A stretch of 64,000 nucleotides of DNA from Afipia sp. (GTDB taxonomy: Bacteria; Pseudomonadota; Alphaproteobacteria; Rhizobiales; Xanthobacteraceae), in contig JAFKEQ010000001.1 in NCBI GenBank assembly GCA_017308575.1, forward strand, positions 744,001-808,000, read 5' to 3'. The notes under the pieces were generated by a model, which was not told the origin of the DNA, ran no database searches, and saw only the letters and a list, made by a program, of their open reading frames with translations. Position numbers and translations under genes: made by a program. Position 1 is the first letter of the stretch, and the number at the start of each line of letters is the position of its first letter. Of this stretch, positions 1 through 64,000 are shown one piece after another.

Positions 1-263
1 AGCATTTCCTTGGCCTGTCGGGCATGCCGCGCCGTTATGTCGATTATCCCGATGCGTTCGCGGGCTGGAACCTGGTGTCGTCGATCGGCTCGTATATCTC
101 AGCCTTCGGCGTGCTGATCTTCCTCTACGGCGTGATCCAGGCCTTTGCGCGCAAGGTGCCGGCTCCGAACAATCCGTGGGGTGCGGGTGCGACCACGCTG
201 GAATGGACGCTGACGTCGCCGCCTCCGTTCCATCAGTTCGAAGTTCTGCCGCGCATTCAGTAA
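1..263 (+). CDS. ctaD: cytochrome c oxidase subunit I, C-terminal end (partial)
   Basis: Only the last 86 codons are in the window; the reading frame enters at base 3. The piece has the final membrane helix (around [16 protein letters not shown]) followed by the cytoplasmic tail with NPWGA, TLEWTL and SPPPFHQF, a hallmark of the aa3-type subunit I that carries heme a, heme a3 and CuB. The heme and copper ligands lie upstream, outside the window. The downstream genes are the matching heme O synthase, copper chaperone and subunit III, which supports an aa3-type terminal oxidase operon. TAA stop at 261-263. Confidence 0.95.
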
Positions 264-340
264 GCGGCAGGTTGAGTTGAGACATCCGCCACGGCCGGAT
301 TGCCGTGGCGGGTGAAACGTTCAGGGAAGTGAGTCAGATC

Positions 341-1282
341 TTGTCGGTTGTCGACCATCACGCGATCGATCTGTCGCCCCGGATTTCCGAGGCGGGCGTT
401 GCGGACTACGTCGCGCTGCTGAAGCCGCGCGTGATGTCGCTGGTTGTGTTCACGGCGATGGTCGGCCTCGTGATCGCGCCGGGCCACTTTCATCCGGTGC
501 TGGCGATCACCTCCATTCTCTGCATCGCAGTCGGCGGTGGCGCGTCCGGCGCGCTGAACATGTGGTATGAGGGCGATGTCGACGCCCTGATGACCCGCAC
601 CGCCAATCGCCCGATCCCGCGCGGCCGCATCGCGCCCGGCGAAGCGCTGGCCTTCGGCCTGACGCTGGCGTTTTTCTCCGTGATGACCCTCGGCATCCTG
701 GTGAACTGGCTGGCCGGTGGGCTGCTCGCCTTCACCATCTTCTTTTATGCGGTCGTCTACACGATGTGGCTGAAGCGCTGGACCGCGCAGAACATCGTGA
801 TCGGCGGCGCTGCGGGCGCACTGCCGCCGGTGGTGGCGTGGGCCGCAGCCACGGGTTCGCTGTCGCCCGAGCCGATCCTGCTGTTCCTGATCATCTTCCT
901 GTGGACGCCGCCGCACTTCTGGGCGCTGGCGCTGTTCCGTTCGGACGATTACGCGCGCGCGAATATTCCGATGCTGCCGAATGTCGCCGGTCCCGATGCG
1001 ACGCGGCTGCAGATCCTGCTTTATACGATCGTGCTGGTGGCGGTCGCCTTCGCGCCGTGGCCGCTCGGCTATTTCAGCGCAGTTTACGGTGTGACTTCGC
1101 TGGTGCTCGGCGCGGGCATGCTGTGGCTCGCCATCCGCGTCTATCGCGAGCGCACCGGCAGCGCCGCGCTGCGCGCCACCCGCGCCCTGTTCAAGTTCTC
1201 GATCCTGTATCTGTTCGCGCTGTTCGCCGTACTGCTGTGTGAAGTCGTGGTCTCGGCGGTCATGCGGACGATCTGGTCATGA
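341..1282 (+). CDS. ctaB: protoheme IX farnesyltransferase (heme O synthase)
   Basis: UbiA-family membrane prenyltransferase that converts heme B to heme O, the precursor of heme A for the aa3 oxidase. The product is polytopic (about nine helices). The first aspartate-rich region reads [16 protein letters not shown], the heme O synthase form of the prenyl-diphosphate site; a second conserved stretch is [19 protein letters not shown]. The frame is open from a GTG at 305, but I prefer TTG at 341: it gives [11 protein letters not shown], the usual N-terminus in related bacteria, and has a GGGAAG-like sequence upstream. With that start it is 313 residues. It follows ctaD by 77 bases and overlaps the next small gene. 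Confidence 0.93.
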
Positions 1283-1461
1283 GAGCGAGTATCATCATGG
1301 ACAGCAAGAAGCCGCAGGAAGGTATCGTTCTCACGCCGGAGCAGAAGAAGCGCCAGCGCGAGCGGTCCATCGCCATCGCCGTTGCGCTGGGTGTGTTGGT
1401 GCTGCTGTTTTTCGCCGTCACGCTGGTGAAGGGCCCCGCGGTCCTTCAGCGGCCGATTTGA
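1279..1461 (+). CDS. coxF: small single-span membrane protein of the cox operon (CoxF-like)
   Basis: A 60-residue protein with a charged N-terminus ([10 protein letters not shown]) and one hydrophobic helix at about residues 30-50. Its ATG overlaps the ctaB stop (ATGA), and its own stop overlaps the start of ctaG, so the three genes are translationally coupled. A second possible start is ATG 1297 (MDSKKPQEG), preceded by a purine-rich GAGAGCGAG. Small proteins in this position are called CoxF in related alphaproteobacteria. The exact role is unknown; an accessory or assembly role for cytochrome oxidase is inferred from position. Confidence 0.72.
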
Positions 1462-2084
1462 TGGAGATGCGCGAGATGACGCAACAGCCCGCCGGCAAGA
1501 AGCCCCGTAAGAGCCGCGATGTTTTCATCGCGTCGATCTGCGGGTTCGTGGTCGCGCTGATGGTCGGTGCGTCCTATGCGGCGGTGCCGTTTTATAACTG
1601 GTTCTGCCGCGCCACCGGTTTCAACGGCACGACGCAAGTCGCGACCTCGTCGCCCGCGGGCACGCTGGAGCGCCGCATCGCCGTGCGTTTCGATTCCAAT
1701 GTGAGCGGCGGCCTGCCGTGGAAGTTCGAGCCTGAGCAGACCGAGATTTCGGTCAAGATCGGCGAGGTGGTGACGGCCTATTACACCGTGACCAATCAGT
1801 CCGCGCGTCCGACCTCGGGCCTTGCCGCCTACAATGTCGCGCCGCTGACGGCGGGCGCGTTCTTCCAGAAGATCAACTGCTTCTGCTTCACCGAACAGTC
1901 GTTCGGGCCGGGCGAGAAGCGCGAGATGGCGGTGGTGTTCTATGTCGATCCGGCGCTGGCCGCCGATCACGAATACGACGACCTCAACACCATCACCCTG
2001 TCCTACACCTTCTACCCTGCGAAAGATCCTGCGCCGAAGCCGGTTGCGGCCACGGAGCCGGACAAGCGCAAGGGCAACCTTTGA
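1461..2084 (+). CDS. ctaG: cytochrome c oxidase assembly protein CtaG (Cox11 family)
   Basis: Cox11-type copper chaperone that delivers copper to the CuB site of subunit I. The protein has a cytoplasmic N-terminus rich in Lys/Arg, one membrane anchor at about residues 21-43 and a periplasmic immunoglobulin-like domain. The copper-binding CFCF motif is present with Cys140 and Cys142. The reading frame extends upstream to 1239 inside ctaB, but the ATG at 1461 overlaps the coxF stop (TGATG); ATG 1476 (MTQQPAGKK), which has a GGAG ten bases upstream, is an equally possible start. Length 207 residues fits the family. Confidence 0.93.
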
Positions 2085-2144
2085 TTTGAGTTTTCGGTTA
2101 TAACGACGACACGCGCCGGAAGAGCGGCATCACGGAGAGACGAA

Positions 2145-3002
2145 ATGGCAGCGGGCCAAGCCAAACATCACGATTATCATCTGGTCGATCCGAGCCCATG
2201 GCCGGTCGTCGGCTCGATCTCGGCCTTCATCATGGCGCTGGGCGCGGTCGCGTGGATGCACCACATGTTCGCCGGCGCGCCGATCGTGTTCGGCGTCGGC
2301 ACCGTCGGCGTGCTCTACACGATGGCAAGCTGGTGGGGCGACGTCATCCGCGAAGCTCAGTACAAGGGTGATCACACCCGCGTGGTGCAGCTTCATCACC
2401 GCTACGGCATGATCCTGTTCATCGCCTCCGAAGTGATGTTCTTCGTGGCGTGGTTCTGGGCTTACTTCAACGCGGCGCTGTTCCCGGCCGATCCGGTCCA
2501 TGCGGCGCGCGAAGCACTGTTCGGTGGCGTGTGGCCGCCGAAGGGCATCCAGACCTTCGATCCATGGCACCTGCCGCTGCTCAACACGCTGATCCTGCTG
2601 ACCTCGGGCACCACGGTGACCTGGGCACATCACGCGCTGCTGGAAGGCGACCGCAAGGGCCTGAAGTGGGGTCTGATCCTGACCGTTCTGCTCGGTGCGC
2701 TGTTCACCTGCGTGCAGGCGTTCGAATACAGCCATGCCGCCTTCAGCTTCGCCGGCCACGTCTATGGTTCGGTCTTCTTCATGGCGACCGGCTTCCACGG
2801 TTTCCACGTGCTGGTCGGCACCATCTTCCTGCTGGTCTGCCTGTTCCGCGTTTATGCCGGTCACTTCACGCCGAAGCAGCACCTCGGCTTCGAGTTCGCC
2901 GCCTGGTACTGGCATTTCGTCGACGTGGTCTGGCTGTTCCTCTTCATCTGCATCTACGTCTGGGGACATGGTGCAGAGACCATGGCGCACGCCGCTCACT
3001 GA
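2145..3002 (+). CDS. ctaE: cytochrome c oxidase subunit III
   Basis: A 285-residue membrane protein with seven predicted helices. Recognisable family segments are the N-terminal [28 protein letters not shown] and the C-terminal [14 protein letters not shown]. Subunit III stabilises subunit I and its proton uptake during turnover. A GGAGAG ribosome site lies seven bases before the ATG. The gene is 60 bases after ctaG and is followed by a good intrinsic terminator, so the core oxidase transcript may end here while DUF983 and SURF1 follow from read-through or a second promoter. Confidence 0.96.
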
Positions 3003-3030
3003 TGCGGGCGCGTGCTGACTGACGGTTTGG

Positions 3031-3057
3031 AAGGGCGGCCACCGTGCCGCCCTTTTT
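3031..3057 (+). terminator. intrinsic terminator after ctaE
   Basis: A nine-base stem AAGGGCGGC/GCCGCCCTT with a six-base loop, ending in a run of five T. It lies 28 bases after the ctaE stop and before the DUF983 start codon, whose own AAAGAAGGA ribosome site begins just after it. Confidence 0.8.
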
Positions 3058-3074
3058 CTTGGAAAGAAGGACCT

Positions 3075-3467
3075 ATGACAGAGCACGCTCCCGCGACACT
3101 GGCGCAAACCGTGATGCGCGGCCTTGCCTGCAAATGCCCGCGTTGCGGCGAAGGAAAGCTCTATTCGGGATTCCTGACGCTGCGCCCGAACTGCGAGGCC
3201 TGCGGGCTCGATTATGCGTTCATCGACGCCGGCGACGGTCCCGCGATTTTCATCATCATGATCGCGGGATTCATCGTAGTCGGCGCGGCGCTGGTGGTGG
3301 AGGTCAAGTACCAGCCGCCGCTGTGGGTGCATGCCGCGTTATGGGGCCCGCTGATTCTGGTGACGACCCTGCTGCCGCTGCGGTCCATGAAGGCGTTACT
3401 GATCGATCTGCAGTATTTCCACAAGGCCTCCGAAGGTCAGTTGATCGCGCGAAAGCCGGACGCATGA
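3075..3467 (+). CDS. DUF983 family zinc-ribbon membrane protein
   Basis: A 130-residue protein of the DUF983 family, commonly found between ctaE and surf1 in alphaproteobacteria. A zinc-ribbon-like pair of CxxC motifs is visible (Cys21/Cys24 in CPRCGEG and Cys40/Cys43 in CEACG), followed by two hydrophobic helices (about residues 57-75 and 85-102). ATG 3075 is chosen because AAAGAAGGA sits just upstream; the open frame continues back to 3012 across the terminator. Function is unknown; a role in oxidase assembly is inferred only from position. The stop codon lies in a dispersed palindromic repeat (3460-3508). Confidence 0.85.
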   Translation: MTEHAPATLAQTVMRGLACKCPRCGEGKLYSGFLTLRPNCEACGLDYAFIDAGDGPAIFIIMIAGFIVVGAALVVEVKYQPPLWVHAALWGPLILVTTLLPLRSMKALLIDLQYFHKASEGQLIARKPDA

Positions 3468-3508
3468 TCCGGAAAAGTGGAGACCGGTTTTCCGATCAGA
3501 TCATGCGT
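3460..3508. repeat. palindromic dispersed repeat (ATGATCCGGAAAAGTGG type)
   Basis: An imperfect inverted repeat. ACGCATGATC at the left edge pairs with GATCATGCGT at the right, and inner segments GGAAAA and TTTTCC also pair around GTGGAGACCGG. This is the kind of element scattered through Rhizobiales genomes. It supplies the last codons and TGA stop of the DUF983 gene and ends nine bases before the SURF1 start, so it fills nearly all of the intergenic space. Confidence 0.65.
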
Positions 3509-3516
3509 AAAAAAAC

Positions 3517-4293
3517 ATGACGCAAGCAGCAAAGCCCACTCGCCAGCGCGGCATCGTCGGCCTTGCGGTGATCGCGCTGATCATGGTGTCGGTGCTGACA
3601 AGTCTCGGCCTCTGGCAGCTTCGCCGCAAGGACGAGAAACACGCCCTGATCGCGGCGCTCACCGAGCGTCTTGCCGCCGCTCCGGTCGCGTTGCCTGCGG
3701 CCGCGCAATGGGCGTCGCTTAGGCCTGCGCATGACGAATTCCTGCGCGTGACCTTCAGCGCGACGTTCGACGCCAAGCCCGATGTGATGGTTTACAGCTC
3801 GGGCTCTGCGGTGCGCGACGATGTGTCGGGGCCGGGCACGTGGGCATTTCTTCCGGCGCGGCTCGCCGACGGCCGCGGGGTCGTGATCAACGCGGGCTTC
3901 GTGCAGAACACCATGCAGGATCGCGCGCAGCAGGATCGTGCCGCGGCGCGGCTGGTCACCGGTGCGCCTGTTACCATGACCGGTTATCTGCGCTTTCCCG
4001 AACATCCGGGCTGGTTTACGCCGCAGGCCGATACGCGCAAGCGGCTGTGGTTCACGCGCGACGTTCCTGCGATGGTGCAGGCGCTCGGCTGGGGGCCGAT
4101 GGAACAGGTGGCGCCGTTCTACGTCGATCTGGAAGCGCCGGTGCCGCCGTCGGGCGTGCCGAAGCCCGGGCCGCTGCAGGTCCGTCTGAAAGACGACCAC
4201 CTTCAATACGCCATCACATGGTTCGGGCTTGCGCTGGTGGTCGCGGCGACATTTGCGTTCTGGGTCAGGGGCCGGCGGCGGGGACTTGCATAG
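3517..4293 (+). CDS. SURF1 family cytochrome oxidase assembly protein
   Basis: A 258-residue protein of the SURF1/Shy1 family, which helps insert heme A into subunit I. Two membrane spans bracket a periplasmic domain: the first at about residues 14-35 (ending LTSLGLWQLRRKDEKHALI) and the second near the C-terminus (YAITWFGLALVVAATFAF), the standard SURF1 layout. The LGLWQLxRxxEK signature of the first helix border and HLQYAITWF near the end are diagnostic. It lies directly after DUF983 at the end of the oxidase gene set. Confidence 0.92.
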   Translation: MTQAAKPTRQRGIVGLAVIALIMVSVLTSLGLWQLRRKDEKHALIAALTERLAAAPVALPAAAQWASLRPAHDEFLRVTFSATFDAKPDVMVYSSGSAVRDDVSGPGTWAFLPARLADGRGVVINAGFVQNTMQDRAQQDRAAARLVTGAPVTMTGYLRFPEHPGWFTPQADTRKRLWFTRDVPAMVQALGWGPMEQVAPFYVDLEAPVPPSGVPKPGPLQVRLKDDHLQYAITWFGLALVVAATFAFWVRGRRRGLA

Positions 4294-4401
4294 GCTTTGC
4301 CGGATGCCCGGTTTCCTTGTGAAGGCGGAAAACAGCCGATATGGTGCGGCTCGATTTCGCTGTGAGCGAAGTTGATAATCCATGAATATCAAAGGCTTGC
4401 A

Positions 4402-4422
4402 AAAGGCTGGAGCCTTTGGAGG
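4402..4422 (+). promoter_or_regulatory. leader hairpin abutting the thrC ribosome-binding site
   Basis: AAAGGC (4402-4407) and GCCTTT (4412-4417) can form a six-base stem with a TGGA loop, immediately followed by the GGAGG ribosome site (4418-4422) for the TTG start at 4428. A second copy of AAAGGC at 4391-4396 could pair with the same GCCTTT, giving an alternative stem. Translational control is possible but not shown. Confidence 0.3.
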
Positions 4423-4427
4423 ACCGT

Positions 4428-5846
4428 TTGACGAGCTATATTTCGACACGGGGCGAGGCTCCCCGGCTTGGCTTTTGCGATGTGATGCTGACCGGGCTTG
4501 CCCGCGACGGCGGTCTCTACGTGCCAGAGGTCTGGCCGCAGCTTGACCGTGACACCATTGCCGGCTTCTTCGGCCGTCCTTATTGGGAAGTCGCTGTCGA
4601 GGTGATCCGCCCGTTTGTCGGAGACGAGATTTCCGAAGCCGATCTCGGCCGCATGGCGCTCGAGGCTTACGCCACCTTCCGCCATCCGGCGGTGGTGCCG
4701 CTCAGCCAGATCGCGCCGGACTGCTTCGTGCTCGAACTGTTTCACGGTCCGACGCTCGCGTTCAAGGACGTCGCGATGCAGTTGCTGTCGCGGCTGATGG
4801 ATCATGTGCTGGCGAAGCGCGGACAGCACACGACCATTGTCGTGGCAACATCAGGCGATACCGGCGGCGCGGCGGTCGATGCCTTCGCGGGCCGCGACAA
4901 TGTCGACCTGATCGTGCTGTTTCCCAACGGGCGTATCTCCGACGTGCAGCGGCGGATGATGACCACCACCGGCGCGGCGAACGTCCATGCGCTTGCGGTC
5001 GAAGGCACGTTCGACGACTGCCAGTCGATCGTGAAGGGTTTGTTCAACCATCACGCCTTCCGCGATTCCGTCGCGCTGTCCGGCGTGAACTCGATCAACT
5101 GGGCGCGCATCGTCGCGCAGGTGGTCTACTACTTCACCTCGGCCGTTGCGCTTGGCGCACCCGCGCGCGAGGTGGACTTCACCGTTCCGACCGGCAACTT
5201 CGGCGATATTTTCGCGGGCTATGTCGCGAAAAAAATGGGGCTTCCGGTGCGCCGCCTGCGCATCGCCGCCAACATTAACGACATTCTGGCGCGCACGCTG
5301 AAGACCGGCATCTACGAGGTGAAGCAGGTCCATGCGACGACGTCGCCGTCCATGGACATTCAGATCTCATCCAACTTCGAGCGTCTGCTGTTCGAGGCCA
5401 CCGGCCGCGACAGTGCGACGGTGCGCGCGCTGATGGGCTCGCTGTCGCAGTCGGGCCGCTTCGTGCTGAGCGACGCGGTGCTGAAGACCATCCGCGACGA
5501 ATTCGATGCGGGCCGCGCCGACGAGACCGAAACCGATGCGGCGATCCGCGCGGCCTGGCGCGAGGCGGGCGAACTGGTCGATCCGCACACCGCGGTGGCG
5601 CTTGCGGTGGCCGATCAGGACAAGCCGGTCTCCACCGTGCCGAACATCGTGCTGTCGACCGCGCATGCGGCGAAGTTTCCCGATGCCGTGGAAGCGGCGT
5701 GTGGCATTCGCCCGGCGCTTCCCGCATGGCTCGATGGCCTGATGACAAAATCCGAACACATCAAGGTCATGAAGAATGATCAGACCGAGGTGGAGCGGTT
5801 CATTCTCTCGGTGAGCCGTGCTGCAAAGCAAGGAGCTGCCGGATGA
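4428..5846 (+). CDS. thrC: threonine synthase
   Basis: PLP enzyme converting O-phosphohomoserine to threonine, the last step of threonine synthesis. The family start TSYISTRGEAPRLGFCDVML and the PLP-lysine region GPTLAFKDVA (Lys113) are clear, as are the phosphate-binding ATSGDTGGAAV and NSINWARI motifs. I place the start at TTG 4428 because GGAGG precedes it by five bases and the resulting N-terminus matches the family; TTG 4416 is also in frame. Length 472 residues. Its TGA overlaps the ATG of the M16 peptidase. The homoserine kinase gene is far away at 54.4 kb. Confidence 0.95.
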   Translation: MTSYISTRGEAPRLGFCDVMLTGLARDGGLYVPEVWPQLDRDTIAGFFGRPYWEVAVEVIRPFVGDEISEADLGRMALEAYATFRHPAVVPLSQIAPDCFVLELFHGPTLAFKDVAMQLLSRLMDHVLAKRGQHTTIVVATSGDTGGAAVDAFAGRDNVDLIVLFPNGRISDVQRRMMTTTGAANVHALAVEGTFDDCQSIVKGLFNHHAFRDSVALSGVNSINWARIVAQVVYYFTSAVALGAPAREVDFTVPTGNFGDIFAGYVAKKMGLPVRRLRIAANINDILARTLKTGIYEVKQVHATTSPSMDIQISSNFERLLFEATGRDSATVRALMGSLSQSGRFVLSDAVLKTIRDEFDAGRADETETDAAIRAAWREAGELVDPHTAVALAVADQDKPVSTVPNIVLSTAHAAKFPDAVEAACGIRPALPAWLDGLMTKSEHIKVMKNDQTEVERFILSVSRAAKQGAAG

Positions 5847-7132
5847 GCGTCGAGATCACCAAACTGCCGTCCGGTCTGACCGTCATCACCGACACGATGG
5901 CGCATCTCGAAACCGCGGCGCTCGGGGTATGGACCGGTGTCGGCGGACGCGATGAGAAGCCGGATGAGCACGGCATGTCGCATCTGCTTGAGCACATGGC
6001 GTTCAAGGGCACGGCCACGCGTTCTGCGCGCGAGATTGCCGAGGAGATCGAAGCGGTTGGCGGCGATCTCAATGCCGCCACCTCGACCGAGACCACGGCA
6101 TACTACGCGCGGGTGCTGAAGGCGGACGTGCCGCTGGCGCTTGATGTATTGTCCGACATTCTCGCCAATCCGTCGTTCGATGCCGAGGAGCTTGAGCGCG
6201 AGAAGAGCGTGATCGAGCAGGAAATCGGCGCGGCGCAGGATACGCCCGACGATGTGGTGTTCGAGCATCTCAGCGAGATGTGCTACCCGGACCAGTCGAT
6301 GGGACGCTCGCTGCTCGGAACGCCGCAGACGCTTGCGGCGTTCACCCCCGGCAGCCTGCGCGGCTATCTGTCGAAGCACTATCACGGGCCGGAAATGGTC
6401 GTCTCTGCTGCGGGTGCGGTCGATCACCAGCAGGTTGTCGAGGAAGCGGCGCGGCGTTTCGCCAGTTTTGAAAGCGCCCCCGCGCCGAAACCGTCGCCCG
6501 CGTCGTTCGGCAAGGGCGGCACCCGCGTCATTCATCGCGATCTCGAACAGGCGCATCTCACGCTTGCCTTGGAAGGCGTGCCGCAGTCGGATCTGTCGTT
6601 GTTCAGCCTGCAGGCATTCACCAACATTCTCGGCGGCGGGATGTCGTCGCGGCTATTTCAGGAAGTGCGCGAAAAGCGCGGCCTCTGCTATTCGATCTAC
6701 ACCTTCCATGCGGCCTATTCGGACACCGGATTCTTCGGGCTCTATACCGGCACGGATCCCGCCGATGCGCCGGAAATGGTGGATGTGATTGTCGATGAAC
6801 TGAATGACGCGGTCGAAACGCTGACCGACGCCGAAGTCGCGCGCGCCAAGGCGCAGATGAAGGCCGGGCTGCTGATGGGGCTGGAAAGCTGCAGCACCCG
6901 CGCCGAACAGATGGCGCGGCACATCCTTGCCTATGGGCGTCCGCTGACATCGGAAGAATTGGTGGCGCGGATCGAGGCCGTCAGCGTCGAATCGACCCGC
7001 AATGCCGCGCGCGGGCTGCTCAGCCGCAGCCGCCCGGCCGTGGTCGCGCTGGGCAGTGGCCGGGGCCTCGACACGGCGGTGAGCGTCGCCGAAGGGCTGG
7101 CGCGGCCGAAGGCCAAGGCCCTGCTTCACTAG
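5843..7132 (+). CDS. M16 family zinc metallopeptidase (processing-peptidase type)
   Basis: A 429-residue peptidase with the inverted zinc motif HLLEH (His47, Glu50, His51) followed by the conserved region EREKSVIEQEIG that carries the third ligand. The C-terminal half has the M16 non-catalytic domain with the GGGMSSRLFQEVREKRGLCYSI signature split across it. It resembles bacterial relatives of the mitochondrial processing peptidase beta subunit (sometimes called PepR or YmxG). The start overlaps the thrC stop by four bases, a conserved pairing in related genomes. No signal peptide is seen, so it is likely cytoplasmic. Confidence 0.92.
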   Translation: MSVEITKLPSGLTVITDTMAHLETAALGVWTGVGGRDEKPDEHGMSHLLEHMAFKGTATRSAREIAEEIEAVGGDLNAATSTETTAYYARVLKADVPLALDVLSDILANPSFDAEELEREKSVIEQEIGAAQDTPDDVVFEHLSEMCYPDQSMGRSLLGTPQTLAAFTPGSLRGYLSKHYHGPEMVVSAAGAVDHQQVVEEAARRFASFESAPAPKPSPASFGKGGTRVIHRDLEQAHLTLALEGVPQSDLSLFSLQAFTNILGGGMSSRLFQEVREKRGLCYSIYTFHAAYSDTGFFGLYTGTDPADAPEMVDVIVDELNDAVETLTDAEVARAKAQMKAGLLMGLESCSTRAEQMARHILAYGRPLTSEELVARIEAVSVESTRNAARGLLSRSRPAVVALGSGRGLDTAVSVAEGLARPKAKALLH

Positions 7133-7196
7133 AGCCTGTCCGGCACGATAATCCCGCGACAATAGCGCGCACTTGGGGTTATCATTGATGCCCCAT

Positions 7197-7215
7197 GGGA
7201 TGCGGCGTGCATCCC
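7197..7215 (+). promoter_or_regulatory. hairpin in the leader of the GNAT gene
   Basis: A perfect seven-base inverted repeat GGGATGC/GCATCCC around a five-base loop, ending seven bases before the GAAAGGG ribosome site of the following gene. There is no T run, so it is not an intrinsic terminator. Its role is unknown. Confidence 0.3.
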
Positions 7216-7235
7216 GCGACTGAAAGGGTCCGGCA

Positions 7236-7823
7236 TTGGCCCTGTTTCGTTTGCCTTCGACGGCAGTTCCGGCACTTGCACCGCGCGGGCATGGAATGCT
7301 GCTGCGCGCGCCGCAAATGGCGGACTATGGACAGTGGAGCGCGCTGCGCGAAAACAGCCGCGCATTCCTGACGCCGTGGGAGCCGATCTGGCCTTCCGAC
7401 GATCTCACGCGATCCGGTTTCCGCCGGCGGCTGCGCCGTTATGCCGAAGACATCATCGAAGACAGAACCTATCCGTTTCTGGTGTTCAGGGAGGCGGATG
7501 GGACGTTGGTCGGCGGCGTGACGGTGGCGAATGTCCGGCGCGGCATCGTGCAGGCGGGCACCGTCGGCTACTGGATCGGCCAGCCCCATGCGGGCAGGGG
7601 CTATATGACTGCGGCGCTGCGGGTGTTGCTGCCGACCCTGTTCGGCGAGCTCAACCTGCATCGCGTGGAGGCCGCCTGCATTCCCACCAACCATTCCTCG
7701 ATCAGGGTGCTGGAGAAATGCGGCTTCGCCCGTGAGGGGCTGGCGCGGCGCTATCTGTGCATCAACGGAATCTGGCAGGATCACTATCTGTATGGCCTGC
7801 TCGATGAGGATTTTCGCGGTTAA
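7236..7823 (+). CDS. GNAT family N-acetyltransferase (RimJ/RimL type)
   Basis: A 195-residue acetyltransferase resembling RimJ/RimL, which acetylate protein N-termini such as ribosomal S5 and L12. The acetyl-CoA binding segment is GYWIGQPHAGRGYMTAAL, followed by LHRVEAACIPTNHSSIRVLEK and CGFAREGLARRYL, all typical. TTG at 7236 is chosen since GAAAGGG lies eight bases upstream; no ATG alternative fits the conserved N-terminus. The true substrate is unknown. It sits 103 bases after the peptidase gene, probably with its own signals. Confidence 0.85.
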   Translation: MALFRLPSTAVPALAPRGHGMLLRAPQMADYGQWSALRENSRAFLTPWEPIWPSDDLTRSGFRRRLRRYAEDIIEDRTYPFLVFREADGTLVGGVTVANVRRGIVQAGTVGYWIGQPHAGRGYMTAALRVLLPTLFGELNLHRVEAACIPTNHSSIRVLEKCGFAREGLARRYLCINGIWQDHYLYGLLDEDFRG

Positions 7824-7913
7824 CCAGAAGCCTTGCCCGGTACCGCAGCGCCTTTGGTTCGCCGTCTTTGCCCTGCTATAAGGCCATCACGGAATTGGGG
7901 AACGACGGAAAAC

Positions 7914-8588
7914 ATGATGGTGGGTAAGACGCGTTTGACGCGCGGAACGATAGCCGTGCTGGCTGTGGCGACAGGTGCCATGCTGTCCGGATGTGGCGGC
8001 GGCAGCATGTTCGGCTCGTCCGGAGGCGCGTCATCGGGCTCCTCGTTCGGCAGCCGGTTCAGCCAGTTGTTCGGTTCGAAATCGGAGGAGGCGACCACCT
8101 CGTCGGGTCCGTCGAGCCAGGCCACCGAGAACAGCGATGACCTGACCTGTCCCAGCGTGACGATCAGGTCCGGCGCCGCGACGCTGTCCGTCGGATCGCC
8201 GGGCAAGCCTGCGTCGGGCAGCGACCTGCGTTATCAGGGCACGATCACCCGCACCGCGCGCGACTGCAATCTGCAGGGCGGGCAGATCACGGCGCGGATC
8301 GGCATCATGGGCCGCATCATCGCGGGCCCCGCGGGTGCCCCTGCGACGGTGGATGTGCCGATGCGTGTCGCGGTGGTGCAGGACGGTGCGCCGGAGAAAG
8401 TCATCACCACCAAGGCGGTCCGGACCACAGTCACCATGGACAGCGAGAACACCGAGTTCAGCCTTGTCGCCGAAGACATCACCTATCCGGTGCCGACGGC
8501 GGCGGCGAACGACAAGTACGTCTTTTATATCGGCTTCGATCCGGCGGCGCTGAAGCCTGAGCCTGCCGCGCGCAGGAAGAAAAGATAA
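7914..8588 (+). CDS. predicted lipoprotein of unknown function
   Basis: A 224-residue exported protein with a lipoprotein signal peptide: a basic start, a hydrophobic core, then the lipobox LSGC with Cys27. A low-complexity Gly/Ser linker follows, then a compact domain with DLTCPSVTIRSGAATL. I do not recognise a named family. The open frame continues upstream to 7833, but the ATG pair at 7914/7917 gives the signal peptide directly. It stands alone between the acetyltransferase and the convergent ATP synthase genes. Confidence 0.78.
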   Translation: MMVGKTRLTRGTIAVLAVATGAMLSGCGGGSMFGSSGGASSGSSFGSRFSQLFGSKSEEATTSSGPSSQATENSDDLTCPSVTIRSGAATLSVGSPGKPASGSDLRYQGTITRTARDCNLQGGQITARIGIMGRIIAGPAGAPATVDVPMRVAVVQDGAPEKVITTKAVRTTVTMDSENTEFSLVAEDITYPVPTAAANDKYVFYIGFDPAALKPEPAARRKKR

Positions 8589-8664
8589 TTCGTCGCAGGT
8601 GCATAGTCATGGAGCTGACATGACTTGCGAGGTCCTGTGATTGGGCGAGCGAACGTCAATGAAT

Positions 8665-8753
8665 TGTCATCACCGGGCTTGTCCCGGTGATCCCGATCCA
8701 TTGAGCATCGCGCTTCGTTTGTCGGGATGGCCGGGACAAGCCCGGCCATGACA
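8665..8753. repeat. paired palindromic repeat (CCGGGCTTGTCCCGG family), inverted pair
   Basis: Two 32-base arms in opposite orientation (8665-8696 and 8722-8753) separated by 25 bases. Each arm holds its own hairpin around the core CCGGGCTTGTCCCGG. The left arm flanks it with CA/TG and the right (read in the same direction) with GG/CC, so base pairing is kept although the bases differ. A single copy of the same family is at 45263-45292. It lies in the 265-base gap between the lipoprotein gene and the F0 operon, where the only other feature seen is a weak 7-7-7 inverted repeat at 8605-8625. Confidence 0.75.
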
Positions 8754-8802
8754 GACCGATGCTGCTGCGTGCTATTCCCCGCATATTGAGTCCTGCTCAA
8801 CA

Positions 8803-8839
8803 AAAAGCCGGCCGCGAGAGTCTCGCGGCCGGCTTTTTT
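8803..8839 (-). terminator. intrinsic terminator of the F0 operon (bidirectional form)
   Basis: A perfect 13-base stem GCCGGCCGCGAGA/TCTCGCGGCCGGC with A5 on the left and T6 on the right, so it can end transcription from either side. It lies 15 bases past the atpF stop on the reverse strand and is the natural end of the atp transcript. Confidence 0.9.
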
Positions 8840-8853
8840 CGAGCGTGTGAGCT

Positions 8854-9336
8854 TTAGTTCAGCTTGCTGCGAACGTCCTGAATGCCCTTGGCGATCAGAT
8901 CGTCGGCGACCGAACCTTTCACCGACTGCGCCATGATCGACGAGGCGGCATTGACGGCAGCTTCGGCAGCCGCAGCACGAACATCGGCGATAGCCTGGCT
9001 TTCGGCCTGGGCGATCTTGTTTTCCGCCGTCTTGGTGCGGCGGGCGACAAAATCTTCCATCTTCGCCTTGGCTTCGGCGGCGATGCGTTCCGCATCGGCC
9101 TTGGCGCTGGCGACAATGTCCTGGGCTTCGCGCTCGGCGCTGGCGCGGCGGGCACGATATTCCTCGACCAGCTTCGCAGCCTCGCCCTTGAGGCGGCGAG
9201 CGTCGTCGAGTTCCTTCTGAATGCGATCCTTGCGGTGATCGAGCGCCTTCAGAAGCGTGCGGTGCACGCCGAAGTAGCCGAACAGGCCCATCAGGATGAC
9301 GAAGGCGACGGCGACCCAGAATTCTGCTTCAAACAT
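8854..9336 (-). CDS. atpF: ATP synthase F0 subunit b
   Basis: A 160-residue stator subunit: one N-terminal membrane helix ([20 protein letters not shown]) followed by a long charged Ala/Glu/Lys/Arg-rich coiled coil ending in VRSKLN. It holds the F1 head against the F0 motor. Last gene of the reverse-strand F0 operon, separated by five bases from the b' gene. Photosynthetic and many alphaproteobacteria carry both b and b' as a heterodimer, and both are present here. Confidence 0.94.
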
Positions 9337-9341
9337 CGTCG

Positions 9342-9905
9342 TTATCCCTTCAAGGACGCATCGACCGCGCTGTCGACAGTCTTGCTGTCGGGCGCGACGC
9401 CGGTGAGCCGCTGAACGATGGCGGTGGCCGCGTCGGAAGCGATCGAGCGGACATTGCCCATCGCCGTCGTGCGGGTTGCCGTGATGGTCTTTTCAGCATC
9501 GGCAAGCTTGGTTGCGAGGCTGGCTTCCAGCGCCTTGCGGTCGCTCTCGGCCTGTGCGTTCAGCTTGTCGCGGGCTTCGGAACCAATGGCCTGAGCCCGG
9601 GCGCGCGCGTCGGCGAGCTCGGTTTCATAAGCCTTCAGAGCCGCATCCGACTCATCCTTCAGCTTCTGCGCCTCGGCGAGATCGTTCTCGATGACGCCTT
9701 CGCGGTTGGCGATCACGCCGCCGACGCGCGGAAGAGCGAACTTCGACACGATGAAGTAAAGCAGCGCAAAAGCGATCGCGAACGACACCAACTGCGAGGC
9801 AAACGTCTCCGACTGGAAGGGCGGGAAGCCCCCCTTGCCGTGTGCGTCCGCTTCGGTGTGGGCGGTCGTGCCCTTTGCAGTGCCATGACCCGTCGCCATG
9901 AGCAT
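9342..9905 (-). CDS. atpG: ATP synthase F0 subunit b'
   Basis: A 187-residue b-type stator subunit. An N-terminal extension rich in His/Gly/Thr precedes the membrane helix ([23 protein letters not shown]), then a coiled coil runs to the C-terminus. The longer N-terminus and the [19 protein letters not shown] junction are typical of the b' subunit. It lies between atpE and atpF. The gene is called atpG or atpF2 in different annotations; this is not the F1 gamma subunit gene. Confidence 0.92.
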
Positions 9906-9965
9906 CTCCTGTTGGCGTTAGCCGCGGCTCAATCGAGACCGCGGCCACGCATCATCCGGCCTGGA

Positions 9966-10193
9966 TCAGACGGCGAACAGCAGCAGCAGCGCGACGAGCA
10001 GCGAGAAGATGCCGAGCGCTTCGGTCACCGCGAAGCCGAAAATCAGGTTCGCGAACTGGCCCTGAGCGGCCGACGGATTGCGAAGCGCGCCGTTGAGGAA
10101 GTTGGAGAAGATCAGACCCACGCCGACGCCGGCGCCGCCCATGCCGATGGTCGCGAGGCCTGCGCCGAGGTACTTAGCTGCAACTGGATCCAT
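9966..10193 (-). CDS. atpE: ATP synthase F0 subunit c
   Basis: A 75-residue hairpin of two membrane helices forming the proton-driven rotor ring. Gly-rich helix 1 ([15 protein letters not shown]), the polar loop with Arg38-Asn39-Pro40, and helix 2 with the essential proton-binding Glu58 in FAVTEALG are all present. The carboxylate is Glu rather than Asp, as usual in alphaproteobacteria. Located between atpB and the b' gene. Confidence 0.97.
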
Positions 10194-10244
10194 AGTAGAA
10201 CTCCTTCTTGGGATGTGGGGATAGTGTTCGGATAGAGAACTGGG

Positions 10245-10994
10245 TTAGTGCCCCGGGTGAAGCGCATCGTTGAGATAGATGCACGTAAGGATGGTGAAGA
10301 CGTAAGCCTGCAGGAAGGCCACGAGCAGTTCGAGGCCAGTCAGGGCGGTGGTCATCGCCAGCGGCAACAGCGCACCTGCAACGCCCACCGCGCCAAGCGC
10401 GCCGAGCGAGGCGACGAAGCCCGCGAACACTTTCAAAGTGATGTGGCCCGCCAGCATGTTGGCGAACAGACGCACCGAATGGGAGACAGGGCGCGAGAGG
10501 AAGGAAATGACTTCGATCACCATGATCAGCGGCATGATGTAGAGCGGAATGCCGCTGGGGACGAAGAGTTTGAAGAACTTCAGGCCGTTCTTGTAGAGGC
10601 CGTAGAGCAGGACCGTGAGGAACACCAGAAGCGCCAGCGCCAGCGTGACGATGAGATGGCTGGTGACGGTGAAGGTGTAGGGAATGATGCCGATCAGGTT
10701 CGCGGTCAGGATGAACATGAACAGCGAGAACACCAGCGGGAAGAACTTCATGCCCTCGTCGCCGACGCTCTCCCTGAGCGTATTTCTCACGAATTCGTAG
10801 GACAGTTCGGCGACCGACTGGAAGCGGGTCGGAACGAGGCGGCGGCCTGCGCTGCCGCCGATCATCAGCAGCGACACGATGGCGACGGCGCCGAACATGT
10901 AGGCCGAGGAATTGGTGAAAGCGATTTCCTGATTGCCGATGTGGCCCAGGGTGAAGATCTTGTGGATCTCAAATTGATGGATCGGATCGGCCAT
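10245..10994 (-). CDS. atpB: ATP synthase F0 subunit a
   Basis: A 249-residue membrane stator protein forming the proton half-channels. The essential arginine is Arg175 in [14 protein letters not shown], and the preceding [16 protein letters not shown] segment is typical of the family. It lies 51 bases upstream (in transcription order) of atpE. Normal length, no oddities. Confidence 0.97.
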
Positions 10995-11135
10995 CCACGT
11001 CGTCTTTCATCGTTTGCTGGCGAGGCCAGCCTGAATCGTTGCCGGCATGCCGGAGACTTGAGAATCCACCGGCGAACCGGCGGGACATTCCAGGGCGATC
11101 TCAGGACCTGTCGCGAAGATCGAGCATCAAGCCTG

Positions 11136-11528
11136 TCAGGAACGGTCGGATGCATCGCGGTTGGCGACGCCGGCTGCCCGCATCACGTTGATCACGCCGG
11201 CAGTGAAGCCGAGCAGAAAAAACACGATCAGACCCCAAGGAGACGTCGACAGCAGACGGTCGACACCCCAGCCGATGACCGATCCGACAAGGACGCCTGC
11301 AATCAATTCGGAGGAGAGGCGAAAACCTCGTGCCATCGCGGATGCGTTGGAAGAGGCCGCCCCGCCTCCTGACTGATCGGTCTGGTTCGTGCGGTCTTTC
11401 CTTACTTCGGAAAGCCGATGATTCAGACGGTCGAGCCTTGCGGAGAGCGCAGTTTCGTCGGCAGACGGCTTGTTCTGTCCCTTTTCGCTGCGATCATCAT
11501 GTGTGCCGTTCGCCATTGCAGTCGACAC
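11136..11528 (-). CDS. atpI: AtpI/AtpZ-type ATP synthase accessory protein
   Basis: First gene of the F0 operon. A 130-residue protein with a polar N-terminal half and two membrane helices in the C-terminal half (ELIAGVLVGSVIGWGVDRL and WGLIVFFLLGFTAGVINVMR). AtpI proteins help assemble the c-ring and may aid Mg2+ supply. Start is GTG 11528 or ATG 11516 (MANGTHDDR); neither has a clear ribosome site. There is a 141-base gap to atpB. Confidence 0.85.
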   Translation of the reverse strand: MSTAMANGTHDDRSEKGQNKPSADETALSARLDRLNHRLSEVRKDRTNQTDQSGGGAASSNASAMARGFRLSSELIAGVLVGSVIGWGVDRLLSTSPWGLIVFFLLGFTAGVINVMRAAGVANRDASDRS

Positions 11529-11586
11529 TCACGTTTTTTCGCGCGATTTCAGAGAAAACGCCCCGCCACCCACGGAAACCGCGCGG

Positions 11587-11615
11587 ACCATACTGACGGC
11601 CCACGGTCAAGTCAA
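11587..11615 (-). promoter_or_regulatory. promoter of the F0 operon
   Basis: On the reverse strand TTGACT (11615-11610) and TATGGT (11592-11587) are separated by 17 bases, a good sigma-70-type arrangement. It lies about 60-85 bases upstream of atpI. Predicted from sequence only. Confidence 0.55.
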
Positions 11616-11794
11616 GATTGCCTGATTACCATCTATCGAATTGAAATGGCTTGAGAAAATCGGCCTTGAAAAGGTCCGCCGTGCGCACTCGCCGCAGTGC
11701 GATAAATGCGCCCCACAGGAGCTTGGTTCTTGGCGCGATTTGGGGCGGGTGCAATAGTTCCGAGATTCCCGTTTTTCAGGCTGCCGGAGGACCG

Positions 11795-12418
11795 ATGGCG
11801 CGTCAGATCGACTACTACTTTTCGACCCAGTCTCCCTGGACTTACATCGGTCATGCGCTGTTCGAGGATGTGGCGGCGTCGCACGGTCTGAAAATCAATT
11901 ACAAGCCGGTTCAACTCGGCGAAGTGTTCTCCGAAACCGGCGGTTTGCCGCTGGCCAAGCGGCATCCCGCACGTCAGCGTTACCGGATGATGGAGTTGCA
12001 GCGCTGGCGTGACAAGCGCGGCCTGACATTCAATCTTCGCCCGCGTTTCTTTCCCGGAAATCCCCGGCTCGCCGATGGAGTCGTGATTGCGGCGCTGGCC
12101 GAGGGATTGAAAGCCGAACCCTTCATGCGCCGGGCGTTTGCCGCGCTCTGGGAAGGCGAAAGCGATCTGGCCGATCCGGAAACGATCGCGCGGATTGCCG
12201 ATGCGGCCGGGCTGCCGGGTGCGAAGCTTGTTGCGCGCTCCGGCACTGATGAGATCGGCGCGGTCTACGATCAGAATCGCAACGAGGCGATCGCGGCCGG
12301 CGTGTTCGGTGCGCCGAGTTGGGTACTCGATGGCGAAGTCTTCTGGGGGCAGGACCGGATCGAACTGCTTGCCGACGCGTTGAAGTCCGGACGGAAAGCT
12401 TACGGCTCCGACGTGTAG
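11795..12418 (+). CDS. 2-hydroxychromene-2-carboxylate isomerase family protein (DsbA fold)
   Basis: A 207-residue member of the HCCA isomerase/kappa-class glutathione transferase family. The catalytic-serine region near the N-terminus is YFSTQSPWTYIG (Ser13), and the C-terminal GVFGAPSWVLDGEVFWGQDR is the family signature. Such enzymes isomerise aromatic ring-cleavage products using glutathione, but many act on unknown substrates. ATG 11795 is preceded by GGAGG five bases upstream, so the longer open frame to 11651 is not used. No aromatic degradation genes are nearby. Confidence 0.85.
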   Translation: MARQIDYYFSTQSPWTYIGHALFEDVAASHGLKINYKPVQLGEVFSETGGLPLAKRHPARQRYRMMELQRWRDKRGLTFNLRPRFFPGNPRLADGVVIAALAEGLKAEPFMRRAFAALWEGESDLADPETIARIADAAGLPGAKLVARSGTDEIGAVYDQNRNEAIAAGVFGAPSWVLDGEVFWGQDRIELLADALKSGRKAYGSDV

Positions 12419-12487
12419 CTGTTCCGCACTGGCTTTCCGGAAAGGTGATGCCCACATCAGGCGATGGGGCAGGCCCTGGAGGGAGCC

Positions 12488-13030
12488 ATGAGATCAGCGG
12501 ATATGAGAGGACGCGCGCCGCGTATGCCAATGCGCGGCCGGAGGTTGATGGCGGGACTCGCTGCTTTGGCGATGAGCTGGCCCGTGCTTGCATCTGCGCA
12601 GACGACGCCAGACACCGAGAACGGCCGGTTCACGCTCTCGCCCGTCAGCGACGGTTTTGTGCGGCTCGACACCCGCACGGGCGTTGTCTCCACCTGCACC
12701 AACAAAAATGGTTGGGTATGCCGCATCGTGCCCGACGAGCGTGCCGCGCTCGATGCCGAGATCGGGCGGCTTCAAGCCGACAACAGGCGGCTGAAGGACG
12801 AACTGGCGCAACGCGACACGGTGAGCGGCAAGACCGACGCGCCGCTCGCGAAGGAAGATTCAAAGAAAAGCGCCGAAGCCGCACCGGACAAGCAGGGCCA
12901 GCCGCGCGGCAAGATCGAGCTGCAATTGCCGCCTGAGCATGAAAAGCTGCTCGCGCTGATCGACCGTGTCTGGGACCAGTTGATTGAGATGGCGAACCGC
13001 CTGCAAAAGAAGCTGTCCGACAAGATCTGA
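12488..13030 (+). CDS. secreted coiled-coil protein of unknown function
   Basis: A 180-residue protein with an N-terminal signal peptide (RRLMAGLAALAMSWPVLASA, cleavage near Ala-Gln), then a short domain with TRTGVVSTC and WVCRIVPDERAALDAEI, whose two cysteines could form a disulfide. A predicted coiled coil follows, then a Lys-rich linker and an amphipathic C-terminus. ATG 12488 has a strong GGAGGGAG site just upstream. Likely periplasmic. Family not recognised by name; it ends before a bidirectional terminator. Confidence 0.72.
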   Translation: MRSADMRGRAPRMPMRGRRLMAGLAALAMSWPVLASAQTTPDTENGRFTLSPVSDGFVRLDTRTGVVSTCTNKNGWVCRIVPDERAALDAEIGRLQADNRRLKDELAQRDTVSGKTDAPLAKEDSKKSAEAAPDKQGQPRGKIELQLPPEHEKLLALIDRVWDQLIEMANRLQKKLSDKI

Positions 13031-13043
13031 AACCGTTGATCAA

Positions 13044-13077
13044 AAAAGACGGCCGCGGAGCGGTCCGCGGCCGTTTT
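13044..13077. terminator. bidirectional intrinsic terminator
   Basis: An 11-base stem ACGGCCGCGGA/TCCGCGGCCGT with a GCGG loop, flanked by A6 on the left and T4 on the right. It separates the convergent secreted-protein gene (forward) and the MFS transporter gene (reverse). Confidence 0.85.
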
Positions 13078-13121
13078 GCTTGGGGCGAAGGTCGGGTGGA
13101 AATCCGCCCGACCTTGCGCTG

Positions 13122-14783
13122 TTACTTGGTGATATCGACGTCCTTGGTTTCCGGCAGGAAGAAGAAGCCGATCACCACGGTGATCAATGCGAAGATGATC
13201 GGATACCACAGGCCCGCATAGATATCGCCGGTGGACGCCACGATGGCGAAGGAGGTCGCCGGCAGGAGGCCGCCGAACCAGCCGTTGCCGATGTGATAGG
13301 GCAGCGACATCGAGGTGTAGCGAATCTTGGTCGGGAACAGTTCGACCAGCATCGCCGCGATCGGGCCGTACACCATCGTGACGAAGAGCACGAGGATGAA
13401 CAGCAGTCCGATAACGGCCGCCACCTGCGGACGGAAGATATCGAACGGGTTTGACATCTTCACGATGCCCGCGTCGCCTGCCTTCGGATAACCACCAGCC
13501 GCGACAGCCGCCGCGACGAGCGAGTTCGAGGTCTTGGCGTCGGTGTAAGGCACTTCCTTGCCGTTCACGACGACCTTGACGCCCGAGCCGGCTGCGCCCG
13601 GCGCCGTCGTGTACTTCACCGACGACTGGGCGAGGAAGGCTCGAGCCGTGTCGCAAGGCGCGGTGAAGACGCGGGTGCCGACCGGGTTGAACAGGTCGCC
13701 GCAGCCCTTCGGATCGGCAACGACTTCAACCTTCGTGGTTTCGATGGCCTTTTCCAGCGCCGGGTTGGCGTTGGTGGTGATCATGCGGAAGATCGGGAAG
13801 AAGGTCAGTGCCGCAATCAGACAGCCGGCGAGGATGATCGGCTTACGGCCGATCTTGTCCGACAGTGCGCCGAACACGATGAAGAAGCCGGTGCCGAGCA
13901 GCAGCGACCATGCGATCAGCAGGTTGCTGGTGTAGCCGTCGACCTTGAGGATCGATTGCAGGAAGAACAGCGCATAGAACTGGCCGGTGTACCAGACCAC
14001 GCCCTGGCCCATCACACCGCCGAGCAGCGCGATCAGCACGAGCTTGGCGTTGCTCCAGTTGCCGAACGCTTCGGTCAGCGGTGCCTTCGAGCCCTTGCCC
14101 TCTTCCTTCATGCGCTGGAAGATCGGCGACTCGTTGAGGCGCAGACGGATCCAGACCGATACGCCGAGCAGCAGCACCGAGACGAGGAACGGAATGCGCC
14201 AGCCCCACGCGGCGAATTCAGGCTCGCCCAGGATCGTGCGGGTGAAGAGAATCACCAGCAGCGACAGGAAGAGGCCGAGTGTCGCGGTGGTCTGAATGAA
14301 CGAGGTGTAATAGCCGCGCTTGCCGGGAGGAGCATGTTCCGCGACGTAGGTGGCGGCGCCGCCATATTCGCCGCCGAGGGCGAGGCCCTGCAGCAGCCGG
14401 AGCGCGATCAGGATGATCGGAGCCGCGATGCCGATGGTAGCCGCGTTCGGGAGCAGGCCGACGATGAAGGTCGACAGGCCCATGATGAGGATTGTGACAA
14501 GGAAGGTGTACTTGCGGCCGACGAGGTCGCCGATGCGGCCGAAAACAAGCGCGCCGAACGGACGGACAAGGAAGCCCGCAGCGAACGCCAGCAGCGCGAA
14601 GATGTCGCGGGTGGCCGGCGGATAGGCGCTGAAGAACTGCGCGCCGATGATCGCGGCGAGCGATCCGTAAAGATAGAAGTCGTACCATTCGAAAACAGTG
14701 CCGAGCGACGAAGCCAGGATGACGAAACGTTCGTCCTTCGTCATGCCTGCCGCGCGCGGCGAGGTCGTAGTCACGGTGGCCAT
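13122..14783 (-). CDS. MFS transporter, metabolite:H+ symporter (MHS) type
   Basis: A 553-residue permease of the MHS branch, which takes up organic acids, betaines or similar solutes with protons. The N-terminal FEWYDFYLYGSLAAIIGAQFF, GRIGDLVGRKYTF and LRLLQGLALGGEYGGAATYVAEHAP motifs are diagnostic. Unusually, a hydrophilic segment of about 110 residues follows the helix ending FFPIFRMITT; it carries two cysteines (in PKGCGDLF and TAPCDTAR) and likely forms an extracytoplasmic domain. ATG 14783 has GGGGAG seven bases upstream; the frame extends to 14963 without a ribosome site. Substrate unknown. It is divergent from the response regulator gene. Confidence 0.88.
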   Translation of the reverse strand: MATVTTTSPRAAGMTKDERFVILASSLGTVFEWYDFYLYGSLAAIIGAQFFSAYPPATRDIFALLAFAAGFLVRPFGALVFGRIGDLVGRKYTFLVTILIMGLSTFIVGLLPNAATIGIAAPIILIALRLLQGLALGGEYGGAATYVAEHAPPGKRGYYTSFIQTTATLGLFLSLLVILFTRTILGEPEFAAWGWRIPFLVSVLLLGVSVWIRLRLNESPIFQRMKEEGKGSKAPLTEAFGNWSNAKLVLIALLGGVMGQGVVWYTGQFYALFFLQSILKVDGYTSNLLIAWSLLLGTGFFIVFGALSDKIGRKPIILAGCLIAALTFFPIFRMITTNANPALEKAIETTKVEVVADPKGCGDLFNPVGTRVFTAPCDTARAFLAQSSVKYTTAPGAAGSGVKVVVNGKEVPYTDAKTSNSLVAAAVAAGGYPKAGDAGIVKMSNPFDIFRPQVAAVIGLLFILVLFVTMVYGPIAAMLVELFPTKIRYTSMSLPYHIGNGWFGGLLPATSFAIVASTGDIYAGLWYPIIFALITVVIGFFFLPETKDVDITK

Positions 14784-15061
14784 TTCAATGCTCCCCATAA
14801 AGTGTTGCTGAAAATCCGCCTCATCGCGTGCCGTTCTTTCGCCGGTTCCAGAACGCGAGAAGTTCGCAAATACGGTAACATCGGCGTGAAACAACGCCAT
14901 ATAAGACTTTTGGCCAGCGTGCTCGGTTGTGATGAGCACCTTGCAGTGCACAAAGGTCGCCAATTAACGTCATTTGCGTCGTGGGGTTGCAAGACGTGCC
15001 GCCTCGGTAAACACTCGGTTCAAAGCGCCATTTGGCCGCACCATCCATTGCCAGCAGGATA

Positions 15062-15739
15062 ATGACCATCGCCTCCAGCATGCGCCTTGTCGTCGCCGAC
15101 GATCATCCGCTCTTTCGAGACGCTCTGCGACAAGCGGTCGCGAGCGTCGTTGTGTCCGCGCGTATCGACGAGGCCGGGTCGTTCGAGGATCTGACCGCGT
15201 TGCTCGATCGCGAATCCGACGTGGACCTGATCCTGCTCGATCTGTCGATGCCCGGCAGCAGCGGCTTTTCAGGTCTGATCTATCTGCGCGCGCAGTTTCC
15301 GGCGATTCCGGTCGTGGTCGTCTCCGCCAGCGATGATGCCGTGACAATCCGCCGCTCCATGGATTTCGGCGCGTCGGGCTTCATCCCCAAGCGCTTCGGC
15401 GTGGAGACGCTGCGCGAGGCGATCGGCAAGGTCATGAACGGCGATGTCTGGATTCCTGACGACGTCGATCTCGCCGCCGGAGCGGACCCCGACATGGCGC
15501 GGCTGCGCGACCGGCTGGTGACGCTGACGCCGCAGCAGGTGCGGGTGCTGATGATGCTGTCCGAAGGGCTGCTCAACAAGCAGATCGCCTACGAGCTCGG
15601 CGTATCGGAAGCGACCATCAAGGCGCATGTCTCCGCCATCCTGCAGAAGCTCGGGGTCGAAAGCCGGACCCAGGCGGTGATCGCCGCTGCGAAAATTTCC
15701 GGCGGGCAATGGCGGCAGGGCGAGCCGTCCGCGCAATAG
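15062..15739 (+). CDS. LuxR-type response regulator (CrbR/ErdR-like)
   Basis: A 225-residue two-component regulator. The receiver domain has Asp13-Asp14, phospho-acceptor Asp60 in LILLDLSMPG, and a conserved lysine in GFIPKRFG. The C-terminal DNA-binding domain reads LTPQQVRVLMMLSEGLLNKQIAYEL and SEATIKAHVSAILQKLGV. The start DDHPLFRDALRQAV and overall look are closest to the CrbR/ErdR group, which in Vibrio and Pseudomonas is controlled by a symporter-type sensor kinase and tunes acetate and ethanol metabolism. Just such a kinase is encoded about 1 kb away. ATG 15062 is chosen (AGGA two bases upstream is close); ATG 15080 is possible. Confidence 0.85.
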   Translation: MTIASSMRLVVADDHPLFRDALRQAVASVVVSARIDEAGSFEDLTALLDRESDVDLILLDLSMPGSSGFSGLIYLRAQFPAIPVVVVSASDDAVTIRRSMDFGASGFIPKRFGVETLREAIGKVMNGDVWIPDDVDLAAGADPDMARLRDRLVTLTPQQVRVLMMLSEGLLNKQIAYELGVSEATIKAHVSAILQKLGVESRTQAVIAAAKISGGQWRQGEPSAQ

Positions 15740-15853
15740 CCGCTGTATCAAACGTCATTTCAAACATCCTTTAAGCATCCTTGCGGGTGCGCTTGCGCTG
15801 GCTGCGGTCAGGCCTGTGTGTTAGCCGTGGCCGGGTCAATGTCGCGGTGAGCC

Positions 15854-16489
15854 ATGATTGAAGCGGTCATTTTTGATTTCGGCGGTGTATTCACCACCTC
15901 GCCTTTCGAAGCCTTCGCGCGGTTCGAGACGGCGCGCGGCCTGCCGGTGGACATCATCCGCCGCACCAACGCGGCCAATCATTTCGAGAATGCGTGGGCG
16001 AAGTTTGAACGCGCCGAGATCGATCTTGAGGCGTTCGACAACCTCTTCGCCGCCGAATCCTTGGCGCTGGGCGCTGAAGTGCGGGGCCGCGATGTCGTGC
16101 CGCTTCTGGCTGGCGATCCGCGTCCCGAAATGGTCGAGGCGTTGCGCCGCGTGAAACAGCACTGCAAGGCCGGCTGCATCACCAACAATCTGCCCGCCAA
16201 CAGCATCGGCAGCCTCGGTGGCCGCGCCATTTATGTCGCGGAGGTGATGGCGCTGTTTGATCATGTGATCGAGTCCGCCAAGATCGGTTTGCGCAAACCC
16301 GATCCGCGCATTTACCGGATGATGGCCGATGCGCTGCGTGTCGATCCGAAGAACTGCGTCTATCTCGATGACCTCGGCGTCAATCTCAAACCGGCGCGCG
16401 AGATGGGCATGACCACGATCAAGGTGCTCGACGGCCCGCAGGCCATTGCCGAACTCGAAGCGGCGACCGGTTTCTCGCTGCGCGCCTGA
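15854..16489 (+). CDS. HAD superfamily hydrolase (HAD-IA)
   Basis: A 211-residue haloacid dehalogenase-type hydrolase. The nucleophile motif is VIFDFGGVF, with the Asp at residue 8; the usual second Asp is replaced by Gly, as in dehalogenase and epoxide-hydrolase N-domain relatives rather than classical phosphatases. Motif II is near CITNNLP, motif III Lys is in IGLRKPDPRIY, and motif IV is VYLDDLGVNL. Substrate unknown. It ends one base before the convergent end of the hybrid kinase gene, leaving no room for a terminator between them. Confidence 0.85.
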   Translation: MIEAVIFDFGGVFTTSPFEAFARFETARGLPVDIIRRTNAANHFENAWAKFERAEIDLEAFDNLFAAESLALGAEVRGRDVVPLLAGDPRPEMVEALRRVKQHCKAGCITNNLPANSIGSLGGRAIYVAEVMALFDHVIESAKIGLRKPDPRIYRMMADALRVDPKNCVYLDDLGVNLKPAREMGMTTIKVLDGPQAIAELEAATGFSLRA

Positions 16490-16490
16490 G

Positions 16491-19400
16491 CTATTCCGCT
16501 GCGACCATCTGCTGTGCCCGCCATTGCGCGAGCAGCGCGCGCAACGCGGCGGGCTTCACCGGCTTGTTGAGAACGACGATACCGTCCTGCCGCGCGGCAT
16601 CGCGCACATGCGGCGAGCGGTCCGCGGTGATCAGGATCGCCGGAATGCCGTCGCCGAAGCGCTGGCGGATGTCGCGGATCGCCGCGATGCCGTTGCCGCG
16701 ATCCAGATGATAGTCGACCAGAAGGCCGGTGATGCGTTCATCGGTTTGGGCAATTGCGTCCGCAGCCGACGCGGGATCGGTTGCCGCGATCACCTTGGCG
16801 TCCCAGCCTGTCAGCAGCGTCTTCATGCCGTCGAGAATCGCGCGGTCGTTTTCGATGCAGACGATCAAGGTGCCGCTCATCGGCGCCTTGCTGGAAATGC
16901 TGGTGCCGGACGGTGCGACGGTGTGGGTCACGGTCTTGGCGATCGGCATGGTGACGGAAAACCGCGATCCGCCGCTGCGGTTGGAGTCCACCGCGATGCC
17001 GTGGTTGAGCACGCGCGCGAGGCGCTCGACGATCGAGAGGCCAAGCCCCAGTCCGCGCGCCATCCTTGCACCCTGATCGAGGCGATGGAATTCCTTGAAA
17101 ATTTCCGTGCGCTTCATCACCGGAATGCCAAGGCCGGTATCGTAAATCGCGATTTCGAGGGATTGTCCGTGGCGGCGGCAGCCGATCAGAACACGGCCCT
17201 TGGACGTATACTTGATGGCGTTCGAGATCAGGTTCTGCAGCAGGCGGCGGAGCAGGACGCGATCGGATGACACGGCAAGCGAGCAGGGCACAAAGGTCAG
17301 ATCCAGTTTCTTCGCCTTCGCGATCGGCGTGAATTCCACTTCCAGCGAGCGCATCAGGTCGCTCATGCGGAAACTGGAGATCGACGGCGTCATCGCGCCG
17401 GAGTCCAGCCGCGAAATGTCCAGCAGCGCGCCCAGAATCTCCTCGATGGCCTCCAGGGAGTCGTCGATGTTGCCGACAAGGCGGGCGTCTTCGCCGCCAT
17501 CCTGGCGTTCCACAAGGCTCGTGACATACAGCCGCGCCGCGTTCAGCGGCTGCAGAATGTCGTGGCTGGCGGCGGCGAGGAAGCGCGTCTTGGAAATGTT
17601 GGCTTCCTCGGCCGTGCTCTTGGCGTGGGCCAACTCGCTGTTGAGCCGCGTCAATTCCTCGGTGCGTTCGCGCACACGCTTTTCCAGTGTCGCGTTGGCG
17701 CGTTCCAGCGCCTCCGCCGCCTCGAAGCTCGGCGTGACATCGGAGAAGGTGATGACCAGCGCGCCGCCCGGCATCCGGTTGGCGCGGATCTCGACCACCA
17801 TGTTGCGGTCTGTCAGCCGCTCGAGATAGGGCTCGCCCTCTGTCGTATAGGCGGCGAGCCGCCGCTGCAGCAGCGCTCCGGTCGGGTCGGGCGCTCCGCT
17901 GGTGCCGATGAATTCGAGAATCTCGATCAGCGGAATGCCGATCTGGGCATATTGCGCGGGAAGATCGAGGATTTCGCCGAACTGCCGGTTCGAGGTGATG
18001 AGCTGAAGCTCGGGGTTGAACACCGCGATGCCCTGACGGACGTGATTGAGCGCAGTCTGCAGCATCTCGCGATTGAAATGCAGGGCGGTGTGCGCATCGT
18101 CGAGCAGCTTCAGCGCCGCCTTGGCGGAGACGGCGCGCTTGCGCAGCAGGAGCGAGAGCACGAGGCGCGAGGATGCCGCGCCGATGGACGACGCGATCAG
18201 ATGCTCGGCGTGGCGAAGCAGCAGGAAATCCGCCGGTCCGTTGCGGTCGAGATTGACGCGGTGGGACGCTGCGAACGTCTCGAACGATTCGAGCGCACGG
18301 TCCGGCCCGAGATATTGCGCCACCGTACCGAGCAGGTCCTGAACCGTGACGGTGGTGCGCCAGCGCCTGAAATTCGGTGCGATCGGTGCAAGCTCGTTGG
18401 GCACGAACAGATCGGCCTGCACGCGCTCGATGGAGGTCGGCTGACGCATCAGCGAAAGCACGACGTAGGTGAGCATGTTGAGCGACAGGCTCCAGAACAC
18501 GCCATGGATCAGCGGCGCCATGTCGGTGCCGAGCAGCGCTTGCGGGCGCAGACCCGAGAGGCCGAACAGGCCCTGCGCGAGCCAGATGGTGCCACGCGGA
18601 TCACCATCGGCGAAACTCGGCAGGAACAGCGTGTAGGCCCAGACGATGAAGCCCACCAGCATGCCGCCCATCGCGCCGCGCGCGGTGGCGCGCCGCCAGA
18701 AAAGCCCGCCGAAAAACGCCGGCGCAAGCTGCGCGACAGCGGCGAAGGACAAAAGGCCGATGGCGGCAAGCTGCGCGTTTCCAAGCGCGTGATAGTAGAG
18801 ATAGGCCATCGCCATGATGGCGAAGATGGCGACGCGGCGGACCTTGAGCAGGAAGCCGCCGAAATTGGCTCGTTCTCCCTCCGGCGCAGGACGGCGTTTC
18901 AGCGCCAGCGGGACGATGATGTCGTTCGACACCATGATCGCCAGTGCCACGCATTCCACAATCACCATCGCGGTCGCGGCGGACAGGCCGCCGACGAACA
19001 CGACGATGCTCAGCGCGGTCGCTCCGGCGGAGATCGGAAGCGCCAGCACATACATGTCGCTGTCGGACGTGCCGAACGGGAAAGTGACAAGGCCCGCAAT
19101 CGCGATGGGGATCACGAACAGGTTGATGATGACGAGATAGAGCGGGAACAGCCAGCGGGCGCGGCGCACTTCCGCCTCGGTCGAATTCTCCACCACGCTG
19201 ACATGGAATTGGCGCGGCAGCAGCATGATCGCGAGAAACGACAGCAGCGTCATTGCGATAAAATTGCCGATCGACGGCGCGGCTTCGATGGCGCGCACGG
19301 CCTCCGGCGTTTTCATCGCGCGTTCCCACAGCTCCGACGGGCCGAACATCACGAAGGTGACGAACACGCCTGCAGCGATGAAGGCCACCAGCTTGACCAG

Positions 19401-19994
19401 CGATTCCGACGCTACTGCCAGCATCAGGCCGTGCTGGTGCTCGGTGGCGTCGGTCTGGCGCGTGCCGAACAGCACCGCGAAGGCGGCGAGGGTGATGGTG
19501 ACGATGAAGGCGATGTCGCCGATATAGGGAATGCTGGAAACGTCCTGATCCTGATTGAGGATCGTCTCCAGCGACGATGCGACGGCTTTCAATTGCAGCG
19601 CGATGTACGGCACCGAGCCGATGATGGCGATGGCGGCGGCGGTGGCCGCGACGGCCTGGCTCTTGCCGTAGCGGGCGGCGATGAAGTCGGCGATCGAGGT
19701 GATGTTCTGCGATTTCGCCAACTGGATGACGCGCATCAGCAGCGGCGTGCAGAACGCGATCATCAGGATCGGGCCGACATAGATCGCGAGGAATTCGATG
19801 CTGGTGCGTGTCGCGAGGCCGACCGAGCCGAAGAACGTCCAGGACGTACAGTAGATCGCAAGCGACAGCGGATAGATGAACATGCCGAGGCGGCCGCGCT
19901 GAATCTGTGTCAGCCGCTCGCCATAGCTGGCGATGACGAACAGAAGCCCGATGTAGCCGAACGCGGCTGCGATCACGCTCCAGTCATGCAGCAT
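16491..19994 (-). CDS. hybrid sensor kinase with sodium:solute symporter sensor domain (CrbS/MxtR-like)
   Basis: A 1167-residue fusion. Residues 1 to about 500 form a polytopic solute:sodium symporter (SSS/PutP-like) domain. A PAS domain follows at about 645-755 (HVRQGIAVFNPELQLITSN), then a coiled coil, the phospho-accepting HisKA with His811 in AASHDILQPL, an ATPase domain ending in GLGLGLSIVERLARVL, and a C-terminal receiver with Asp1094 in LLVDYHLD. CrbS of Vibrio and MxtR of Pseudomonas share this plan and control acetate use through a LuxR-type regulator. Two possible partners flank it: 15062-15739 and the divergent 20191-20832. Whether the symporter part moves solute or only senses is unknown. 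Confidence 0.93.
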   Translation of the reverse strand: MLHDWSVIAAAFGYIGLLFVIASYGERLTQIQRGRLGMFIYPLSLAIYCTSWTFFGSVGLATRTSIEFLAIYVGPILMIAFCTPLLMRVIQLAKSQNITSIADFIAARYGKSQAVAATAAAIAIIGSVPYIALQLKAVASSLETILNQDQDVSSIPYIGDIAFIVTITLAAFAVLFGTRQTDATEHQHGLMLAVASESLVKLVAFIAAGVFVTFVMFGPSELWERAMKTPEAVRAIEAAPSIGNFIAMTLLSFLAIMLLPRQFHVSVVENSTEAEVRRARWLFPLYLVIINLFVIPIAIAGLVTFPFGTSDSDMYVLALPISAGATALSIVVFVGGLSAATAMVIVECVALAIMVSNDIIVPLALKRRPAPEGERANFGGFLLKVRRVAIFAIMAMAYLYYHALGNAQLAAIGLLSFAAVAQLAPAFFGGLFWRRATARGAMGGMLVGFIVWAYTLFLPSFADGDPRGTIWLAQGLFGLSGLRPQALLGTDMAPLIHGVFWSLSLNMLTYVVLSLMRQPTSIERVQADLFVPNELAPIAPNFRRWRTTVTVQDLLGTVAQYLGPDRALESFETFAASHRVNLDRNGPADFLLLRHAEHLIASSIGAASSRLVLSLLLRKRAVSAKAALKLLDDAHTALHFNREMLQTALNHVRQGIAVFNPELQLITSNRQFGEILDLPAQYAQIGIPLIEILEFIGTSGAPDPTGALLQRRLAAYTTEGEPYLERLTDRNMVVEIRANRMPGGALVITFSDVTPSFEAAEALERANATLEKRVRERTEELTRLNSELAHAKSTAEEANISKTRFLAAASHDILQPLNAARLYVTSLVERQDGGEDARLVGNIDDSLEAIEEILGALLDISRLDSGAMTPSISSFRMSDLMRSLEVEFTPIAKAKKLDLTFVPCSLAVSSDRVLLRRLLQNLISNAIKYTSKGRVLIGCRRHGQSLEIAIYDTGLGIPVMKRTEIFKEFHRLDQGARMARGLGLGLSIVERLARVLNHGIAVDSNRSGGSRFSVTMPIAKTVTHTVAPSGTSISSKAPMSGTLIVCIENDRAILDGMKTLLTGWDAKVIAATDPASAADAIAQTDERITGLLVDYHLDRGNGIAAIRDIRQRFGDGIPAILITADRSPHVRDAARQDGIVVLNKPVKPAALRALLAQWRAQQMVAAE

Positions 19995-20190
19995 CTGTTG
20001 GTCCCTCGAATAGCGGCCTCGTCGAAGCCGCGCTGCATAACCTTAGCCCGACGCAGGGAAGGGCACATCCGCGTTTTGGGGCCCGGCGGGTGAAGGCGGC
20101 TTTGGCGAAGGGAGCGAATCAGGTTATACACGTAAAAGTTGTAGTACGTGGAGCGCGCGTCTGGGTGGATTTTCCTCGGGGGAGGGTCAA

Positions 20191-20832
20191 ATGATACCGT
20201 TGGCGTTGCAGGAGGGGACGTTGGCGATCGTCGATGACGATGCGTCTGTGCGTGATGCGCTGTCGATGCTGCTCAAGCTCGAAGGATTTTCGAGCAAGAC
20301 CTTTGGCGATGGCGATTCGTTTCTCGAAGCTGTGGCCGGCGTCGCTCCGGTCGGCGTCATCCTCGATTTGAATCTGCCAGGGCGCTCGGGCCTCGACGTG
20401 CTCAGGCGACTGGCGGGCCAGCGGTTCGAGCCGCCGGTCTTTGTCATCTCCGGTCAGTCCGATGTGCCATTGGCGGTGGAAGCGATGAAGCTCGGTGCGC
20501 TGGATTTTTTCGAGAAGCCGTTTTCAGCGAGCGTGCTGATCGAACGTGTCCGCGAGGCGGTCACCGCCTATCGCCGTTCGATGTCGGGATATCTCGACGG
20601 TCTGGCGGATTTTCCGGGCCGCGATCTTCTCACCAAACGCGAGCGTGACGTCCTAGTGCTGATTGCGGGCGGCGCATCGAACAAGGAGGCTGGGCGGCGG
20701 CTTGGAATCAGCCCGCGTACCATCGAGGTTCATCGCGCCCATATCATGGACAAGCTTTGCGCGCGGAACGCCGCCGATCTTATGCGGATCGTGATGTCGT
20801 ATGCGCCGCGTGAAATCGCCCGCACCGGTTGA
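20191..20832 (+). CDS. FixJ-type response regulator
   Basis: A 213-residue two-component regulator with a FixJ/TtrR-like receiver: Asp15-Asp16-Asp17, phospho-acceptor Asp59 in VILDLNLPGRSG, and lysine in DFFEKPF. The LuxR-type helix-turn-helix is LTKRERDVLVLIAGGASNKEAGRRL and SPRTIEVHRAHIMDKL. It is transcribed away from the symporter-kinase gene across a 196-base shared promoter region, which suggests a functional pair. FixJ-type receivers normally accept phosphate from a soluble or membrane PAS kinase. Not fixJ itself as far as can be judged: no fixL is adjacent. Confidence 0.88.
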   Translation: MIPLALQEGTLAIVDDDASVRDALSMLLKLEGFSSKTFGDGDSFLEAVAGVAPVGVILDLNLPGRSGLDVLRRLAGQRFEPPVFVISGQSDVPLAVEAMKLGALDFFEKPFSASVLIERVREAVTAYRRSMSGYLDGLADFPGRDLLTKRERDVLVLIAGGASNKEAGRRLGISPRTIEVHRAHIMDKLCARNAADLMRIVMSYAPREIARTG

Positions 20833-20846
20833 GGCGCGGGCGGCGG

Positions 20847-22076
20847 TTATTCCGCAGCCAGCGGCTTGGCGTGAAGTTTCAGGCCGAGCCGCTCCCAGAC
20901 CTGGAGCAGCGCATCGGCAAGCTGATCGATCAATCCGTCGTCATGATACGGCGACGGCGTGATGCGCAGCCGCTCTGTGCCCTTCGGCACCGTCGGGTAG
21001 TTGATCGGCTGGATGTAGATGCCGTGCTCTTCCAGCAGCAAATCCGACGCCATCTTGCAGCGTTCAGGATCGCCCACGAACAGCGGCACGATATGCGTAT
21101 CGCTCGACATCACCGGCAGGCCGGCGGTAGTGAGGATCGCCTTCACGCGCGCCGCGCGGTCCTGATGACGATCGCGCTCCCACGACGATGACTTCAAATG
21201 CTTGATGGCGGCCGTTGCGGCGGAGCAGATCGCGGGCGGCAGCGCTGTTGTGAAAATAAAGCCCGGCGCATAGGAGCGCACCGCGTCGATCACCTTCGCG
21301 CTGCCGGCAATGTAGCCGCCGAGGCAGCCGAACGCCTTGGCCAGCGTGCCTTCGAGAATATCGATCCGGTGCATCACGCCGTCGCGCTCGGCAATGCCCG
21401 CGCCGCGCGGGCCGTACATGCCGACCGCATGAACTTCGTCCACATAAGTCATCGCGCCATAGCGCTCGGCGAGATCGCAGATCTTAGCCAGCGGCGCGAC
21501 GTCGCCATCCATCGAGTAGAGGCTTTCGCAGACGATCAGCGTCGGGCGGCCCGGATTGGCGCGCAGCAGTTCTTCCAGATGCGCAACGTCATTGTGACGG
21601 AATACGATGTACTGCACGCCGGACTGACGGATGCCCTCGATCATCGAGTTGTGGTTCAGCGCGTCCGACAGGATCAGGCAGTCAGGAATCAGCTTCGCGA
21701 GCGTCGAGATGCCGGTCTGGTTCGAGACGTAGCCGGAGGTGAAGACCAGCGCGGCTTCCTTGCCGTGCAGATCGGCCAGCTCCTGCTCGAGCTGGATCAG
21801 CGAATGGTTGTTGCCGGCGATGTTGCGCGTGCCGCCCGCGCCGGTGCCTGCGCGCGTCGCGGTTTCGACCATCGCGCCCACGACCTTCGGATGCTGGCCC
21901 ATGCCGAGATAATCGTTCGAGCACCACATCACGATGTTCCGCTGGCCCTTGGGCGTGTGCCATACGGCGTGCGGATAGCGGCCTGCGATCCGCTCCAGAT
22001 CGGCGAATACGCGATAGCGCCGCTCGTCGTGAAGGCGTCCGAGTGCGGCGTCGAAGAACTTGTTGTAATCCATCAT
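20847..22076 (-). CDS. hemA: 5-aminolevulinate synthase
   Basis: PLP enzyme that condenses glycine and succinyl-CoA to 5-aminolevulinate, the first step of tetrapyrrole synthesis in alphaproteobacteria (Shemin pathway). The sequence begins [22 protein letters not shown]. The active-site lysine is Lys247 in [11 protein letters not shown], and the glycine-rich [14 protein letters not shown] and [12 protein letters not shown] segments are family signatures. 409 residues from ATG 22076; the second ATG at 22073 is also usable (AGGG five or eight bases upstream). A FixK/FNR-type box lies about 150 bases upstream, pointing to oxygen-responsive control. It ends 14 bases from the convergent FixJ-type regulator. 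Confidence 0.96.
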
Positions 22077-22221
22077 GAAAACCCTGAAAGGGGACCGGAT
22101 TACGGCAGCCGGCCCCAACGGGTTCCGAAGGGTCTTCTGTCGTGCGCGGGGCCTTTTTAGAGCTTTTCCAGCTTTAATGTCGAGGCCGTTTTCAGGATGC
22201 TCGTATGCGGCCCGCGCCGAA

Positions 22222-22235
22222 TTGACTTACGTCAA
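22222..22235 (-). promoter_or_regulatory. FixK/FNR-type box upstream of hemA
   Basis: The sequence TTGACTTACGTCAA is a perfect five-base inverted repeat (TTGAC-N4-GTCAA) that fits the FNR/FixK family site TTGA-N6-TCAA. Its centre is about 152 bases before the hemA start codon and 18 bases past the end of the upstream MBL gene. Oxygen control of hemA through FixLJ-FixK is known in Bradyrhizobium, so this is likely the functional site, but binding is inferred. Confidence 0.7.
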
Positions 22236-22252
22236 TCCGGCCGGTCGAAAAG

Positions 22253-23317
22253 CTAGGCTGCGGTAAAACGCAGCACGCCATCGGCGCCCAGATCGGTCTT
22301 CAGACGTCCGTCGGCGATCATGTGATTGACATGGGCGATCAGCTCGCCGGCCGCGAAGCCGGTCTGGTGCGCGTCGAGCACATGCTTGTGAAACACCACC
22401 GGCACGAGTTCGGCGGAGGTTTTCGGCGACGTCCGGCAGGCCTCGGCAATCAGCTTGCAGCGATCTTCGTGATGATCGGCGAGTTGCCCGATGCGCGTCT
22501 TGACGCCGTAGAACGGAACGCCGTGTCCGGGCAGCACCAGCACATCGTCAGGCAAAATCCGTGAGAGTTCGGCCAGCGAGGTGAGATATTCGCCCAGCGC
22601 ATTGGCCTCCGGCTCCACAGCCCACACGCTGACATTCGGGGAAATCTTGCTGAGCACCTGATCCGCGGACAGGAAGATGTTGTCCTCGGCGCAATACAAC
22701 ATCACCTGATTGAGCGCGTGGCCGCCGCCCGTGATGATGCGGAACGTGCGTGATCCGATGACGATGTCCTCGCCGTTCGAGAGGCGATGGAACGAAGCAG
22801 GAAGCGTCGACACCCGCGCCAGATAATCCATGCCGCGGCCGAGCAGCGCCTCGGTGATCTCTTCGTCCATGCCGTGACGGCGGAAGAACAGGCGCTGCGC
22901 CAGCTTTCGCTCCGGTGAGCCGCGATGCTCGTGGTAAGCCGCCTGCAGATATTCCACCTGCGACATGTGAAGCGGACAGCCGAAGCGCTCGACGATCCAT
23001 CCGGCAAGGCCGACATGATCCGGATGCGCGTGGGTGACGATCAGCCGTGTAATCTTGAATCCCTTGAGCGGGCCTTCGAACAGCGTCGTCCAGGCGGTGA
23101 TGGTGGCGTCGTTGCCGATGCCGGTGTCGACGATCGCCCAGCCGTCGCCGTCCTTGAGCAGATAGACGTTCACATGGTTGAGCCGGAACGGCAGCGTCAG
23201 CCGAATCCAGAGCAGGCCGGGCGCGACTTCGATCGCTTCATCCGGCTTCGGGGGCGTTTCAATCGGATAGCGCAACCCGTCGGGGGCTGCGGGAATGGCT
23301 GCGGCTTTGGTGTGCAT
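22253..23317 (-). CDS. MBL-fold metallo-hydrolase
   Basis: A 354-residue metallo-beta-lactamase-fold hydrolase. The metal motif THAHPDHVG is at residues 95-103 (His96, His98, Asp100, His101), preceded by NVYLLKDGDGWAIVDTG and followed by further ligand regions GGGHALNQVMLY and LPGHGVPF. The C-terminal helical extension (from about residue 260) resembles that of hydroxyacylglutathione-hydrolase-like or LACTB2-like proteins. Substrate unknown. It is a single gene, followed on the same strand by hemA beyond the FixK-type box. Confidence 0.9.
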   Translation of the reverse strand: MHTKAAAIPAAPDGLRYPIETPPKPDEAIEVAPGLLWIRLTLPFRLNHVNVYLLKDGDGWAIVDTGIGNDATITAWTTLFEGPLKGFKITRLIVTHAHPDHVGLAGWIVERFGCPLHMSQVEYLQAAYHEHRGSPERKLAQRLFFRRHGMDEEITEALLGRGMDYLARVSTLPASFHRLSNGEDIVIGSRTFRIITGGGHALNQVMLYCAEDNIFLSADQVLSKISPNVSVWAVEPEANALGEYLTSLAELSRILPDDVLVLPGHGVPFYGVKTRIGQLADHHEDRCKLIAEACRTSPKTSAELVPVVFHKHVLDAHQTGFAAGELIAHVNHMIADGRLKTDLGADGVLRFTAA

Positions 23318-23448
23318 CGTCTCGCAATCGCGTTTTTCAGCTCCGGCTTAACGCGGCAAAATCCGCCGCGCTAGCTGAAATTCACGTTTTGCGGGATCGC
23401 ACGGCATGGTTGCCATGCAAGCAACCCGTTTCGCTGGTTGAAACGCCG

Positions 23449-24519
23449 TCAGGATGCGGCCGCGCCGCTCACCGGGATGGTTTTTGCTGCGGGCTTCGCG
23501 TCGGCATGGACATGGGCGTCCCGCCTGGCGCTGTCGAGCTTCGACTTGATGCCGAGACGGTCGAGCAGATTGGCGTCGCGTTCGGTCTGCGGATTCTTCG
23601 TGGTCAGCAGCACATCGCCGATGAAGATCGAATTGGCGCCAGCGACGAAGCATAGCGCCTGCAACTCGTCGGTCATGTACGAGCGTCCGGCCGAGAGGCG
23701 GACCACGCTGCGCGGCATCATGATGCGCGCCACCGCGACCATGCGCGCCAGCGCGATCGGATCGGGCGCTTCGGCGGTGGCGTTGACCGGCACGTTCTTG
23801 ACTTCGTTCCACATGTTGATCGGAACGCTCTCCGGATGTTCGGGCAGGTTGGCCAGCAACGTCAGCATGCCGAGCCGGTCATCGACCTGTTCGCCCATGC
23901 CGATAATGCCGCCGCAGCAGACCTTGAGGCCGGCTTCGCGCGCATGCGCCAGCGTATCGATGCGATCCTGCATCGTGCGTGTGGTGATGATGTTGCCGTA
24001 GAATTCCGGCGAGGTGTCGACGTTGTGGTTGTAGAAGTCGAGGCCCGCGTCGTGCAGCCGCTTCGCCTGCGCATCCGTCAGCATACCGAGCGTGACGCAG
24101 GTCTCCATGCCGAGGCCCTTCACGGCGCTGACCATCTCGCAGACCTTGTCGAGGTCCTTGTCCTTTGGATTGCGCCAGGCCGCGGCCATGCAAAAGCGGT
24201 CCGCGCCGGCATCGCGGGCGCGCTTGGCGGTCGCCACGACATCGTCATGATCCATCAGCTTGGTGGCTTTGACGCCGGTGTCGTACTTGGCGCTCTGCGA
24301 GCAGTAGCCGCAGTCTTCCGGGCAGCCGCCGGTCTTGATGCTCAGGAGGCTCGCGGTCTCGACATGGTTGGGATCGAAATTGCGGCGATGGATGCTCTGC
24401 GCCTGAAAGATCAAGTCCGCGAAAGGCAGATCGTAGAGCGCCTGCGCTTCCGTGCGCGTCCAGTCGCCGCGTGGCTCCAGCGACCTACCGCCCATATCCG
24501 AACCCGGCACCATGCTCAT
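23449..24519 (-). CDS. bioB: biotin synthase
   Basis: Radical SAM enzyme that inserts sulfur into dethiobiotin, the last step of biotin synthesis. The CxxxCxxC motif binding the [4Fe-4S] cluster is at Cys66, Cys70 and Cys73 ([13 protein letters not shown]). Further conserved segments are [22 protein letters not shown] and the C-terminal [13 protein letters not shown] poorly conserved Ala/Lys/His-rich tail makes it 356 residues. No other bio genes are nearby, so here bioB is solitary. Confidence 0.95.
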
Positions 24520-24669
24520 GCGCTAACCCCTTGCGTGCGAGACGTCCCGTCCCGGCTGTCGAAATCCAGCAGGGAGCATGGAGGCCAAAAAGAGTCAATC
24601 TGACGGCTGTGCAACCTGTATTCGCAAGGTAAGCCAGCAATTTACGGTTGGTCGCCGTGCACCGGTTCA

Positions 24670-24706
24670 GGCCTATCCGGCCGGGGACCGCCCGGCTGGA
24701 TAGGCC
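24670..24706 (-). terminator. strong hairpin after the chemoreceptor gene (possible terminator)
   Basis: GGCCTATCC-g-GCCGGG pairs with CCCGGC-t-GGATAGGCC around a five-base loop, giving a 15-pair stem with one mismatch. It lies 17 bases beyond the chemoreceptor stop on the reverse strand. There is no U run after it, so termination would be atypical. The rest of the 203-base gap to bioB shows no clear site. Confidence 0.4.
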
Positions 24707-24722
24707 TTGAATCACGGATGGA

Positions 24723-26858
24723 TCATGCCGCCCGGATGTTGAGCAGGAATGCGTCCACCTCGGCGCGCAGGCTGTCCGCCTCGCGGCGCAGTTCGCTCGA
24801 TGCGTTCAGTACCTCGCTGGCCGCGGTTCCCGCCTGCGCCGATGCCTGGCTGACGCCGACGATGTTGGTCGAAACTTCCGAGGTGCCGCTCGCGGCATGC
24901 TGGATGTTCTGGGCGATCTCGCGCGTCGCCGCGCCCTGCTGCTCCACGGCGCTGGCGATGGCCGATGTAACCTCGTTGATCTCACCGATGGTCGAGCCGA
25001 TGTTGCGGATCGCGCTGACCGCCGACGTGGTCACGTTCTGCATGCTGGCGATCTGGGCGCGGATCTCGTCGGTCGCCTTCGCGGTCTGCTCCGCAAGATT
25101 CTTCACCTCGGAAGCGACGACGGCGAAGCCGCGGCCCGCTTCACCGGCGCGCGCGGCCTCGATAGTGGCATTGAGCGCGAGCAGGTTGGTCTGTGAGGCG
25201 ATTTCCTGGATCAGATCGACCACGCTGCTGATGCGGTTCGCATTGTCAGCGAGCCCCTGCATCGTCGTGTCGGTCTTGCCGGCTTCACTGACGGCGTTCG
25301 CAGCGATCTGGGCCGAATTCGACACCTGACGGCTGATTTCCGCGATCGATGATGACAGTTCTTCGGTGCCGGCGGAGACGGTCTGCACGTTGACCGACGT
25401 TTCCTCGGCGGCGGATGCGACGGTGTTGACCAGTTCGCTCGAATGCTCCGCGGTCATGGACATGCTTTCCGCCGTGGACTGCATGGTGCTGGCGGAGGTC
25501 ATCAGGCTGTCGAGGGCGACGCGGACCTTGTCCTCGAAGGAGACGATCTGGGCTTCGATGCGCGCGGCACGCTCGGCCTTGGCGATGCGGTCCTGATCCT
25601 GCTCGCTGCTCAATGTCTGCGACCGGATCATGCTTTCGCGGAACACTTCCAGCGATGACGCCATGACGGAGATTTCGTCCTGCTGGCGGCTGTGACGGAC
25701 CTCCGCGGCGAGATCGCCTTCGGACAGACGGCGCATCACGTCCTGCAGGTTGCCGATGCGGCGCAGGATATTGCGGCCGACATAGAGCCAGACGAACAGC
25801 GCCGAACCGACCAGCGACAGCGCGCCGAGGACCAGCATCACCGTGGTCGCGAGGGTGATCTTGCTGTGGGCGCTGGCGGAGGCGGCCTGGGTTTCGACCT
25901 GCACGTCGTCAACCAGCCGCTGGATGCTCATGTCGAGGCCGCGATTGAGCTTGGTGGTCTCGTCCAGAATGAGCTTGCCGTAGTCGATGGCGTCGAGTTC
26001 CTTCTGACGCAGCCGGAATACGCCCTTCTTCATGTCGCCGAGCGACATCAGCCTTTTGACGCCGTCCTTCAGCGCATCGCCCGCGGGGCCGAGCGCCTTG
26101 ATCGATGAATCGATGCTGTCATAGGTCACCGAAAAGATGTGCTCCATGTCGCTCAGCTTGTCGGTGTTCACCGCGCTGCCCGCGGCGTTGATGGTGCTCG
26201 CTGCGAAGTTCACGTCGGCCAGAAGGCTGGCGAGCATGTCGACGCCACGCATCGCATTCATGGCTTCCTTCGGCTCGGCGTTCGGATTGACCAGCGCCGA
26301 GTTGACGGCGGCCTTTGCGTCTTCCGCGGCGCTGCCGATGCTGTTGACCAGAGCGCTATGGGCGAGGCGGGCCTCCTCGAACTGCTTGCTGTGCTGTTCG
26401 GCGAGATCCAGCCGCTCCTTCGCGGCTGATCGCAGGCTGTTGATGGTGTCGTCGAGCATTTTGACGTTTTCCTCCAGCGAGGACACCACGCTGGGGTCGG
26501 CATTCAGATTCTTGATTTCCTGCAGTTTTGCCAGTGCCGCCGCCTGAACCTGTTTCAGACCATTGGTGCGGGACTGAAGGGTGCTTTCGTCATCCGAGGC
26601 CAGCATCGCGGGCCCGCGCGCGGCAAGGCTCTGGCTCAATCCCGAGAGTTGAAGGCTCGCGGTCAGGCGGGGGATATTCCGGCTGCTCAGGTCGTTCATC
26701 ATGCCGCCGAGCTGCGAGAGCAGCAGGCTGGCGCCGCCGCTGATCGCGATCGCCATCAGGGCGATGACGGCGAATGCCAGGAAGAGACTTCCCCTGACGC
26801 CGATGCTCGGCAATTTGAAGCGAAACAGTTTTCCGATGCGGCCGAACTTTAGTTTCAT
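24723..26858 (-). CDS. methyl-accepting chemotaxis protein
   Basis: A 711-residue chemoreceptor. The first membrane helix is at about residues 20-47, a large periplasmic helical sensor domain of about 285 residues follows, the second helix is at about 334-356 (VMLVLGALSLVGSALFVWLYV), then HAMP (NILRRIGNLQDVMRRLSEGDLAAEV). The cytoplasmic signalling domain has the hairpin tip with the conserved core EIASQTNLLALNATIEAARA and GRGFAVVASEVKNLAEQT. No C-terminal CheR-binding pentapeptide is seen. ATG 26858 (MKLKFGR) has GGGGA just upstream; the TTG at 26873 is less likely. No che genes are nearby. The ligand is unknown. Confidence 0.93.
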   Translation of the reverse strand: MKLKFGRIGKLFRFKLPSIGVRGSLFLAFAVIALMAIAISGGASLLLSQLGGMMNDLSSRNIPRLTASLQLSGLSQSLAARGPAMLASDDESTLQSRTNGLKQVQAAALAKLQEIKNLNADPSVVSSLEENVKMLDDTINSLRSAAKERLDLAEQHSKQFEEARLAHSALVNSIGSAAEDAKAAVNSALVNPNAEPKEAMNAMRGVDMLASLLADVNFAASTINAAGSAVNTDKLSDMEHIFSVTYDSIDSSIKALGPAGDALKDGVKRLMSLGDMKKGVFRLRQKELDAIDYGKLILDETTKLNRGLDMSIQRLVDDVQVETQAASASAHSKITLATTVMLVLGALSLVGSALFVWLYVGRNILRRIGNLQDVMRRLSEGDLAAEVRHSRQQDEISVMASSLEVFRESMIRSQTLSSEQDQDRIAKAERAARIEAQIVSFEDKVRVALDSLMTSASTMQSTAESMSMTAEHSSELVNTVASAAEETSVNVQTVSAGTEELSSSIAEISRQVSNSAQIAANAVSEAGKTDTTMQGLADNANRISSVVDLIQEIASQTNLLALNATIEAARAGEAGRGFAVVASEVKNLAEQTAKATDEIRAQIASMQNVTTSAVSAIRNIGSTIGEINEVTSAIASAVEQQGAATREIAQNIQHAASGTSEVSTNIVGVSQASAQAGTAASEVLNASSELRREADSLRAEVDAFLLNIRAA

Positions 26859-27042
26859 CGTCCCCAACCCCAATACTCATTGTTCTGCGTTCTGCGTCGG
26901 GGCGCAGTATCAGGATGCTTCGTTAAAATTTTCGGGAACTTTGGCCGGCCTTGCCAAAATTTGACGAATCTTGTTCGAGCAAGAAACCGGCAATATAATC
27001 AGTACGATGTAGCGTTTTCGAGCTGATTTTGGAGAAGATGGC

Positions 27043-27117
27043 TGGTGCTGCCAGACAGGATTGAACTGTCGACCTCTCCATTACCAATGGAGTGCTCTAC
27101 CACTGAGCTACGGCAGC
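27043..27117 (-). tRNA. tRNA-Thr (anticodon GGT)
   Basis: On the reverse strand the sequence starts GCTGCCGTAGCTCAGTGGTA and folds as a full cloverleaf. The anticodon stem CTCCA/TGGAG carries loop TTGGTAA, so the anticodon is GGT (reads ACC/ACT, threonine). The T arm contains GTTCAATCC. The acceptor stem GCTGCC/GGCAGC is complete, the discriminator is A and the 3' CCA is encoded (27043-27045). Confidence 0.95.
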
Positions 27118-27444
27118 GAAACGCCAAGGATACCAAGACGCCAAGGATACCAGAACCGGGACGCGAAAACGCAAGGTGTGCGTGAATCGGGCCAGAAGTC
27201 CGTAAAGGCGGGCGATCCTTGCCATAAGGCGTCCGCCGGTGCAAGCGCCGAGGCGGCCTCTTTACGGGAAACCGAATGTCCGGAACTCCCGGTGCGGGCG
27301 AATCTGCTCAACTGTCCGCAGGCCGAGGCGCAAGGTCCCTGAAATACCTGATCGCGCTTCATTCTTTCCTGTCACATGGCTGGCCGCATCCGATAGTCTG
27401 GAGACTGACCGGCGATCCCGGCTCTCATTTCGACGGGGCTTGTG
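27118..27444. other. intergenic region between tRNA-Thr and the murA block
   Basis: A 327-base stretch with no convincing gene. It holds the tandem 15-base repeat at 27121-27152 next to the tRNA, and a GC-rich region with several short open frames that lack ribosome sites. Promoters for the tRNA (reverse) and for the small gene at 27445 (forward) are expected here, but no clear forward promoter was identified. Confidence 0.5.
27121..27152. repeat. 15-base tandem repeat in the tRNA-Thr promoter region
   Basis: ACGCCAAGGATACCA occurs twice, at 27121-27135 and 27138-27152, two bases apart. Read on the reverse strand each copy contains TATCCT, a plausible -10 element; the nearer one is about 12 bases before the mature 5' end of the tRNA. 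The duplication therefore appears to double the promoter core. Confidence 0.7.
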
Positions 27445-27636
27445 ATGATGGATACCGAGAACAAGACGCGGTCTGACCGCAATGACCGGCTGAAATCGGC
27501 GCTGCGCGACAATCTCAAGCGGCGCAAGATGCAAGCGCGCGGGCGCGCCGGACAGGCAATCGTCACCCCGGAGGATGACGCCAGACTCCATGACAGCGAG
27601 CGCGGCGCGAGCCCAGACCAGCGCGGCGAAAGATAA
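27445..27636 (+). CDS. small basic hypothetical protein upstream of murA
   Basis: A 63-residue, highly charged protein (MMDTENKTRSDRNDRLK..., with LKRRKMQARGR in the middle) with no membrane segment. Starts possible at GTG 27442, ATG 27445 and ATG 27448; an ACGGGG ribosome site lies a few bases upstream. Similar short proteins sit in this place in related genomes as I recall, but no function is known. It could bind nucleic acid given the Arg/Lys content; that is a guess. Confidence 0.6.
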   Translation: MMDTENKTRSDRNDRLKSALRDNLKRRKMQARGRAGQAIVTPEDDARLHDSERGASPDQRGER

Positions 27637-27710
27637 CGTCCGCCGCAAACGGCGTAGCCATCGAAGCCGTCCCGCGATACGCTTGCGTTATTTCAAAGCG
27701 GGGGCGCCTC

Positions 27711-28196
27711 ATGATTTTAGGTCTCTCTCTGGCCGGTTTTACGGTTCTTCACCTTGTCATCAGCATGATCGCGATCGGTCTTGGCCTGATCGTCGCGGGC
27801 GGTCTTCTGGCATCCAACAGGCTGCCCGGATGGACCGCTTGGTTTCTGATCCTGACCGTCGTCACCAGCGCCACGGGCTTTCTGTTTCCATTCACGCAAA
27901 TCCTGCCCTCGCACATCGTGGCGATCATCTCGCTCGTGCTGCTGGCGATTGCGGTCTATGCGCTCTACGGAAAAGGGCTCACCGGCATCTGGCGCAGCGT
28001 TTATGTGGTCACGGCGATGCTCGCGCTCTGGTTCAACGTGTTCGTTCTGATCGTTCAATCGTTTCAGAAGGTTGCGCTGTTGAACGCCTACGCGCCGACC
28101 GGCTCGGAACCCCCGTTCGCGATCACACAGGGAATCGTGCTTCTGTTTTTCGTCTTCACGATCATCCTTGGCATCCGGCGCTTCAGGCCTGCCTGA
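27711..28196 (+). CDS. small integral membrane protein of unknown function
   Basis: A 161-residue hydrophobic protein with four or five predicted helices (for example LVISMIAIGLGLIVAGGLLA, WTAWFLILTVVTSATGFLF, HIVAIISLVLLAIAVYALYG and ITQGIVLLFFVFTIILGI). No signal peptide beyond the first helix and no recognisable motif. It lies 74 bases after the small basic gene and 172 bases before murA. Family not recognised. Confidence 0.8.
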   Translation: MILGLSLAGFTVLHLVISMIAIGLGLIVAGGLLASNRLPGWTAWFLILTVVTSATGFLFPFTQILPSHIVAIISLVLLAIAVYALYGKGLTGIWRSVYVVTAMLALWFNVFVLIVQSFQKVALLNAYAPTGSEPPFAITQGIVLLFFVFTIILGIRRFRPA

Positions 28197-28368
28197 TCGC
28201 CCGGCCGTCACGAGGAAAGGCCGGAGATCCGCCCGGTTCTCCGACACAATTCGAGCGATTTTCTCGGGAATGAAGCTCACGGGCCCGTGATTTGGCGTCC
28301 GGCGCGCGGTTTTCACTTCGTCCGAAACGCGCTACAAGCCGCGACATCCGGAAAAGGAAAAGGTTGGT

Positions 28369-29658
28369 ATGGATCGCATTCGCATCGTCGGCGGGAACAA
28401 GCTCAATGGCACGATCCCGATTTCGGGTGCGAAGAACGCCGCGCTGCCGCTGATGATCGCCAGCCTGCTGACCGAAGAGACGCTGATTCTCGACAATGTC
28501 CCCCGTCTGGCGGACGTGGCGCAGGTCCAGCGCATTCTCGGCAATCATGGCATCGACATCATGTCGGCGGGCAAGCGCCCCGGCGATCACGAATATCAGG
28601 GCCAGACCCTGCATATCTCGGCGGCCAACATCATCGATACCACCGCGCCGTATGAACTGGTTTCCACCATGCGCGCCAGCTTCTGGGTGATTGCGCCGCT
28701 GGTGGCGCGGATGGGCGAAGCGAAAGTCTCGCTGCCCGGCGGCTGCGCCATCGGCACGCGCCCGGTGGATCTGCTCATCATGGCGCTGGAAAAGCTCGGT
28801 GCGGAAATCCAGATCGACGCCGGTTATGTGATTGCGAAAGCGCCCGGCGGGCTCAAGGGCGCGCCGATCGATTTTCCGAAAGTCACCGTCAGCGGCACCC
28901 ATGTCGCGCTGATGGCGGCGACCCTCGCCAAGGGCACCACGGTCATCACCAATGCGGCCTGCGAGCCGGAAATCGTCGACGTCGCCGACTGCCTCAACAA
29001 GATGGGTGCGAAGGTCACCGGCGCGGGCACGCCACGCATCGTGATCGAGGGCGTGAGCAAACTGCATGGCGCGCGCCACACCGTGCTGCCGGACCGGATC
29101 GAGACCGGCACCTATGCCATGGCGGTGGCGATGACCGGCGGCGACGTGCAACTTTCGGGCGCACGGCCCGAGCTTCTGCAGTCGGCGCTCGACGTGCTGA
29201 CCGAAGCGGGCGCGACCATCACGCCGAACAATGAAGGAATCCGGGTCGCGCGCAACGGCGCGGGCATCAAGCCGGTGACGGTTTCCACCTCGCCGTTCCC
29301 CGGCTTCCCGACCGATCTGCAGGCGCAGCTCATGGCGCTAATGACACGGGCGGACGGCTCCTCGCGTATCACCGAAACGATCTTCGAAAATCGTTTCATG
29401 CACGTTCAGGAACTGGCGCGCTTTGGCGCGCGTATTTCTCTCGATGGCGAAACCGCGATTGTCGAGGGCACCTCGAAGCTCAAGGGCGCGCCGGTCATGG
29501 CGACCGATCTGCGTGCATCGGTATCGTTGGTGATTGCGGCGCTCGCCGCCGAAGGCGAAACCATGGTCAATCGCATCTATCATCTCGATCGCGGTTTCGA
29601 ACGACTGGAAGAGAAGCTTTCGGCTTGCGGTGCCACCATCGAGCGGATCAGCGGGTAG
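28369..29658 (+). CDS. murA: UDP-N-acetylglucosamine 1-carboxyvinyltransferase
   Basis: Transfers enolpyruvate from PEP to UDP-GlcNAc, the first committed step of peptidoglycan synthesis. 429 residues with the two-fold EPSP-synthase-like architecture. Lys22-Asn23 in SGAKNAALP and Cys126 in [14 protein letters not shown] are the active-site residues. Having Cys rather than Asp at this position is the form normally inhibited by fosfomycin. A GGAAAAGGAAAAGG purine stretch upstream of ATG 28369 supports the start. It heads the conserved block running to yacG. Confidence 0.97.
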
Positions 29659-29680
29659 TCCACTCTCACAGAGCGGGGCC

Positions 29681-30181
29681 ATGTCTCAAAACGAAACGTC
29701 TGGCAGCAAGGCATCTCAGCGGAAAGTCACGCAGCGCAAGCTTGCGGCGCTGGATGAAGACGATCTCGCGGTGATCTCGGCGCATGTGCAGGATGCCGCC
29801 GTTGTCGCGGCCGACATCCTCTGGCGGCCGGCCGAGAATCGTCTGGTCATCGGCATGCGCCGTCCCGATTGCGAGCAGCTTCTCGCCGGAGAATGCACTC
29901 CGCGGCGGCTGATTTCCGCTCTGCGGTTCGATCGGGTGCTGTCCTGCCAGTCGCGCGGGATCGACACCGCCGCGCACGACCTCGCGCTGAGCCTGATCGG
30001 TCTTGAATTCTATCCCGCCAGGAAAAGCCCCGCTGGGCAGGTGGTGCTGCTGTTCGCCAGCGGCGGCGTGCTGCGGCTGGATGTCGAGTGCCTTGAATGC
30101 GAATTGGCCGATCTTGGGCCGGACAATTCGGCCGCTGCGCCTGAGATGGCGCACAATCTGTCAGCGGGGACAGACATTTAG
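29681..30181 (+). CDS. DUF2948 family protein
   Basis: A 166-residue soluble protein of the DUF2948 family, typically found between murA and hisD in alphaproteobacteria. A polar N-terminus is followed by LAALDEDDLAVISAHVQDAVV-like sequence and the central RRLISALRFDRVLSCQSRGI; a strand-rich region with VVLLFASGGVLRLDVECLECEL precedes the end. ATG 29681 lies 22 bases after murA. No catalytic motif is evident and the function is unknown. Confidence 0.8.
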   Translation: MSQNETSGSKASQRKVTQRKLAALDEDDLAVISAHVQDAAVVAADILWRPAENRLVIGMRRPDCEQLLAGECTPRRLISALRFDRVLSCQSRGIDTAAHDLALSLIGLEFYPARKSPAGQVVLLFASGGVLRLDVECLECELADLGPDNSAAAPEMAHNLSAGTDI

Positions 30182-30305
30182 CGATCAACCCGTGCGGTTC
30201 GGCTCGCGGTCCGGCGTCAGGAATGTTATGGGGTGGACGTGATGTGGCATTGCGCCAATGATCACGCCTTGAAACGACGAAGCGTCAGCCTGCCCGGACC
30301 CTGGA

Positions 30306-31601
30306 ATGCCGATCCGCCTCAATAGCCAAACCGCCGATTTCACCGAACGCTTCAATGCGTTCCTCGCCATGAAGCGCGAAGTCTCCGCCGACGTCGACGC
30401 AGCGGCGCGCACCATTGTCGATGACGTGGCGAAGCATGGCGATGCGGCGCTGATCGCGGCGACGAAGAAGTTCGACCGGCTGGACGTGCAGGCAGGCGGA
30501 CTGCGGATCACGGCGTCGGAAATTGATGCGGCGGTGAAGGCTTGCGACGCGGCAACGCTCGATGCGTTGAAGTTTGCGCGCGACCGCATCGAGGTGTTTC
30601 ACAAGCGTCAGTTGCCGAAGGACGAACGTTTCACCGACGCCGCGGGCGTCGAACTCGGCTGGCGCTGGAGCGCGATCGAGGCGGTCGGTCTTTATGTGCC
30701 CGGCGGTACGGCCGCTTATCCGTCATCGGTGCTGATGAACGCCGTGCCCGCCAAGGTCGCGGGCGTGGAGCGTGTGGTGATGGTGGTGCCGTCGCCGGAC
30801 GGCAAGCTCAATCCCTTGGTGCTGGCCGCCGCGCAACTCGGCGGTGTGAGTGAAATCTATCGCGTCGGCGGCGCGCAGGCCGTGGCGGCGCTGGCTCATG
30901 GCACCGCGACCATCGCCCCGGTGGCGAAGATCGTCGGCCCCGGCAACGCTTATGTCGCCGCAGCGAAGCGTCTGGTGTTCGGCAAGGTCGGCATCGACAT
31001 GATCGCCGGTCCGTCGGAAGTTTTGGTGATCGCGGACAAGAGCGCCAATGCGAACTGGATCGCCGCCGATCTTCTGGCGCAGGCCGAGCACGACGCCAAC
31101 GCGCAGTCGATCCTCATTACCGACGACGAGGGACTGGCGAACGAGGTCGAACGCGCGGTCGAGGCACAACTGACGACGCTGCCACGCGCGGAGATCGCGG
31201 GGGCATCGTGGAACGAATTCGGCGCGATCATTCTGGTGAAGTCGCTCGACGATGCGGTGCCGCTTGCCAATGCCATTGCCGCCGAGCATCTGGAGATCAT
31301 TACGGCCGATCCGGAAAGCCTCAGCGCGCGTGTCCGCAATGCGGGCGCGATCTTCCTCGGCGCGCACACGCCGGAAGCCATCGGCGACTATGTCGGCGGA
31401 TCGAACCACGTGCTGCCCACGGCGCGCTCGGCGCGGTTCTCGTCGGGCCTCGGTGTACTCGACTTCATGAAGCGGACGTCCATTCTGAAGTGCGGGCCGG
31501 ATCAGTTGCGCGCACTGGGACCGGCGGCGATGACGCTGGGCAAGGCCGAGGGACTTGAAGCTCATTCGCGTTCAGTGGGATTGCGGCTCAACCTGTCATG
31601 A
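30306..31601 (+). CDS. hisD: histidinol dehydrogenase
   Basis: Zinc enzyme that oxidises L-histidinol to L-histidine in two NAD-dependent steps. 431 residues. Family motifs include [20 protein letters not shown], the NAD/substrate region [13 protein letters not shown] and [26 protein letters not shown], and zinc-ligand-bearing [12 protein letters not shown]. Its TGA overlaps the ATG of the UPF0262 gene, so the two are coupled. Other his genes are not in the window. Confidence 0.97.
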
Positions 31602-32107
31602 CCAAGCCCGCGCAAAGCGACGATGCCAACAACCGCGTGGTCGCGGTGACGCTCGATGAGGAATCTATCGGGCGGTCGGGGCCTGACATCGAGCATGAGC
31701 GCGCGATCGCGATCTACGATCTGATCGAGCAGAACCTGTTCGTGCCGGAGGGCAACTTCAGCGGTCCGTATACCCTGCATATCGGCATCACCGGCAATCG
31801 CCTGATGTTCGACATCAAGCGGCAGGACGGCACGCCCTGCGTGGTGCATCTTTTGTCGCTGACGCCGTTCCGCCGCATCGTGAAGGACTACTTCATGATC
31901 TGCGACAGCTACTATCAGGCGATCCGCACCGCCACGCCCGACAAGATCGAAGCTATCGATATGGGCCGCCGCGGCATTCACGACGAAGGTTCGCGCACGC
32001 TGATGGAGCGGCTGGAAGGCAAGGTGCGGGTCGATTTCGAAACCGCGCGCCGCCTGTTCACGCTGATTTCCGTGTTGCACTGGAAGGGCGAGAACGGCGG
32101 CGCATGA
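31598..32107 (+). CDS. UPF0262 family protein
   Basis: A 169-residue soluble protein of the UPF0262 family, restricted to alphaproteobacteria and nearly always next to hisD. The conserved start of the domain is [20 protein letters not shown], with [16 protein letters not shown] and [17 protein letters not shown] further on. Four-base overlap with hisD. No function is known; no catalytic motif is visible. Confidence 0.85.
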
Positions 32108-32136
32108 TCTTCTCTCTCGCGAAACGGATCTGACGG

Positions 32137-32592
32137 ATGGCGCCGCGCTCCCCGCAGGCGGTTCTGTTCATGTGCGGGCAGAACAGTGTCCGCTCTCCGA
32201 CGGCGGCGGCGCTGCTGCGTCATCTCGTTCCGCGCGGCCTCTATGTGCAGTCGGCCGGCGTCAGCAAGGCCCAGCTTGATCCGTTCGCCGTGGCGGTGAT
32301 GAAGGAGATCGGCCTCGATATCTCCAATCACAAGCCGTGGACCGTCGCGGATTTGGAGGACTGGGAGGGCCTCAACTTCGATCTGATCGTCACGCTGTCG
32401 CCCGAGGCGCATCACAAGGCAATGCAACTGACCGCGACATCGGCCACCGAGGTGGAATACTGGCCGACGCCCGATCCGGTCGGCGTCGAGGGCCGCCGCG
32501 AGTTGCAGCTCGATGCCTACCGGCATGTGCGCGACACGCTGCGCCAGCGCATCAAGGAGCGGTTCGCGCTGGTGGGGATCGGAAATGAATAG
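32137..32592 (+). CDS. low molecular weight phosphatase family protein
   Basis: A 151-residue protein with the protein-tyrosine-phosphatase loop C-x5-R: Cys13 to Arg19 in FMCGQNSVRSPTAAALL. The general-acid Asp is probably in TPDPVGVEG. The family includes LMW protein tyrosine phosphatases and ArsC-type arsenate reductases; the additional cysteines needed for thioredoxin-linked arsenate reductase are not evident, so phosphatase is favoured. It follows UPF0262 by 29 bases. Confidence 0.85.
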   Translation: MAPRSPQAVLFMCGQNSVRSPTAAALLRHLVPRGLYVQSAGVSKAQLDPFAVAVMKEIGLDISNHKPWTVADLEDWEGLNFDLIVTLSPEAHHKAMQLTATSATEVEYWPTPDPVGVEGRRELQLDAYRHVRDTLRQRIKERFALVGIGNE

Positions 32593-32704
32593 ACCGAAAT
32601 CACCCGAAAATCGCATCCGTTCGCCGCGCGGCGCTGTTGTCGCGGCACCCGCCTTCGGATAGTTTCCGCGCCCGTTGTCCCTTCATCGAAACCGATAAAT
32701 CCGC

Positions 32705-33328
32705 ATGCTCGGACGTCCCAAATTCGTTCTCGCCTCCGGTTCGCCGCGGCGCCTCAGTCTGCTCAATCAGGCTGGCATCGAGCCCGATGCGCTGCGCCCC
32801 GCGGACGTGGACGAGACGCCCAAGCGCGGTGAATTGCCGCGCGCTTGCGCCAACCGTCTGGCGCGCGCCAAGGCCGATGCGGCGTTGAAATCAGTCCAGC
32901 TCGATGACGAACTGCGCGGTTCCTATATTCTCGCCGCCGATACGGTGGTGGCTGTCGGCCGCCGGATCCTGCCGAAAGCCGAACTGGTGGACGAAGCGTC
33001 CCAGTGCCTGCGGCTGCTCTCGGGCCGCAATCATCGCGTTTACACCGCGATCTGTCTGGTCACTCCGAAGGAAAGCTTCCGCCAGCGACTGGTGGAAACG
33101 CGGGTGCGCTTCAAGCGCCTGACCGAGGACGATATCCAGGCCTATATCGGCTCTGGTGAGTGGCGCGGAAAGGCGGGCGGCTATGCGGTGCAGGGCATCG
33201 CGGGCACCTTCGTGGTGAAGATGGTCGGCTCCTACACCAACGTGGTCGGGCTGCCGCTGTATGAAACCACGGCGTTGATGGGCGGCGAGGGTTTCCCGAT
33301 CCGCTTCGGCTGGCTGAATGCCAGCTAG
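32705..33328 (+). CDS. Maf family nucleoside triphosphate pyrophosphatase
   Basis: A 207-residue Maf/YhdE-type house-cleaning pyrophosphatase, hydrolysing non-canonical or methylated nucleotides, in some species affecting septum formation. The N-terminal [12 protein letters not shown] and the catalytic region [15 protein letters not shown], then [13 protein letters not shown] are family signatures. Its end overlaps the yacG start by 11 bases. A 112-base gap separates it from the phosphatase gene. Confidence 0.92.
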
Positions 33329-33512
33329 GGACGAGTCGCGGCCGGCGGGCGCAAAGCCGTGCCCGATCTGCGGCAAGCCGTCCGTTGCCTCGTCCCGGCC
33401 GTTCTGCTCGGAGCGCTGCCGCGACGTCGACCTCAATCGCTGGCTGTCCGGCTCCTATGCCATTCCGGCGCGCGAGACCGACGACGAAGACGACATGGAC
33501 GAGCCGCAATAG
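33318..33512 (+). CDS. yacG: DNA gyrase inhibitor YacG (small zinc-binding protein)
   Basis: A 64-residue protein with the four-cysteine zinc site CPICGK and [15 protein letters not shown], identical in plan to E. coli YacG, which binds GyrB and inhibits gyrase. The C-terminus is acidic ([11 protein letters not shown]). It begins inside the end of the Maf gene, an arrangement that couples their translation. Confidence 0.9.
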
Positions 33513-33665
33513 GGGCCCGGGCGATCGGGAAGTCCTTGAATCCGGTGGATTTTGCCACGCAGCCGTCGATCCGGATAAGTGGGTCTGGAAAACGCGGCGA
33601 CGGCTGGACAGGGCGGTTCTGGCTCTCTATAAACCGGCGCTCTCCCCGGCCATGTCCGGGGCGGC

Positions 33666-33741
33666 GCCCAGGTAGCTCAGTTGGTAGAGCATGCGACTGA
33701 AAATCGCAGTGTCGGTGGTTCGATTCCGCCCCTGGGCACCA
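33666..33741 (+). tRNA. tRNA-Phe (anticodon GAA)
   Basis: A complete cloverleaf of 76 bases beginning GCCCAGGTAGCTCAGTTGGT. The anticodon stem TGCGA/TCGCA holds loop CTGAAAA, anticodon GAA (phenylalanine). The T arm contains GGTTCGATTCC. Acceptor stem GCCCAGG/CCTGGGC pairs fully, discriminator A, and CCA is encoded at 33739-33741. Confidence 0.96.
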
Positions 33742-33917
33742 TTTTCCCGATTGTCCCACCAATAAAGCGAACATCAGCACCTGCCCGCATGCGCGAAGCT
33801 GCGGCGGATGGGCATGAGCCGTTTCATGTTGGCCTGTCCGCGACTGTCCATCAGTCACGGACCGATACTGCTCTGGCGCGGCTGAACGGAATTTCCTCAT
33901 GCTCTGATAGCCCGCCA

Positions 33918-33954
33918 TTGACAGCATGCGTTCTTTAAAAATAACATTGTTATT
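33918..33954 (+). promoter_or_regulatory. promoter and likely operator of the TetR-family gene
   Basis: A perfect -35 element TTGACA (33918-33923) is followed after 18 bases by a -10-like TAACAT (33942-33947). The inverted repeat AATAAC-ATT-GTTATT (33940-33954) overlaps that -10 and ends 21 bases before the regulator's ATG. This is the standard place for autorepression by a TetR dimer. The site is strikingly AT-rich against the surrounding GC-rich DNA. Confidence 0.6.
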
Positions 33955-33975
33955 ATTCTGGAACGAGCGTCCGAC

Positions 33976-34641
33976 ATGACCCAGGACTGGTCGCGAAGCG
34001 TCAAGGTGGCAAAGCGGGAGCTTCTGCTTCGCGCAGCGCGTGAGGAGTTCGCCGAGCAGGGCCTCGAAGGCGCGACCATGCGCGGTATCGCGCTGCGTGC
34101 GGGATGCTCGACCGGCGCGATCTATCCGTTGTTCGAGAGCAAGGAAGCGATCTATGCGGACCTGCTGCAGCACTCACTGTCAGCGCTCGATGCACGCGTT
34201 GCAGAGGCTGTGCAGTCCGCAGACGGAGCCGAAGCACGGGTGGCCGCCGGCTGCGAAGCCTTTCTCGGCTATTATCTTGAAAACCGCTTCGAGGTGAATC
34301 TCGGTCTTTATGCCTTTCGCGGCGTCAAGCGTCAGGGCGTCGGCAAGGCACTGGACGATGCGCTCAATCGCGCGCTGCGACAGGTGCTGGAGCGGATCGC
34401 GCAGCCGCTCAGCGAAGTGCAGGATCGCGACGTCTCCGTCGTCAGGCCCATGGTCGCGCTGCTGTTCAGCCAGATGATCGGCGCGCTTGTCCTGCAGATG
34501 GCGGGACGATTGAAGTTTCTCGAAACTGACCCGCGCATGCTGCTCGGCATGCTGCTGGCCCAACTCGGTGTATCGAAGCCGGTTACCTCGCCAAACAAGG
34601 TGCTGCGCGTGGGCAGGGCGAAATCAACACATCAAAAGTAA
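33976..34641 (+). CDS. TetR/AcrR family transcriptional regulator
   Basis: A 221-residue regulator. The N-terminal helix-turn-helix (about residues 14-60) reads LLLRAAREEFAEQGLEGATMRGIALRAGCSTGAIYPLF in segments, ending in the typical ESKEAIYADLL. The C-terminal ligand/dimer domain is all-helical and not family-specific. A likely operator overlaps its own promoter. It is 15 bases upstream of a crotonase gene in the same direction, so it probably controls CoA-thioester metabolism, perhaps with an acyl-CoA ligand (inference). Confidence 0.88.
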   Translation: MTQDWSRSVKVAKRELLLRAAREEFAEQGLEGATMRGIALRAGCSTGAIYPLFESKEAIYADLLQHSLSALDARVAEAVQSADGAEARVAAGCEAFLGYYLENRFEVNLGLYAFRGVKRQGVGKALDDALNRALRQVLERIAQPLSEVQDRDVSVVRPMVALLFSQMIGALVLQMAGRLKFLETDPRMLLGMLLAQLGVSKPVTSPNKVLRVGRAKSTHQK

Positions 34642-34656
34642 AAGGGAGTACGTCGG

Positions 34657-35472
34657 ATGGCCGTCAGGATCGAAAAGCAGGGCAATGTCTGGACCATCAT
34701 TCACAGCCGGTTCGATGTCGCGCGAAATGCGATGGACCCGGATAGCGCCGACGCGCTGGTGAGGGCGTTCAAGGAGTTCGACCGCGACGATTCGGCCAGT
34801 GTTGCGGTGCTGTGGGGCGAGGGCGGCGCGTTTTGTGCCGGATGGGATCTCAAATACGCCAGCACGCTATCGGACCGGGCAGCCTTCCAGCGCGACATGG
34901 TCGAAGGGCTGGCGTTTCCGACCGGCGCGAACGATGCGCCGCGCGGTCCGCTCGGCCCCACGCGTCTCGAATTGTCGAAGCCGGTGATCGGCGCCGTTGA
35001 AGGCCCGGCGGTTGCGGGCGGCATGGAGCTTGCGCTCTGGTGCGACATCCGTGTGATGGCGGAGACAGCCTATTTCGGCGTGTATTGCCGCCGCTGGGGC
35101 ATTCCGCTGCTCGATGGCGGCAGCGTCCGTCTGGCGCGGCTGGTCGGGCAGGGCCGTGCGATGGAGATCATTCTCACCGGGCGTAAGGTTCCTGCGGACG
35201 AAGCGATGCGGATCGGTATGTGCGAGAAGATTGTCGCACCGGGCGGCGCGCGGGCCGCGGCCGAGGCGATGGCGCGCGAGATCGCGCGGTTTCCGCAAGC
35301 CGCCGTTCGTGCCGACCGCCGCTCGGTCATCGAGACCTATGGCCTGCCGGTGCGCGACGCCATGCGCTGCGAATGGATCAATGGTGTCGACGCGCATTTC
35401 AGGGAAGGCGCGGACGGCGCCGCCCGTTTCTCGGGTGGCCTTGGCCGCCATGGCGATTTCACAACGATCTGA
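34657..35472 (+). CDS. crotonase/enoyl-CoA hydratase-like protein
   Basis: A 271-residue crotonase-fold protein. The first oxyanion-hole segment is GAFCAGWDLKY and the second is EGPAVAGGMELALWCDIRV, carrying the residue equivalent to the first catalytic Glu of enoyl-CoA hydratase. The second catalytic Glu (in the FGQPEI motif of the classical enzyme) is replaced: here the sequence is FGVYCRRWGIPLLDGG. A simple hydratase reaction is therefore doubtful and another crotonase activity is possible. A GGGAG site precedes ATG 34657. Linked to the TetR gene. Confidence 0.85.
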   Translation: MAVRIEKQGNVWTIIHSRFDVARNAMDPDSADALVRAFKEFDRDDSASVAVLWGEGGAFCAGWDLKYASTLSDRAAFQRDMVEGLAFPTGANDAPRGPLGPTRLELSKPVIGAVEGPAVAGGMELALWCDIRVMAETAYFGVYCRRWGIPLLDGGSVRLARLVGQGRAMEIILTGRKVPADEAMRIGMCEKIVAPGGARAAAEAMAREIARFPQAAVRADRRSVIETYGLPVRDAMRCEWINGVDAHFREGADGAARFSGGLGRHGDFTTI

Positions 35473-35530
35473 GCTTTCCTGTTCGGAGCAGGTGTGATCT
35501 GCTTCATGCGTCACTCCATCGGAGTATCGC

Positions 35531-36337
35531 ATGAAGTGGATCGCCGCATGCATTGCGCTGCTTCTGCCGGCGGCCTCCGCATCGGCGCAGGTTAGGCCGC
35601 CGCCGAGCGAATGTCTTGCGATGGCGCGGTCATTGCCGCGCGTGATGTATGCAAACCTCTCGCGTGTGGCGGCAACTGACAGTGCGGTGACGATCACCTA
35701 TGCCGGCCATTCGACTTACATCATCGAGACGCCGGGCAACGTCACCATCGCCACCGACTTCAGCGGCGCTTATACGGCGGGCAAGTCGCCCGATGTGGTG
35801 ACGATGAACCGCGCCCATTCGACCCATTACACGCTCAATCCCGATCCGCACATCGCACATGTGCTGCACGGCTGGGGCGACGATGGAAAGCCGGCGCATC
35901 ATGCGCTGACCGTCGGCGATGTGCTGATCCGCAATGTCACGACCGACATTCGCGCATTCAGCTTCGACACCGAAGCGCTGCGCAAGGACGGCAATTCGAT
36001 CTTTATTTTTGAGGTCGCGGGACTTTGCATCGGTCATCTCGGCCATCTGCACCACCCGCTGGACGAAACCCATTATGCCGCCATCGGCCGCCTCGATATC
36101 GTGATGGTACCGATCGACGGCACCTATACGCTGTCGCTGGACGGCATGTCGGAGATCACGCGGCGATTGCGTTCGTCCATTGTGCTCCCGATGCACCGCT
36201 TCGCCACGCCCCTGAGCGATTTCATGTCGCGGATGAACGGGCAGTTTGAAATGGACGTGCGGCTTGAGCGATCGTTCTCGGTTTCGCGCGTCACGCTGCC
36301 GAGAAAGCCGACCATCATCATTCTGGACGGCGTTTGA
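35531..36337 (+). CDS. secreted MBL-fold (UlaG-like) hydrolase
   Basis: A 268-residue protein with a signal peptide (MKWIAACIALLLPAASASA, cleavage near Ala-Gln). The mature part begins as a UlaG-like metallo-hydrolase with TITYAGHSTYIIETPGNVTI. The usual HxHxDH metal motif is altered to AHSTH in MNRAHSTHYTLN; more histidines occur in GHLGHLHHPL and VLPMHRF. The fold assignment is good but the metal site is atypical. Export to the periplasm is unusual for UlaG relatives. Substrate unknown. It starts 58 bases after the crotonase gene and may be co-transcribed. Confidence 0.72.
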   Translation: MKWIAACIALLLPAASASAQVRPPPSECLAMARSLPRVMYANLSRVAATDSAVTITYAGHSTYIIETPGNVTIATDFSGAYTAGKSPDVVTMNRAHSTHYTLNPDPHIAHVLHGWGDDGKPAHHALTVGDVLIRNVTTDIRAFSFDTEALRKDGNSIFIFEVAGLCIGHLGHLHHPLDETHYAAIGRLDIVMVPIDGTYTLSLDGMSEITRRLRSSIVLPMHRFATPLSDFMSRMNGQFEMDVRLERSFSVSRVTLPRKPTIIILDGV

Positions 36338-36413
36338 ACCTCCCGCCATCCTCCGAGCCGCGCGCGCCATGTTTGGCTTGCGGCAACTCGAAGGTGACAG
36401 ACGTCTTCGAACG

Positions 36414-36746
36414 TCAGGTTTTATCTTCCGTGGCCGCGCCCGGTGCATTCGCCTTCACGGATGCAATGCCGGCCTCTCGCGCGGCTTCCGACGAGTAGGT
36501 CTCGCTCGTTCCGATCACCTGGCCATTGGAGGCCTTGAGATTGAACATCGGATTTCCGTTCTTCGCCGCTTTTCGTTCATAGCGCTCGTCCTTCGGCGCG
36601 TTCTCCTTGACGGATGCGATGCCTTTCTCCGCCGAAGCCTTGGCTTCATAGTGTTCGCTGGTCAGGATCGTTTCGCCGTTGCCGGCCTTCAGCACAAAAT
36701 GAAATTTACCGCTCGCGCCTTTGCTCAGCACAAATTTTCCAGCCAT
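36414..36746 (-). CDS. YegP/DUF1508 family protein (two repeats)
   Basis: A 110-residue protein built of two copies of the YegP unit: GKFHFVLKAGNGETILTSEHY with EKGIASVKENA, then PMFNLKASNGQVIGTSETY with EAGIASVKANA. These small domains are common and of unknown biochemical function, sometimes stress-associated. ATG 36746 has a strong GGAGGAA site upstream. Confidence 0.88.
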   Translation of the reverse strand: MAGKFVLSKGASGKFHFVLKAGNGETILTSEHYEAKASAEKGIASVKENAPKDERYERKAAKNGNPMFNLKASNGQVIGTSETYSSEAAREAGIASVKANAPGAATEDKT

Positions 36747-36848
36747 GGATTTCCTCCCCTGCATTCTGGCCGTTCGATTATTGCAGATATAATGTCGGGA
36801 ACAAGAAGGCTTGCGCGCGGACCTTGATTTGTGACACGGCGCGACGGC

Positions 36849-37988
36849 TCAGAAAGCGGAAGCCAGATCCTTCGCGCCCTGCAACCCGATCTGGTTGTCC
36901 ATCCGCGCGTTGGTCGCGGCCAGAAGCTTCGCCACGGTGTTGTTGCGGATCGCCACCGGGTTTCGCTCATAGCCGCCGCGCTGGAAGAAGTTCGACGTCG
37001 GAACGACGATGCGCATGGTCTGCGGCATCGACACCATGTCGAACCCGTTGCCGTCGCCGGTCAGATTCATCATCTCAAGCTCTGCGGCGGTGAGCGGCGC
37101 CATATAGCCCTTGCGCCTGGCGAAGTTCACCGAGTCCATCAGCTTCAGCGTTTGCAGGATGGGGCCGACATCCATGTCGAGATTGAGCGCATGGACGGCG
37201 ATGCCGCGCGGCGTCGTGCCCAGCTTCTCGTGGGCGCTCCATTGATTGGGCACGGTCTTGCAGAACGCGACCATCTGCTGAACAATCGCGGCCTTCCGCT
37301 CCAGCTCCGCTTTCTGCGGTCCGGAGGCCTGCCGGATCTTGTCGCGCAGCGCGCCGAGAATGACGCCGCCATGTTCGGCCAGAAGGTCTATGGTGTTGGT
37401 GGTCAGCAACTGGTTGTAGCCGAGCGCGGTGGAGATCGCGCGGCCACGCGGTCCTTCGAGCCCCGCCTGCACGTCGTACTTGCCGTTGCCGCCGGACTCG
37501 AAACTGTAAATTCGCACCGCCTGGTCGCGCGTCAGTCCGAAGCCCGATGCGACCCTTGCATAGGCACGCTTGTAGTCGAGTTCGCTGGCGGGCTTGCGCG
37601 GCACGAACTGGAAATGCTCCCGCGCGTTGGCGAGAAAATCCGCGACGACCGGAAGCGCCTTGCGCGGCACAGGCGGCTTCTCGGGTGGGAACGGTGAAAC
37701 CGGCTTCGGCGGGCCGCCGTAGACCGGCGGCTGAACCAGCACATAATCGTCGGCGACGATCACCTCGCCGTTCCGCCGCTTGGCATTGCGGGTCTTGCGC
37801 TTCTCGCTGATCGCGCTCCAGTAGGCGGACGCTTCTTCGTCGAACTGTTCACGCGCCGCGGTGTAGTCCGCCAGTTTCCGCTGATAGTCCGCAATCTGCT
37901 GCGGTGTCTGTGCGAGGACCGCAGACGGCAGCGCCGGAGCGGCAGCCAGACATGCGATGCACGCCACCATCCATCGAAGCTGTCTCAC
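36849..37988 (-). CDS. secreted protein with lysozyme-like motif, function unknown
   Basis: A 379-residue exported protein. GTG 37988 gives a signal peptide (WMVACIACLAAAPALPSAVLA) and overlaps the thioesterase stop codon. After a charged, helical N-terminal part and a Pro-rich linker (PPVYGGPPKPVSPFPPEKPP), a helical domain contains YSFESGGNGKYDVQAG and STALGYNQLL. This spacing of an ESGG motif and a GYNQL motif recalls lytic transglycosylase/lysozyme-like folds, so a peptidoglycan-related role is possible. I cannot name the family with confidence. Confidence 0.7.
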   Translation of the reverse strand: MRQLRWMVACIACLAAAPALPSAVLAQTPQQIADYQRKLADYTAAREQFDEEASAYWSAISEKRKTRNAKRRNGEVIVADDYVLVQPPVYGGPPKPVSPFPPEKPPVPRKALPVVADFLANAREHFQFVPRKPASELDYKRAYARVASGFGLTRDQAVRIYSFESGGNGKYDVQAGLEGPRGRAISTALGYNQLLTTNTIDLLAEHGGVILGALRDKIRQASGPQKAELERKAAIVQQMVAFCKTVPNQWSAHEKLGTTPRGIAVHALNLDMDVGPILQTLKLMDSVNFARRKGYMAPLTAAELEMMNLTGDGNGFDMVSMPQTMRIVVPTSNFFQRGGYERNPVAIRNNTVAKLLAATNARMDNQIGLQGAKDLASAF

Positions 37989-38776
37989 ATGAACACCGCC
38001 ACGTTTTGACGGCAGACCAGAATCGGCTGCCTGTCCGCGTTCCAGAGCGTCGTCGCCTGGCTGGAATAGCCATCGTGAATGCGCTCGGCCCGGGTCTCGA
38101 GCAGCCACCAGCCGTCCCGTGTCTCAATGTTGTCTGTCAGCAGGTCGATGCCCCAGGTCATGGTGCTGATCGGCCCGGACGGTTTGTCGAATTTCACCAG
38201 GGCTGCTGGCGGCGGTGCGTCGGTGAGCGCGACCAGTGCGGCGACCGATGCGGGCTGCGCCGGGTCGCGGTGGCGGAGCCACAGGACAAAAGCAGGTGTC
38301 TCGCTTTCGCTGAAGGGCGGGTTGCCGCCGGCGAAGCGTCCGTCGAAATGCTGGATGAAGTTCAGTCCGGGAATTTTGCGAAAGAACGCAGGGCAGACGT
38401 CCGGCTCGGGAACTTTCGGTGCGGGCAAGCTGCCGTAATCCACGGCTGAACTGCGCGCTGCGCCATAGCATAGCGTGGCGCGCGTTGCGAAACCGGTTTC
38501 ACTGAACAGATCGACGCCGACGAACACGGTGGACTTTCCCCGGCGCAGCGCCGTCGGGCGGATCATCACGGTGTCGGCTGCGGGACCGATGAAAGAGAAT
38601 TGAGCCGAACGCAGCGGCGGCAGGTCGCTGAGTTGCCGCGCTGCACTCTCAAGACACAAGGCGGCGGAAAGCCCGCCATACATGGTGCGGCCCTGCAGCC
38701 AGTCTTCGGTCGCGGTGGCGGAACAGGTGTCGCCATCGGTGGTCATGCTCGCCATCAGTTCGGTGAATTCGGTCAT
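37985..38776 (-). CDS. acyl-CoA thioesterase-like protein (TesB/4HBT_3 type)
   Basis: A 263-residue double-hotdog thioesterase. The N-terminal hotdog contains MYGGLSAALCLESAAR, then LRSAQFSFIGPAADTV and VFVGVDLFSETGFATRATLCYG; the second hotdog includes WLLETRAERIHDGYSSQATTLW, where the TesB-type catalytic Asp would be found. Preferred start is ATG 38776; the open frame extends to 38884 through a palindrome. It shares a four-base overlap with the next gene (TGA/GTG), indicating translational coupling to the secreted protein. Confidence 0.82.
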   Translation of the reverse strand: MTEFTELMASMTTDGDTCSATATEDWLQGRTMYGGLSAALCLESAARQLSDLPPLRSAQFSFIGPAADTVMIRPTALRRGKSTVFVGVDLFSETGFATRATLCYGAARSSAVDYGSLPAPKVPEPDVCPAFFRKIPGLNFIQHFDGRFAGGNPPFSESETPAFVLWLRHRDPAQPASVAALVALTDAPPPAALVKFDKPSGPISTMTWGIDLLTDNIETRDGWWLLETRAERIHDGYSSQATTLWNADRQPILVCRQNVAVFM

Positions 38777-38836
38777 TGCGTCGTGCCTGATCCTGAAATG
38801 CCTGCCAGATGTATAGCTGCACGATTTATTCTGGTC

Positions 38837-38859
38837 GCGATCATGGCAGCCATGATCGC
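38837..38859. promoter_or_regulatory. 10-3-10 palindrome upstream of the thioesterase gene
   Basis: GCGATCATGG and CCATGATCGC form a perfect ten-base inverted repeat around CAG. It lies 61-83 bases before the thioesterase start and 190 bases before the small gene on the other strand. The length and symmetry make it a good operator candidate; no regulator is adjacent except the TetR gene 5 kb away, whose own site is different. The remainder of 38777-39048 shows only a short GTCAG/CTGAC repeat at 38916-38930. Confidence 0.5.
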
Positions 38860-39048
38860 AGAGTCGCGCGATGCTGTGCTGCAAACTTCGCGCGGACTCA
38901 GGTTGGACTCAATCCGTCAGTAAGACTGACCGAATCGAGTTATCAACAAGCTTTACGCGGCACTTTCGAATCATTCTCGCTTCGGGCTACGGATTGGTTT
39001 CAAATGTGATGCTTGCGTGACTGTGGCGTTGCGTGCGGGGCGACGATC

Positions 39049-39276
39049 ATGAACAAAATTGTTTCGCCAGAAGGTTTGGCGTCGGGTGAGTTATCGAAAC
39101 TTTTCGGCGATGTACCGAAGCCGAATCGTGCCGACTGGGAAAAGACGCTGAAGGCGTTGAAGCCGTGGCTGAGCCCGGAAAAGTTCGCGGAAACCGAAGA
39201 GATTCACTGGCGTATGTTCGAGCGCGCCAATCGCTGGCATCAGGCATCCAGGCCTGCGCCGTCGGACGACCGGTAA
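39049..39276 (+). CDS. small hypothetical protein
   Basis: A 75-residue soluble protein (MNKIVSPEGL...), rich in Lys, Glu and Trp (four Trp residues), predicted helical. ATG 39049 follows a GGGGCGACG stretch that could serve as ribosome site. No family recognised. Support is modest: codon usage is normal for the region, there is no overlapping better gene, and it fills an otherwise empty interval. Confidence 0.45.
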   Translation: MNKIVSPEGLASGELSKLFGDVPKPNRADWEKTLKALKPWLSPEKFAETEEIHWRMFERANRWHQASRPAPSDDR

Positions 39277-39391
39277 ATTCTCTGCGCGTGTCGCGCGTGC
39301 AATAGGGCTTGCACGACAGAGCGATCGCGCGTTTTCATTTTGGAAATGGATAGCGTTGTCGTAAAGGCAGCCGCGATGCCGAGGCAGCGCG

Positions 39392-41089
39392 TCAGACCCC
39401 GGTGCCGGTTGACGGCGTGATGGGGATGTCCGCCGTCTTGGCGTGATCCGGCGTCTCGTCCTTCCAGCGCACCGAACCCAGCGGCCGTTCCAGCATGCGC
39501 CGAATCTTGATCGGTTCCGGCCCGACATGAAATCCGACGGCGGCGAGATGGAGTTCGCGCTCCGACTGCGTCGAGCGGCTGCGCTGATGCAGGAAGTCCA
39601 GCCATGTCGGGCAATGATAGCGTTCGATCCAGATTTCCGGATCGGCGATGTCGCGCGCGATGGACCAGGCATAGGCGCCGTTGCGCTGTCGGCTGGCCTG
39701 CACCTGCAGCATCAATGTGTAGAATGCGCGCGCCTTGTCCTGAGCCACGCGATATTCGATCTCAACCACAATCGGTCCGCTGCGGTGGCTGATGACCAGA
39801 TTCACTTCCGGTTCGGCAAGTGCCTCGATCGGGTCGTTGTTGTTGCCTTCGGTCGAAGGCATGGCGAACCAGATCGCGAGGATGGGCGACAGGAACATCA
39901 CGGCGCCCGCGATCAGCAGCGCATTGTTGACGCCGGTGCCATTGGCGACATGGCCCCACAGCCAGCTTCCGATCGCGACGCCGCCCGCGATGGCGGCCTG
40001 ATAGGCGGCCAGCGCGCGGCCTGCGACCCAGCGCGGCGTCGAAAGCTGCACGCCGATATTAAACAGGGTCACGCTTAGCATCCAGCAGGTGCCGGCCACG
40101 ATCAGTGCCGCGCCTGTCAGAACGGGCGAATGGCTCAACGCCATGACGCCGATAGCGATGCCCATGGCGAGCGCGCACAGGCGCACGGCCTGTTCGGCGC
40201 TCATGGACTTGCGGACCGTGGACACGCTCATGGCGCCGAGCACGCCGCCGATCCCGAAGCAGCCGAGCATCACGCCATAGGTCTGAGCGCTGCCGTGGAG
40301 AATGTCGCGCGCCACCAGCGGCATCAGCGCCAGCACCGAGCCTCCGGCGATACCGGTCACCAGTGTGCGATAGAGCACGACCCGCACGGATGGCGAATGG
40401 ACGATGTAGCGGACGCCGGACACCATCGCGCGGCGCAGCCGCTCGGGCGGCAGCCGCGAAGGTTCGAGCGTGCGCCGCCACAGATAAAGAACGATCAGCA
40501 GCGGGACGTACAGCAGCACGTTGCCGACAAAGGCCGCGACGGCGCCGGCTGCCGCCACGATGATGCCGCCCAGCGCCGGGCCGAAGCTGCGCGCGATATT
40601 GTAGCTGATGCCGTTCAGCGCCACTGCCGCGGGCAAGGTATCCGCGGGGACCTGCTCGCTGACCGAGGCCTGCCAGGCCGGACCGAACAGCGCGTTGCCG
40701 CAACCGATCAGAAAGCAGAACAGCAGCAGGCTGTTCGGCGAAATCAGGTTCAGATAGGCCAGCACCGACAGCGCGATGCCACCGCTCAGACCGAGACACA
40801 ACGCGGAGAGACCGACAATGCGCCGGTCATACATGTCGGCGATCGCGCCCGCCGCCAGCGACAGCAGCATGATCGGCAGCATCAGGGCGGTCTGCACCAG
40901 CGCCACCATGTCCGCCGACGATGTCATCTGGGTCATGGCCCAGGCGGCGCCGACGCCGTTGATCATCAGGCCGAGATTGGAGAGCAGACTCGCCATCCAG
41001 ATTCGCCGGAAAACGGCGTGGCGCAGCGGCGCGGTAACGCCGCCGGCAGGGGATGGGCGTTTGGCGGGCTGGTCGGCCGGTCTATTCAA
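39392..41089 (-). CDS. MFS exporter with C-terminal ferredoxin-like domain (MFS_3/EntS type)
   Basis: A 565-residue transporter of the MFS_3 group (related to enterobactin exporter EntS). The membrane part (to about residue 410) starts FRRIWMASLLSNLGLMINGVGAAWAM and includes LVARDILHGSAQTYG. The C-terminal 140 residues (from PIVVEIEYRVAQDKARAFYTLM) look like an antibiotic-monooxygenase/ferredoxin-like dimer domain, a fusion common in this subgroup. Start is TTG 41089 with GAGG nine bases upstream. Substrate unknown; no siderophore genes are nearby. Confidence 0.87.
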   Translation of the reverse strand: MNRPADQPAKRPSPAGGVTAPLRHAVFRRIWMASLLSNLGLMINGVGAAWAMTQMTSSADMVALVQTALMLPIMLLSLAAGAIADMYDRRIVGLSALCLGLSGGIALSVLAYLNLISPNSLLLFCFLIGCGNALFGPAWQASVSEQVPADTLPAAVALNGISYNIARSFGPALGGIIVAAAGAVAAFVGNVLLYVPLLIVLYLWRRTLEPSRLPPERLRRAMVSGVRYIVHSPSVRVVLYRTLVTGIAGGSVLALMPLVARDILHGSAQTYGVMLGCFGIGGVLGAMSVSTVRKSMSAEQAVRLCALAMGIAIGVMALSHSPVLTGAALIVAGTCWMLSVTLFNIGVQLSTPRWVAGRALAAYQAAIAGGVAIGSWLWGHVANGTGVNNALLIAGAVMFLSPILAIWFAMPSTEGNNNDPIEALAEPEVNLVISHRSGPIVVEIEYRVAQDKARAFYTLMLQVQASRQRNGAYAWSIARDIADPEIWIERYHCPTWLDFLHQRSRSTQSERELHLAAVGFHVGPEPIKIRRMLERPLGSVRWKDETPDHAKTADIPITPSTGTGV

Positions 41090-41204
41090 GACAGGTATCC
41101 TCGGTCTCGCTGCGTCGGAAGCGGTTCGGCCGGGGCACGATAGGAAACGGCCACGGTGCGAATCGGAACTGTGTGATAACCGACGCGGGTTGAAAAGTTA
41201 TTTG

Positions 41205-41639
41205 CTACCATCGCCACTGACCGTCGTCGGCCCAGCGTGAACGGTAGCCGACCAGGCGCATCCAGCGCGTCACGATCTGGTCGAACCCGGTGACATAGTC
41301 GCAGGCCGGGTCGCGTGACCATTTCTTGTCGGCCTTGACCTCGGCGATGGTTTTCTCGCTCGCATAGGTGAAAAGCTGAAGCGGCTTTGCCGGATCGAAC
41401 ACTTCGCTGCGATTGGCGATCAGTTCGCGGCCCAGCTTGTTATAGATCACGCACGGCGTGCTCGCGTAGGTCTGCATCTGTTCGTCGACGATCACGCGCG
41501 CATTATCCGGCGGCGGCTCGATCTTGTAGGACAGGAGAAATGCGGCTGCGGCGAGCACGGCGGCAAGACCAGCGCCTGTCAGGATCAGCCAGATCAGGCG
41601 CGGCCGCCCTGCATCGTTTGCTGGATTGGAGTGCGACAT
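41205..41639 (-). CDS. membrane-anchored protein of unknown function
   Basis: A 144-residue protein with one N-terminal helix (LIWLILTGAGLAAVLAAAAFLL) and a periplasmic domain containing two cysteines (STPCVIYNKLG and DPACDYV), which could be disulfide-bonded. It ends WADDGQWRW. No family recognised. It lies 115 bases upstream, in transcription order, of the MFS gene. Confidence 0.75.
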   Translation of the reverse strand: MSHSNPANDAGRPRLIWLILTGAGLAAVLAAAAFLLSYKIEPPPDNARVIVDEQMQTYASTPCVIYNKLGRELIANRSEVFDPAKPLQLFTYASEKTIAEVKADKKWSRDPACDYVTGFDQIVTRWMRLVGYRSRWADDGQWRW

Positions 41640-41701
41640 CGGCGCGAGAATGGCACGGCGGCTGAAAACTGTCAGGTAAAATGCAGGCTCAAGAAAATGT
41701 T

Positions 41702-41738
41702 CCGGGCCGCCGTGGCGAATCTCACCGCGGCGGCCCGG
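41702..41738 (-). terminator. hairpin after the TTT binding-protein gene
   Basis: CCGGGCCGCCG and CGGCGGCCCGG form an 11-base stem around a 15-base loop, starting 13 bases past the reverse-strand stop at 41751. Only a weak T-rich stretch (AACATTTTC on the reverse strand) follows, so terminator function is probable but not certain. Confidence 0.5.
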
Positions 41739-41750
41739 CCGGTCTTATCA

Positions 41751-42746
41751 TTATTCAGGCTTGATCTTGGCGAATTCGGCGACCTTGCCCCATTTTTCGG
41801 TTTCCGCGATCACGAAGGCCTGCATTTCCTCGGGCGTGCCTCCGATCGGCTCGCCGCCGAGCTTGCGGATGCGCTCGATGCCGTCGGGTGACTTGATGTA
41901 CTTGATGATGCTCGCGTTGAGTTTCATCACGATGTCCTTCGACACCTTGGCGGGCGCGGCAACCGTGAACCACGCCGCTGCGTCATAGCCCTTCACGGTG
42001 TCGCCGATCGGCGGAATGTTCGGCAGCAACGGCCAGCGCTGCGCGGTGCTGATCGCCAGCGGACGCACGTTGCCGGCTTCCGCGAAGGGCAGCACGGCGG
42101 GCAGGTTGTCGATCATGACATGGACACGGCCCGCCACGAGATCGGTGAGGGCCGGGGCGCTGCCCTTGTAAGGCACATGCACGATGTCGATGCCGGTCAT
42201 CGACTTGAACAGTTCGGTCGCCAGATGCGCCGTGCTGCCGAGGCCCGGCGTGCCGTAGAAGAGTTGACCGGGCTTCGATTTGGCGAGCGCGATGAATTCC
42301 GCCACCGATTTCGCCGGAACATCCGGATTGACCGACATCAGGTTCGGCACCCGTGCGATGATGGTGACCGGCTGGATGTCCTTGATCGGATCGTAGGGCA
42401 TGTTCTTCTGAACATACTTGTTGATCGCGTGGGTGCCCGGCGTGCCGACGATGAAGGTGTAGCCGTCCGGATCGGACTTGGCGACGAAATCGGCGGCGAT
42501 GTTGCCGCCTGCGCCCGGCTTGTTCTCGACGATGAACTGCTGGCCGTATTCTTCCGAGAGCTTCTGCGCCACGAGGCGGCCGAGAATGTCGGTGGTGCCG
42601 CCGGCGGCGAAAGGCACGACGAATTTCACCGGATGGTCCGGCCACGCTGTGGCTTTGGACGCGCGGCTCAGGAACGGTGTGGCGGCAAGCGCCGCGCCGC
42701 CTGCAAGAACGGAGCGCCGGGTGGGTCGGGAAGAAGTCATTCGCAT
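41751..42746 (-). CDS. tripartite tricarboxylate transporter (TTT) substrate-binding protein
   Basis: A 331-residue Bug/TctC-type periplasmic binding protein. The N-terminus has a twin-arginine-like export signal (TRRSVLAGGAALAATPFLSRA). Family motifs include VKFVVPFAAGGTTDILGR, VENKPGAGGNIAADFVAKS, DGYTFIVGTPGTHAIN and VPYKGSAPALTDLVAGRV. Ligands of this family are carboxylates. No tctA/tctB membrane genes are present in the window, so it is an orphan here; orphan Bug proteins are common. Start is ATG 42746 or 42740. Confidence 0.92.
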   Translation of the reverse strand: MRMTSSRPTRRSVLAGGAALAATPFLSRASKATAWPDHPVKFVVPFAAGGTTDILGRLVAQKLSEEYGQQFIVENKPGAGGNIAADFVAKSDPDGYTFIVGTPGTHAINKYVQKNMPYDPIKDIQPVTIIARVPNLMSVNPDVPAKSVAEFIALAKSKPGQLFYGTPGLGSTAHLATELFKSMTGIDIVHVPYKGSAPALTDLVAGRVHVMIDNLPAVLPFAEAGNVRPLAISTAQRWPLLPNIPPIGDTVKGYDAAAWFTVAAPAKVSKDIVMKLNASIIKYIKSPDGIERIRKLGGEPIGGTPEEMQAFVIAETEKWGKVAEFAKIKPE

Positions 42747-42850
42747 GATCGTCGTATTTCCTCTGTCGGTTCTTATGAAAACATTTTTACAGTTACAGTC
42801 GTGGTGTGGCGGACCGCCGGATTGACCGGCGATCCGTATTCGGCGTGACG

Positions 42851-44032
42851 TCAGTGGCCCATGCGGGCGGATGCCGGATGGCCGGGCACCTTGAAGCGCT
42901 TGCCGGTGTCGGTCACCTTGGTGCCGTTGACTTTCAGAATTGAGAAGTCGCTGTTGAGATAATTTCCGACCAGCAGATATTTTCCGTCCGGTGTGAACAG
43001 CACGGCTTCCGGCAGGCCACCCACTTCGATGTCCTGGGTTTTGGTCACCTTCTTGCCGTCGATGCGCAGGATCGAAACGCTGCCGTTCTTCTGATAGAAG
43101 AACAGGTTCTTCATATTGGAGCCGCGCAGGATCGCCGTTGCCGCGAGATTGCCCTTGGGGCTGACGGCGATGCCTTCGGGACCGTCGCCGACCACGACGC
43201 GGTCGATGAAGCGCGGCGGCTTGGCATCGAGATCAGCAACGCTGACCGTATCGACGCTGCCGTCGGATGAACCGGCATTACCGTTATCGGCGGTCAGTGC
43301 CAGCTTGCCGTTCGGCGTCACGACCACGTTGTAGGGCCAGAGGCCCGCCATCAGGTCCACTTTGTTATAGGCGACCTTGTCGCCGTTGATCTCGAGCACT
43401 GACAGTTTGTGCGCCGGAAATTTCGTCGCCAGCGCACGCTTGCCGTCCGGCGTGAACACGACCTGCGAGACGCTGTCGCCCATCGCGATCGTATCCGTCA
43501 CTTTCACATCGGTGCCGTTGACAGACAGCACGGAAATGGAATTGTCGCCGCGATTGGCGACCAGCGCCATCTTGCCGTTGGGGCTGAAGCTCAGGCCGGA
43601 CGGCTGCTTGCCGCCGGTCACGGTTCCCGCCAGCTTCGGCGGATTGGCCTTCATGTCGATGACATAAATCTTGTTGTCGAGAGACATCTTCAGCGCATCG
43701 CCGTCCTTGGCTACATCGACCGAGTCCGCCACCAGCGCCACCGAGCCCGTCGGATCGATATCGACATTCACCGGCGGTCCGACCACGGAATTTTTGAGAG
43801 GAAGGTTGGCGACGATTTTCGGATTTTCCGGATTGGCGAGATCGACGATCAGCACCGAATCCTTGCCGGCTGGGGAAAGAACGACTTTGCCATCCGCATC
43901 CCACAGCACCTTCTCGTCGTTGCCGACGATCATGAACGGCGCGGCATGTGCAGGATGGAACCCGGCGAGCCCGAGCAGCAGGCTTGCTCCGATGGATAGA
44001 GACGTCACGCGACGAGTGAACATGGTCACCAT
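42851..44032 (-). CDS. secreted beta-propeller protein (YVTN/lactonase-like)
   Basis: A 393-residue exported protein: signal peptide to about residue 30 (LLLGLAGFHPAHA), then about seven repeats of the type FSPNGKMALVANRGDNSISVLSV, VTPNGKLALTADNG and FTPDGKYLLVGNYLNSDFSIL, forming a beta-propeller like lactonase/YncE proteins. No active-site motif is obvious. Such proteins may bind partners or small molecules in the periplasm. It is divergent from the TAXI-TRAP operon across 254 bases and has a good GGGAGG site at its start (ATG 44032, or ATG 44023). Confidence 0.85.
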   Translation of the reverse strand: MVTMFTRRVTSLSIGASLLLGLAGFHPAHAAPFMIVGNDEKVLWDADGKVVLSPAGKDSVLIVDLANPENPKIVANLPLKNSVVGPPVNVDIDPTGSVALVADSVDVAKDGDALKMSLDNKIYVIDMKANPPKLAGTVTGGKQPSGLSFSPNGKMALVANRGDNSISVLSVNGTDVKVTDTIAMGDSVSQVVFTPDGKRALATKFPAHKLSVLEINGDKVAYNKVDLMAGLWPYNVVVTPNGKLALTADNGNAGSSDGSVDTVSVADLDAKPPRFIDRVVVGDGPEGIAVSPKGNLAATAILRGSNMKNLFFYQKNGSVSILRIDGKKVTKTQDIEVGGLPEAVLFTPDGKYLLVGNYLNSDFSILKVNGTKVTDTGKRFKVPGHPASARMGH

Positions 44033-44286
44033 AGCCTCCCTGAAAACCGGCTTGTGCCGGATTGTTGATTGGGGGCGACACTATTCGTTCCGATGGCTTC
44101 CTGCCAGAGCGCAGCAGCTTTGCCAGCGATGTTGCCGCCATTTCGTGACGTTTCCATTTGCATCGCAGCAAAAAATGCCGACGATCTAATACCAATGTCT
44201 ACAAGGCGCGATCTTTTCTGCCCCTGCGGGTTGACCGCGGGCGCGCGTTTGTTCACTTTCCCGCGAAATTCAAGCGAGGAATGCCC

Positions 44287-45234
44287 ATGAAAAAGAAGTT
44301 GTTTGCCGTTGCTGCAGCCGCCGTCGTGTCACTGACCGCACCCGCCGCCCATGCTCAGCAATTCATCAATATTCTCACCGGCGGCACGTCCGGCGTGTAT
44401 TATCCGCTCGGCGTCGCGATCGGAAAAATCTACGGCGAAAAGATTTCCGGGGTGAAGACCCAGGTGCAGGCCACCAAGGCCTCGGTCGAAAACCTCAACT
44501 TGATCGAGCAGGGACGCGGCGAACTGGCGTTTACGCTGGGCGACTCGCTCAAGGCGGCCGTCGATGGCGACGCGGAAGCCGGCTTCAAGACCAAGCTGAC
44601 CAAGCTGCGCACTCTTGGCGCGATCTATCCGAACTACATTCAGATCGTCGCCACCGCTGACAGCGGCATCAAAACGCTGGCCGATCTCAAGGGCAAGACG
44701 CTCTCGGTGGGTGCGCCGAAGTCCGGCACCGAACTCAATGCCCGCGCGATTCTGAAAGCCGCAGGCCTTGAGTACAAGGATCTCGGCAAGGTGGAATATC
44801 TGCCGTTCGCCGAATCCGTCGATCTGATGAAGAACCGTCAGCTCAACGCCACGCTGCAGTCGGCGGGCCTTGGCGTTGCTTCTCTCAAGGATCTGTCCAG
44901 CTCGACCGAGATCAATGTCGTGTCGGTGCCGAAGGCCGTTGTCGACAAGATCGGCCCTCCGTTCGTGTCGGTCACCATTCCGGCGAACACCTATACCGGC
45001 CAGAAGGAAGACGTGCCGACCGCGGCTGTCGTGAACTATCTCGTCACCAGCTCGGCGGTGTCCGACGATCTCGCCTACCAGATGACCAAGCTGATCTTTG
45101 AATCGCTGCCGGAACTCGCCAATGCGCATGCCGCCGGCAAGGACATCAAGCTGGAGACTGCGGCCACCGGAAGTCCGGCGCCGCTGCATCCGGGCGCGAT
45201 CCGCTATTACAAGGAAAAGGGCCTGATCAAGTAA
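44287..45234 (+). CDS. TAXI-family TRAP transporter solute-binding protein
   Basis: A 315-residue periplasmic binding protein of the TAXI group of TRAP transporters. Signal peptide LFAVAAAAVVSLTAPAAHA is followed by INILTGGTSGVYYPLGVAIGKIY, the family hallmark, then VQATKASVENLNLIEQGRGELAFTLGDS in parts. ATG 44287 is preferred because GAGGA lies about seven bases upstream; ATG 44281 is immediately after it. The permease follows after a repeat-filled 192-base gap. Ligand unknown; glutamate- or C4-dicarboxylate-like compounds are known for some members. Confidence 0.93.
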   Translation: MKKKLFAVAAAAVVSLTAPAAHAQQFINILTGGTSGVYYPLGVAIGKIYGEKISGVKTQVQATKASVENLNLIEQGRGELAFTLGDSLKAAVDGDAEAGFKTKLTKLRTLGAIYPNYIQIVATADSGIKTLADLKGKTLSVGAPKSGTELNARAILKAAGLEYKDLGKVEYLPFAESVDLMKNRQLNATLQSAGLGVASLKDLSSSTEINVVSVPKAVVDKIGPPFVSVTIPANTYTGQKEDVPTAAVVNYLVTSSAVSDDLAYQMTKLIFESLPELANAHAAGKDIKLETAATGSPAPLHPGAIRYYKEKGLIK

Positions 45235-45262
45235 GATCGACACTTGATGATTTGAAAAAGAC

Positions 45263-45292
45263 GTCATGCCCGGGCTTGTCCCGGGCATCCAC
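45263..45292. repeat. palindromic repeat (CCGGGCTTGTCCCGG family), single copy
   Basis: GTCATGCCCGGGCTTGTCCC and GGGCATCCAC make one arm of the same family as at 8665-8753. Here the core is flanked by GC on the left and GC on the right (GCCCGGG/CCCGGGC), a third base combination that keeps the pairing. It lies 28 bases after the TAXI binding-protein stop. Confidence 0.75.
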
Positions 45293-45297
45293 ATTTT

Positions 45298-45383
45298 GTC
45301 ATTACGAGGAGCGAAAGCGACGAAGCAATCCAGTCTTCGGATTCTGTAGCTTTCTGGATTGCTTCGCTTCGCTCGCAATGACG
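45298..45383. repeat. palindromic repeat (GAAGCAATCCAG/CTGGATTGCTTCG family)
   Basis: An 86-base element with long imperfect inverted arms: GTCATTACGAGGAGCGAAAG and CGACGAAGCAATCCAG on the left, CTGGATTGCTTCGCTTCGCT and CGCAATGAC on the right. It belongs to the same family as the element at 55876-55939. It fills the gap between the binding-protein and permease genes of the TAXI operon and could form a stable RNA hairpin there. Confidence 0.75.
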
Positions 45384-45426
45384 AATTGAGATATTGGATT
45401 GGGGCGCTGCACAGCGGCGGGGATTC

Positions 45427-47547
45427 ATGACAACGGTTTACGAGCACGGCACGGAAGAAAAAGTCAAAGTCGAACTCGACAATTTCGAGCATGGCTTCCC
45501 GGAGGGCTTTGGACCGGGCTGGTGGGGCCATCTCGCCTATGTCATCGGCATCTGCTTTGCAGTGTTCCAGCTCGTCATTGCAGCGTGGAATTTTCTGCCG
45601 AGCCAGGCCGTGCGCGGCATCCATGTCGGCTTCCTGCTGCTGCTGACCTTCGGCCTGATCGCGAACTTCACCGCCAAGACCAACATGCAGCGCGCCGCTG
45701 GATGGATCATCGGCGCGGTCGGCTTTTTCTGCGGTCTTTACCAGTACATCTTCTACGCAGACCTGATCCAGCGCGACGGCGATCCGACGCGGCTCGATCT
45801 CGTGGTCGGCACCGTGCTCGGCATCCTGATCTTCGAGGGCGTGCGCCGGATGATGGGCATGGCGCTGCCGCTGATGTGTGGCGCGTGCCTGCTCTACTGG
45901 TTCTTCGGTCAGTATCTGCCGTCGCCGCTCAATCATCGCGGCTACGATTTCGACCAGATCGTCACGCATCTGTCCTACGGCACCGAAGGCTTCTATGGCG
46001 TGCCGATCTATGTGTCGGCGACGTACATCTTCCTGTTCATCCTGTTCGGCTCGTTCCTCGAGCGCGCGGGGATGATCAAATTGTTCACCGACGTGTCGCT
46101 CGGCCTGTTCGGCGGCACGCGCGGCGGCCCCGCCAAGGTCGCCGTCGTCGCCTCCGGCATGATGGGCACCATCTCCGGCTCCGGCGTCGCGAACGTGGTC
46201 ACGGTTGGCCAGTTCACCATTCCGCTGATGATCAAGTTCGGCTATCGCCGCGCCTTCGCGGCCGGTGTCGAGGCCACCGCTTCGATGGGCGGACAGATCA
46301 TGCCGCCGGTGATGGGCGCGGTCGCCTTCATCATGGCGGAGACATTGGGCGTCGATTATTCCGTGGTCGTGAAGGCCGCGATCATTCCGGCGATGCTGTA
46401 TTTCGCTTCGGCCTTCTGGATGGTCCATCTCGAAGCCGGGAAGTACGGCCTCACCGGCATGAAGAAGGACGAGATCCCGAGTGCGCTGAAGGCGCTGACC
46501 AAGGGCTGGTTCCTCGTCCTGCCTCTGGCTGCCCTCGTCTACATGCTGTTCGAGGGCTTCACGCCGCTTTATGCAGGCTCGATGGGCCTCGCGCTCACGG
46601 TCGCGCTGATTCTCGGCGCCAGCATCGTGCTCGGCTTCTCGAATGTCGCGCTGCGCTATGTGTTCTGGATCGGCCTCGCACTGGTCGCCGGATCGCTGTT
46701 CCGCAACGGCACCTCGGTCGACATCCGCTATGTCGCGGCCATCGTCGGCGGGCTTGTGCTGATCGCGGCGCTGACCCAGGGCGGGCGCGCCACGCTCGTG
46801 GCCTGCCGCGACTCGTTGGCGGAGAGCGCGAAGTCGGCGCTCACCGTCGGCATGGCCTGCGCCATCGTCGGCACCATCATCGGCATGATGACCCAGACCG
46901 GCGTCGGCACCATTTTCGGAAGCTGGGTGATCGGCCTCGGCGAAAAGAGCCTGTTCCTGGCGCTGATCATGACCATGTTGCTGTCGATCGTGCTCGGCAC
47001 CGGCATCCCGACCATTCCGACCTACATTATCGTCGCCGCACTGGCCGCGCCCGCGCTCGCCAAGCTCGGCGTGCCGCTGATCATCAGCCATATGTTTGCG
47101 TTCTACTACGGCATCATGGCCGACCTCTCGCCGCCGGTGGCGCTGGCCGCGCTGGCGGCCGCGCCGATTGCGAAGGAGAATCCCGACAAAATCGGATGGG
47201 AGGCGATGCGCATCGCGCTGGCGGGTTACGTGATCCCGTTCATCGCGGTCTATTCGCCCGCGCTGATGCTGCAGAACGGCGATCCGATGCAGGCAACGCT
47301 CGGCTTCTATGGCGCGGTCGTCTATGCGACGATCAAGGCGCTGATCGCCATTGGCCTGTTCGGCATGGTGGCCATCGGCTTCCTGTTTACGCGGATGACG
47401 GCGATCGAGCGCATCGTCAGCTTCATCGCGGCGTTGTTCCTGCTCGGCGAGTTCAACTACAGCGATGAGATCGGCTTCGTGATCGCAATCGCCGCGGTGA
47501 TCTGGCAGTGGCGCAAGAAGCCGGCGCAGGTCGCAGTCACGGCCTGA
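45427..47547 (+). CDS. TRAP transporter fused permease (DctQ-DctM fusion)
   Basis: A 706-residue permease typical of TAXI systems, in which the small (DctQ-like, four helices) and large (DctM-like, about twelve helices) subunits are fused. The DctM part shows GGPAKVAVVASGMMGTISGSGVANVV (about residue 240), VEATASMGGQIMPPVMGAVAFI and IPTIPTYIIVAALAAPAL. The transporter is driven by an ion gradient and fed by the binding protein upstream. ATG 45427 gives a normal N-terminus; the open frame continues from 45394. Confidence 0.92.
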   Translation: MTTVYEHGTEEKVKVELDNFEHGFPEGFGPGWWGHLAYVIGICFAVFQLVIAAWNFLPSQAVRGIHVGFLLLLTFGLIANFTAKTNMQRAAGWIIGAVGFFCGLYQYIFYADLIQRDGDPTRLDLVVGTVLGILIFEGVRRMMGMALPLMCGACLLYWFFGQYLPSPLNHRGYDFDQIVTHLSYGTEGFYGVPIYVSATYIFLFILFGSFLERAGMIKLFTDVSLGLFGGTRGGPAKVAVVASGMMGTISGSGVANVVTVGQFTIPLMIKFGYRRAFAAGVEATASMGGQIMPPVMGAVAFIMAETLGVDYSVVVKAAIIPAMLYFASAFWMVHLEAGKYGLTGMKKDEIPSALKALTKGWFLVLPLAALVYMLFEGFTPLYAGSMGLALTVALILGASIVLGFSNVALRYVFWIGLALVAGSLFRNGTSVDIRYVAAIVGGLVLIAALTQGGRATLVACRDSLAESAKSALTVGMACAIVGTIIGMMTQTGVGTIFGSWVIGLGEKSLFLALIMTMLLSIVLGTGIPTIPTYIIVAALAAPALAKLGVPLIISHMFAFYYGIMADLSPPVALAALAAAPIAKENPDKIGWEAMRIALAGYVIPFIAVYSPALMLQNGDPMQATLGFYGAVVYATIKALIAIGLFGMVAIGFLFTRMTAIERIVSFIAALFLLGEFNYSDEIGFVIAIAAVIWQWRKKPAQVAVTA

Positions 47548-47572
47548 GCTTTCTCCGGAACGGAGGCGTGTC

Positions 47573-48862
47573 TTGAGCGTCTGTTTTGCCACCGCAGGCG
47601 TCGTGAAGTCGCTGGCGGTGGCGTCGTTCATGCTGGCATGGACGCATTCGGTCGAGAAGATCGAATGGCAGGAGGACTGGCGCGTCACGCCGCAGGGCCT
47701 CGAGATCGTGGCGGCGCGGGTCAAGGGATCGGGTGCGGGCATGGAGCCGCCACCCGAAGCGCGGCTGGTGGATGGCTGGTTTCGCTGGGCGCCGCATGTG
47801 CCGATCCTGCCCGAGGTCGCGCTGGGAAATTCCGGCATGGCCGGCGAGTGGCGGCTGTGCAGCGACGGCAAGTGCCAGACGCTTTCGGACATTCTCGGAA
47901 TGCCCGTCGGAACGAACGTCACGACCATGCGCGCCTGCGATGCGGGCGATCGGGACGATCCGCGCCTGTACAAGAGCGATCGCGCGCCGTTACCTGACGT
48001 AACCGGCAAACATGTTTCGGCCGACAATGTTCTGGCGCTGCTGATGCGGGCGCGGGCCAGCAATGGCAAGGGCGACTTTGAAGTCGCGCGCGCCGATGCC
48101 GACGACGCCATCCGTCTCGATCCGCAAAATCCCGATACGTTCGCCACGCGTGGCGATGCGCTTGCCGGCCTCAAGCAATACGGCAAGGCCATCGACGACT
48201 ATGATGCCGCGATCCGGATCGATCCGAACAATGCGCGGCTGTTCTCGCTGCGCGCGGCGGCATTCGCGCTGGCGCGGGAGTCGCGCCTTGCCGTGCGCGA
48301 CTATACCGAAGCCATCCGCCTCAATCCGAAAGACGTGCAGGCCTTCACGGCGCGCGCCGCGATTTTCAAGAAAGTCCGGCGCTACGATCTTGCGATCGAC
48401 GATCAGAGCGAAGCGATCCGTCTCGATCCGTCCGTGGCGGAGCTGTATGACGAGCGCGGTGAGACCTATGCGCGCAACAATGCCTACGACAAGGCGATTG
48501 CGGATTACAACGAGGCGATCCGACTGAAGCCATTGGCAAAATTTTATCTCAATCGCGGCACGGCCTGGCAGCTCAAGGACAATCTGGACGCGGCGCTGGC
48601 CGACTACAACAAGGCGATCGCACTCGATGACAAGCTGGCCCTTGCCTACAACAACCGCGGCATGGTGATGCGGGCCAGGGGCAACCGTCCGCGCGCGCTG
48701 GCCGATTTCACCACGGCGGCGCGGCTCGATCCCGAGCTTGAAGTCGCGGTGTCGCATCGCCGGGATCTTGCGCGCGAGATCGAGCGCGTCGGTGCGCAGA
48801 TGCCGCGGAAGCCGGCGGCAAAATCGGCGTGCGCCGCCGGGGCGAAGGACTGTGCGCGGTAA
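47573..48862 (+). CDS. DUF1850-TPR fusion protein
   Basis: A 429-residue two-part protein. Residues 1 to about 120 match DUF1850, a small family that accompanies TAXI-TRAP genes: LAWTHSVEKIEWQEDWRVTP, VKGSGAGMEPP, and GEWRLCSDGKCQTL at its end. From about residue 145 at least six tetratricopeptide repeats follow (units ending DAIRLDPQN, AAIRIDPNN, EAIRLNPKD, EAIRLDPSV, KAIALDDKL, TAARLDPEL). The TTG start at 47573 has GGAGG six bases upstream. It lies 25 bases after the permease and so belongs to the operon. DUF1850 proteins are normally separate, short proteins, so the fusion is unusual. Confidence 0.82.
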   Translation: MSVCFATAGVVKSLAVASFMLAWTHSVEKIEWQEDWRVTPQGLEIVAARVKGSGAGMEPPPEARLVDGWFRWAPHVPILPEVALGNSGMAGEWRLCSDGKCQTLSDILGMPVGTNVTTMRACDAGDRDDPRLYKSDRAPLPDVTGKHVSADNVLALLMRARASNGKGDFEVARADADDAIRLDPQNPDTFATRGDALAGLKQYGKAIDDYDAAIRIDPNNARLFSLRAAAFALARESRLAVRDYTEAIRLNPKDVQAFTARAAIFKKVRRYDLAIDDQSEAIRLDPSVAELYDERGETYARNNAYDKAIADYNEAIRLKPLAKFYLNRGTAWQLKDNLDAALADYNKAIALDDKLALAYNNRGMVMRARGNRPRALADFTTAARLDPELEVAVSHRRDLAREIERVGAQMPRKPAAKSACAAGAKDCAR

Positions 48863-48955
48863 AGCGGACTTGTTCGCAGCACCTGCCTCTTTTACTTTGG
48901 TACTCAACAGATGGCCGAGACAACATCGGTCCTGGAATTTCGGGAGGCCATGTTC

Positions 48956-50869
48956 ATGAACGCCATTTCCAGCAGCCACTATGCCGAGGTTCACGCGCAC
49001 TCGTTGCGCGATCCGGAAGGCTTCTGGGGCGGGGCTGCGCGGGAGATCGACTGGATCGAACCGGCGAAAAAGATTTTCGATCCGTCCATGGGACTTTACG
49101 GGCGCTGGTTCGCGGGCGGCGTGGTCAACACCTGCTACAATGCGCTGGATCGTCATGTGGCGGGCGGCCGCGCCGATCAGCTTGCGCTGATTCATGACTC
49201 GCCGCTGACGAACAGCGTCACCAAGCTCACCTATGCCGAACTGCTGCACGAGGTGCAGACACTGGCCGCCGTGCTGCAGGATTTCGGTGTGGTGAAAGGC
49301 GACCGCGTCATTCTCTATATGCCGATGGTGCCGCAGGCGATGGTGGCGATGCTGGCCTGTGCGCGCATCGGCGCGATTCATTCGGTGGTGTTCGGCGGAT
49401 TCGCGGCGAAGGAACTGGCGACCCGCATCGAGGATGCCGAGCCGAAGCTCATTCTCTCCGCGAGTTGCGGTCTCGAGCCGGGCCGTGTCGTCAAATACAA
49501 GCCGCTGCTGGACGAGGCCATCGCGCTCTCGAGCGTCAAGCCGCAGGCCTGCATCATCCTGCAGCGCCCGCAGGAAACCTGCGACCTCATTAAAGGCCGC
49601 GATCACGACTGGAATGCATTGCGCGAGGCCGCGATCAAGGCGAAGAAGCTTGCTCCCTGCGTGCCGGTGCTGGCGACCGATCCGCTCTACATTCTCTATA
49701 CGTCGGGCACCACCGGAAAGCCCAAGGGCGTGGTGCGCGACAATGGCGGGCATCTGGTCGCGCTGAAATGGTCGATGTTCAATCTCTATGGCGTCAAGCC
49801 GGGCGAGGTGTGGTGGTGCGGCTCCGACATCGGCTGGGTGGTCGGCCACAGCTACATCATCTATGGGCCGTTGTTTCACGGCGCGACTTCGGTCATGTAT
49901 GAGGGCAAGCCGGTCGGCACGCCCGACGCCGGTGCGTTCTGGCGCGTGATCTCGCAGCACGGCGCCGTCGCGTTCTTCACGGCGCCAACGGCGTTCCGCG
50001 CCATCAAGAAGGACGATCCGAGCGGCGATTTCATCCGCAAGTATGACCTGTCGAAATTCCGCACGCTGTTTCTGGCCGGTGAGCGCGCCGATCCGCCGAC
50101 GGTGGAATGGGCGGAGCAAAAGCTCAAGGTGCCGGTGATCGATCACTGGTGGCAGACGGAAACCGGCTGGTGCATCGCGGGCAATCCGGTCGGCCTCGGC
50201 ACGCTGCCGGTGAAGCACGGCTCGCCCACGGTGCCGATGCCCGGCTATCAGGTCGACATTGTCGACGAAGCGGCGAAACCGTTGCCGCCGAACACGATGG
50301 GCTCAATCGTTATCAAGCTTCCGCTGCCGCCCGGCAACCTGCCGACGTTGTGGCAGCAGGATGAGCGCTGCAAGGAAGCCTATTTCAATGAGTTTCCGGG
50401 CTACTACAAAACGTCCGACGCCGGTTACAAGGACGAGGACGGTTATGTCTTCGTGATGGGCCGCACCGATGACATCATCAATGTCGCGGGTCATCGCCTG
50501 TCCACCGGCGGCATGGAGGAGGTGTTGGCCTCGCATCCGGACGTGGCTGAATGCGCCGTTCTCGGCATCAAGGATGCGGTGAAGGGCGAGGTCCCGTGCG
50601 GATTCCTCGTGCTGAAAGCCGGGGTGACGCGGCCGGTCGCGGAGATCGAAAAGGAAATCGTGGCGCTGGTGCGCGAGAAGATCGGTCCCGTCGCGGCGTT
50701 CAAGCTGGCGATTACCGTGGCGCGGCTGCCGAAGACGCGTTCCGGCAAGATCCTGCGCGGCACCATCAAGAAGATCGCCGACGGCGAGCCATGGACCATG
50801 CCTGCGACCATCGAAGACCCGATGGTTCTTGAGGAGATCAAGGCCGCGCTGCAGGGCAAGGCCGGCTGA
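48956..50869 (+). CDS. prpE: propionyl-CoA synthetase
   Basis: A 637-residue AMP-forming acyl-CoA synthetase of the PrpE branch, activating propionate (and often acetate) to its CoA thioester. The N-terminal FWGGAAREIDWIEPAKKIFD distinguishes it from Acs. The AMP/ATP motif TSGTTGKPKG is at residues 249-258; DHWWQTETGW and GRTDDIINVAGHRL follow, and the catalytic/acetylatable lysine is Lys598 in TRSGKILRG. ATG 48956 is eight bases after GGGAGG; earlier in-frame ATGs at 48911 and 48950 fit less well. It may be a target of the CrbS-like kinase at 16.5 kb, but that is only inference. Confidence 0.92.
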   Translation: MNAISSSHYAEVHAHSLRDPEGFWGGAAREIDWIEPAKKIFDPSMGLYGRWFAGGVVNTCYNALDRHVAGGRADQLALIHDSPLTNSVTKLTYAELLHEVQTLAAVLQDFGVVKGDRVILYMPMVPQAMVAMLACARIGAIHSVVFGGFAAKELATRIEDAEPKLILSASCGLEPGRVVKYKPLLDEAIALSSVKPQACIILQRPQETCDLIKGRDHDWNALREAAIKAKKLAPCVPVLATDPLYILYTSGTTGKPKGVVRDNGGHLVALKWSMFNLYGVKPGEVWWCGSDIGWVVGHSYIIYGPLFHGATSVMYEGKPVGTPDAGAFWRVISQHGAVAFFTAPTAFRAIKKDDPSGDFIRKYDLSKFRTLFLAGERADPPTVEWAEQKLKVPVIDHWWQTETGWCIAGNPVGLGTLPVKHGSPTVPMPGYQVDIVDEAAKPLPPNTMGSIVIKLPLPPGNLPTLWQQDERCKEAYFNEFPGYYKTSDAGYKDEDGYVFVMGRTDDIINVAGHRLSTGGMEEVLASHPDVAECAVLGIKDAVKGEVPCGFLVLKAGVTRPVAEIEKEIVALVREKIGPVAAFKLAITVARLPKTRSGKILRGTIKKIADGEPWTMPATIEDPMVLEEIKAALQGKAG

Positions 50870-50970
50870 TCGCGCCTTGCTTTTGCCGGGTGTTGCCGTC
50901 AAAGACGGGATGGCCGGGTCAAGGCGCGTTCACGCTGCTTGCACGGCGACCGGTCCTAACGCTCTGAATT

Positions 50971-51240
50971 ATGGTCCCGACGATGCAGATAAACCTTCGG
51001 ATGTTGCTGGCGAGCGCCGTCACCGCGCTCCTGCTCGGCGGCTGCGCGCAGTTCGAGCGCAACACGCCGCAGGCGGCCGTGGATGACGACGCGATCTGCC
51101 GCGCCCAGGGCGAGCGGGGCTCTTCGCCCTACGTGGCCTGTATGAAGGATCGCGATGTAGCCGCCAGCCGCGGCGGCAATGAGCGGATCGAGCGCGCCCA
51201 CCGCAATCTTGCGGAAGACATGCTCAACAACAGGCGCTAA
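50971..51240 (+). CDS. small predicted lipoprotein
   Basis: An 89-residue protein with lipoprotein signal LLASAVTALLLGGC (lipobox Cys25). The mature part is short and polar, with a cysteine in DDAICRAQGE and another in PYVACMKDRD, possibly a disulfide. Start may be ATG 50971 or 50983. No family recognised. It lies 101 bases after prpE. Confidence 0.72.
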   Translation: MVPTMQINLRMLLASAVTALLLGGCAQFERNTPQAAVDDDAICRAQGERGSSPYVACMKDRDVAASRGGNERIERAHRNLAEDMLNNRR

Positions 51241-51286
51241 TGCTGTCCGCGTCGCGGCAGTCGCCGCATATCACAAGGGGCGAACG

Positions 51287-51499
51287 ATGGCGGTCAGGGA
51301 CAGCAACGGCAACGAGCTGAAAGAGGGCGATACGGTCGTCGTCATCAAGGATCTGAAGGTGAAGGGTTCGTCCAGCGGACTGAAGCGCGGCACGGTGGTG
51401 AAGAACATCCATCTCACCGACAACGAGGACGAAATCGAGGGCCGCACCGACAAGATCAAGGGCCTCGTGCTTCGCACCGAGTTTCTGAAGAAGGCGTGA
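51287..51499 (+). CDS. PhnA-like small protein (C-terminal domain only)
   Basis: A 70-residue protein matching the PhnA/YjdM C-terminal domain: DSNGNELKEGDTVVVIKDLKVKGSS in parts, then LKRGTVVKNIHLTDNEDEIEG and IKGLVLRTEFLKKA. The zinc-ribbon half of typical PhnA is absent. Despite the name, there is no good evidence for a role in phosphonate use. ATG 51287 follows AAGGGGCG. Confidence 0.85.
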   Translation: MAVRDSNGNELKEGDTVVVIKDLKVKGSSSGLKRGTVVKNIHLTDNEDEIEGRTDKIKGLVLRTEFLKKA

Positions 51500-51556
51500 G
51501 CCTGGAATTGGACTTTGGGACTTCGCCGCGGTTCGCTGGGTTGAAAGCAGGATGAG

Positions 51557-52231
51557 ATGATTCTCGGTATCCGACAGAAATATTTTGCCCTTCTCGCCAT
51601 TGCGCTTGCGGGCGCGATGCTGGCCCTTGCCCCTGCGCGGACGGCATCGGCACAGGAGCAGGCTGGCGCAAACGACGTGCTCAGCCGTGATGCGGTGCTG
51701 CGCGATGCGGAGATACCGGCGCTCGGAAATCCGAAAGGCGACGTGACCATCGTCGAGTGGTTCGACTATCAGTGTCCCTATTGCAAGACGCTGTCGCCTG
51801 AACTGGAAAAGATCATCAGGGAAGACGGTCATGTGCGGCTGGTGTTGAAGGACTGGCCGATCCTCGGGCCGCCGTCGCCGGATGCCGCGCGCCTCGTGCT
51901 GGCCACGAAGTACCAGAACCGGTTCGAAGCGGCGCACAAGGCACTGATGACGCATGTCGGACGGCTTACCGCAGGCACCATCGACTCCACGCTCGCAGCT
52001 GCCGGTATCGATGTGGCTCGGGCAAAGAGTGATCTCGAAGCGAACAAGGCCGCGATCGATGCGCTGCTCAAGCGCAACAACGAGCAGGCCGAAGGGCTCG
52101 GTTTCAATTCCACCCCGTCCTTTATCGTCGGCACGTTTCGCATTCCGGGCGTCATGAAGCCCGAGCTGTTCAAACAGGCGATCGCGGATGCGCGCAAGGC
52201 CGCCAAGCAGGGCGGCGCGAAGAAGAAGTAA
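51557..52231 (+). CDS. DsbA family thioredoxin-fold protein
   Basis: A 224-residue periplasmic protein. Signal peptide to about residue 32 (LALAPARTASA). The thioredoxin-fold domain has the redox motif Cys73-Pro-Tyr-Cys76 in WFDYQCPYCKTLSPEL, and the cis-proline segment GFNSTPSFIVGTFRIPG. Likely an oxidoreductase for disulfide formation or reduction. A GGATGAG ribosome-like region precedes ATG. It precedes, on the opposite strand, a small periplasmic protein gene. Confidence 0.92.
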   Translation: MILGIRQKYFALLAIALAGAMLALAPARTASAQEQAGANDVLSRDAVLRDAEIPALGNPKGDVTIVEWFDYQCPYCKTLSPELEKIIREDGHVRLVLKDWPILGPPSPDAARLVLATKYQNRFEAAHKALMTHVGRLTAGTIDSTLAAAGIDVARAKSDLEANKAAIDALLKRNNEQAEGLGFNSTPSFIVGTFRIPGVMKPELFKQAIADARKAAKQGGAKKK

Positions 52232-52251
52232 GGTGGTTGCCTGCCGATCCG

Positions 52252-52512
52252 CTACTGCGGCTTGTCCACCGGCTTGTCGAAACATTCGGCGACATATTGC
52301 GCGAGGTCGCGCCGCTGAATCTTTGCGACCTTGGCCGCGTTGTTGCACTCGATCAGCTTGAGCTGTTCGGCGTGGCGCTTCTCGGCGGCTTCGCGGAATT
52401 CCGGCGCCACGGTTTTGGGATCGACGATCTTGTCGGCGCGCACGGTTGCGTTGCCGAGCATAGCGGCAAGGGCCGTCCCAAGAAAAAGGAGTGTGACGCG
52501 GTTTCGCATCAC
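52252..52512 (-). CDS. small periplasmic protein of unknown function
   Basis: An 86-residue protein with a signal peptide (MRNRVTLLFLGTALAAMLGN, cleavage near VRA-DK). The mature domain has a cysteine pair (LIECNNAAKV and YVAECFDKP) that could form a disulfide. ATG 52512 or 52509. Family not recognised. It is convergent with the DsbA-like gene, with 20 bases between them, and may itself be a substrate for disulfide formation. Confidence 0.7.
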   Translation of the reverse strand: MMRNRVTLLFLGTALAAMLGNATVRADKIVDPKTVAPEFREAAEKRHAEQLKLIECNNAAKVAKIQRRDLAQYVAECFDKPVDKPQ

Positions 52513-52569
52513 ACTCCAATACCAGCAGTTGGGCCGCCCGGCTATCGGACGGCGTGAGCTTGGTAAACT

Positions 52570-53268
52570 TTACTCGTCTTCGGGCTTCTTGCCGCCGATG
52601 GTCTTCAGCTTGGCGAACACGGCGTCGACGTTGATGTCGTCGTCCTGCCGACCGCTCGAGGTGCCCTCGTGTTCGGCATCCTTGCGGGTGGTTTCCGAAG
52701 CCGGAAGCAAGGTCGCGCCGCCATACTGCTGGGTGGCGGGCTTTTCCTTGGCCGCGCGCTGGACCTCGAAATCAAGCTCGATCTGCGAGCACAGGCCGAG
52801 AGTGACGGGGTCCATCGGCGTCAGGCCCGCCGCATTCCAGTGGGTGCGGTCGCGGACGCTGGCGATGGTGGTCTTGGTGGTGCCCACCAGACGCATGATC
52901 TGGCTGTCTTTCAGCTCGGGATGGCTGCGCACCAGCCAGAGGATCGCGCTCGGCCGTTCATGACGGCGCGACACCGGCGTGTAACGCGGTCCCTTTTTCT
53001 TCGCCGCCTGCGGCAGGATCACCTTGGATTCGCCGAGCTTGAGGCGATAGTCCGGGTCGGCTTCGCCCTTTTCGATTTCTTCGCGCGTGAGCTGGCCGGT
53101 GGAAATCGGGTCCATGCCCTTGATGCCCTGCGCCGCATCGCCATCGGCGATGGCGCGGACTTCGAGAGGGTGCATCTTGGTGAACTCGGCCACCTGATCA
53201 AACGTCAGCGCGGTGTTATCAACCAGCCAGACGGCCGTCGCCTTCGGCATCAGCGGTGCGTTGCTCAT
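52570..53268 (-). CDS. trcR: cell-cycle transcriptional regulator TrcR (DUF1013)
   Basis: A 232-residue alphaproteobacterial protein of the DUF1013/TrcR family, implicated in cell-cycle transcription. The N-terminal region MPKATAVWLVDNTALTFDQVAEFT and the central RPSAILWLVRSHPELKDSQI followed by RLVGTTKTTIASVRDRTHW (helix-turn-helix-like) are conserved. The C-terminus is variable. The coupling with GcrA/CtrA circuits is known only for some relatives. Divergent from ispH. Confidence 0.88.
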   Translation of the reverse strand: MSNAPLMPKATAVWLVDNTALTFDQVAEFTKMHPLEVRAIADGDAAQGIKGMDPISTGQLTREEIEKGEADPDYRLKLGESKVILPQAAKKKGPRYTPVSRRHERPSAILWLVRSHPELKDSQIMRLVGTTKTTIASVRDRTHWNAAGLTPMDPVTLGLCSQIELDFEVQRAAKEKPATQQYGGATLLPASETTRKDAEHEGTSSGRQDDDINVDAVFAKLKTIGGKKPEDE

Positions 53269-53462
53269 GGCAAATCTCCTTTAGGCTTCGCCCGCGAGAA
53301 TTTTGGGGTAAAGCTGTCTGGTCATCGGGAATGACGGGAATTCGTCCCTATATAGTCTGCCGAGGGTGGGCCGTGCAATGGTCTGGATCGCCCTTGACAG
53401 ATGGGCGATGGCGGCCCCAAGTCCCCTTTCTAATGGCCTCAAATGCTTGATTCCGGCTTAAA

Positions 53463-54440
53463 ATGACCCCTGAAGCTCAAAAACCGCAGCTTTCCGTCGT
53501 GCTTTGTTCCCCCCGGGGGTTCTGCGCCGGCGTTGTCCGGGCGATCGACACGGTCGAGCGCGCGCTGAAGCTCTATGGCGCGCCCGTCTATGTCCGTCAC
53601 GAAATCGTGCATAACCGCTATGTGGTGGAAAGCCTGCGCGAAAAAGGGGCCATTTTCGTTGCGGAACTCAACGAAATTCCCCAGACCGACGCGCCGGTGG
53701 TGTTTTCCGCCCATGGCGTGCCGAAATCGATCCCAAGCGAGGCAGAAAAGCGCAATTTCTTCACGCTGGACGCCACCTGCCCGCTGGTAACCAAGGTTCA
53801 CCGCGAGGCCGCGATCCATTTCAAGCGTGGCCGCGAAATCCTGCTGATCGGTCATGCCGGGCATCCCGAAGTGGTCGGCACCCTCGGCCAGTTGCCGAAG
53901 GACGCGGTCCTCCTGATCGAGACCATGGAGCAGGCGCGCACCTTCCAGCCGAAGGATGCCTCCAAGCTTGCCTTCGTCACCCAGACGACCCTGTCGATCG
54001 ACGACACCAAGGAAATCGTCGCGGTGCTCAAGGAGCGCTTCCCGGACATCGACGGCCCGCACAAGGAAGACATCTGCTACGCCACCACCAACCGTCAGCT
54101 TGCGGTGAAGAAGGTCGCGCCGCAGGTCGAAGCCATGATCGTGGTCGGCTCGCCGAATTCGTCGAACTCGCAGCGCCTGCGCGAAGTCGCCGAGCGCGAA
54201 GGCTGCAAGGTCTCCGTGCTGGTGCAGCGCGCGTCCGAACTCGACTGGTCGAAATTCGAAGGCATCAAGACCCTCGGCATCACGGCGGGTGCATCCGCGC
54301 CGGAAGTGATCGTCGAGGAAATCATGGATGCGTTCGCGGCCCATTATCGTCTGAAGGTGGAAACCGTGTCCGCCGCGATGGAAAACGAATTCTTCCCGCT
54401 GCCGCGCCCGCTTCGTAGCGAAGTTTCGGCGGCGGAGTGA
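53463..54440 (+). CDS. ispH: 4-hydroxy-3-methylbut-2-enyl diphosphate reductase
   Basis: Final enzyme of the non-mevalonate isoprenoid pathway, making IPP and DMAPP with an iron-sulfur cluster. Its three cluster cysteines are Cys21 ([10 protein letters not shown]), Cys106 ([10 protein letters not shown]) and Cys205 ([11 protein letters not shown]). The substrate-binding [18 protein letters not shown] is present. 325 residues. It ends one base before thrB, forming a tight operon ispH-thrB-rnhA. Confidence 0.96.
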
Positions 54441-54441
54441 G

Positions 54442-55407
54442 ATGGCGGTCTATACCGACGTCACCGCCGAAGAACTCGCGGACTTCATCTCTGCTTATGG
54501 AATTGGCGACCTCCTGTCCTACAAGGGCATCGCGGAGGGCGTGGAGAATTCCAATTACCTGCTGCACACCAGCGGCGGCTCTTTCATTCTCACGCTTTAT
54601 GAGAAGCGCGTCGCGAAAAACGATCTGCCGTTTTTCCTCGGGCTGATGGGCCATCTCGCGTCCCACAACATCACCTGTCCGCAGCCGGTGCTAAACAAAA
54701 GCGGCGAAGCGCTGGGCATGCTGGCCGGGCGTCCAGCGGCGATCATCACCTTCCTGGAAGGCATGTGGCCGCGTCGTCCGAGTGCGGCGCATTGTGCCGG
54801 CGTCGGTGCCGCGCTGGCGAAGATGCATCTGGCAGGCGCAGACTTCAAAATGTCGCGGCCTAACGGCCTGTCGGTGAAAGGCTGGCGGCCGCTGTTCGAT
54901 CAGGCCGCCGATCGCGCGAATGACGTCCATCGCGGCTTGCGCGCGCTGCTGAGCGCTGAACTCGATTATCTTGAGACACACTGGCCCGCCGATCTGCCGA
55001 AGGGCGTGATCCACGCCGACCTGTTTCCCGACAATGTGTTTTTTCTCGGCGACAAGCTGTCGGGCCTGATCGACTTCTATTTCGCCTGCAACGACATGTT
55101 CGCCTACGACGTCGCGATCTGTCTCAATGCGTGGTGCTTCGAGATCGACCATTCGTTCAACGTCACCAAGGCGCGTGCGTTTCTGGCCGCCTATGCGCGC
55201 GAGCGCCAGCCCTCGGATGAAGAGCGTCGGGCGCTGCCGCTGCTGGCCCGGGGCGCGGCGATGCGCTTTCTGCTGACGCGGCTGGTGGATTGGCTCAACG
55301 TGCCCCCGGGCGCGCTGGTGAAGCCGAAGGACCCGCTGGAATATGTCCGCAAGCTGCGCTTTCATCAGGGCGTGAGCAGCATCCGCGATTACGGCATCGG
55401 CGATTAA
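54442..55407 (+). CDS. thrB: homoserine kinase (APH-fold type)
   Basis: A 321-residue kinase of the aminoglycoside-phosphotransferase fold, the type of homoserine kinase found in many proteobacteria, unrelated to the GHMP form. The N-terminus is [15 protein letters not shown]. The nucleotide/catalytic segment is [14 protein letters not shown] (HxDxxxxN), followed by [15 protein letters not shown], which holds the Mg-binding Asp. It makes phosphohomoserine for ThrC at 4.4 kb. Confidence 0.94.
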
Positions 55408-55418
55408 GGACCGTCCGC

Positions 55419-55868
55419 GTGAACGACGCAAAACTTCCGCATGTGACGATCTTCACGGACGGCGCCTGCTCCGGAAATCCGGGGCCGGGCGGCTGGGGCG
55501 CGATTTTGCGTTTCGGCGATGTCGAGAAGGAATTGAAGGGCGGCGAAAATCCGTCGACCAACAACCGGATGGAATTGATGGCCGCGATATCGGCGCTGGA
55601 AGCGCTGAAGCGGCCGGCGTCGGTCGATCTCACCACCGACAGCCAGTATGTCCGTCAGGGCATCACGAGTTGGATTCACAACTGGAAGCGCAACGGCTGG
55701 AAGACCGCCGACAAGAAGCCGGTGAAGAATGCCGATCTGTGGCAGCGGCTGGATGCGGCGCTGAAAGCGCATGATGTGCGCTGGCACTGGATCAAGGGCC
55801 ATGCCGGTCACGCCGAGAACGAGCGCGCCGATCAACTGGCGCGCGATGGGCTGGCGGAGAACAGGTAG
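55419..55868 (+). CDS. rnhA: ribonuclease HI
   Basis: A 149-residue RNase HI that cuts the RNA strand of RNA-DNA hybrids. The four catalytic acids are Asp14 ([12 protein letters not shown]), Glu52 ([10 protein letters not shown]), Asp74 (LTTDSQYV) and Asp138 (NERADQLAR). GTG 55419 is chosen with AAGGA about nine bases upstream and the family start soon after. It is the last gene of the ispH-thrB-rnhA group. Confidence 0.96.
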
Positions 55869-55875
55869 TTCATAT

Positions 55876-55939
55876 CGTCATGGCGACGAAGCAATCCAGC
55901 GTTTCAAGGATGGATTGCTTCGCTTCGCTCGCAATGACG
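55876..55939. repeat. palindromic repeat (GAAGCAATCCAG/CTGGATTGCTTCG family), shorter copy
   Basis: A 64-base hairpin-forming element: CGTCATGGCGACGAAGCAAT with CCA on the left, TGGATTGCTTCGCTTCGCTC with GCAATGACG on the right. It matches 45298-45383 but lacks about a dozen bases (GAGGAGCGAAAG) from the left arm. It lies between the convergent rnhA and peroxiredoxin genes and may work as a bidirectional transcription end. Confidence 0.75.
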
Positions 55940-55944
55940 GATGA

Positions 55945-56430
55945 TCAAAGCTGTCCCAGCAGCGTGTCGCCGCCGGAGACTTCGACCTTGCTCGGCACAG
56001 CCTCGAGGTTGAGAATCTTCACATTGCCGTCGTCCACCAGCATCGAATAGCGCTTGGAGCGGATGCCGAGGCCGTTGCCGGAGGCGTCCATTTCAAGGCC
56101 GATCGCCTTGGTGAAATCGGCATTGCCGTCGGCGAGGAAAATTGCCTCATCGCGCTGATCGGTGTCGCGTTTCCAGGCGCTCATCACGAACGCGTCGTTC
56201 ACGGACACCACAGCGATGGTGTCGATGCCCTTGTCCTTGAGCGCATAGGCATTCAGGAAAATGCTCGGCATGTGCATCTTGTGGCAGGTGCCGGTATAGG
56301 CGCCGGGCACGGCGAACAGCGCGACCTTCTTGCCCTTGAAAATATCGTCGGTGGTTTTGACCTGGACTCCGTCCGCGGTCATGACGCGAAACTGGGCCGC
56401 GGGTAGCGTATCGCCAACTTTGATGGTCAT
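55945..56430 (-). CDS. peroxiredoxin (Prx5/hybrid type)
   Basis: A 161-residue peroxiredoxin reducing H2O2 or organic peroxides. The peroxidatic cysteine is Cys49 in VPGAYTGTCHKMHMPS; no other cysteine is present, so it is a one-Cys enzyme that needs an external thiol donor. N-terminus MTIKVGDTLPAAQF. ATG 56430 is used; the open frame runs further upstream without a ribosome site. Confidence 0.93.
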   Translation of the reverse strand: MTIKVGDTLPAAQFRVMTADGVQVKTTDDIFKGKKVALFAVPGAYTGTCHKMHMPSIFLNAYALKDKGIDTIAVVSVNDAFVMSAWKRDTDQRDEAIFLADGNADFTKAIGLEMDASGNGLGIRSKRYSMLVDDGNVKILNLEAVPSKVEVSGGDTLLGQL

Positions 56431-56535
56431 CCTTGTTCTCCCTGAGATCGACGGGAGATGTCTTAGCGCGTCTTGCGCAAGGATGGGAACCGGTTTCGCG
56501 CGGAAATGCCGCTTGCGATGCACTCAGGCACCGGG

Positions 56536-57390
56536 TCACTGCAATTTTGTGGTGACTTCGTAGGCGCCGCCGGGCCCCGCAACCGTCAGCTTGAGCGGAG
56601 CGCCGTCGACGCTGGCGCCCGGAGGCACGCCGTCGAGGTCGAAGGCGAAATGCAGCACGCCGCCGGACTCGCGCTTGATCAGCTTGGGCACGGGCAACGC
56701 CCACTCCGCGGTCGGGCCTTCAACGAACAGGTCGACGCCCTTGCCGGGTGTGGTCTTGTCATCCGGCGCGACGACATCGACCAGCACGCGCTTGTCCTCG
56801 CGGTGGACATCGCGGATCGACAGCGGCGTGGCATCGCCGATCTTCGCGGGCTTCGGCACCGTATCGAGCGCAGCGGAGATGGCGCTGTCCTCGGTGCTGG
56901 CCACGCTGCGAAACGCCAGTTCGGTTTCGGCCTCGACCGGAATGCAAAGTTTCTCGCAGACGGCGTAATTGATCGAGGCTCGCAGCGTCACCGGCTTGTC
57001 AGGACTTTTTGCGACAATCCGCAGTGGCAGCAGCACCTGCTTCTGGTATCCGAATGACGTGCCGCCAGCGCCGTCGGCGAACTTTGCCGGCGCGGGCCAC
57101 AGAATCGTGACGGTGTCGACGTTCTCGGATTTGCTGAAGTCGATCCGCGGCGGCACGCCGGAATCGCCTGGCGTGCGCCAGTAGGTTTTCCAGCCGGGCT
57201 CCAGTTGGAATCCGATGCCGCCGAGCAGCACATTGCCGCTGCGCGAGCCTGCGATCAGCCGCACCGCCGAATAGGTGTCCCTGATCCACGGTGATGAATC
57301 CTGCGCGCGCGCCTGACCGGACAAAAGACTGGCGGCCATCGCAAGGGCAAAGCCGGAGGCCGAACGAACGGGAACTATCAATGTCATCAA
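56536..57390 (-). CDS. periplasmic DsbD N-terminal-like domain protein
   Basis: A 284-residue exported protein (signal peptide ending near SGQARA). It matches the thiol:disulfide interchange DsbD N-terminal-like domain family without the membrane part: GIGFQLEPGWKTYWRTPGDSGVPP, then VTLRASINYAVCEKLCIPVEAE with the redox cysteine pair CEKLC. It could move electrons in the periplasm or bind a cytochrome-maturation partner. Start ATG 57390 or 57387. Divergent from yqgE. Confidence 0.82.
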   Translation of the reverse strand: MMTLIVPVRSASGFALAMAASLLSGQARAQDSSPWIRDTYSAVRLIAGSRSGNVLLGGIGFQLEPGWKTYWRTPGDSGVPPRIDFSKSENVDTVTILWPAPAKFADGAGGTSFGYQKQVLLPLRIVAKSPDKPVTLRASINYAVCEKLCIPVEAETELAFRSVASTEDSAISAALDTVPKPAKIGDATPLSIRDVHREDKRVLVDVVAPDDKTTPGKGVDLFVEGPTAEWALPVPKLIKRESGGVLHFAFDLDGVPPGASVDGAPLKLTVAGPGGAYEVTTKLQ

Positions 57391-57543
57391 ACGTCCTTAC
57401 AGGGAGATCGTTTAGCGAACTATTGAATTGACCGTGATCCGGTCTTTTTCGCGACCAAGCGTCGCTTGTCGCAGGTTCGACGCTTGATTGACAGAACTTG
57501 CGGCCAATATCAGGATGATCAACAGCACAAGAGTCGCTTGCGA

Positions 57544-58215
57544 ATGAAGACACCACGCAAAAAGACCGAAAAGCTTACGGCCGCAGCACAGGTCCACGCG
57601 TCCGGAATCGACCTATCCGAAGGCGATGCGTCGGGCGCAGGCTATCTCGATGGCCAGCTTTTGATCGCCATGCCGGTCATGGACGACGAGCGCTTCGCCC
57701 GTTCAGTGATTTATCTGTGCGCCCATTCATCCGAGGGCGCGATGGGCATCATCGTGAACCGGCCCGCAGGCAGCATCGATTTTCCTGAACTTCTGGTCCA
57801 ACTCGACATCATCAACGAGGCCGACCAGATCAAGCTGCCGGGCGGCGCGGAAGACATGAAGGTCATGAAAGGCGGTCCGGTCGATACCGGTCGTGGCTTC
57901 GTGCTGCATTCGAGCGATTTCTTCATCGAGGACGCGACGCTGTCGATCGACGACGGCATCTGCCTCACCGCGACGCTCGACATTCTCAAGGCGATCGCGG
58001 CAGGCAGTGGTCCCAAACACGCGATCCTGGCATTGGGTTATGCCGGCTGGGCGCCGGGCCAGCTTGAGAGCGAAATCCAGCACAACGGCTGGCTGCATTG
58101 TCCTGCGGATGCCGATCTGGTGTTCGGCCGCGACGCCGAGGACAAGTACCAGCGTGCGCTGAACAAGATCGGCATCGATCTGGCCATGCTGTCGAACGAC
58201 GCCGGTCACGCTTAA
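57544..58215 (+). CDS. YqgE/AlgH family protein
   Basis: A 223-residue protein of the UPF0301 (YqgE/AlgH) family of unknown biochemical role. Characteristic segments are [50 protein letters not shown], and the C-terminal [18 protein letters not shown] 57544 is preferred; the open frame extends to 57466. An N-terminal Lys/Thr-rich extension of about 30 residues precedes the domain. Confidence 0.88.
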
Positions 58216-58249
58216 AACTTGCTTCTGCAGCTTTCTAAAATCGTTGAAG

Positions 58250-58365
58250 CCTCATGGTGAGGAGCGTCGCTCTTGCGACGCGTCTCGAACCATGGGGCAT
58301 TTTAAAGAAAGTCCTCGCTGTTCATCCTTCGAGACGCGCGCAAAGGCGAGCTCCTCAGGATGAGG
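58250..58365. repeat. palindromic repeat (CCTCATGGTGAGGAGCG family)
   Basis: A 116-base element. The left part holds CCTCATGGTGAGG and the hairpin GCGTCGC-TCTT-GCGACGC; the right end CTCCTCAGGATGAGG closes the outer arm. A close copy lies at 63590-63688, in which the hairpin is GCGCCGC-TCTT-GCGGCGC. It lies between the convergent yqgE and GGDEF/EAL genes. Confidence 0.75.
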
Positions 58366-58374
58366 ATCGAACGC

Positions 58375-61332
58375 TTAAGCCGTTTCCGGTCCGGGCACCG
58401 CAGCCGGTGCGGGCGTTGCGGAGGGCTTGGTGAGATTGCGGATGCTCTGCCGGCGGTTGCGCGGCTGCGGCACCTTCTCTCCGGTCAGCAGGCGCAGCGT
58501 GGCGTCGGCGTCCATCGGCTCGCCGAAGGCGAAGCCCTGCGCATATTCGCAGCCGAGCTGGAACAGTTCGATAGCATCGGAATCCGTTTCCGCGCCCTCG
58601 GCCACCACTTCCATGTGAAGATCGTGAGCCAGCGCCACGATCGACTTGAGCAGCACGGGCCGCGCGCCGCTGCCGCTGGCGCGCACGAAGGACTGATCGA
58701 TCTTGATGGTGTCGAACGGGAAGCGCTGCAGGTAGGCCAGCGACGAATGCCCGGTGCCGAAATCGTCGAGCGAGAGGCCGACACCCAGTTCCTTGATCCG
58801 GTGCAGCATCTGCGCCGCATGCTCGGGATTTTCCATCACCAGCGACTCGGTCAGCTCCAGCTTGAGCGAGCCGCGCGCCACTGCCGAACGTGACATCACG
58901 CCGCGTATATCATGGATCAGGTCGTGGCGCAGCAGCTGGCGCGAGGAGACGTTGACGCTGGCGAAGATCGGTTCGCGCGAGCGCACCGTGCGCTGCCAGA
59001 TAGCCAGCTGCTTGGCGGTGGTGTCCATCACGAACAAGCCAAGCTCGACGATCAGGCCGATCTCTTCGGCGATGGAGATGAATTCCGTCGGCGACATGCG
59101 GCCGAGTTTGGGATGATCCCAGCGGGCCAGCGCCTCGAAGCCAGCGATGGTGCGATCTTCCAGCCGCACGATGGGTTGGTAAAGGATGGTGATTTCCTCG
59201 CGCTCGATGGCGCGGCGCAGTTCGGCTTCGAGCGCGAGCCTGTCGGTTTTGCGCGAGCGCATTGCCGGTTTGTAGACGTCGATGCGGTCGCCGCCGATGC
59301 GCTTGGAATGATACATCGCAAGCTCGGCATCCTTGATGATCTCTTCCGTCAGCGGCACTTGCGGGTCGCTGAGAGCGAGGCCGATCGATGCGGTGAGGAA
59401 AATTTCGCGTCCGTCGAACGCGATCGGGGCGCGGATGGTCTTGCGGATGGTTTCGGCGAAGGCCGTGACCCGCGCCGGATCATGCTCCGAGGTCAGGATC
59501 AGGCCGAACTGATCGCCGGCGAGACGCGCCAGCGTGTCCTGCGGCTTGAGAATGCGCGTGAGGCGGCGCGCCAGCGTCAGCAGGATCGAGTCGCCGACGG
59601 CGATGCCGACGGAATCGTTCACCTGTTTGAAGCGGTCGAGGTCGATCACCATGACGGTGGGCCGCAGGTTCGGCGTGGTCTTGGCGAACAGCGCGAGCGA
59701 GGTGAGGCGGTCGATGAAAAGCTGGCGGTTCGGCAGGCCGGTGAGATTGTCATGCACCGAATCGTGCAGCAGCCGCTCTTCGGAATTCTTGGTGTCGGTC
59801 ACGTCGGTCAGCGTGCCGACCACGCGCGAAACTTCGCCGTCGGAGCCGACAACGGGGCGCGCCTTCAGCGCGAACCACATGAAATGACCGTCCGGCGTGC
59901 GCAGCCGGAAGTCCTGCACCAGGCGTCCGCGGCGCTGATCGAGCACGCTGTCGAGCGCGGCACGGAAGCGGTCCTGATCCAGCGGATGCAGCACTTCCAG
60001 CCACTTCGCGGCGGGACCCTCGAGCGTACCGCGCTTGAGGCCGAGCAGGCCTTCGGTCTCGGGGCTGGTGAAGACCTTGTCGGCGGAGACGTCCCAGTCC
60101 CAGATCAAATCACCCGAGCCCGTGAGCGCCAGCGCGCGGCGCTCCACGTCGGAGACGACGCCGTTGGTGGCGCCGCCGCCCGCGAAAGCGTGCTGCATCA
60201 CCGTGAAGCCGATCAGCATCACGATCAGCACGAGGCCGCCGAGCAGCGCCGGGCCGACGATGTCGTTGGTGACGCCGCCCGCGATGGTCATGCCCGCCGC
60301 GACCACCCAAACCACCAGCAGGAACCATGTCGGGATCAGCAGCACCGCGCGGTCGAAGCCATGAGTCGAGAGATAGACGATCAGCGCGAAGCCGAACACG
60401 GCGATCAACGCCAGCGAGATGCGCGCGATGCCGGAGGCGACGGCGGGATCGAACAGCGCCAGCGCCACCAGCGCGCCGAGGAACACCAGCCAGCCCATGG
60501 TGATGTGCGAGTAACGCACATGCCAGCGAGAGAGGTTGAGATAGGCGAACAGGAACACCAGCAGGGTCGCCGCCAGCATGGCCTCGCCGGACGCGCGCCA
60601 CACGCGCTCGGCTCCCGCCGACATGTCGAACACTTTGCCCCAGAATCCGAAGTCGACACCGATATAGACCAGCACCGCCCAGGCCAGCGCCGCGGCTGCC
60701 GGGAACATGATGCTGCCCTTGACCACGAACAGGATGGTCAGCACCAGCGCGAGAAGGCCGGAGATGCCGATGACGATACCCTGATAGAGCGTGAAGGAGT
60801 TGACCTTGTCCTTGTAGGCTTCCGGTTCCCACAGATAGAGCTGCGGAATCTTGTCGGTGCGCAATTCGGCGACGAAGGTGATCACCGCGCCGGGATCCAG
60901 CGTGATGCGGAAGATGTCGGCGGTCGCGCTGTCCTGATGCTCGGGCCGGTCGCCGGTGGACGGCGTGATCGACGCGATGCGCGAAAGGCCAAGGTCCGGC
61001 CAGAACAGGCCTGACGACACGATGCGGTAATGCGGAACCACGATCAGGCGATCGAGCTGATCGTCGGTGTTGTTGGTCAGCGCGAACACAACCCAGTTCT
61101 GACCGCCTTCGCGCGCGCGCACCTCGATGCGGCGGACGATGCCGTCGGTTCCCGGCGCGGTAGAGACCTGAATGCGGTCGGTGTCGCTCTTCTGGAATTC
61201 GAGCACGCCGGTGAGATCGATCGCGGGCGCGTCGCTGCGCACGCTGATCGCATCGAGCGCGAACGCGGGTTGGGTTATCGCAAGAAGGACGAAGCTCGCA
61301 GCCAGCAGTGCGAAGCGTCGGATCGAGCGCAA
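58375..61332 (-). CDS. membrane GGDEF/EAL c-di-GMP signalling protein
   Basis: A 985-residue protein. Signal peptide (residues 1-25), an extracytoplasmic sensory region to about 185, then about seven membrane helices (about 186-395), a PAS domain (DLIWDWDVSADKVF and later VVGTLTDVTDTK), a GGDEF domain whose signature is degenerate AGDQF (605-609), and an EAL domain with EAL at 733-735, DDFGTGHSSLAYL, KIDQSFV and VVAEGAET. The EAL side looks complete, so c-di-GMP phosphodiesterase activity is likely, while cyclase activity is doubtful. The layout resembles 7TM-DISM sensors. The signal it reads is unknown. Confidence 0.9.
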   Translation of the reverse strand: MRSIRRFALLAASFVLLAITQPAFALDAISVRSDAPAIDLTGVLEFQKSDTDRIQVSTAPGTDGIVRRIEVRAREGGQNWVVFALTNNTDDQLDRLIVVPHYRIVSSGLFWPDLGLSRIASITPSTGDRPEHQDSATADIFRITLDPGAVITFVAELRTDKIPQLYLWEPEAYKDKVNSFTLYQGIVIGISGLLALVLTILFVVKGSIMFPAAAALAWAVLVYIGVDFGFWGKVFDMSAGAERVWRASGEAMLAATLLVFLFAYLNLSRWHVRYSHITMGWLVFLGALVALALFDPAVASGIARISLALIAVFGFALIVYLSTHGFDRAVLLIPTWFLLVVWVVAAGMTIAGGVTNDIVGPALLGGLVLIVMLIGFTVMQHAFAGGGATNGVVSDVERRALALTGSGDLIWDWDVSADKVFTSPETEGLLGLKRGTLEGPAAKWLEVLHPLDQDRFRAALDSVLDQRRGRLVQDFRLRTPDGHFMWFALKARPVVGSDGEVSRVVGTLTDVTDTKNSEERLLHDSVHDNLTGLPNRQLFIDRLTSLALFAKTTPNLRPTVMVIDLDRFKQVNDSVGIAVGDSILLTLARRLTRILKPQDTLARLAGDQFGLILTSEHDPARVTAFAETIRKTIRAPIAFDGREIFLTASIGLALSDPQVPLTEEIIKDAELAMYHSKRIGGDRIDVYKPAMRSRKTDRLALEAELRRAIEREEITILYQPIVRLEDRTIAGFEALARWDHPKLGRMSPTEFISIAEEIGLIVELGLFVMDTTAKQLAIWQRTVRSREPIFASVNVSSRQLLRHDLIHDIRGVMSRSAVARGSLKLELTESLVMENPEHAAQMLHRIKELGVGLSLDDFGTGHSSLAYLQRFPFDTIKIDQSFVRASGSGARPVLLKSIVALAHDLHMEVVAEGAETDSDAIELFQLGCEYAQGFAFGEPMDADATLRLLTGEKVPQPRNRRQSIRNLTKPSATPAPAAVPGPETA

Positions 61333-61442
61333 AGTCAGCTCTCCGCGTTAGATCCGGCGAGGCGTGGGGCGCCTGCCGGAAGGAACGCGATAAATGCCAC
61401 AAATATGAAGCAAATCAAAGGGTTTCGAGCAGTTTCCCCGCC

Positions 61443-62441
61443 CTAAACGACGAGCACAATTTTGCCAATATGTTGGCTGGATTCCATGCGCGCGTGCGCT
61501 TTCGCCGCGTCCTTGAGCGGGAATGTGCTGTCCATCAAGGGCTTGACCTTGCCGGCCGCGAGCCAGGGCAGAACCTTTGCCTCAATTGCGCTGACCATGG
61601 CGGCCTTGTCCTCCACCGAGCGGGGGCGAAGCGTCGAGCCGGTGTGATGCAGCCGCTTGACCATCAGCTTGGCGAAATTCGGCGAGGCCTTCGGGCCGCC
61701 GAGGAAGGCGATTTGCACGATGCGGCCTTCCACTGCTGCGGCGTCGTAGTTGCGATCGATGTAGTCGCCGCCGACCATGTCAAGGATCAGGTTCACGCCG
61801 GCGCCATTGGTGAGTTCCTTGGTCTTCGCGACGAAGTCCTCGGTTTTGTAGTTGATGGCGGCATCCGCGCCGAGCTTGAGGCAGGCATCGACCTTGTCCT
61901 GCCCGCCGACCGTGACGAACACTTTCGCGCCATGTGCTTTCGCCATCTGGATCGCGGTGGTTCCGATACCAGACGAGCCGCCATGGACCAGCAGCGTTTC
62001 GCCGGGCTTCAATCCGCCGCGCTCGAACACGTTATGCCAGACGGTCATCAGCGTTTCGGGAATGGCGCCGGCTTCGATCATCGAAAAGCCTTTCGGCACC
62101 GACATCGCGTGCGTTTCATGCGTCAGGCAGTATTCCGCGTAGCCACCACCTGCGACCAGCGACATGACCTGATCGCCGATCTTGCGTGTGGTGACGCCTT
62201 CGCCGAGCGCGACGATTTCGCCCGAGACTTCGAGGCCCGGCAGATCGCTGGCGCCGGGCGGCGGCGGATAGCTGCCGCTGCGCTGCGCGACATCCGGACG
62301 GTTCACGCCTGCGGCCGCGACCTTGATCAGCACCTGATGCGGTCCCGGTGCCGGCACCGGCCGCTGCTCGGGAATGAGAACTTCAGGTCCACCGGGTTTG
62401 CTGATCGCGACGGCGGTCATATGCGTGGGCAGCTTGTCCAT
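61443..62441 (-). CDS. NAD(P)H-quinone oxidoreductase (zinc-independent, QOR/PIG3 type)
   Basis: A 332-residue medium-chain dehydrogenase. N-terminus MDKLPTHMTAVAISKPGGPE; the catalytic-domain loop lacks zinc-ligand cysteines. The nucleotide-binding Rossmann motif is LLVHGGSSGIGTTAIQMAKAHG, followed by GADAAINYKTEDF and LDMVGGDYIDRN. Related proteins reduce quinones with NADPH. The gene lies 110 bases past the GGDEF/EAL gene on the same strand. Confidence 0.92.
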   Translation of the reverse strand: MDKLPTHMTAVAISKPGGPEVLIPEQRPVPAPGPHQVLIKVAAAGVNRPDVAQRSGSYPPPPGASDLPGLEVSGEIVALGEGVTTRKIGDQVMSLVAGGGYAEYCLTHETHAMSVPKGFSMIEAGAIPETLMTVWHNVFERGGLKPGETLLVHGGSSGIGTTAIQMAKAHGAKVFVTVGGQDKVDACLKLGADAAINYKTEDFVAKTKELTNGAGVNLILDMVGGDYIDRNYDAAAVEGRIVQIAFLGGPKASPNFAKLMVKRLHHTGSTLRPRSVEDKAAMVSAIEAKVLPWLAAGKVKPLMDSTFPLKDAAKAHARMESSQHIGKIVLVV

Positions 62442-62524
62442 GATGTGTCCTTGCGGCGGCGGGGTTGGCGATAAAAGATGCGGGTGGAACTGAGCTATAA
62501 TCGCCCAAACGACTGGAGGGAAGC

Positions 62525-62719
62525 ATGGCCGCCGAAGACGACGATAACAAGCCGCGAAAGAAGATCAGCCATGAGATGGGACAGGATCTGTCCGCGCTCT
62601 CCGTCGGCGATGTGGAAGAGCGCATCGCTTTGCTCATGGCCGAGATCGAACGGCTGAAGGCGGATGCCGCAAAGAAGCGCGCGAGCCGTGACGCCGCCAA
62701 TGCGTTTTTCAAAACGTAA
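62525..62719 (+). CDS. DUF1192 family small protein
   Basis: A 64-residue acidic/basic protein of the DUF1192 family: MAAEDDDNKPRKKISHEMGQ, then DLSALSVGDVEERIALLMAE and IERLKADAAKKRASRDAANA, ending in FFKT. The second half is a predicted amphipathic helix. A TGGAGGGAAGC ribosome site precedes ATG. Found near rcdA-type genes in alphaproteobacteria; function unknown. Confidence 0.85.
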   Translation: MAAEDDDNKPRKKISHEMGQDLSALSVGDVEERIALLMAEIERLKADAAKKRASRDAANAFFKT

Positions 62720-62833
62720 ATGCGCGCGGAAGAGGCGTGTTCACATCGTTCTCGCGGTTTCGTGAAATGCAAAGGAACCGTAAAGAGAATCGTTAATTTA
62801 CGACGTATTAAGCTTTCGCGTTTATGACTGCAT

Positions 62834-62931
62834 TGTCCTTGTTTGGACACCGAGTGGCTCCTGTCCACTCTGTTTGACGCCTCCCTGTTATCAACTTTCA
62901 AAAGCCGCCGGTTTCCGGCGGCTCTTTTTTT
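62834..62931 (+). ncRNA. candidate trans-acting small RNA with CU-rich loops
   Basis: Three hairpins in about 100 bases. Hairpin 1: TGTCC-TTGTTT-GGACA (62834-62849). Hairpin 2: GAGTGG-CTCCTGT-CCACTC (62852-62870), whose loop contains CTCCT. A single-stranded linker carries CCTCCC (62880-62885). Hairpin 3 is an intrinsic terminator with a U7 tail. CUCCU and CCUCCC can pair with Shine-Dalgarno sequences, as in known alphaproteobacterial sRNA families with CCUCC motifs. No open frame fits. The promoter was not identified, so a leader/attenuator of rcdA is an alternative. Confidence 0.45.
62903..62931 (+). terminator. intrinsic terminator of the small-RNA candidate
   Basis: A perfect nine-base stem AGCCGCCGG/CCGGCGGCT with a TTT loop, then C and seven T. 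It lies 184 bases past the DUF1192 stop and 141 bases before rcdA. The distance from DUF1192 suggests it ends a separate short transcript. Confidence 0.9.
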
Positions 62932-63071
62932 GCGTCCGGTTTCTTTCCGCGCGGCATGCCGCTGGAAACCATATCTCCTCATTGTTACGCGGCGCGGCTG
63001 GACTCCCGGCCGCGGGCGCGCAATGATTTATTCATCATAAAAAAGAAGCGTAATTGCGTGAGGCGTTAACC

Positions 63072-63578
63072 ATGTCCGATCAGGGCGAAGCTGATCTCGT
63101 TCTCTTGAGCGAGAGGATCACTAATTCACCGGCCTTCGGGCTCCTGTTCAGGGAAGGCATGGATCTCGTCGAGGAGACGGCGGCTTATCTGGATGGACCG
63201 GGCCGCACTGAGGCCAAGGCGCTGGAGCGCTCCGTCAGTCTTAGCTACGCCACCGAGAGCATGCGGCTCACCACGCGCCTGATGCAGCTTGCGTCATGGC
63301 TGCTGCTGCATCGCGCGGTCAAAGAAGGCGAGATGACGCTGCATCAGGCCAACCGCGAGAAGACCAAGGTCAAGCTGACGGCGGCCGATCCGGCGCCCGA
63401 GGAGATCATCCTGAAATTGCCGGAACGCTTGCAGGATCTGGTCGCGCGCTCGATGACCTTGCAGGCCAAGGTGCGCCGGCTCGACGTGGCGATCCATGTG
63501 CCGCCGGCGGATCTCGCGCCGATCGGCAATCCGCTGGTGCCGCAGATGAACATGCTGAAGGCGGCGTTCGAGAGATAA
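63072..63578 (+). CDS. rcdA: RcdA/DUF1465 family protein (CtrA degradation adaptor type)
   Basis: A 168-residue protein of the DUF1465 family, whose Caulobacter member RcdA is an adaptor for ClpXP-dependent CtrA degradation. The three-helix-bundle signature includes FREGMDLVEETAAYLDGPGR and YATESMRLTTRLMQLASWLL, then RAVKEGEMTLHQANREK. ATG 63072 follows TTAACC; the frame extends to 63054. Its presence along with trcR points to a standard alphaproteobacterial cell-cycle circuit. Confidence 0.85.
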   Translation: MSDQGEADLVLLSERITNSPAFGLLFREGMDLVEETAAYLDGPGRTEAKALERSVSLSYATESMRLTTRLMQLASWLLLHRAVKEGEMTLHQANREKTKVKLTAADPAPEEIILKLPERLQDLVARSMTLQAKVRRLDVAIHVPPADLAPIGNPLVPQMNMLKAAFER

Positions 63579-63589
63579 GCAAAGATGTT

Positions 63590-63688
63590 CCTCATGGTGA
63601 GGAGCGCCGCTCTTGCGGCGCGTCTCGAACCATGGGGCCTTCGATCTCATCCTTCGGGACGGCGCAAAATCGCCTCCGCAGGATGAGG
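63590..63688. repeat. palindromic repeat (CCTCATGGTGAGGAGCG family), second copy
   Basis: A 99-base element starting CCTCATGGTGAGGAGCG, with hairpin GCGCCGC-TCTT-GCGGCGC and closing with CAGGATGAGG. It starts 11 bases after the rcdA stop. Compared with the copy at 58250-58365, one T-A pair in the hairpin has become C-G, and the middle section is shorter. Confidence 0.75.
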
Positions 63689-63701
63689 ATCGCGGCAAAA
63701 C

Positions 63702-63732
63702 AAAAACGCCCCGGCCGATGCCGGGGCGTTTT
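63702..63732. terminator. bidirectional intrinsic terminator between rcdA and rpmE
   Basis: AAAACGCCCCGGC pairs with GCCGGGGCGTTTT over 13 bases around a CGAT loop, with A5 and T4 tracts on the two sides. It lies 21 bases past the rpmE stop (reverse strand) and serves both convergent units. Confidence 0.9.
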
Positions 63733-63752
63733 GTATTTCGTTCCGGGAAGGA

Positions 63753-63980
63753 TCAGTCCTTCTTGAGGAAACCCGAGAACTTCTTCTGGAAGCGGGAGAC
63801 GCGGCCGCCGCGATCCAGGATCTGCTGGGTGCCGCCGGTCCAGGCGGGATGCGACTTGGAGTCGATGTCCAGGTTCAGCGTGTCGCCTTCCTTGCCGTAG
63901 GTCGAGCGGGTCAGGTACTCGGTCCCGTCGGTCATGACGACCTTAATTGTATGATAATCCGGGTGAATTTCGGCTTTCAT
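63753..63980 (-). CDS. rpmE: 50S ribosomal protein L31
   Basis: A 75-residue ribosomal protein with [20 protein letters not shown], then [20 protein letters not shown] and [13 protein letters not shown]. There are no cysteines, so this is the zinc-free (C-minus) form. A GAGGA site lies about seven bases before the ATG at 63980. The operon or promoter region continues past the window end. Confidence 0.95.
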
Positions 63981-64000
63981 GGCAAATCCTCTGGCGCGGC

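Follow-up and report, generated by a model that had tools for sequence, protein, structure and literature searches.

The stretch of DNA analyzed here, a window of 64,000 nucleotides from Afipia sp. (family Xanthobacteraceae, order Rhizobiales, class Alphaproteobacteria), contains a 98-nt interval between a DUF1192 gene and rcdA that can be read in more than one way. A preliminary description of the sequence saw in it a small RNA (sRNA) with exposed anti-Shine-Dalgarno sequences beside a cell-cycle gene or, as no matching promoter had been found, the attenuated leader of rcdA. The question is whether this interval is a gene in its own right and, if so, what controls it and which part of the RNA acts. 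RcdA is an adaptor for the proteolysis of CtrA, and CtrA is the master regulator of the bacterial cell cycle. The features of the locus are as follows.

62525 to 62719, + strand: upstream gene, encoding a DUF1192 protein (PF06698, 83 bits)
62797 to 62811, + strand: CtrA box TTTACGACGTATTAA (TTWA-N7-TTAA), with its 3' edge some 23 nt upstream of the predicted start
62823 to 62828, + strand: -10 element TATGAC, 11 nt past the CtrA box; consensus over 97 loci
62834 to 62931, + strand: predicted sRNA transcript of about 98 nt, equivalent to RF02356 positions of about 45 to 140; start deduced from the -10 element
62834 to 62849, + strand: hairpin 1, TGTCC (62834-62838) with GGACA (62845-62849)
62852 to 62870, + strand: hairpin 2, GAGTGG (62852-62857) with CCACTC (62865-62870), around the 7-base loop CTCCTGT (62858-62864)
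62871 to 62889, + strand: single-stranded linker TGTTTGACGCCTCCCTGTT, the proposed target-pairing seed, with CCTCCC at 62880-62885; near-invariant in 66 sequences
62903 to 62931, + strand: Rho-independent terminator, stem 62903-62911/62915-62923, then C and U7 at 62925-62931
63060 to 63069, + strand: putative target site on the rcdA ribosome-binding site: GAGGCGTTAA, able to pair with linker UUGACGCCUC (one G-U pair)
63072 to 63578, + strand: downstream gene rcdA (RcdA, DUF1465; PF07323; PDB 3CTW RcdA, E 5.8e-33)

The three hairpins, the CCTCCC linker and the U7 terminator are present exactly as first described. The 98-nt strand folds with an energy of -35.9 kcal/mol (z = -5.1), which was equalled by none of 200 shuffles. 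The two small stems together also arose in 4.6% of dinucleotide shuffles and are weak evidence by themselves; the case for an sRNA is built on comparative evidence. In 66 diverse sequences spanning the order, 97.8% of the base-pair cells of the three hairpins hold standard pairs (96.2% for hairpin 1, 100% for hairpin 2 and 97.2% for the terminator). Double compensatory changes were observed at 10 of the 19 pairs, namely at 4 of 6 in hairpin 1, 2 of 6 in hairpin 2 and 4 of 7 in the terminator, and the observed values were reached by 0 of 500 shuffles. As a control, one side of each helix was slid against the other, and the covariation signal was lost. Hairpin 1 keeps its pairing in variants such as GTCC/GGAC, ATCCAG/TGGAT, GTTCAG/TGGAC and ACCCAG/TGGGT, and hairpin 2 has a variable loop. 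The predicted three-hairpin fold is supported by covariation in every helix, the comparison that had been proposed at the outset, and the locus is almost certainly a real sRNA.

The identity of this RNA was explored with an Rfam scan of the whole window, which returned three matches: two tRNAs and the family BjrC1505 (RF02356). The BjrC1505 match lies at 62790-62931 on the + strand, covers the full length of the model (positions 1 to 140 of 140) and scores 131.2 bits against a gathering score of 50 bits, which makes the locus a member of this family. The families that had been suggested for comparison (ar7, ar9, ar14, ar15, ar35 and ar45) gave no match at threshold anywhere in the window, and the same scan contained no match of the EcpR1 or GspR kind. 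The source genome has one copy of BjrC1505. Of 198 genomes in the window's family 173 carry the RNA, as do 245 of 297 in the order, with rare exceptions in one copy each, and the Rfam model recovered it in 25 of 240 genomes of the class; no copy turned up in the Caulobacter vibrioides control genome. BjrC1505, a Bradyrhizobium/Rhodopseudomonas sRNA (Madhugiri et al. 2012), is reported to have been detected by Northern blotting and sequencing, to be expressed in R. palustris and to be less abundant in nodules. The RNA family is already catalogued, and the new points are its promoter, its true seed and its wide spread.

The Rfam model agrees with the locus in sequence, folds and terminator, but differs in that it starts at 62790 and draws structure over its positions 1 to 43 (62790-62831). 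The helices drawn there are paired in just 45-69% of cells, versus 96-100% in the real hairpins. By some measures they score above shuffles, a result that relatedness of the sequences can produce in the absence of structure. This poor pairing is supportive, though not decisive, for reading the segment as promoter. The first positions of the model contain two conserved blocks, TTWAC and TTAA, with variable sequence between them. In the window, the corresponding CtrA box matches at 7 of 8 positions, with TTTA as the first half-site, and a comparable box, TTAA-N7-TTTAC, which shares the TTTAC variant, lies in the promoter of the source genome's own ctrA gene. When unaligned upstream sequence was searched, 95 of the 97 loci of the order had a CtrA box with 7 or more of its 8 positions matching, and its spacing to hairpin 2 hardly varied; the background in dinucleotide shuffles was 9%. 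The same search at the same loci gave 0 of 76 for DUF1192, 1 of 79 for qor, 0 of 66 for rpmE and 17 of 95 for rcdA.

Past the box, the 97 loci share a -10 consensus, TATNAC, at positions 12 to 17. Because TATGAC occupies 62823-62828 in the window, the sRNA is predicted to start near 62834, in agreement with the 5' end guessed in the preliminary description; the promoter that this description had missed is thus present upstream. Given the CtrA box, the -10 element and a start near 62834, the first 40 or so positions of RF02356 are probably promoter DNA and not RNA. The box is conserved in relatives at a constant position relative to the predicted start, as would be expected for a member of the CtrA regulon, and these regularities of sequence make it very likely that the sRNA is CtrA controlled. 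A GANTC (CcrM) site near 62787 was also considered and set aside, being present in just 24 of the 97 loci.

To extend the comparison beyond the order, a covariance model built from the RNA with its promoter left out (R1) was run against 289 genomes of the class and gave matches in 46. Outside the order, most of the stronger matches are preceded by a CtrA box with the expected spacing, and qor, DUF1192, rcdA or rpmE is close by in many of them. The weakest, such as L270, L273 and L277, are without the box and may represent another RNA. A search with the exact linker pattern led to 32 further loci in named genomes, including Kiloniella, Sneathiella, Oceanibacterium, Minwuiaceae and marine Rhodospirillaceae; one is from a probable order member, Chthonobacter, and the rest are from other lineages. 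The CtrA box was present in 31 of these 32 loci (24% in shuffles). As a separate observation, the weak R1 matches at L270, L271, L273 and L277, near position 1501, have another shape, with GAAGCCTCCCTGTYARACTT before the terminator. They are without the rcdA neighborhood and match no Rfam family at threshold, and the box is absent from its usual place in L270, L273 and L277. These four are possibly a separate CCUCCCUGU RNA family.

The linker was then compared with the loop that the preliminary description had singled out. An exposed anti-Shine-Dalgarno element does exist, but the conserved one is not in a loop. Linker UUUGACGCCUCCCUGU is near-invariant in the 66 sequences and GCCTCCCTGT is kept in 95 of the 97 loci. 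By comparison, the loop of hairpin 2 contains CTCCT in 71 of these 97, and just 1 of the 32 further loci has CTCCT 5' of its linker. The invariance of the linker and the variability of the loop point to the linker as the functional element. One copy in the order (locus L262, family f42, near position 1501) is degenerate, carrying GATGCCTCTGTCGACTT, and appears to have lost the CCUCCC seed; it retains the hairpins, the terminator, rcdA and a 7/8 box.

A similar layout is found in the alphaR8 family (MmgR, RF00519, and Caulobacter SisA-D), where an unpaired CCUCCCU lies between hairpin and terminator and, in SisA-D, unpaired UUUCCUCCCU pairs both with a sponge RNA and, close to the start codon, with an mRNA leader (PMC12559287). 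The locus is nevertheless not an alphaR8 member: it scores 23.0 bits at 62856-62938, below the RF00519 cut-off of 41, and its core is UUUGACGCCUCCCUGU instead of the alphaR8 10-mer UUUCCUCCCU. A true RF00519 gene (69 bits) is present elsewhere in the source genome. Caulobacter CcnA has a CtrA box at -23, the same 23 bp as the predicted distance between box and start here, and pairs close to ribosome-binding sites through a C-rich stretch (PMC8959179); it differs in being 182 nt long, in its location at the replication origin and in setting CCCC against GGGG of ctrA and gcrA. S. meliloti EcpR1 and GspR are rhizobial sRNAs acting on cell-cycle genes, but with different loci, structures and seeds (PMC4414408, PMC5928217). 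By analogy with the alphaR8 RNAs, it seems on balance that BjrC1505 would act through Shine-Dalgarno pairing.

Candidate targets were sought with the linker as probe. The ctrA and gcrA leaders (30 genomes each) shared no complementarity to it of the CcnA type, and a search of 21 genomes for the pattern GGAGGCGTCA-N0-8-ATG yielded no set of orthologous sites preceding a gene. The start of pntA has an 11-base match in the source genome (GGGAGGCGUCA) that is absent from the loci of 29 relatives, and this gene was rejected as a target; its start region, GGGAGGCGTCATG at G000:C4:74549-74560 (L127), is a perfect 11-base linker complement in the source genome only. Among the genes tried (ctrA, gcrA, pntA and rcdA), none emerged as a class-wide target. 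Within the window, the best of 52 genes for linker pairing encodes a beta-propeller (lactonase-like) protein at 42851-44032 on the - strand, whose start region carries CAGGGAGGC, a 9-base linker complement.

The S. meliloti sRNA sm84/SmelC671 is 100 nt long, leaves CUCCCUGU unpaired after a hairpin and ahead of its terminator, and has relatives in Bradyrhizobiaceae (PMC3927594); reported as a discrete small RNA, it is located between SMc03988 and SMc03989 (PMC2573895). Together with ReC71 of R. etli it resembles the RNA described here in being chromosomal with conserved neighbors (PMC3927594, PMC2873474, PMC2573895). From the gene order, SMc03989 would be rcdA. As published, size, motif and flanking gene numbers agree, and from position, size and motif the locus is probably the orthologue of sm84/SmelC671. 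The literature examined on sm84, SmelC671 and ReC71 makes no mention of BjrC1505 or CtrA. ChIP-seq of S. meliloti CtrA gave sites in the rcdA promoter region, with rcdA unchanged on CtrA depletion (PMC4433202). If sm84 is BjrC1505, a CtrA-driven sRNA just upstream of rcdA would explain this binding without a response of rcdA.

The position of the RNA is what could suggest an attenuated 5' leader, in which transcription would start upstream and the terminator hairpin would set the amount of rcdA mRNA. The gene order qor(-), DUF1192(+), sRNA(+), rcdA(+), rpmE(-) is found across the order, and in most of its genomes 110-320 nt separate the sRNA from rcdA, which follows it on the same strand. However, the conserved folds are the three hairpins, with no conserved competing antiterminator helix, and the stretch between terminator and rcdA varies in length and is far less conserved than the RNA core. 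In Kiloniella, Minwuiaceae and others, rcdA is found 1.1-4.4 kb downstream, and near the RNA of Sneathiella no rcdA was recognized. The linkage that an attenuator requires is thus not obligatory: RNA, terminator and CtrA box remain together where rcdA is distant, which identifies the unit as a gene of its own, with its own conserved promoter, and makes an rcdA leader highly improbable. It could also be that the TTWA-N7-TTAA box serves a different regulator or a different promoter, for example that of rcdA, the sRNA itself having an ordinary sigma-70 promoter. Sites of the CtrA type are usable by other regulators, one of which could use this same site, and a sigma-70 promoter was predicted for sm84 by Valverde et al. 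(PMC2573895). Against this, the distance of the box is fixed to the RNA and not to rcdA, and the box persists where rcdA is far away. The consensus promoter scan of the locus found no sigma-70 site, and a review table lists neither an RpoD motif nor another promoter motif for SmelC671, which is expressed in nodule zone II (PMC7143759). This reading appears improbable.

A third reading accepts a real, CtrA-driven sRNA but confines its role mainly to the adjoining gene: the RNA would pair with the rcdA ribosome-binding site GAGGCGUUAA, lower RcdA and so shield CtrA, closing a positive feedback. In most genomes of the window's family the linker can form up to 10 contiguous pairs over the Shine-Dalgarno sequence of rcdA, and rcdA ranks second of the 52 window genes for linker pairing. 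This pairing is absent elsewhere, despite the invariant linker there, and the duplex energy is unexceptional, being equalled by 4.8% of 40-nt windows. Moreover, a CtrA half-site, TTAACCAT at 63065-63074, overlaps the rcdA start codon, is kept in much of the window's family and could account for the conservation. A mainly local role is thus unlikely, and the rcdA ribosome-binding site is best regarded as a target candidate in the window's bacterial family only.

Taken as a whole, the observations are most likely explained by an independent, CtrA-activated, trans-acting sRNA of the BjrC1505 family that pairs via CCUCCC with Shine-Dalgarno regions, and the interpretation first given is partly supported. 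In the mechanism that we propose, phosphorylated CtrA would occupy its box (62797-62811) and, together with RNA polymerase on the -10 element TATGAC, activate transcription of an RNA of about 98 nt running from near 62834 to the U7 terminator. This RNA folds, as the covariation shows, into hairpin 1, hairpin 2 and the terminator, with about 32 nt of linker left mostly unpaired. Linker UUUGACGCCUCCCUGU would then pair in trans with the purine-rich ribosome-binding sites of mRNAs from other loci. To judge by its sequence and by the alphaR8/SisA RNAs as analogues, translation of the paired mRNAs would be lowered, probably with Hfq.

These results unite under one family the names BjrC1505, sm84/SmelC671 and ReC71, to the extent that the proposed orthology holds. 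The control and role of BjrC1505 are unstated in the accessible literature, where we found nothing that links this RNA to CtrA; our coverage of it is incomplete, and priority is not claimed. BjrC1505 has a far wider distribution than EcpR1, GspR or, by the present comparison, CcnA. A bolder view, which we consider unlikely, is that it is an ancient sRNA across much of the Alphaproteobacteria and a core post-transcriptional output of CtrA, which in the window's family would also repress rcdA, so that a CtrA-induced RNA blocks CtrA degradation, and to which the CtrA binding upstream of rcdA in S. meliloti would belong. The near-universal CtrA box would place BjrC1505 among the few sRNAs connected with the master regulator of the cell cycle, and the RNA probably links the cell cycle to the control of protein synthesis.
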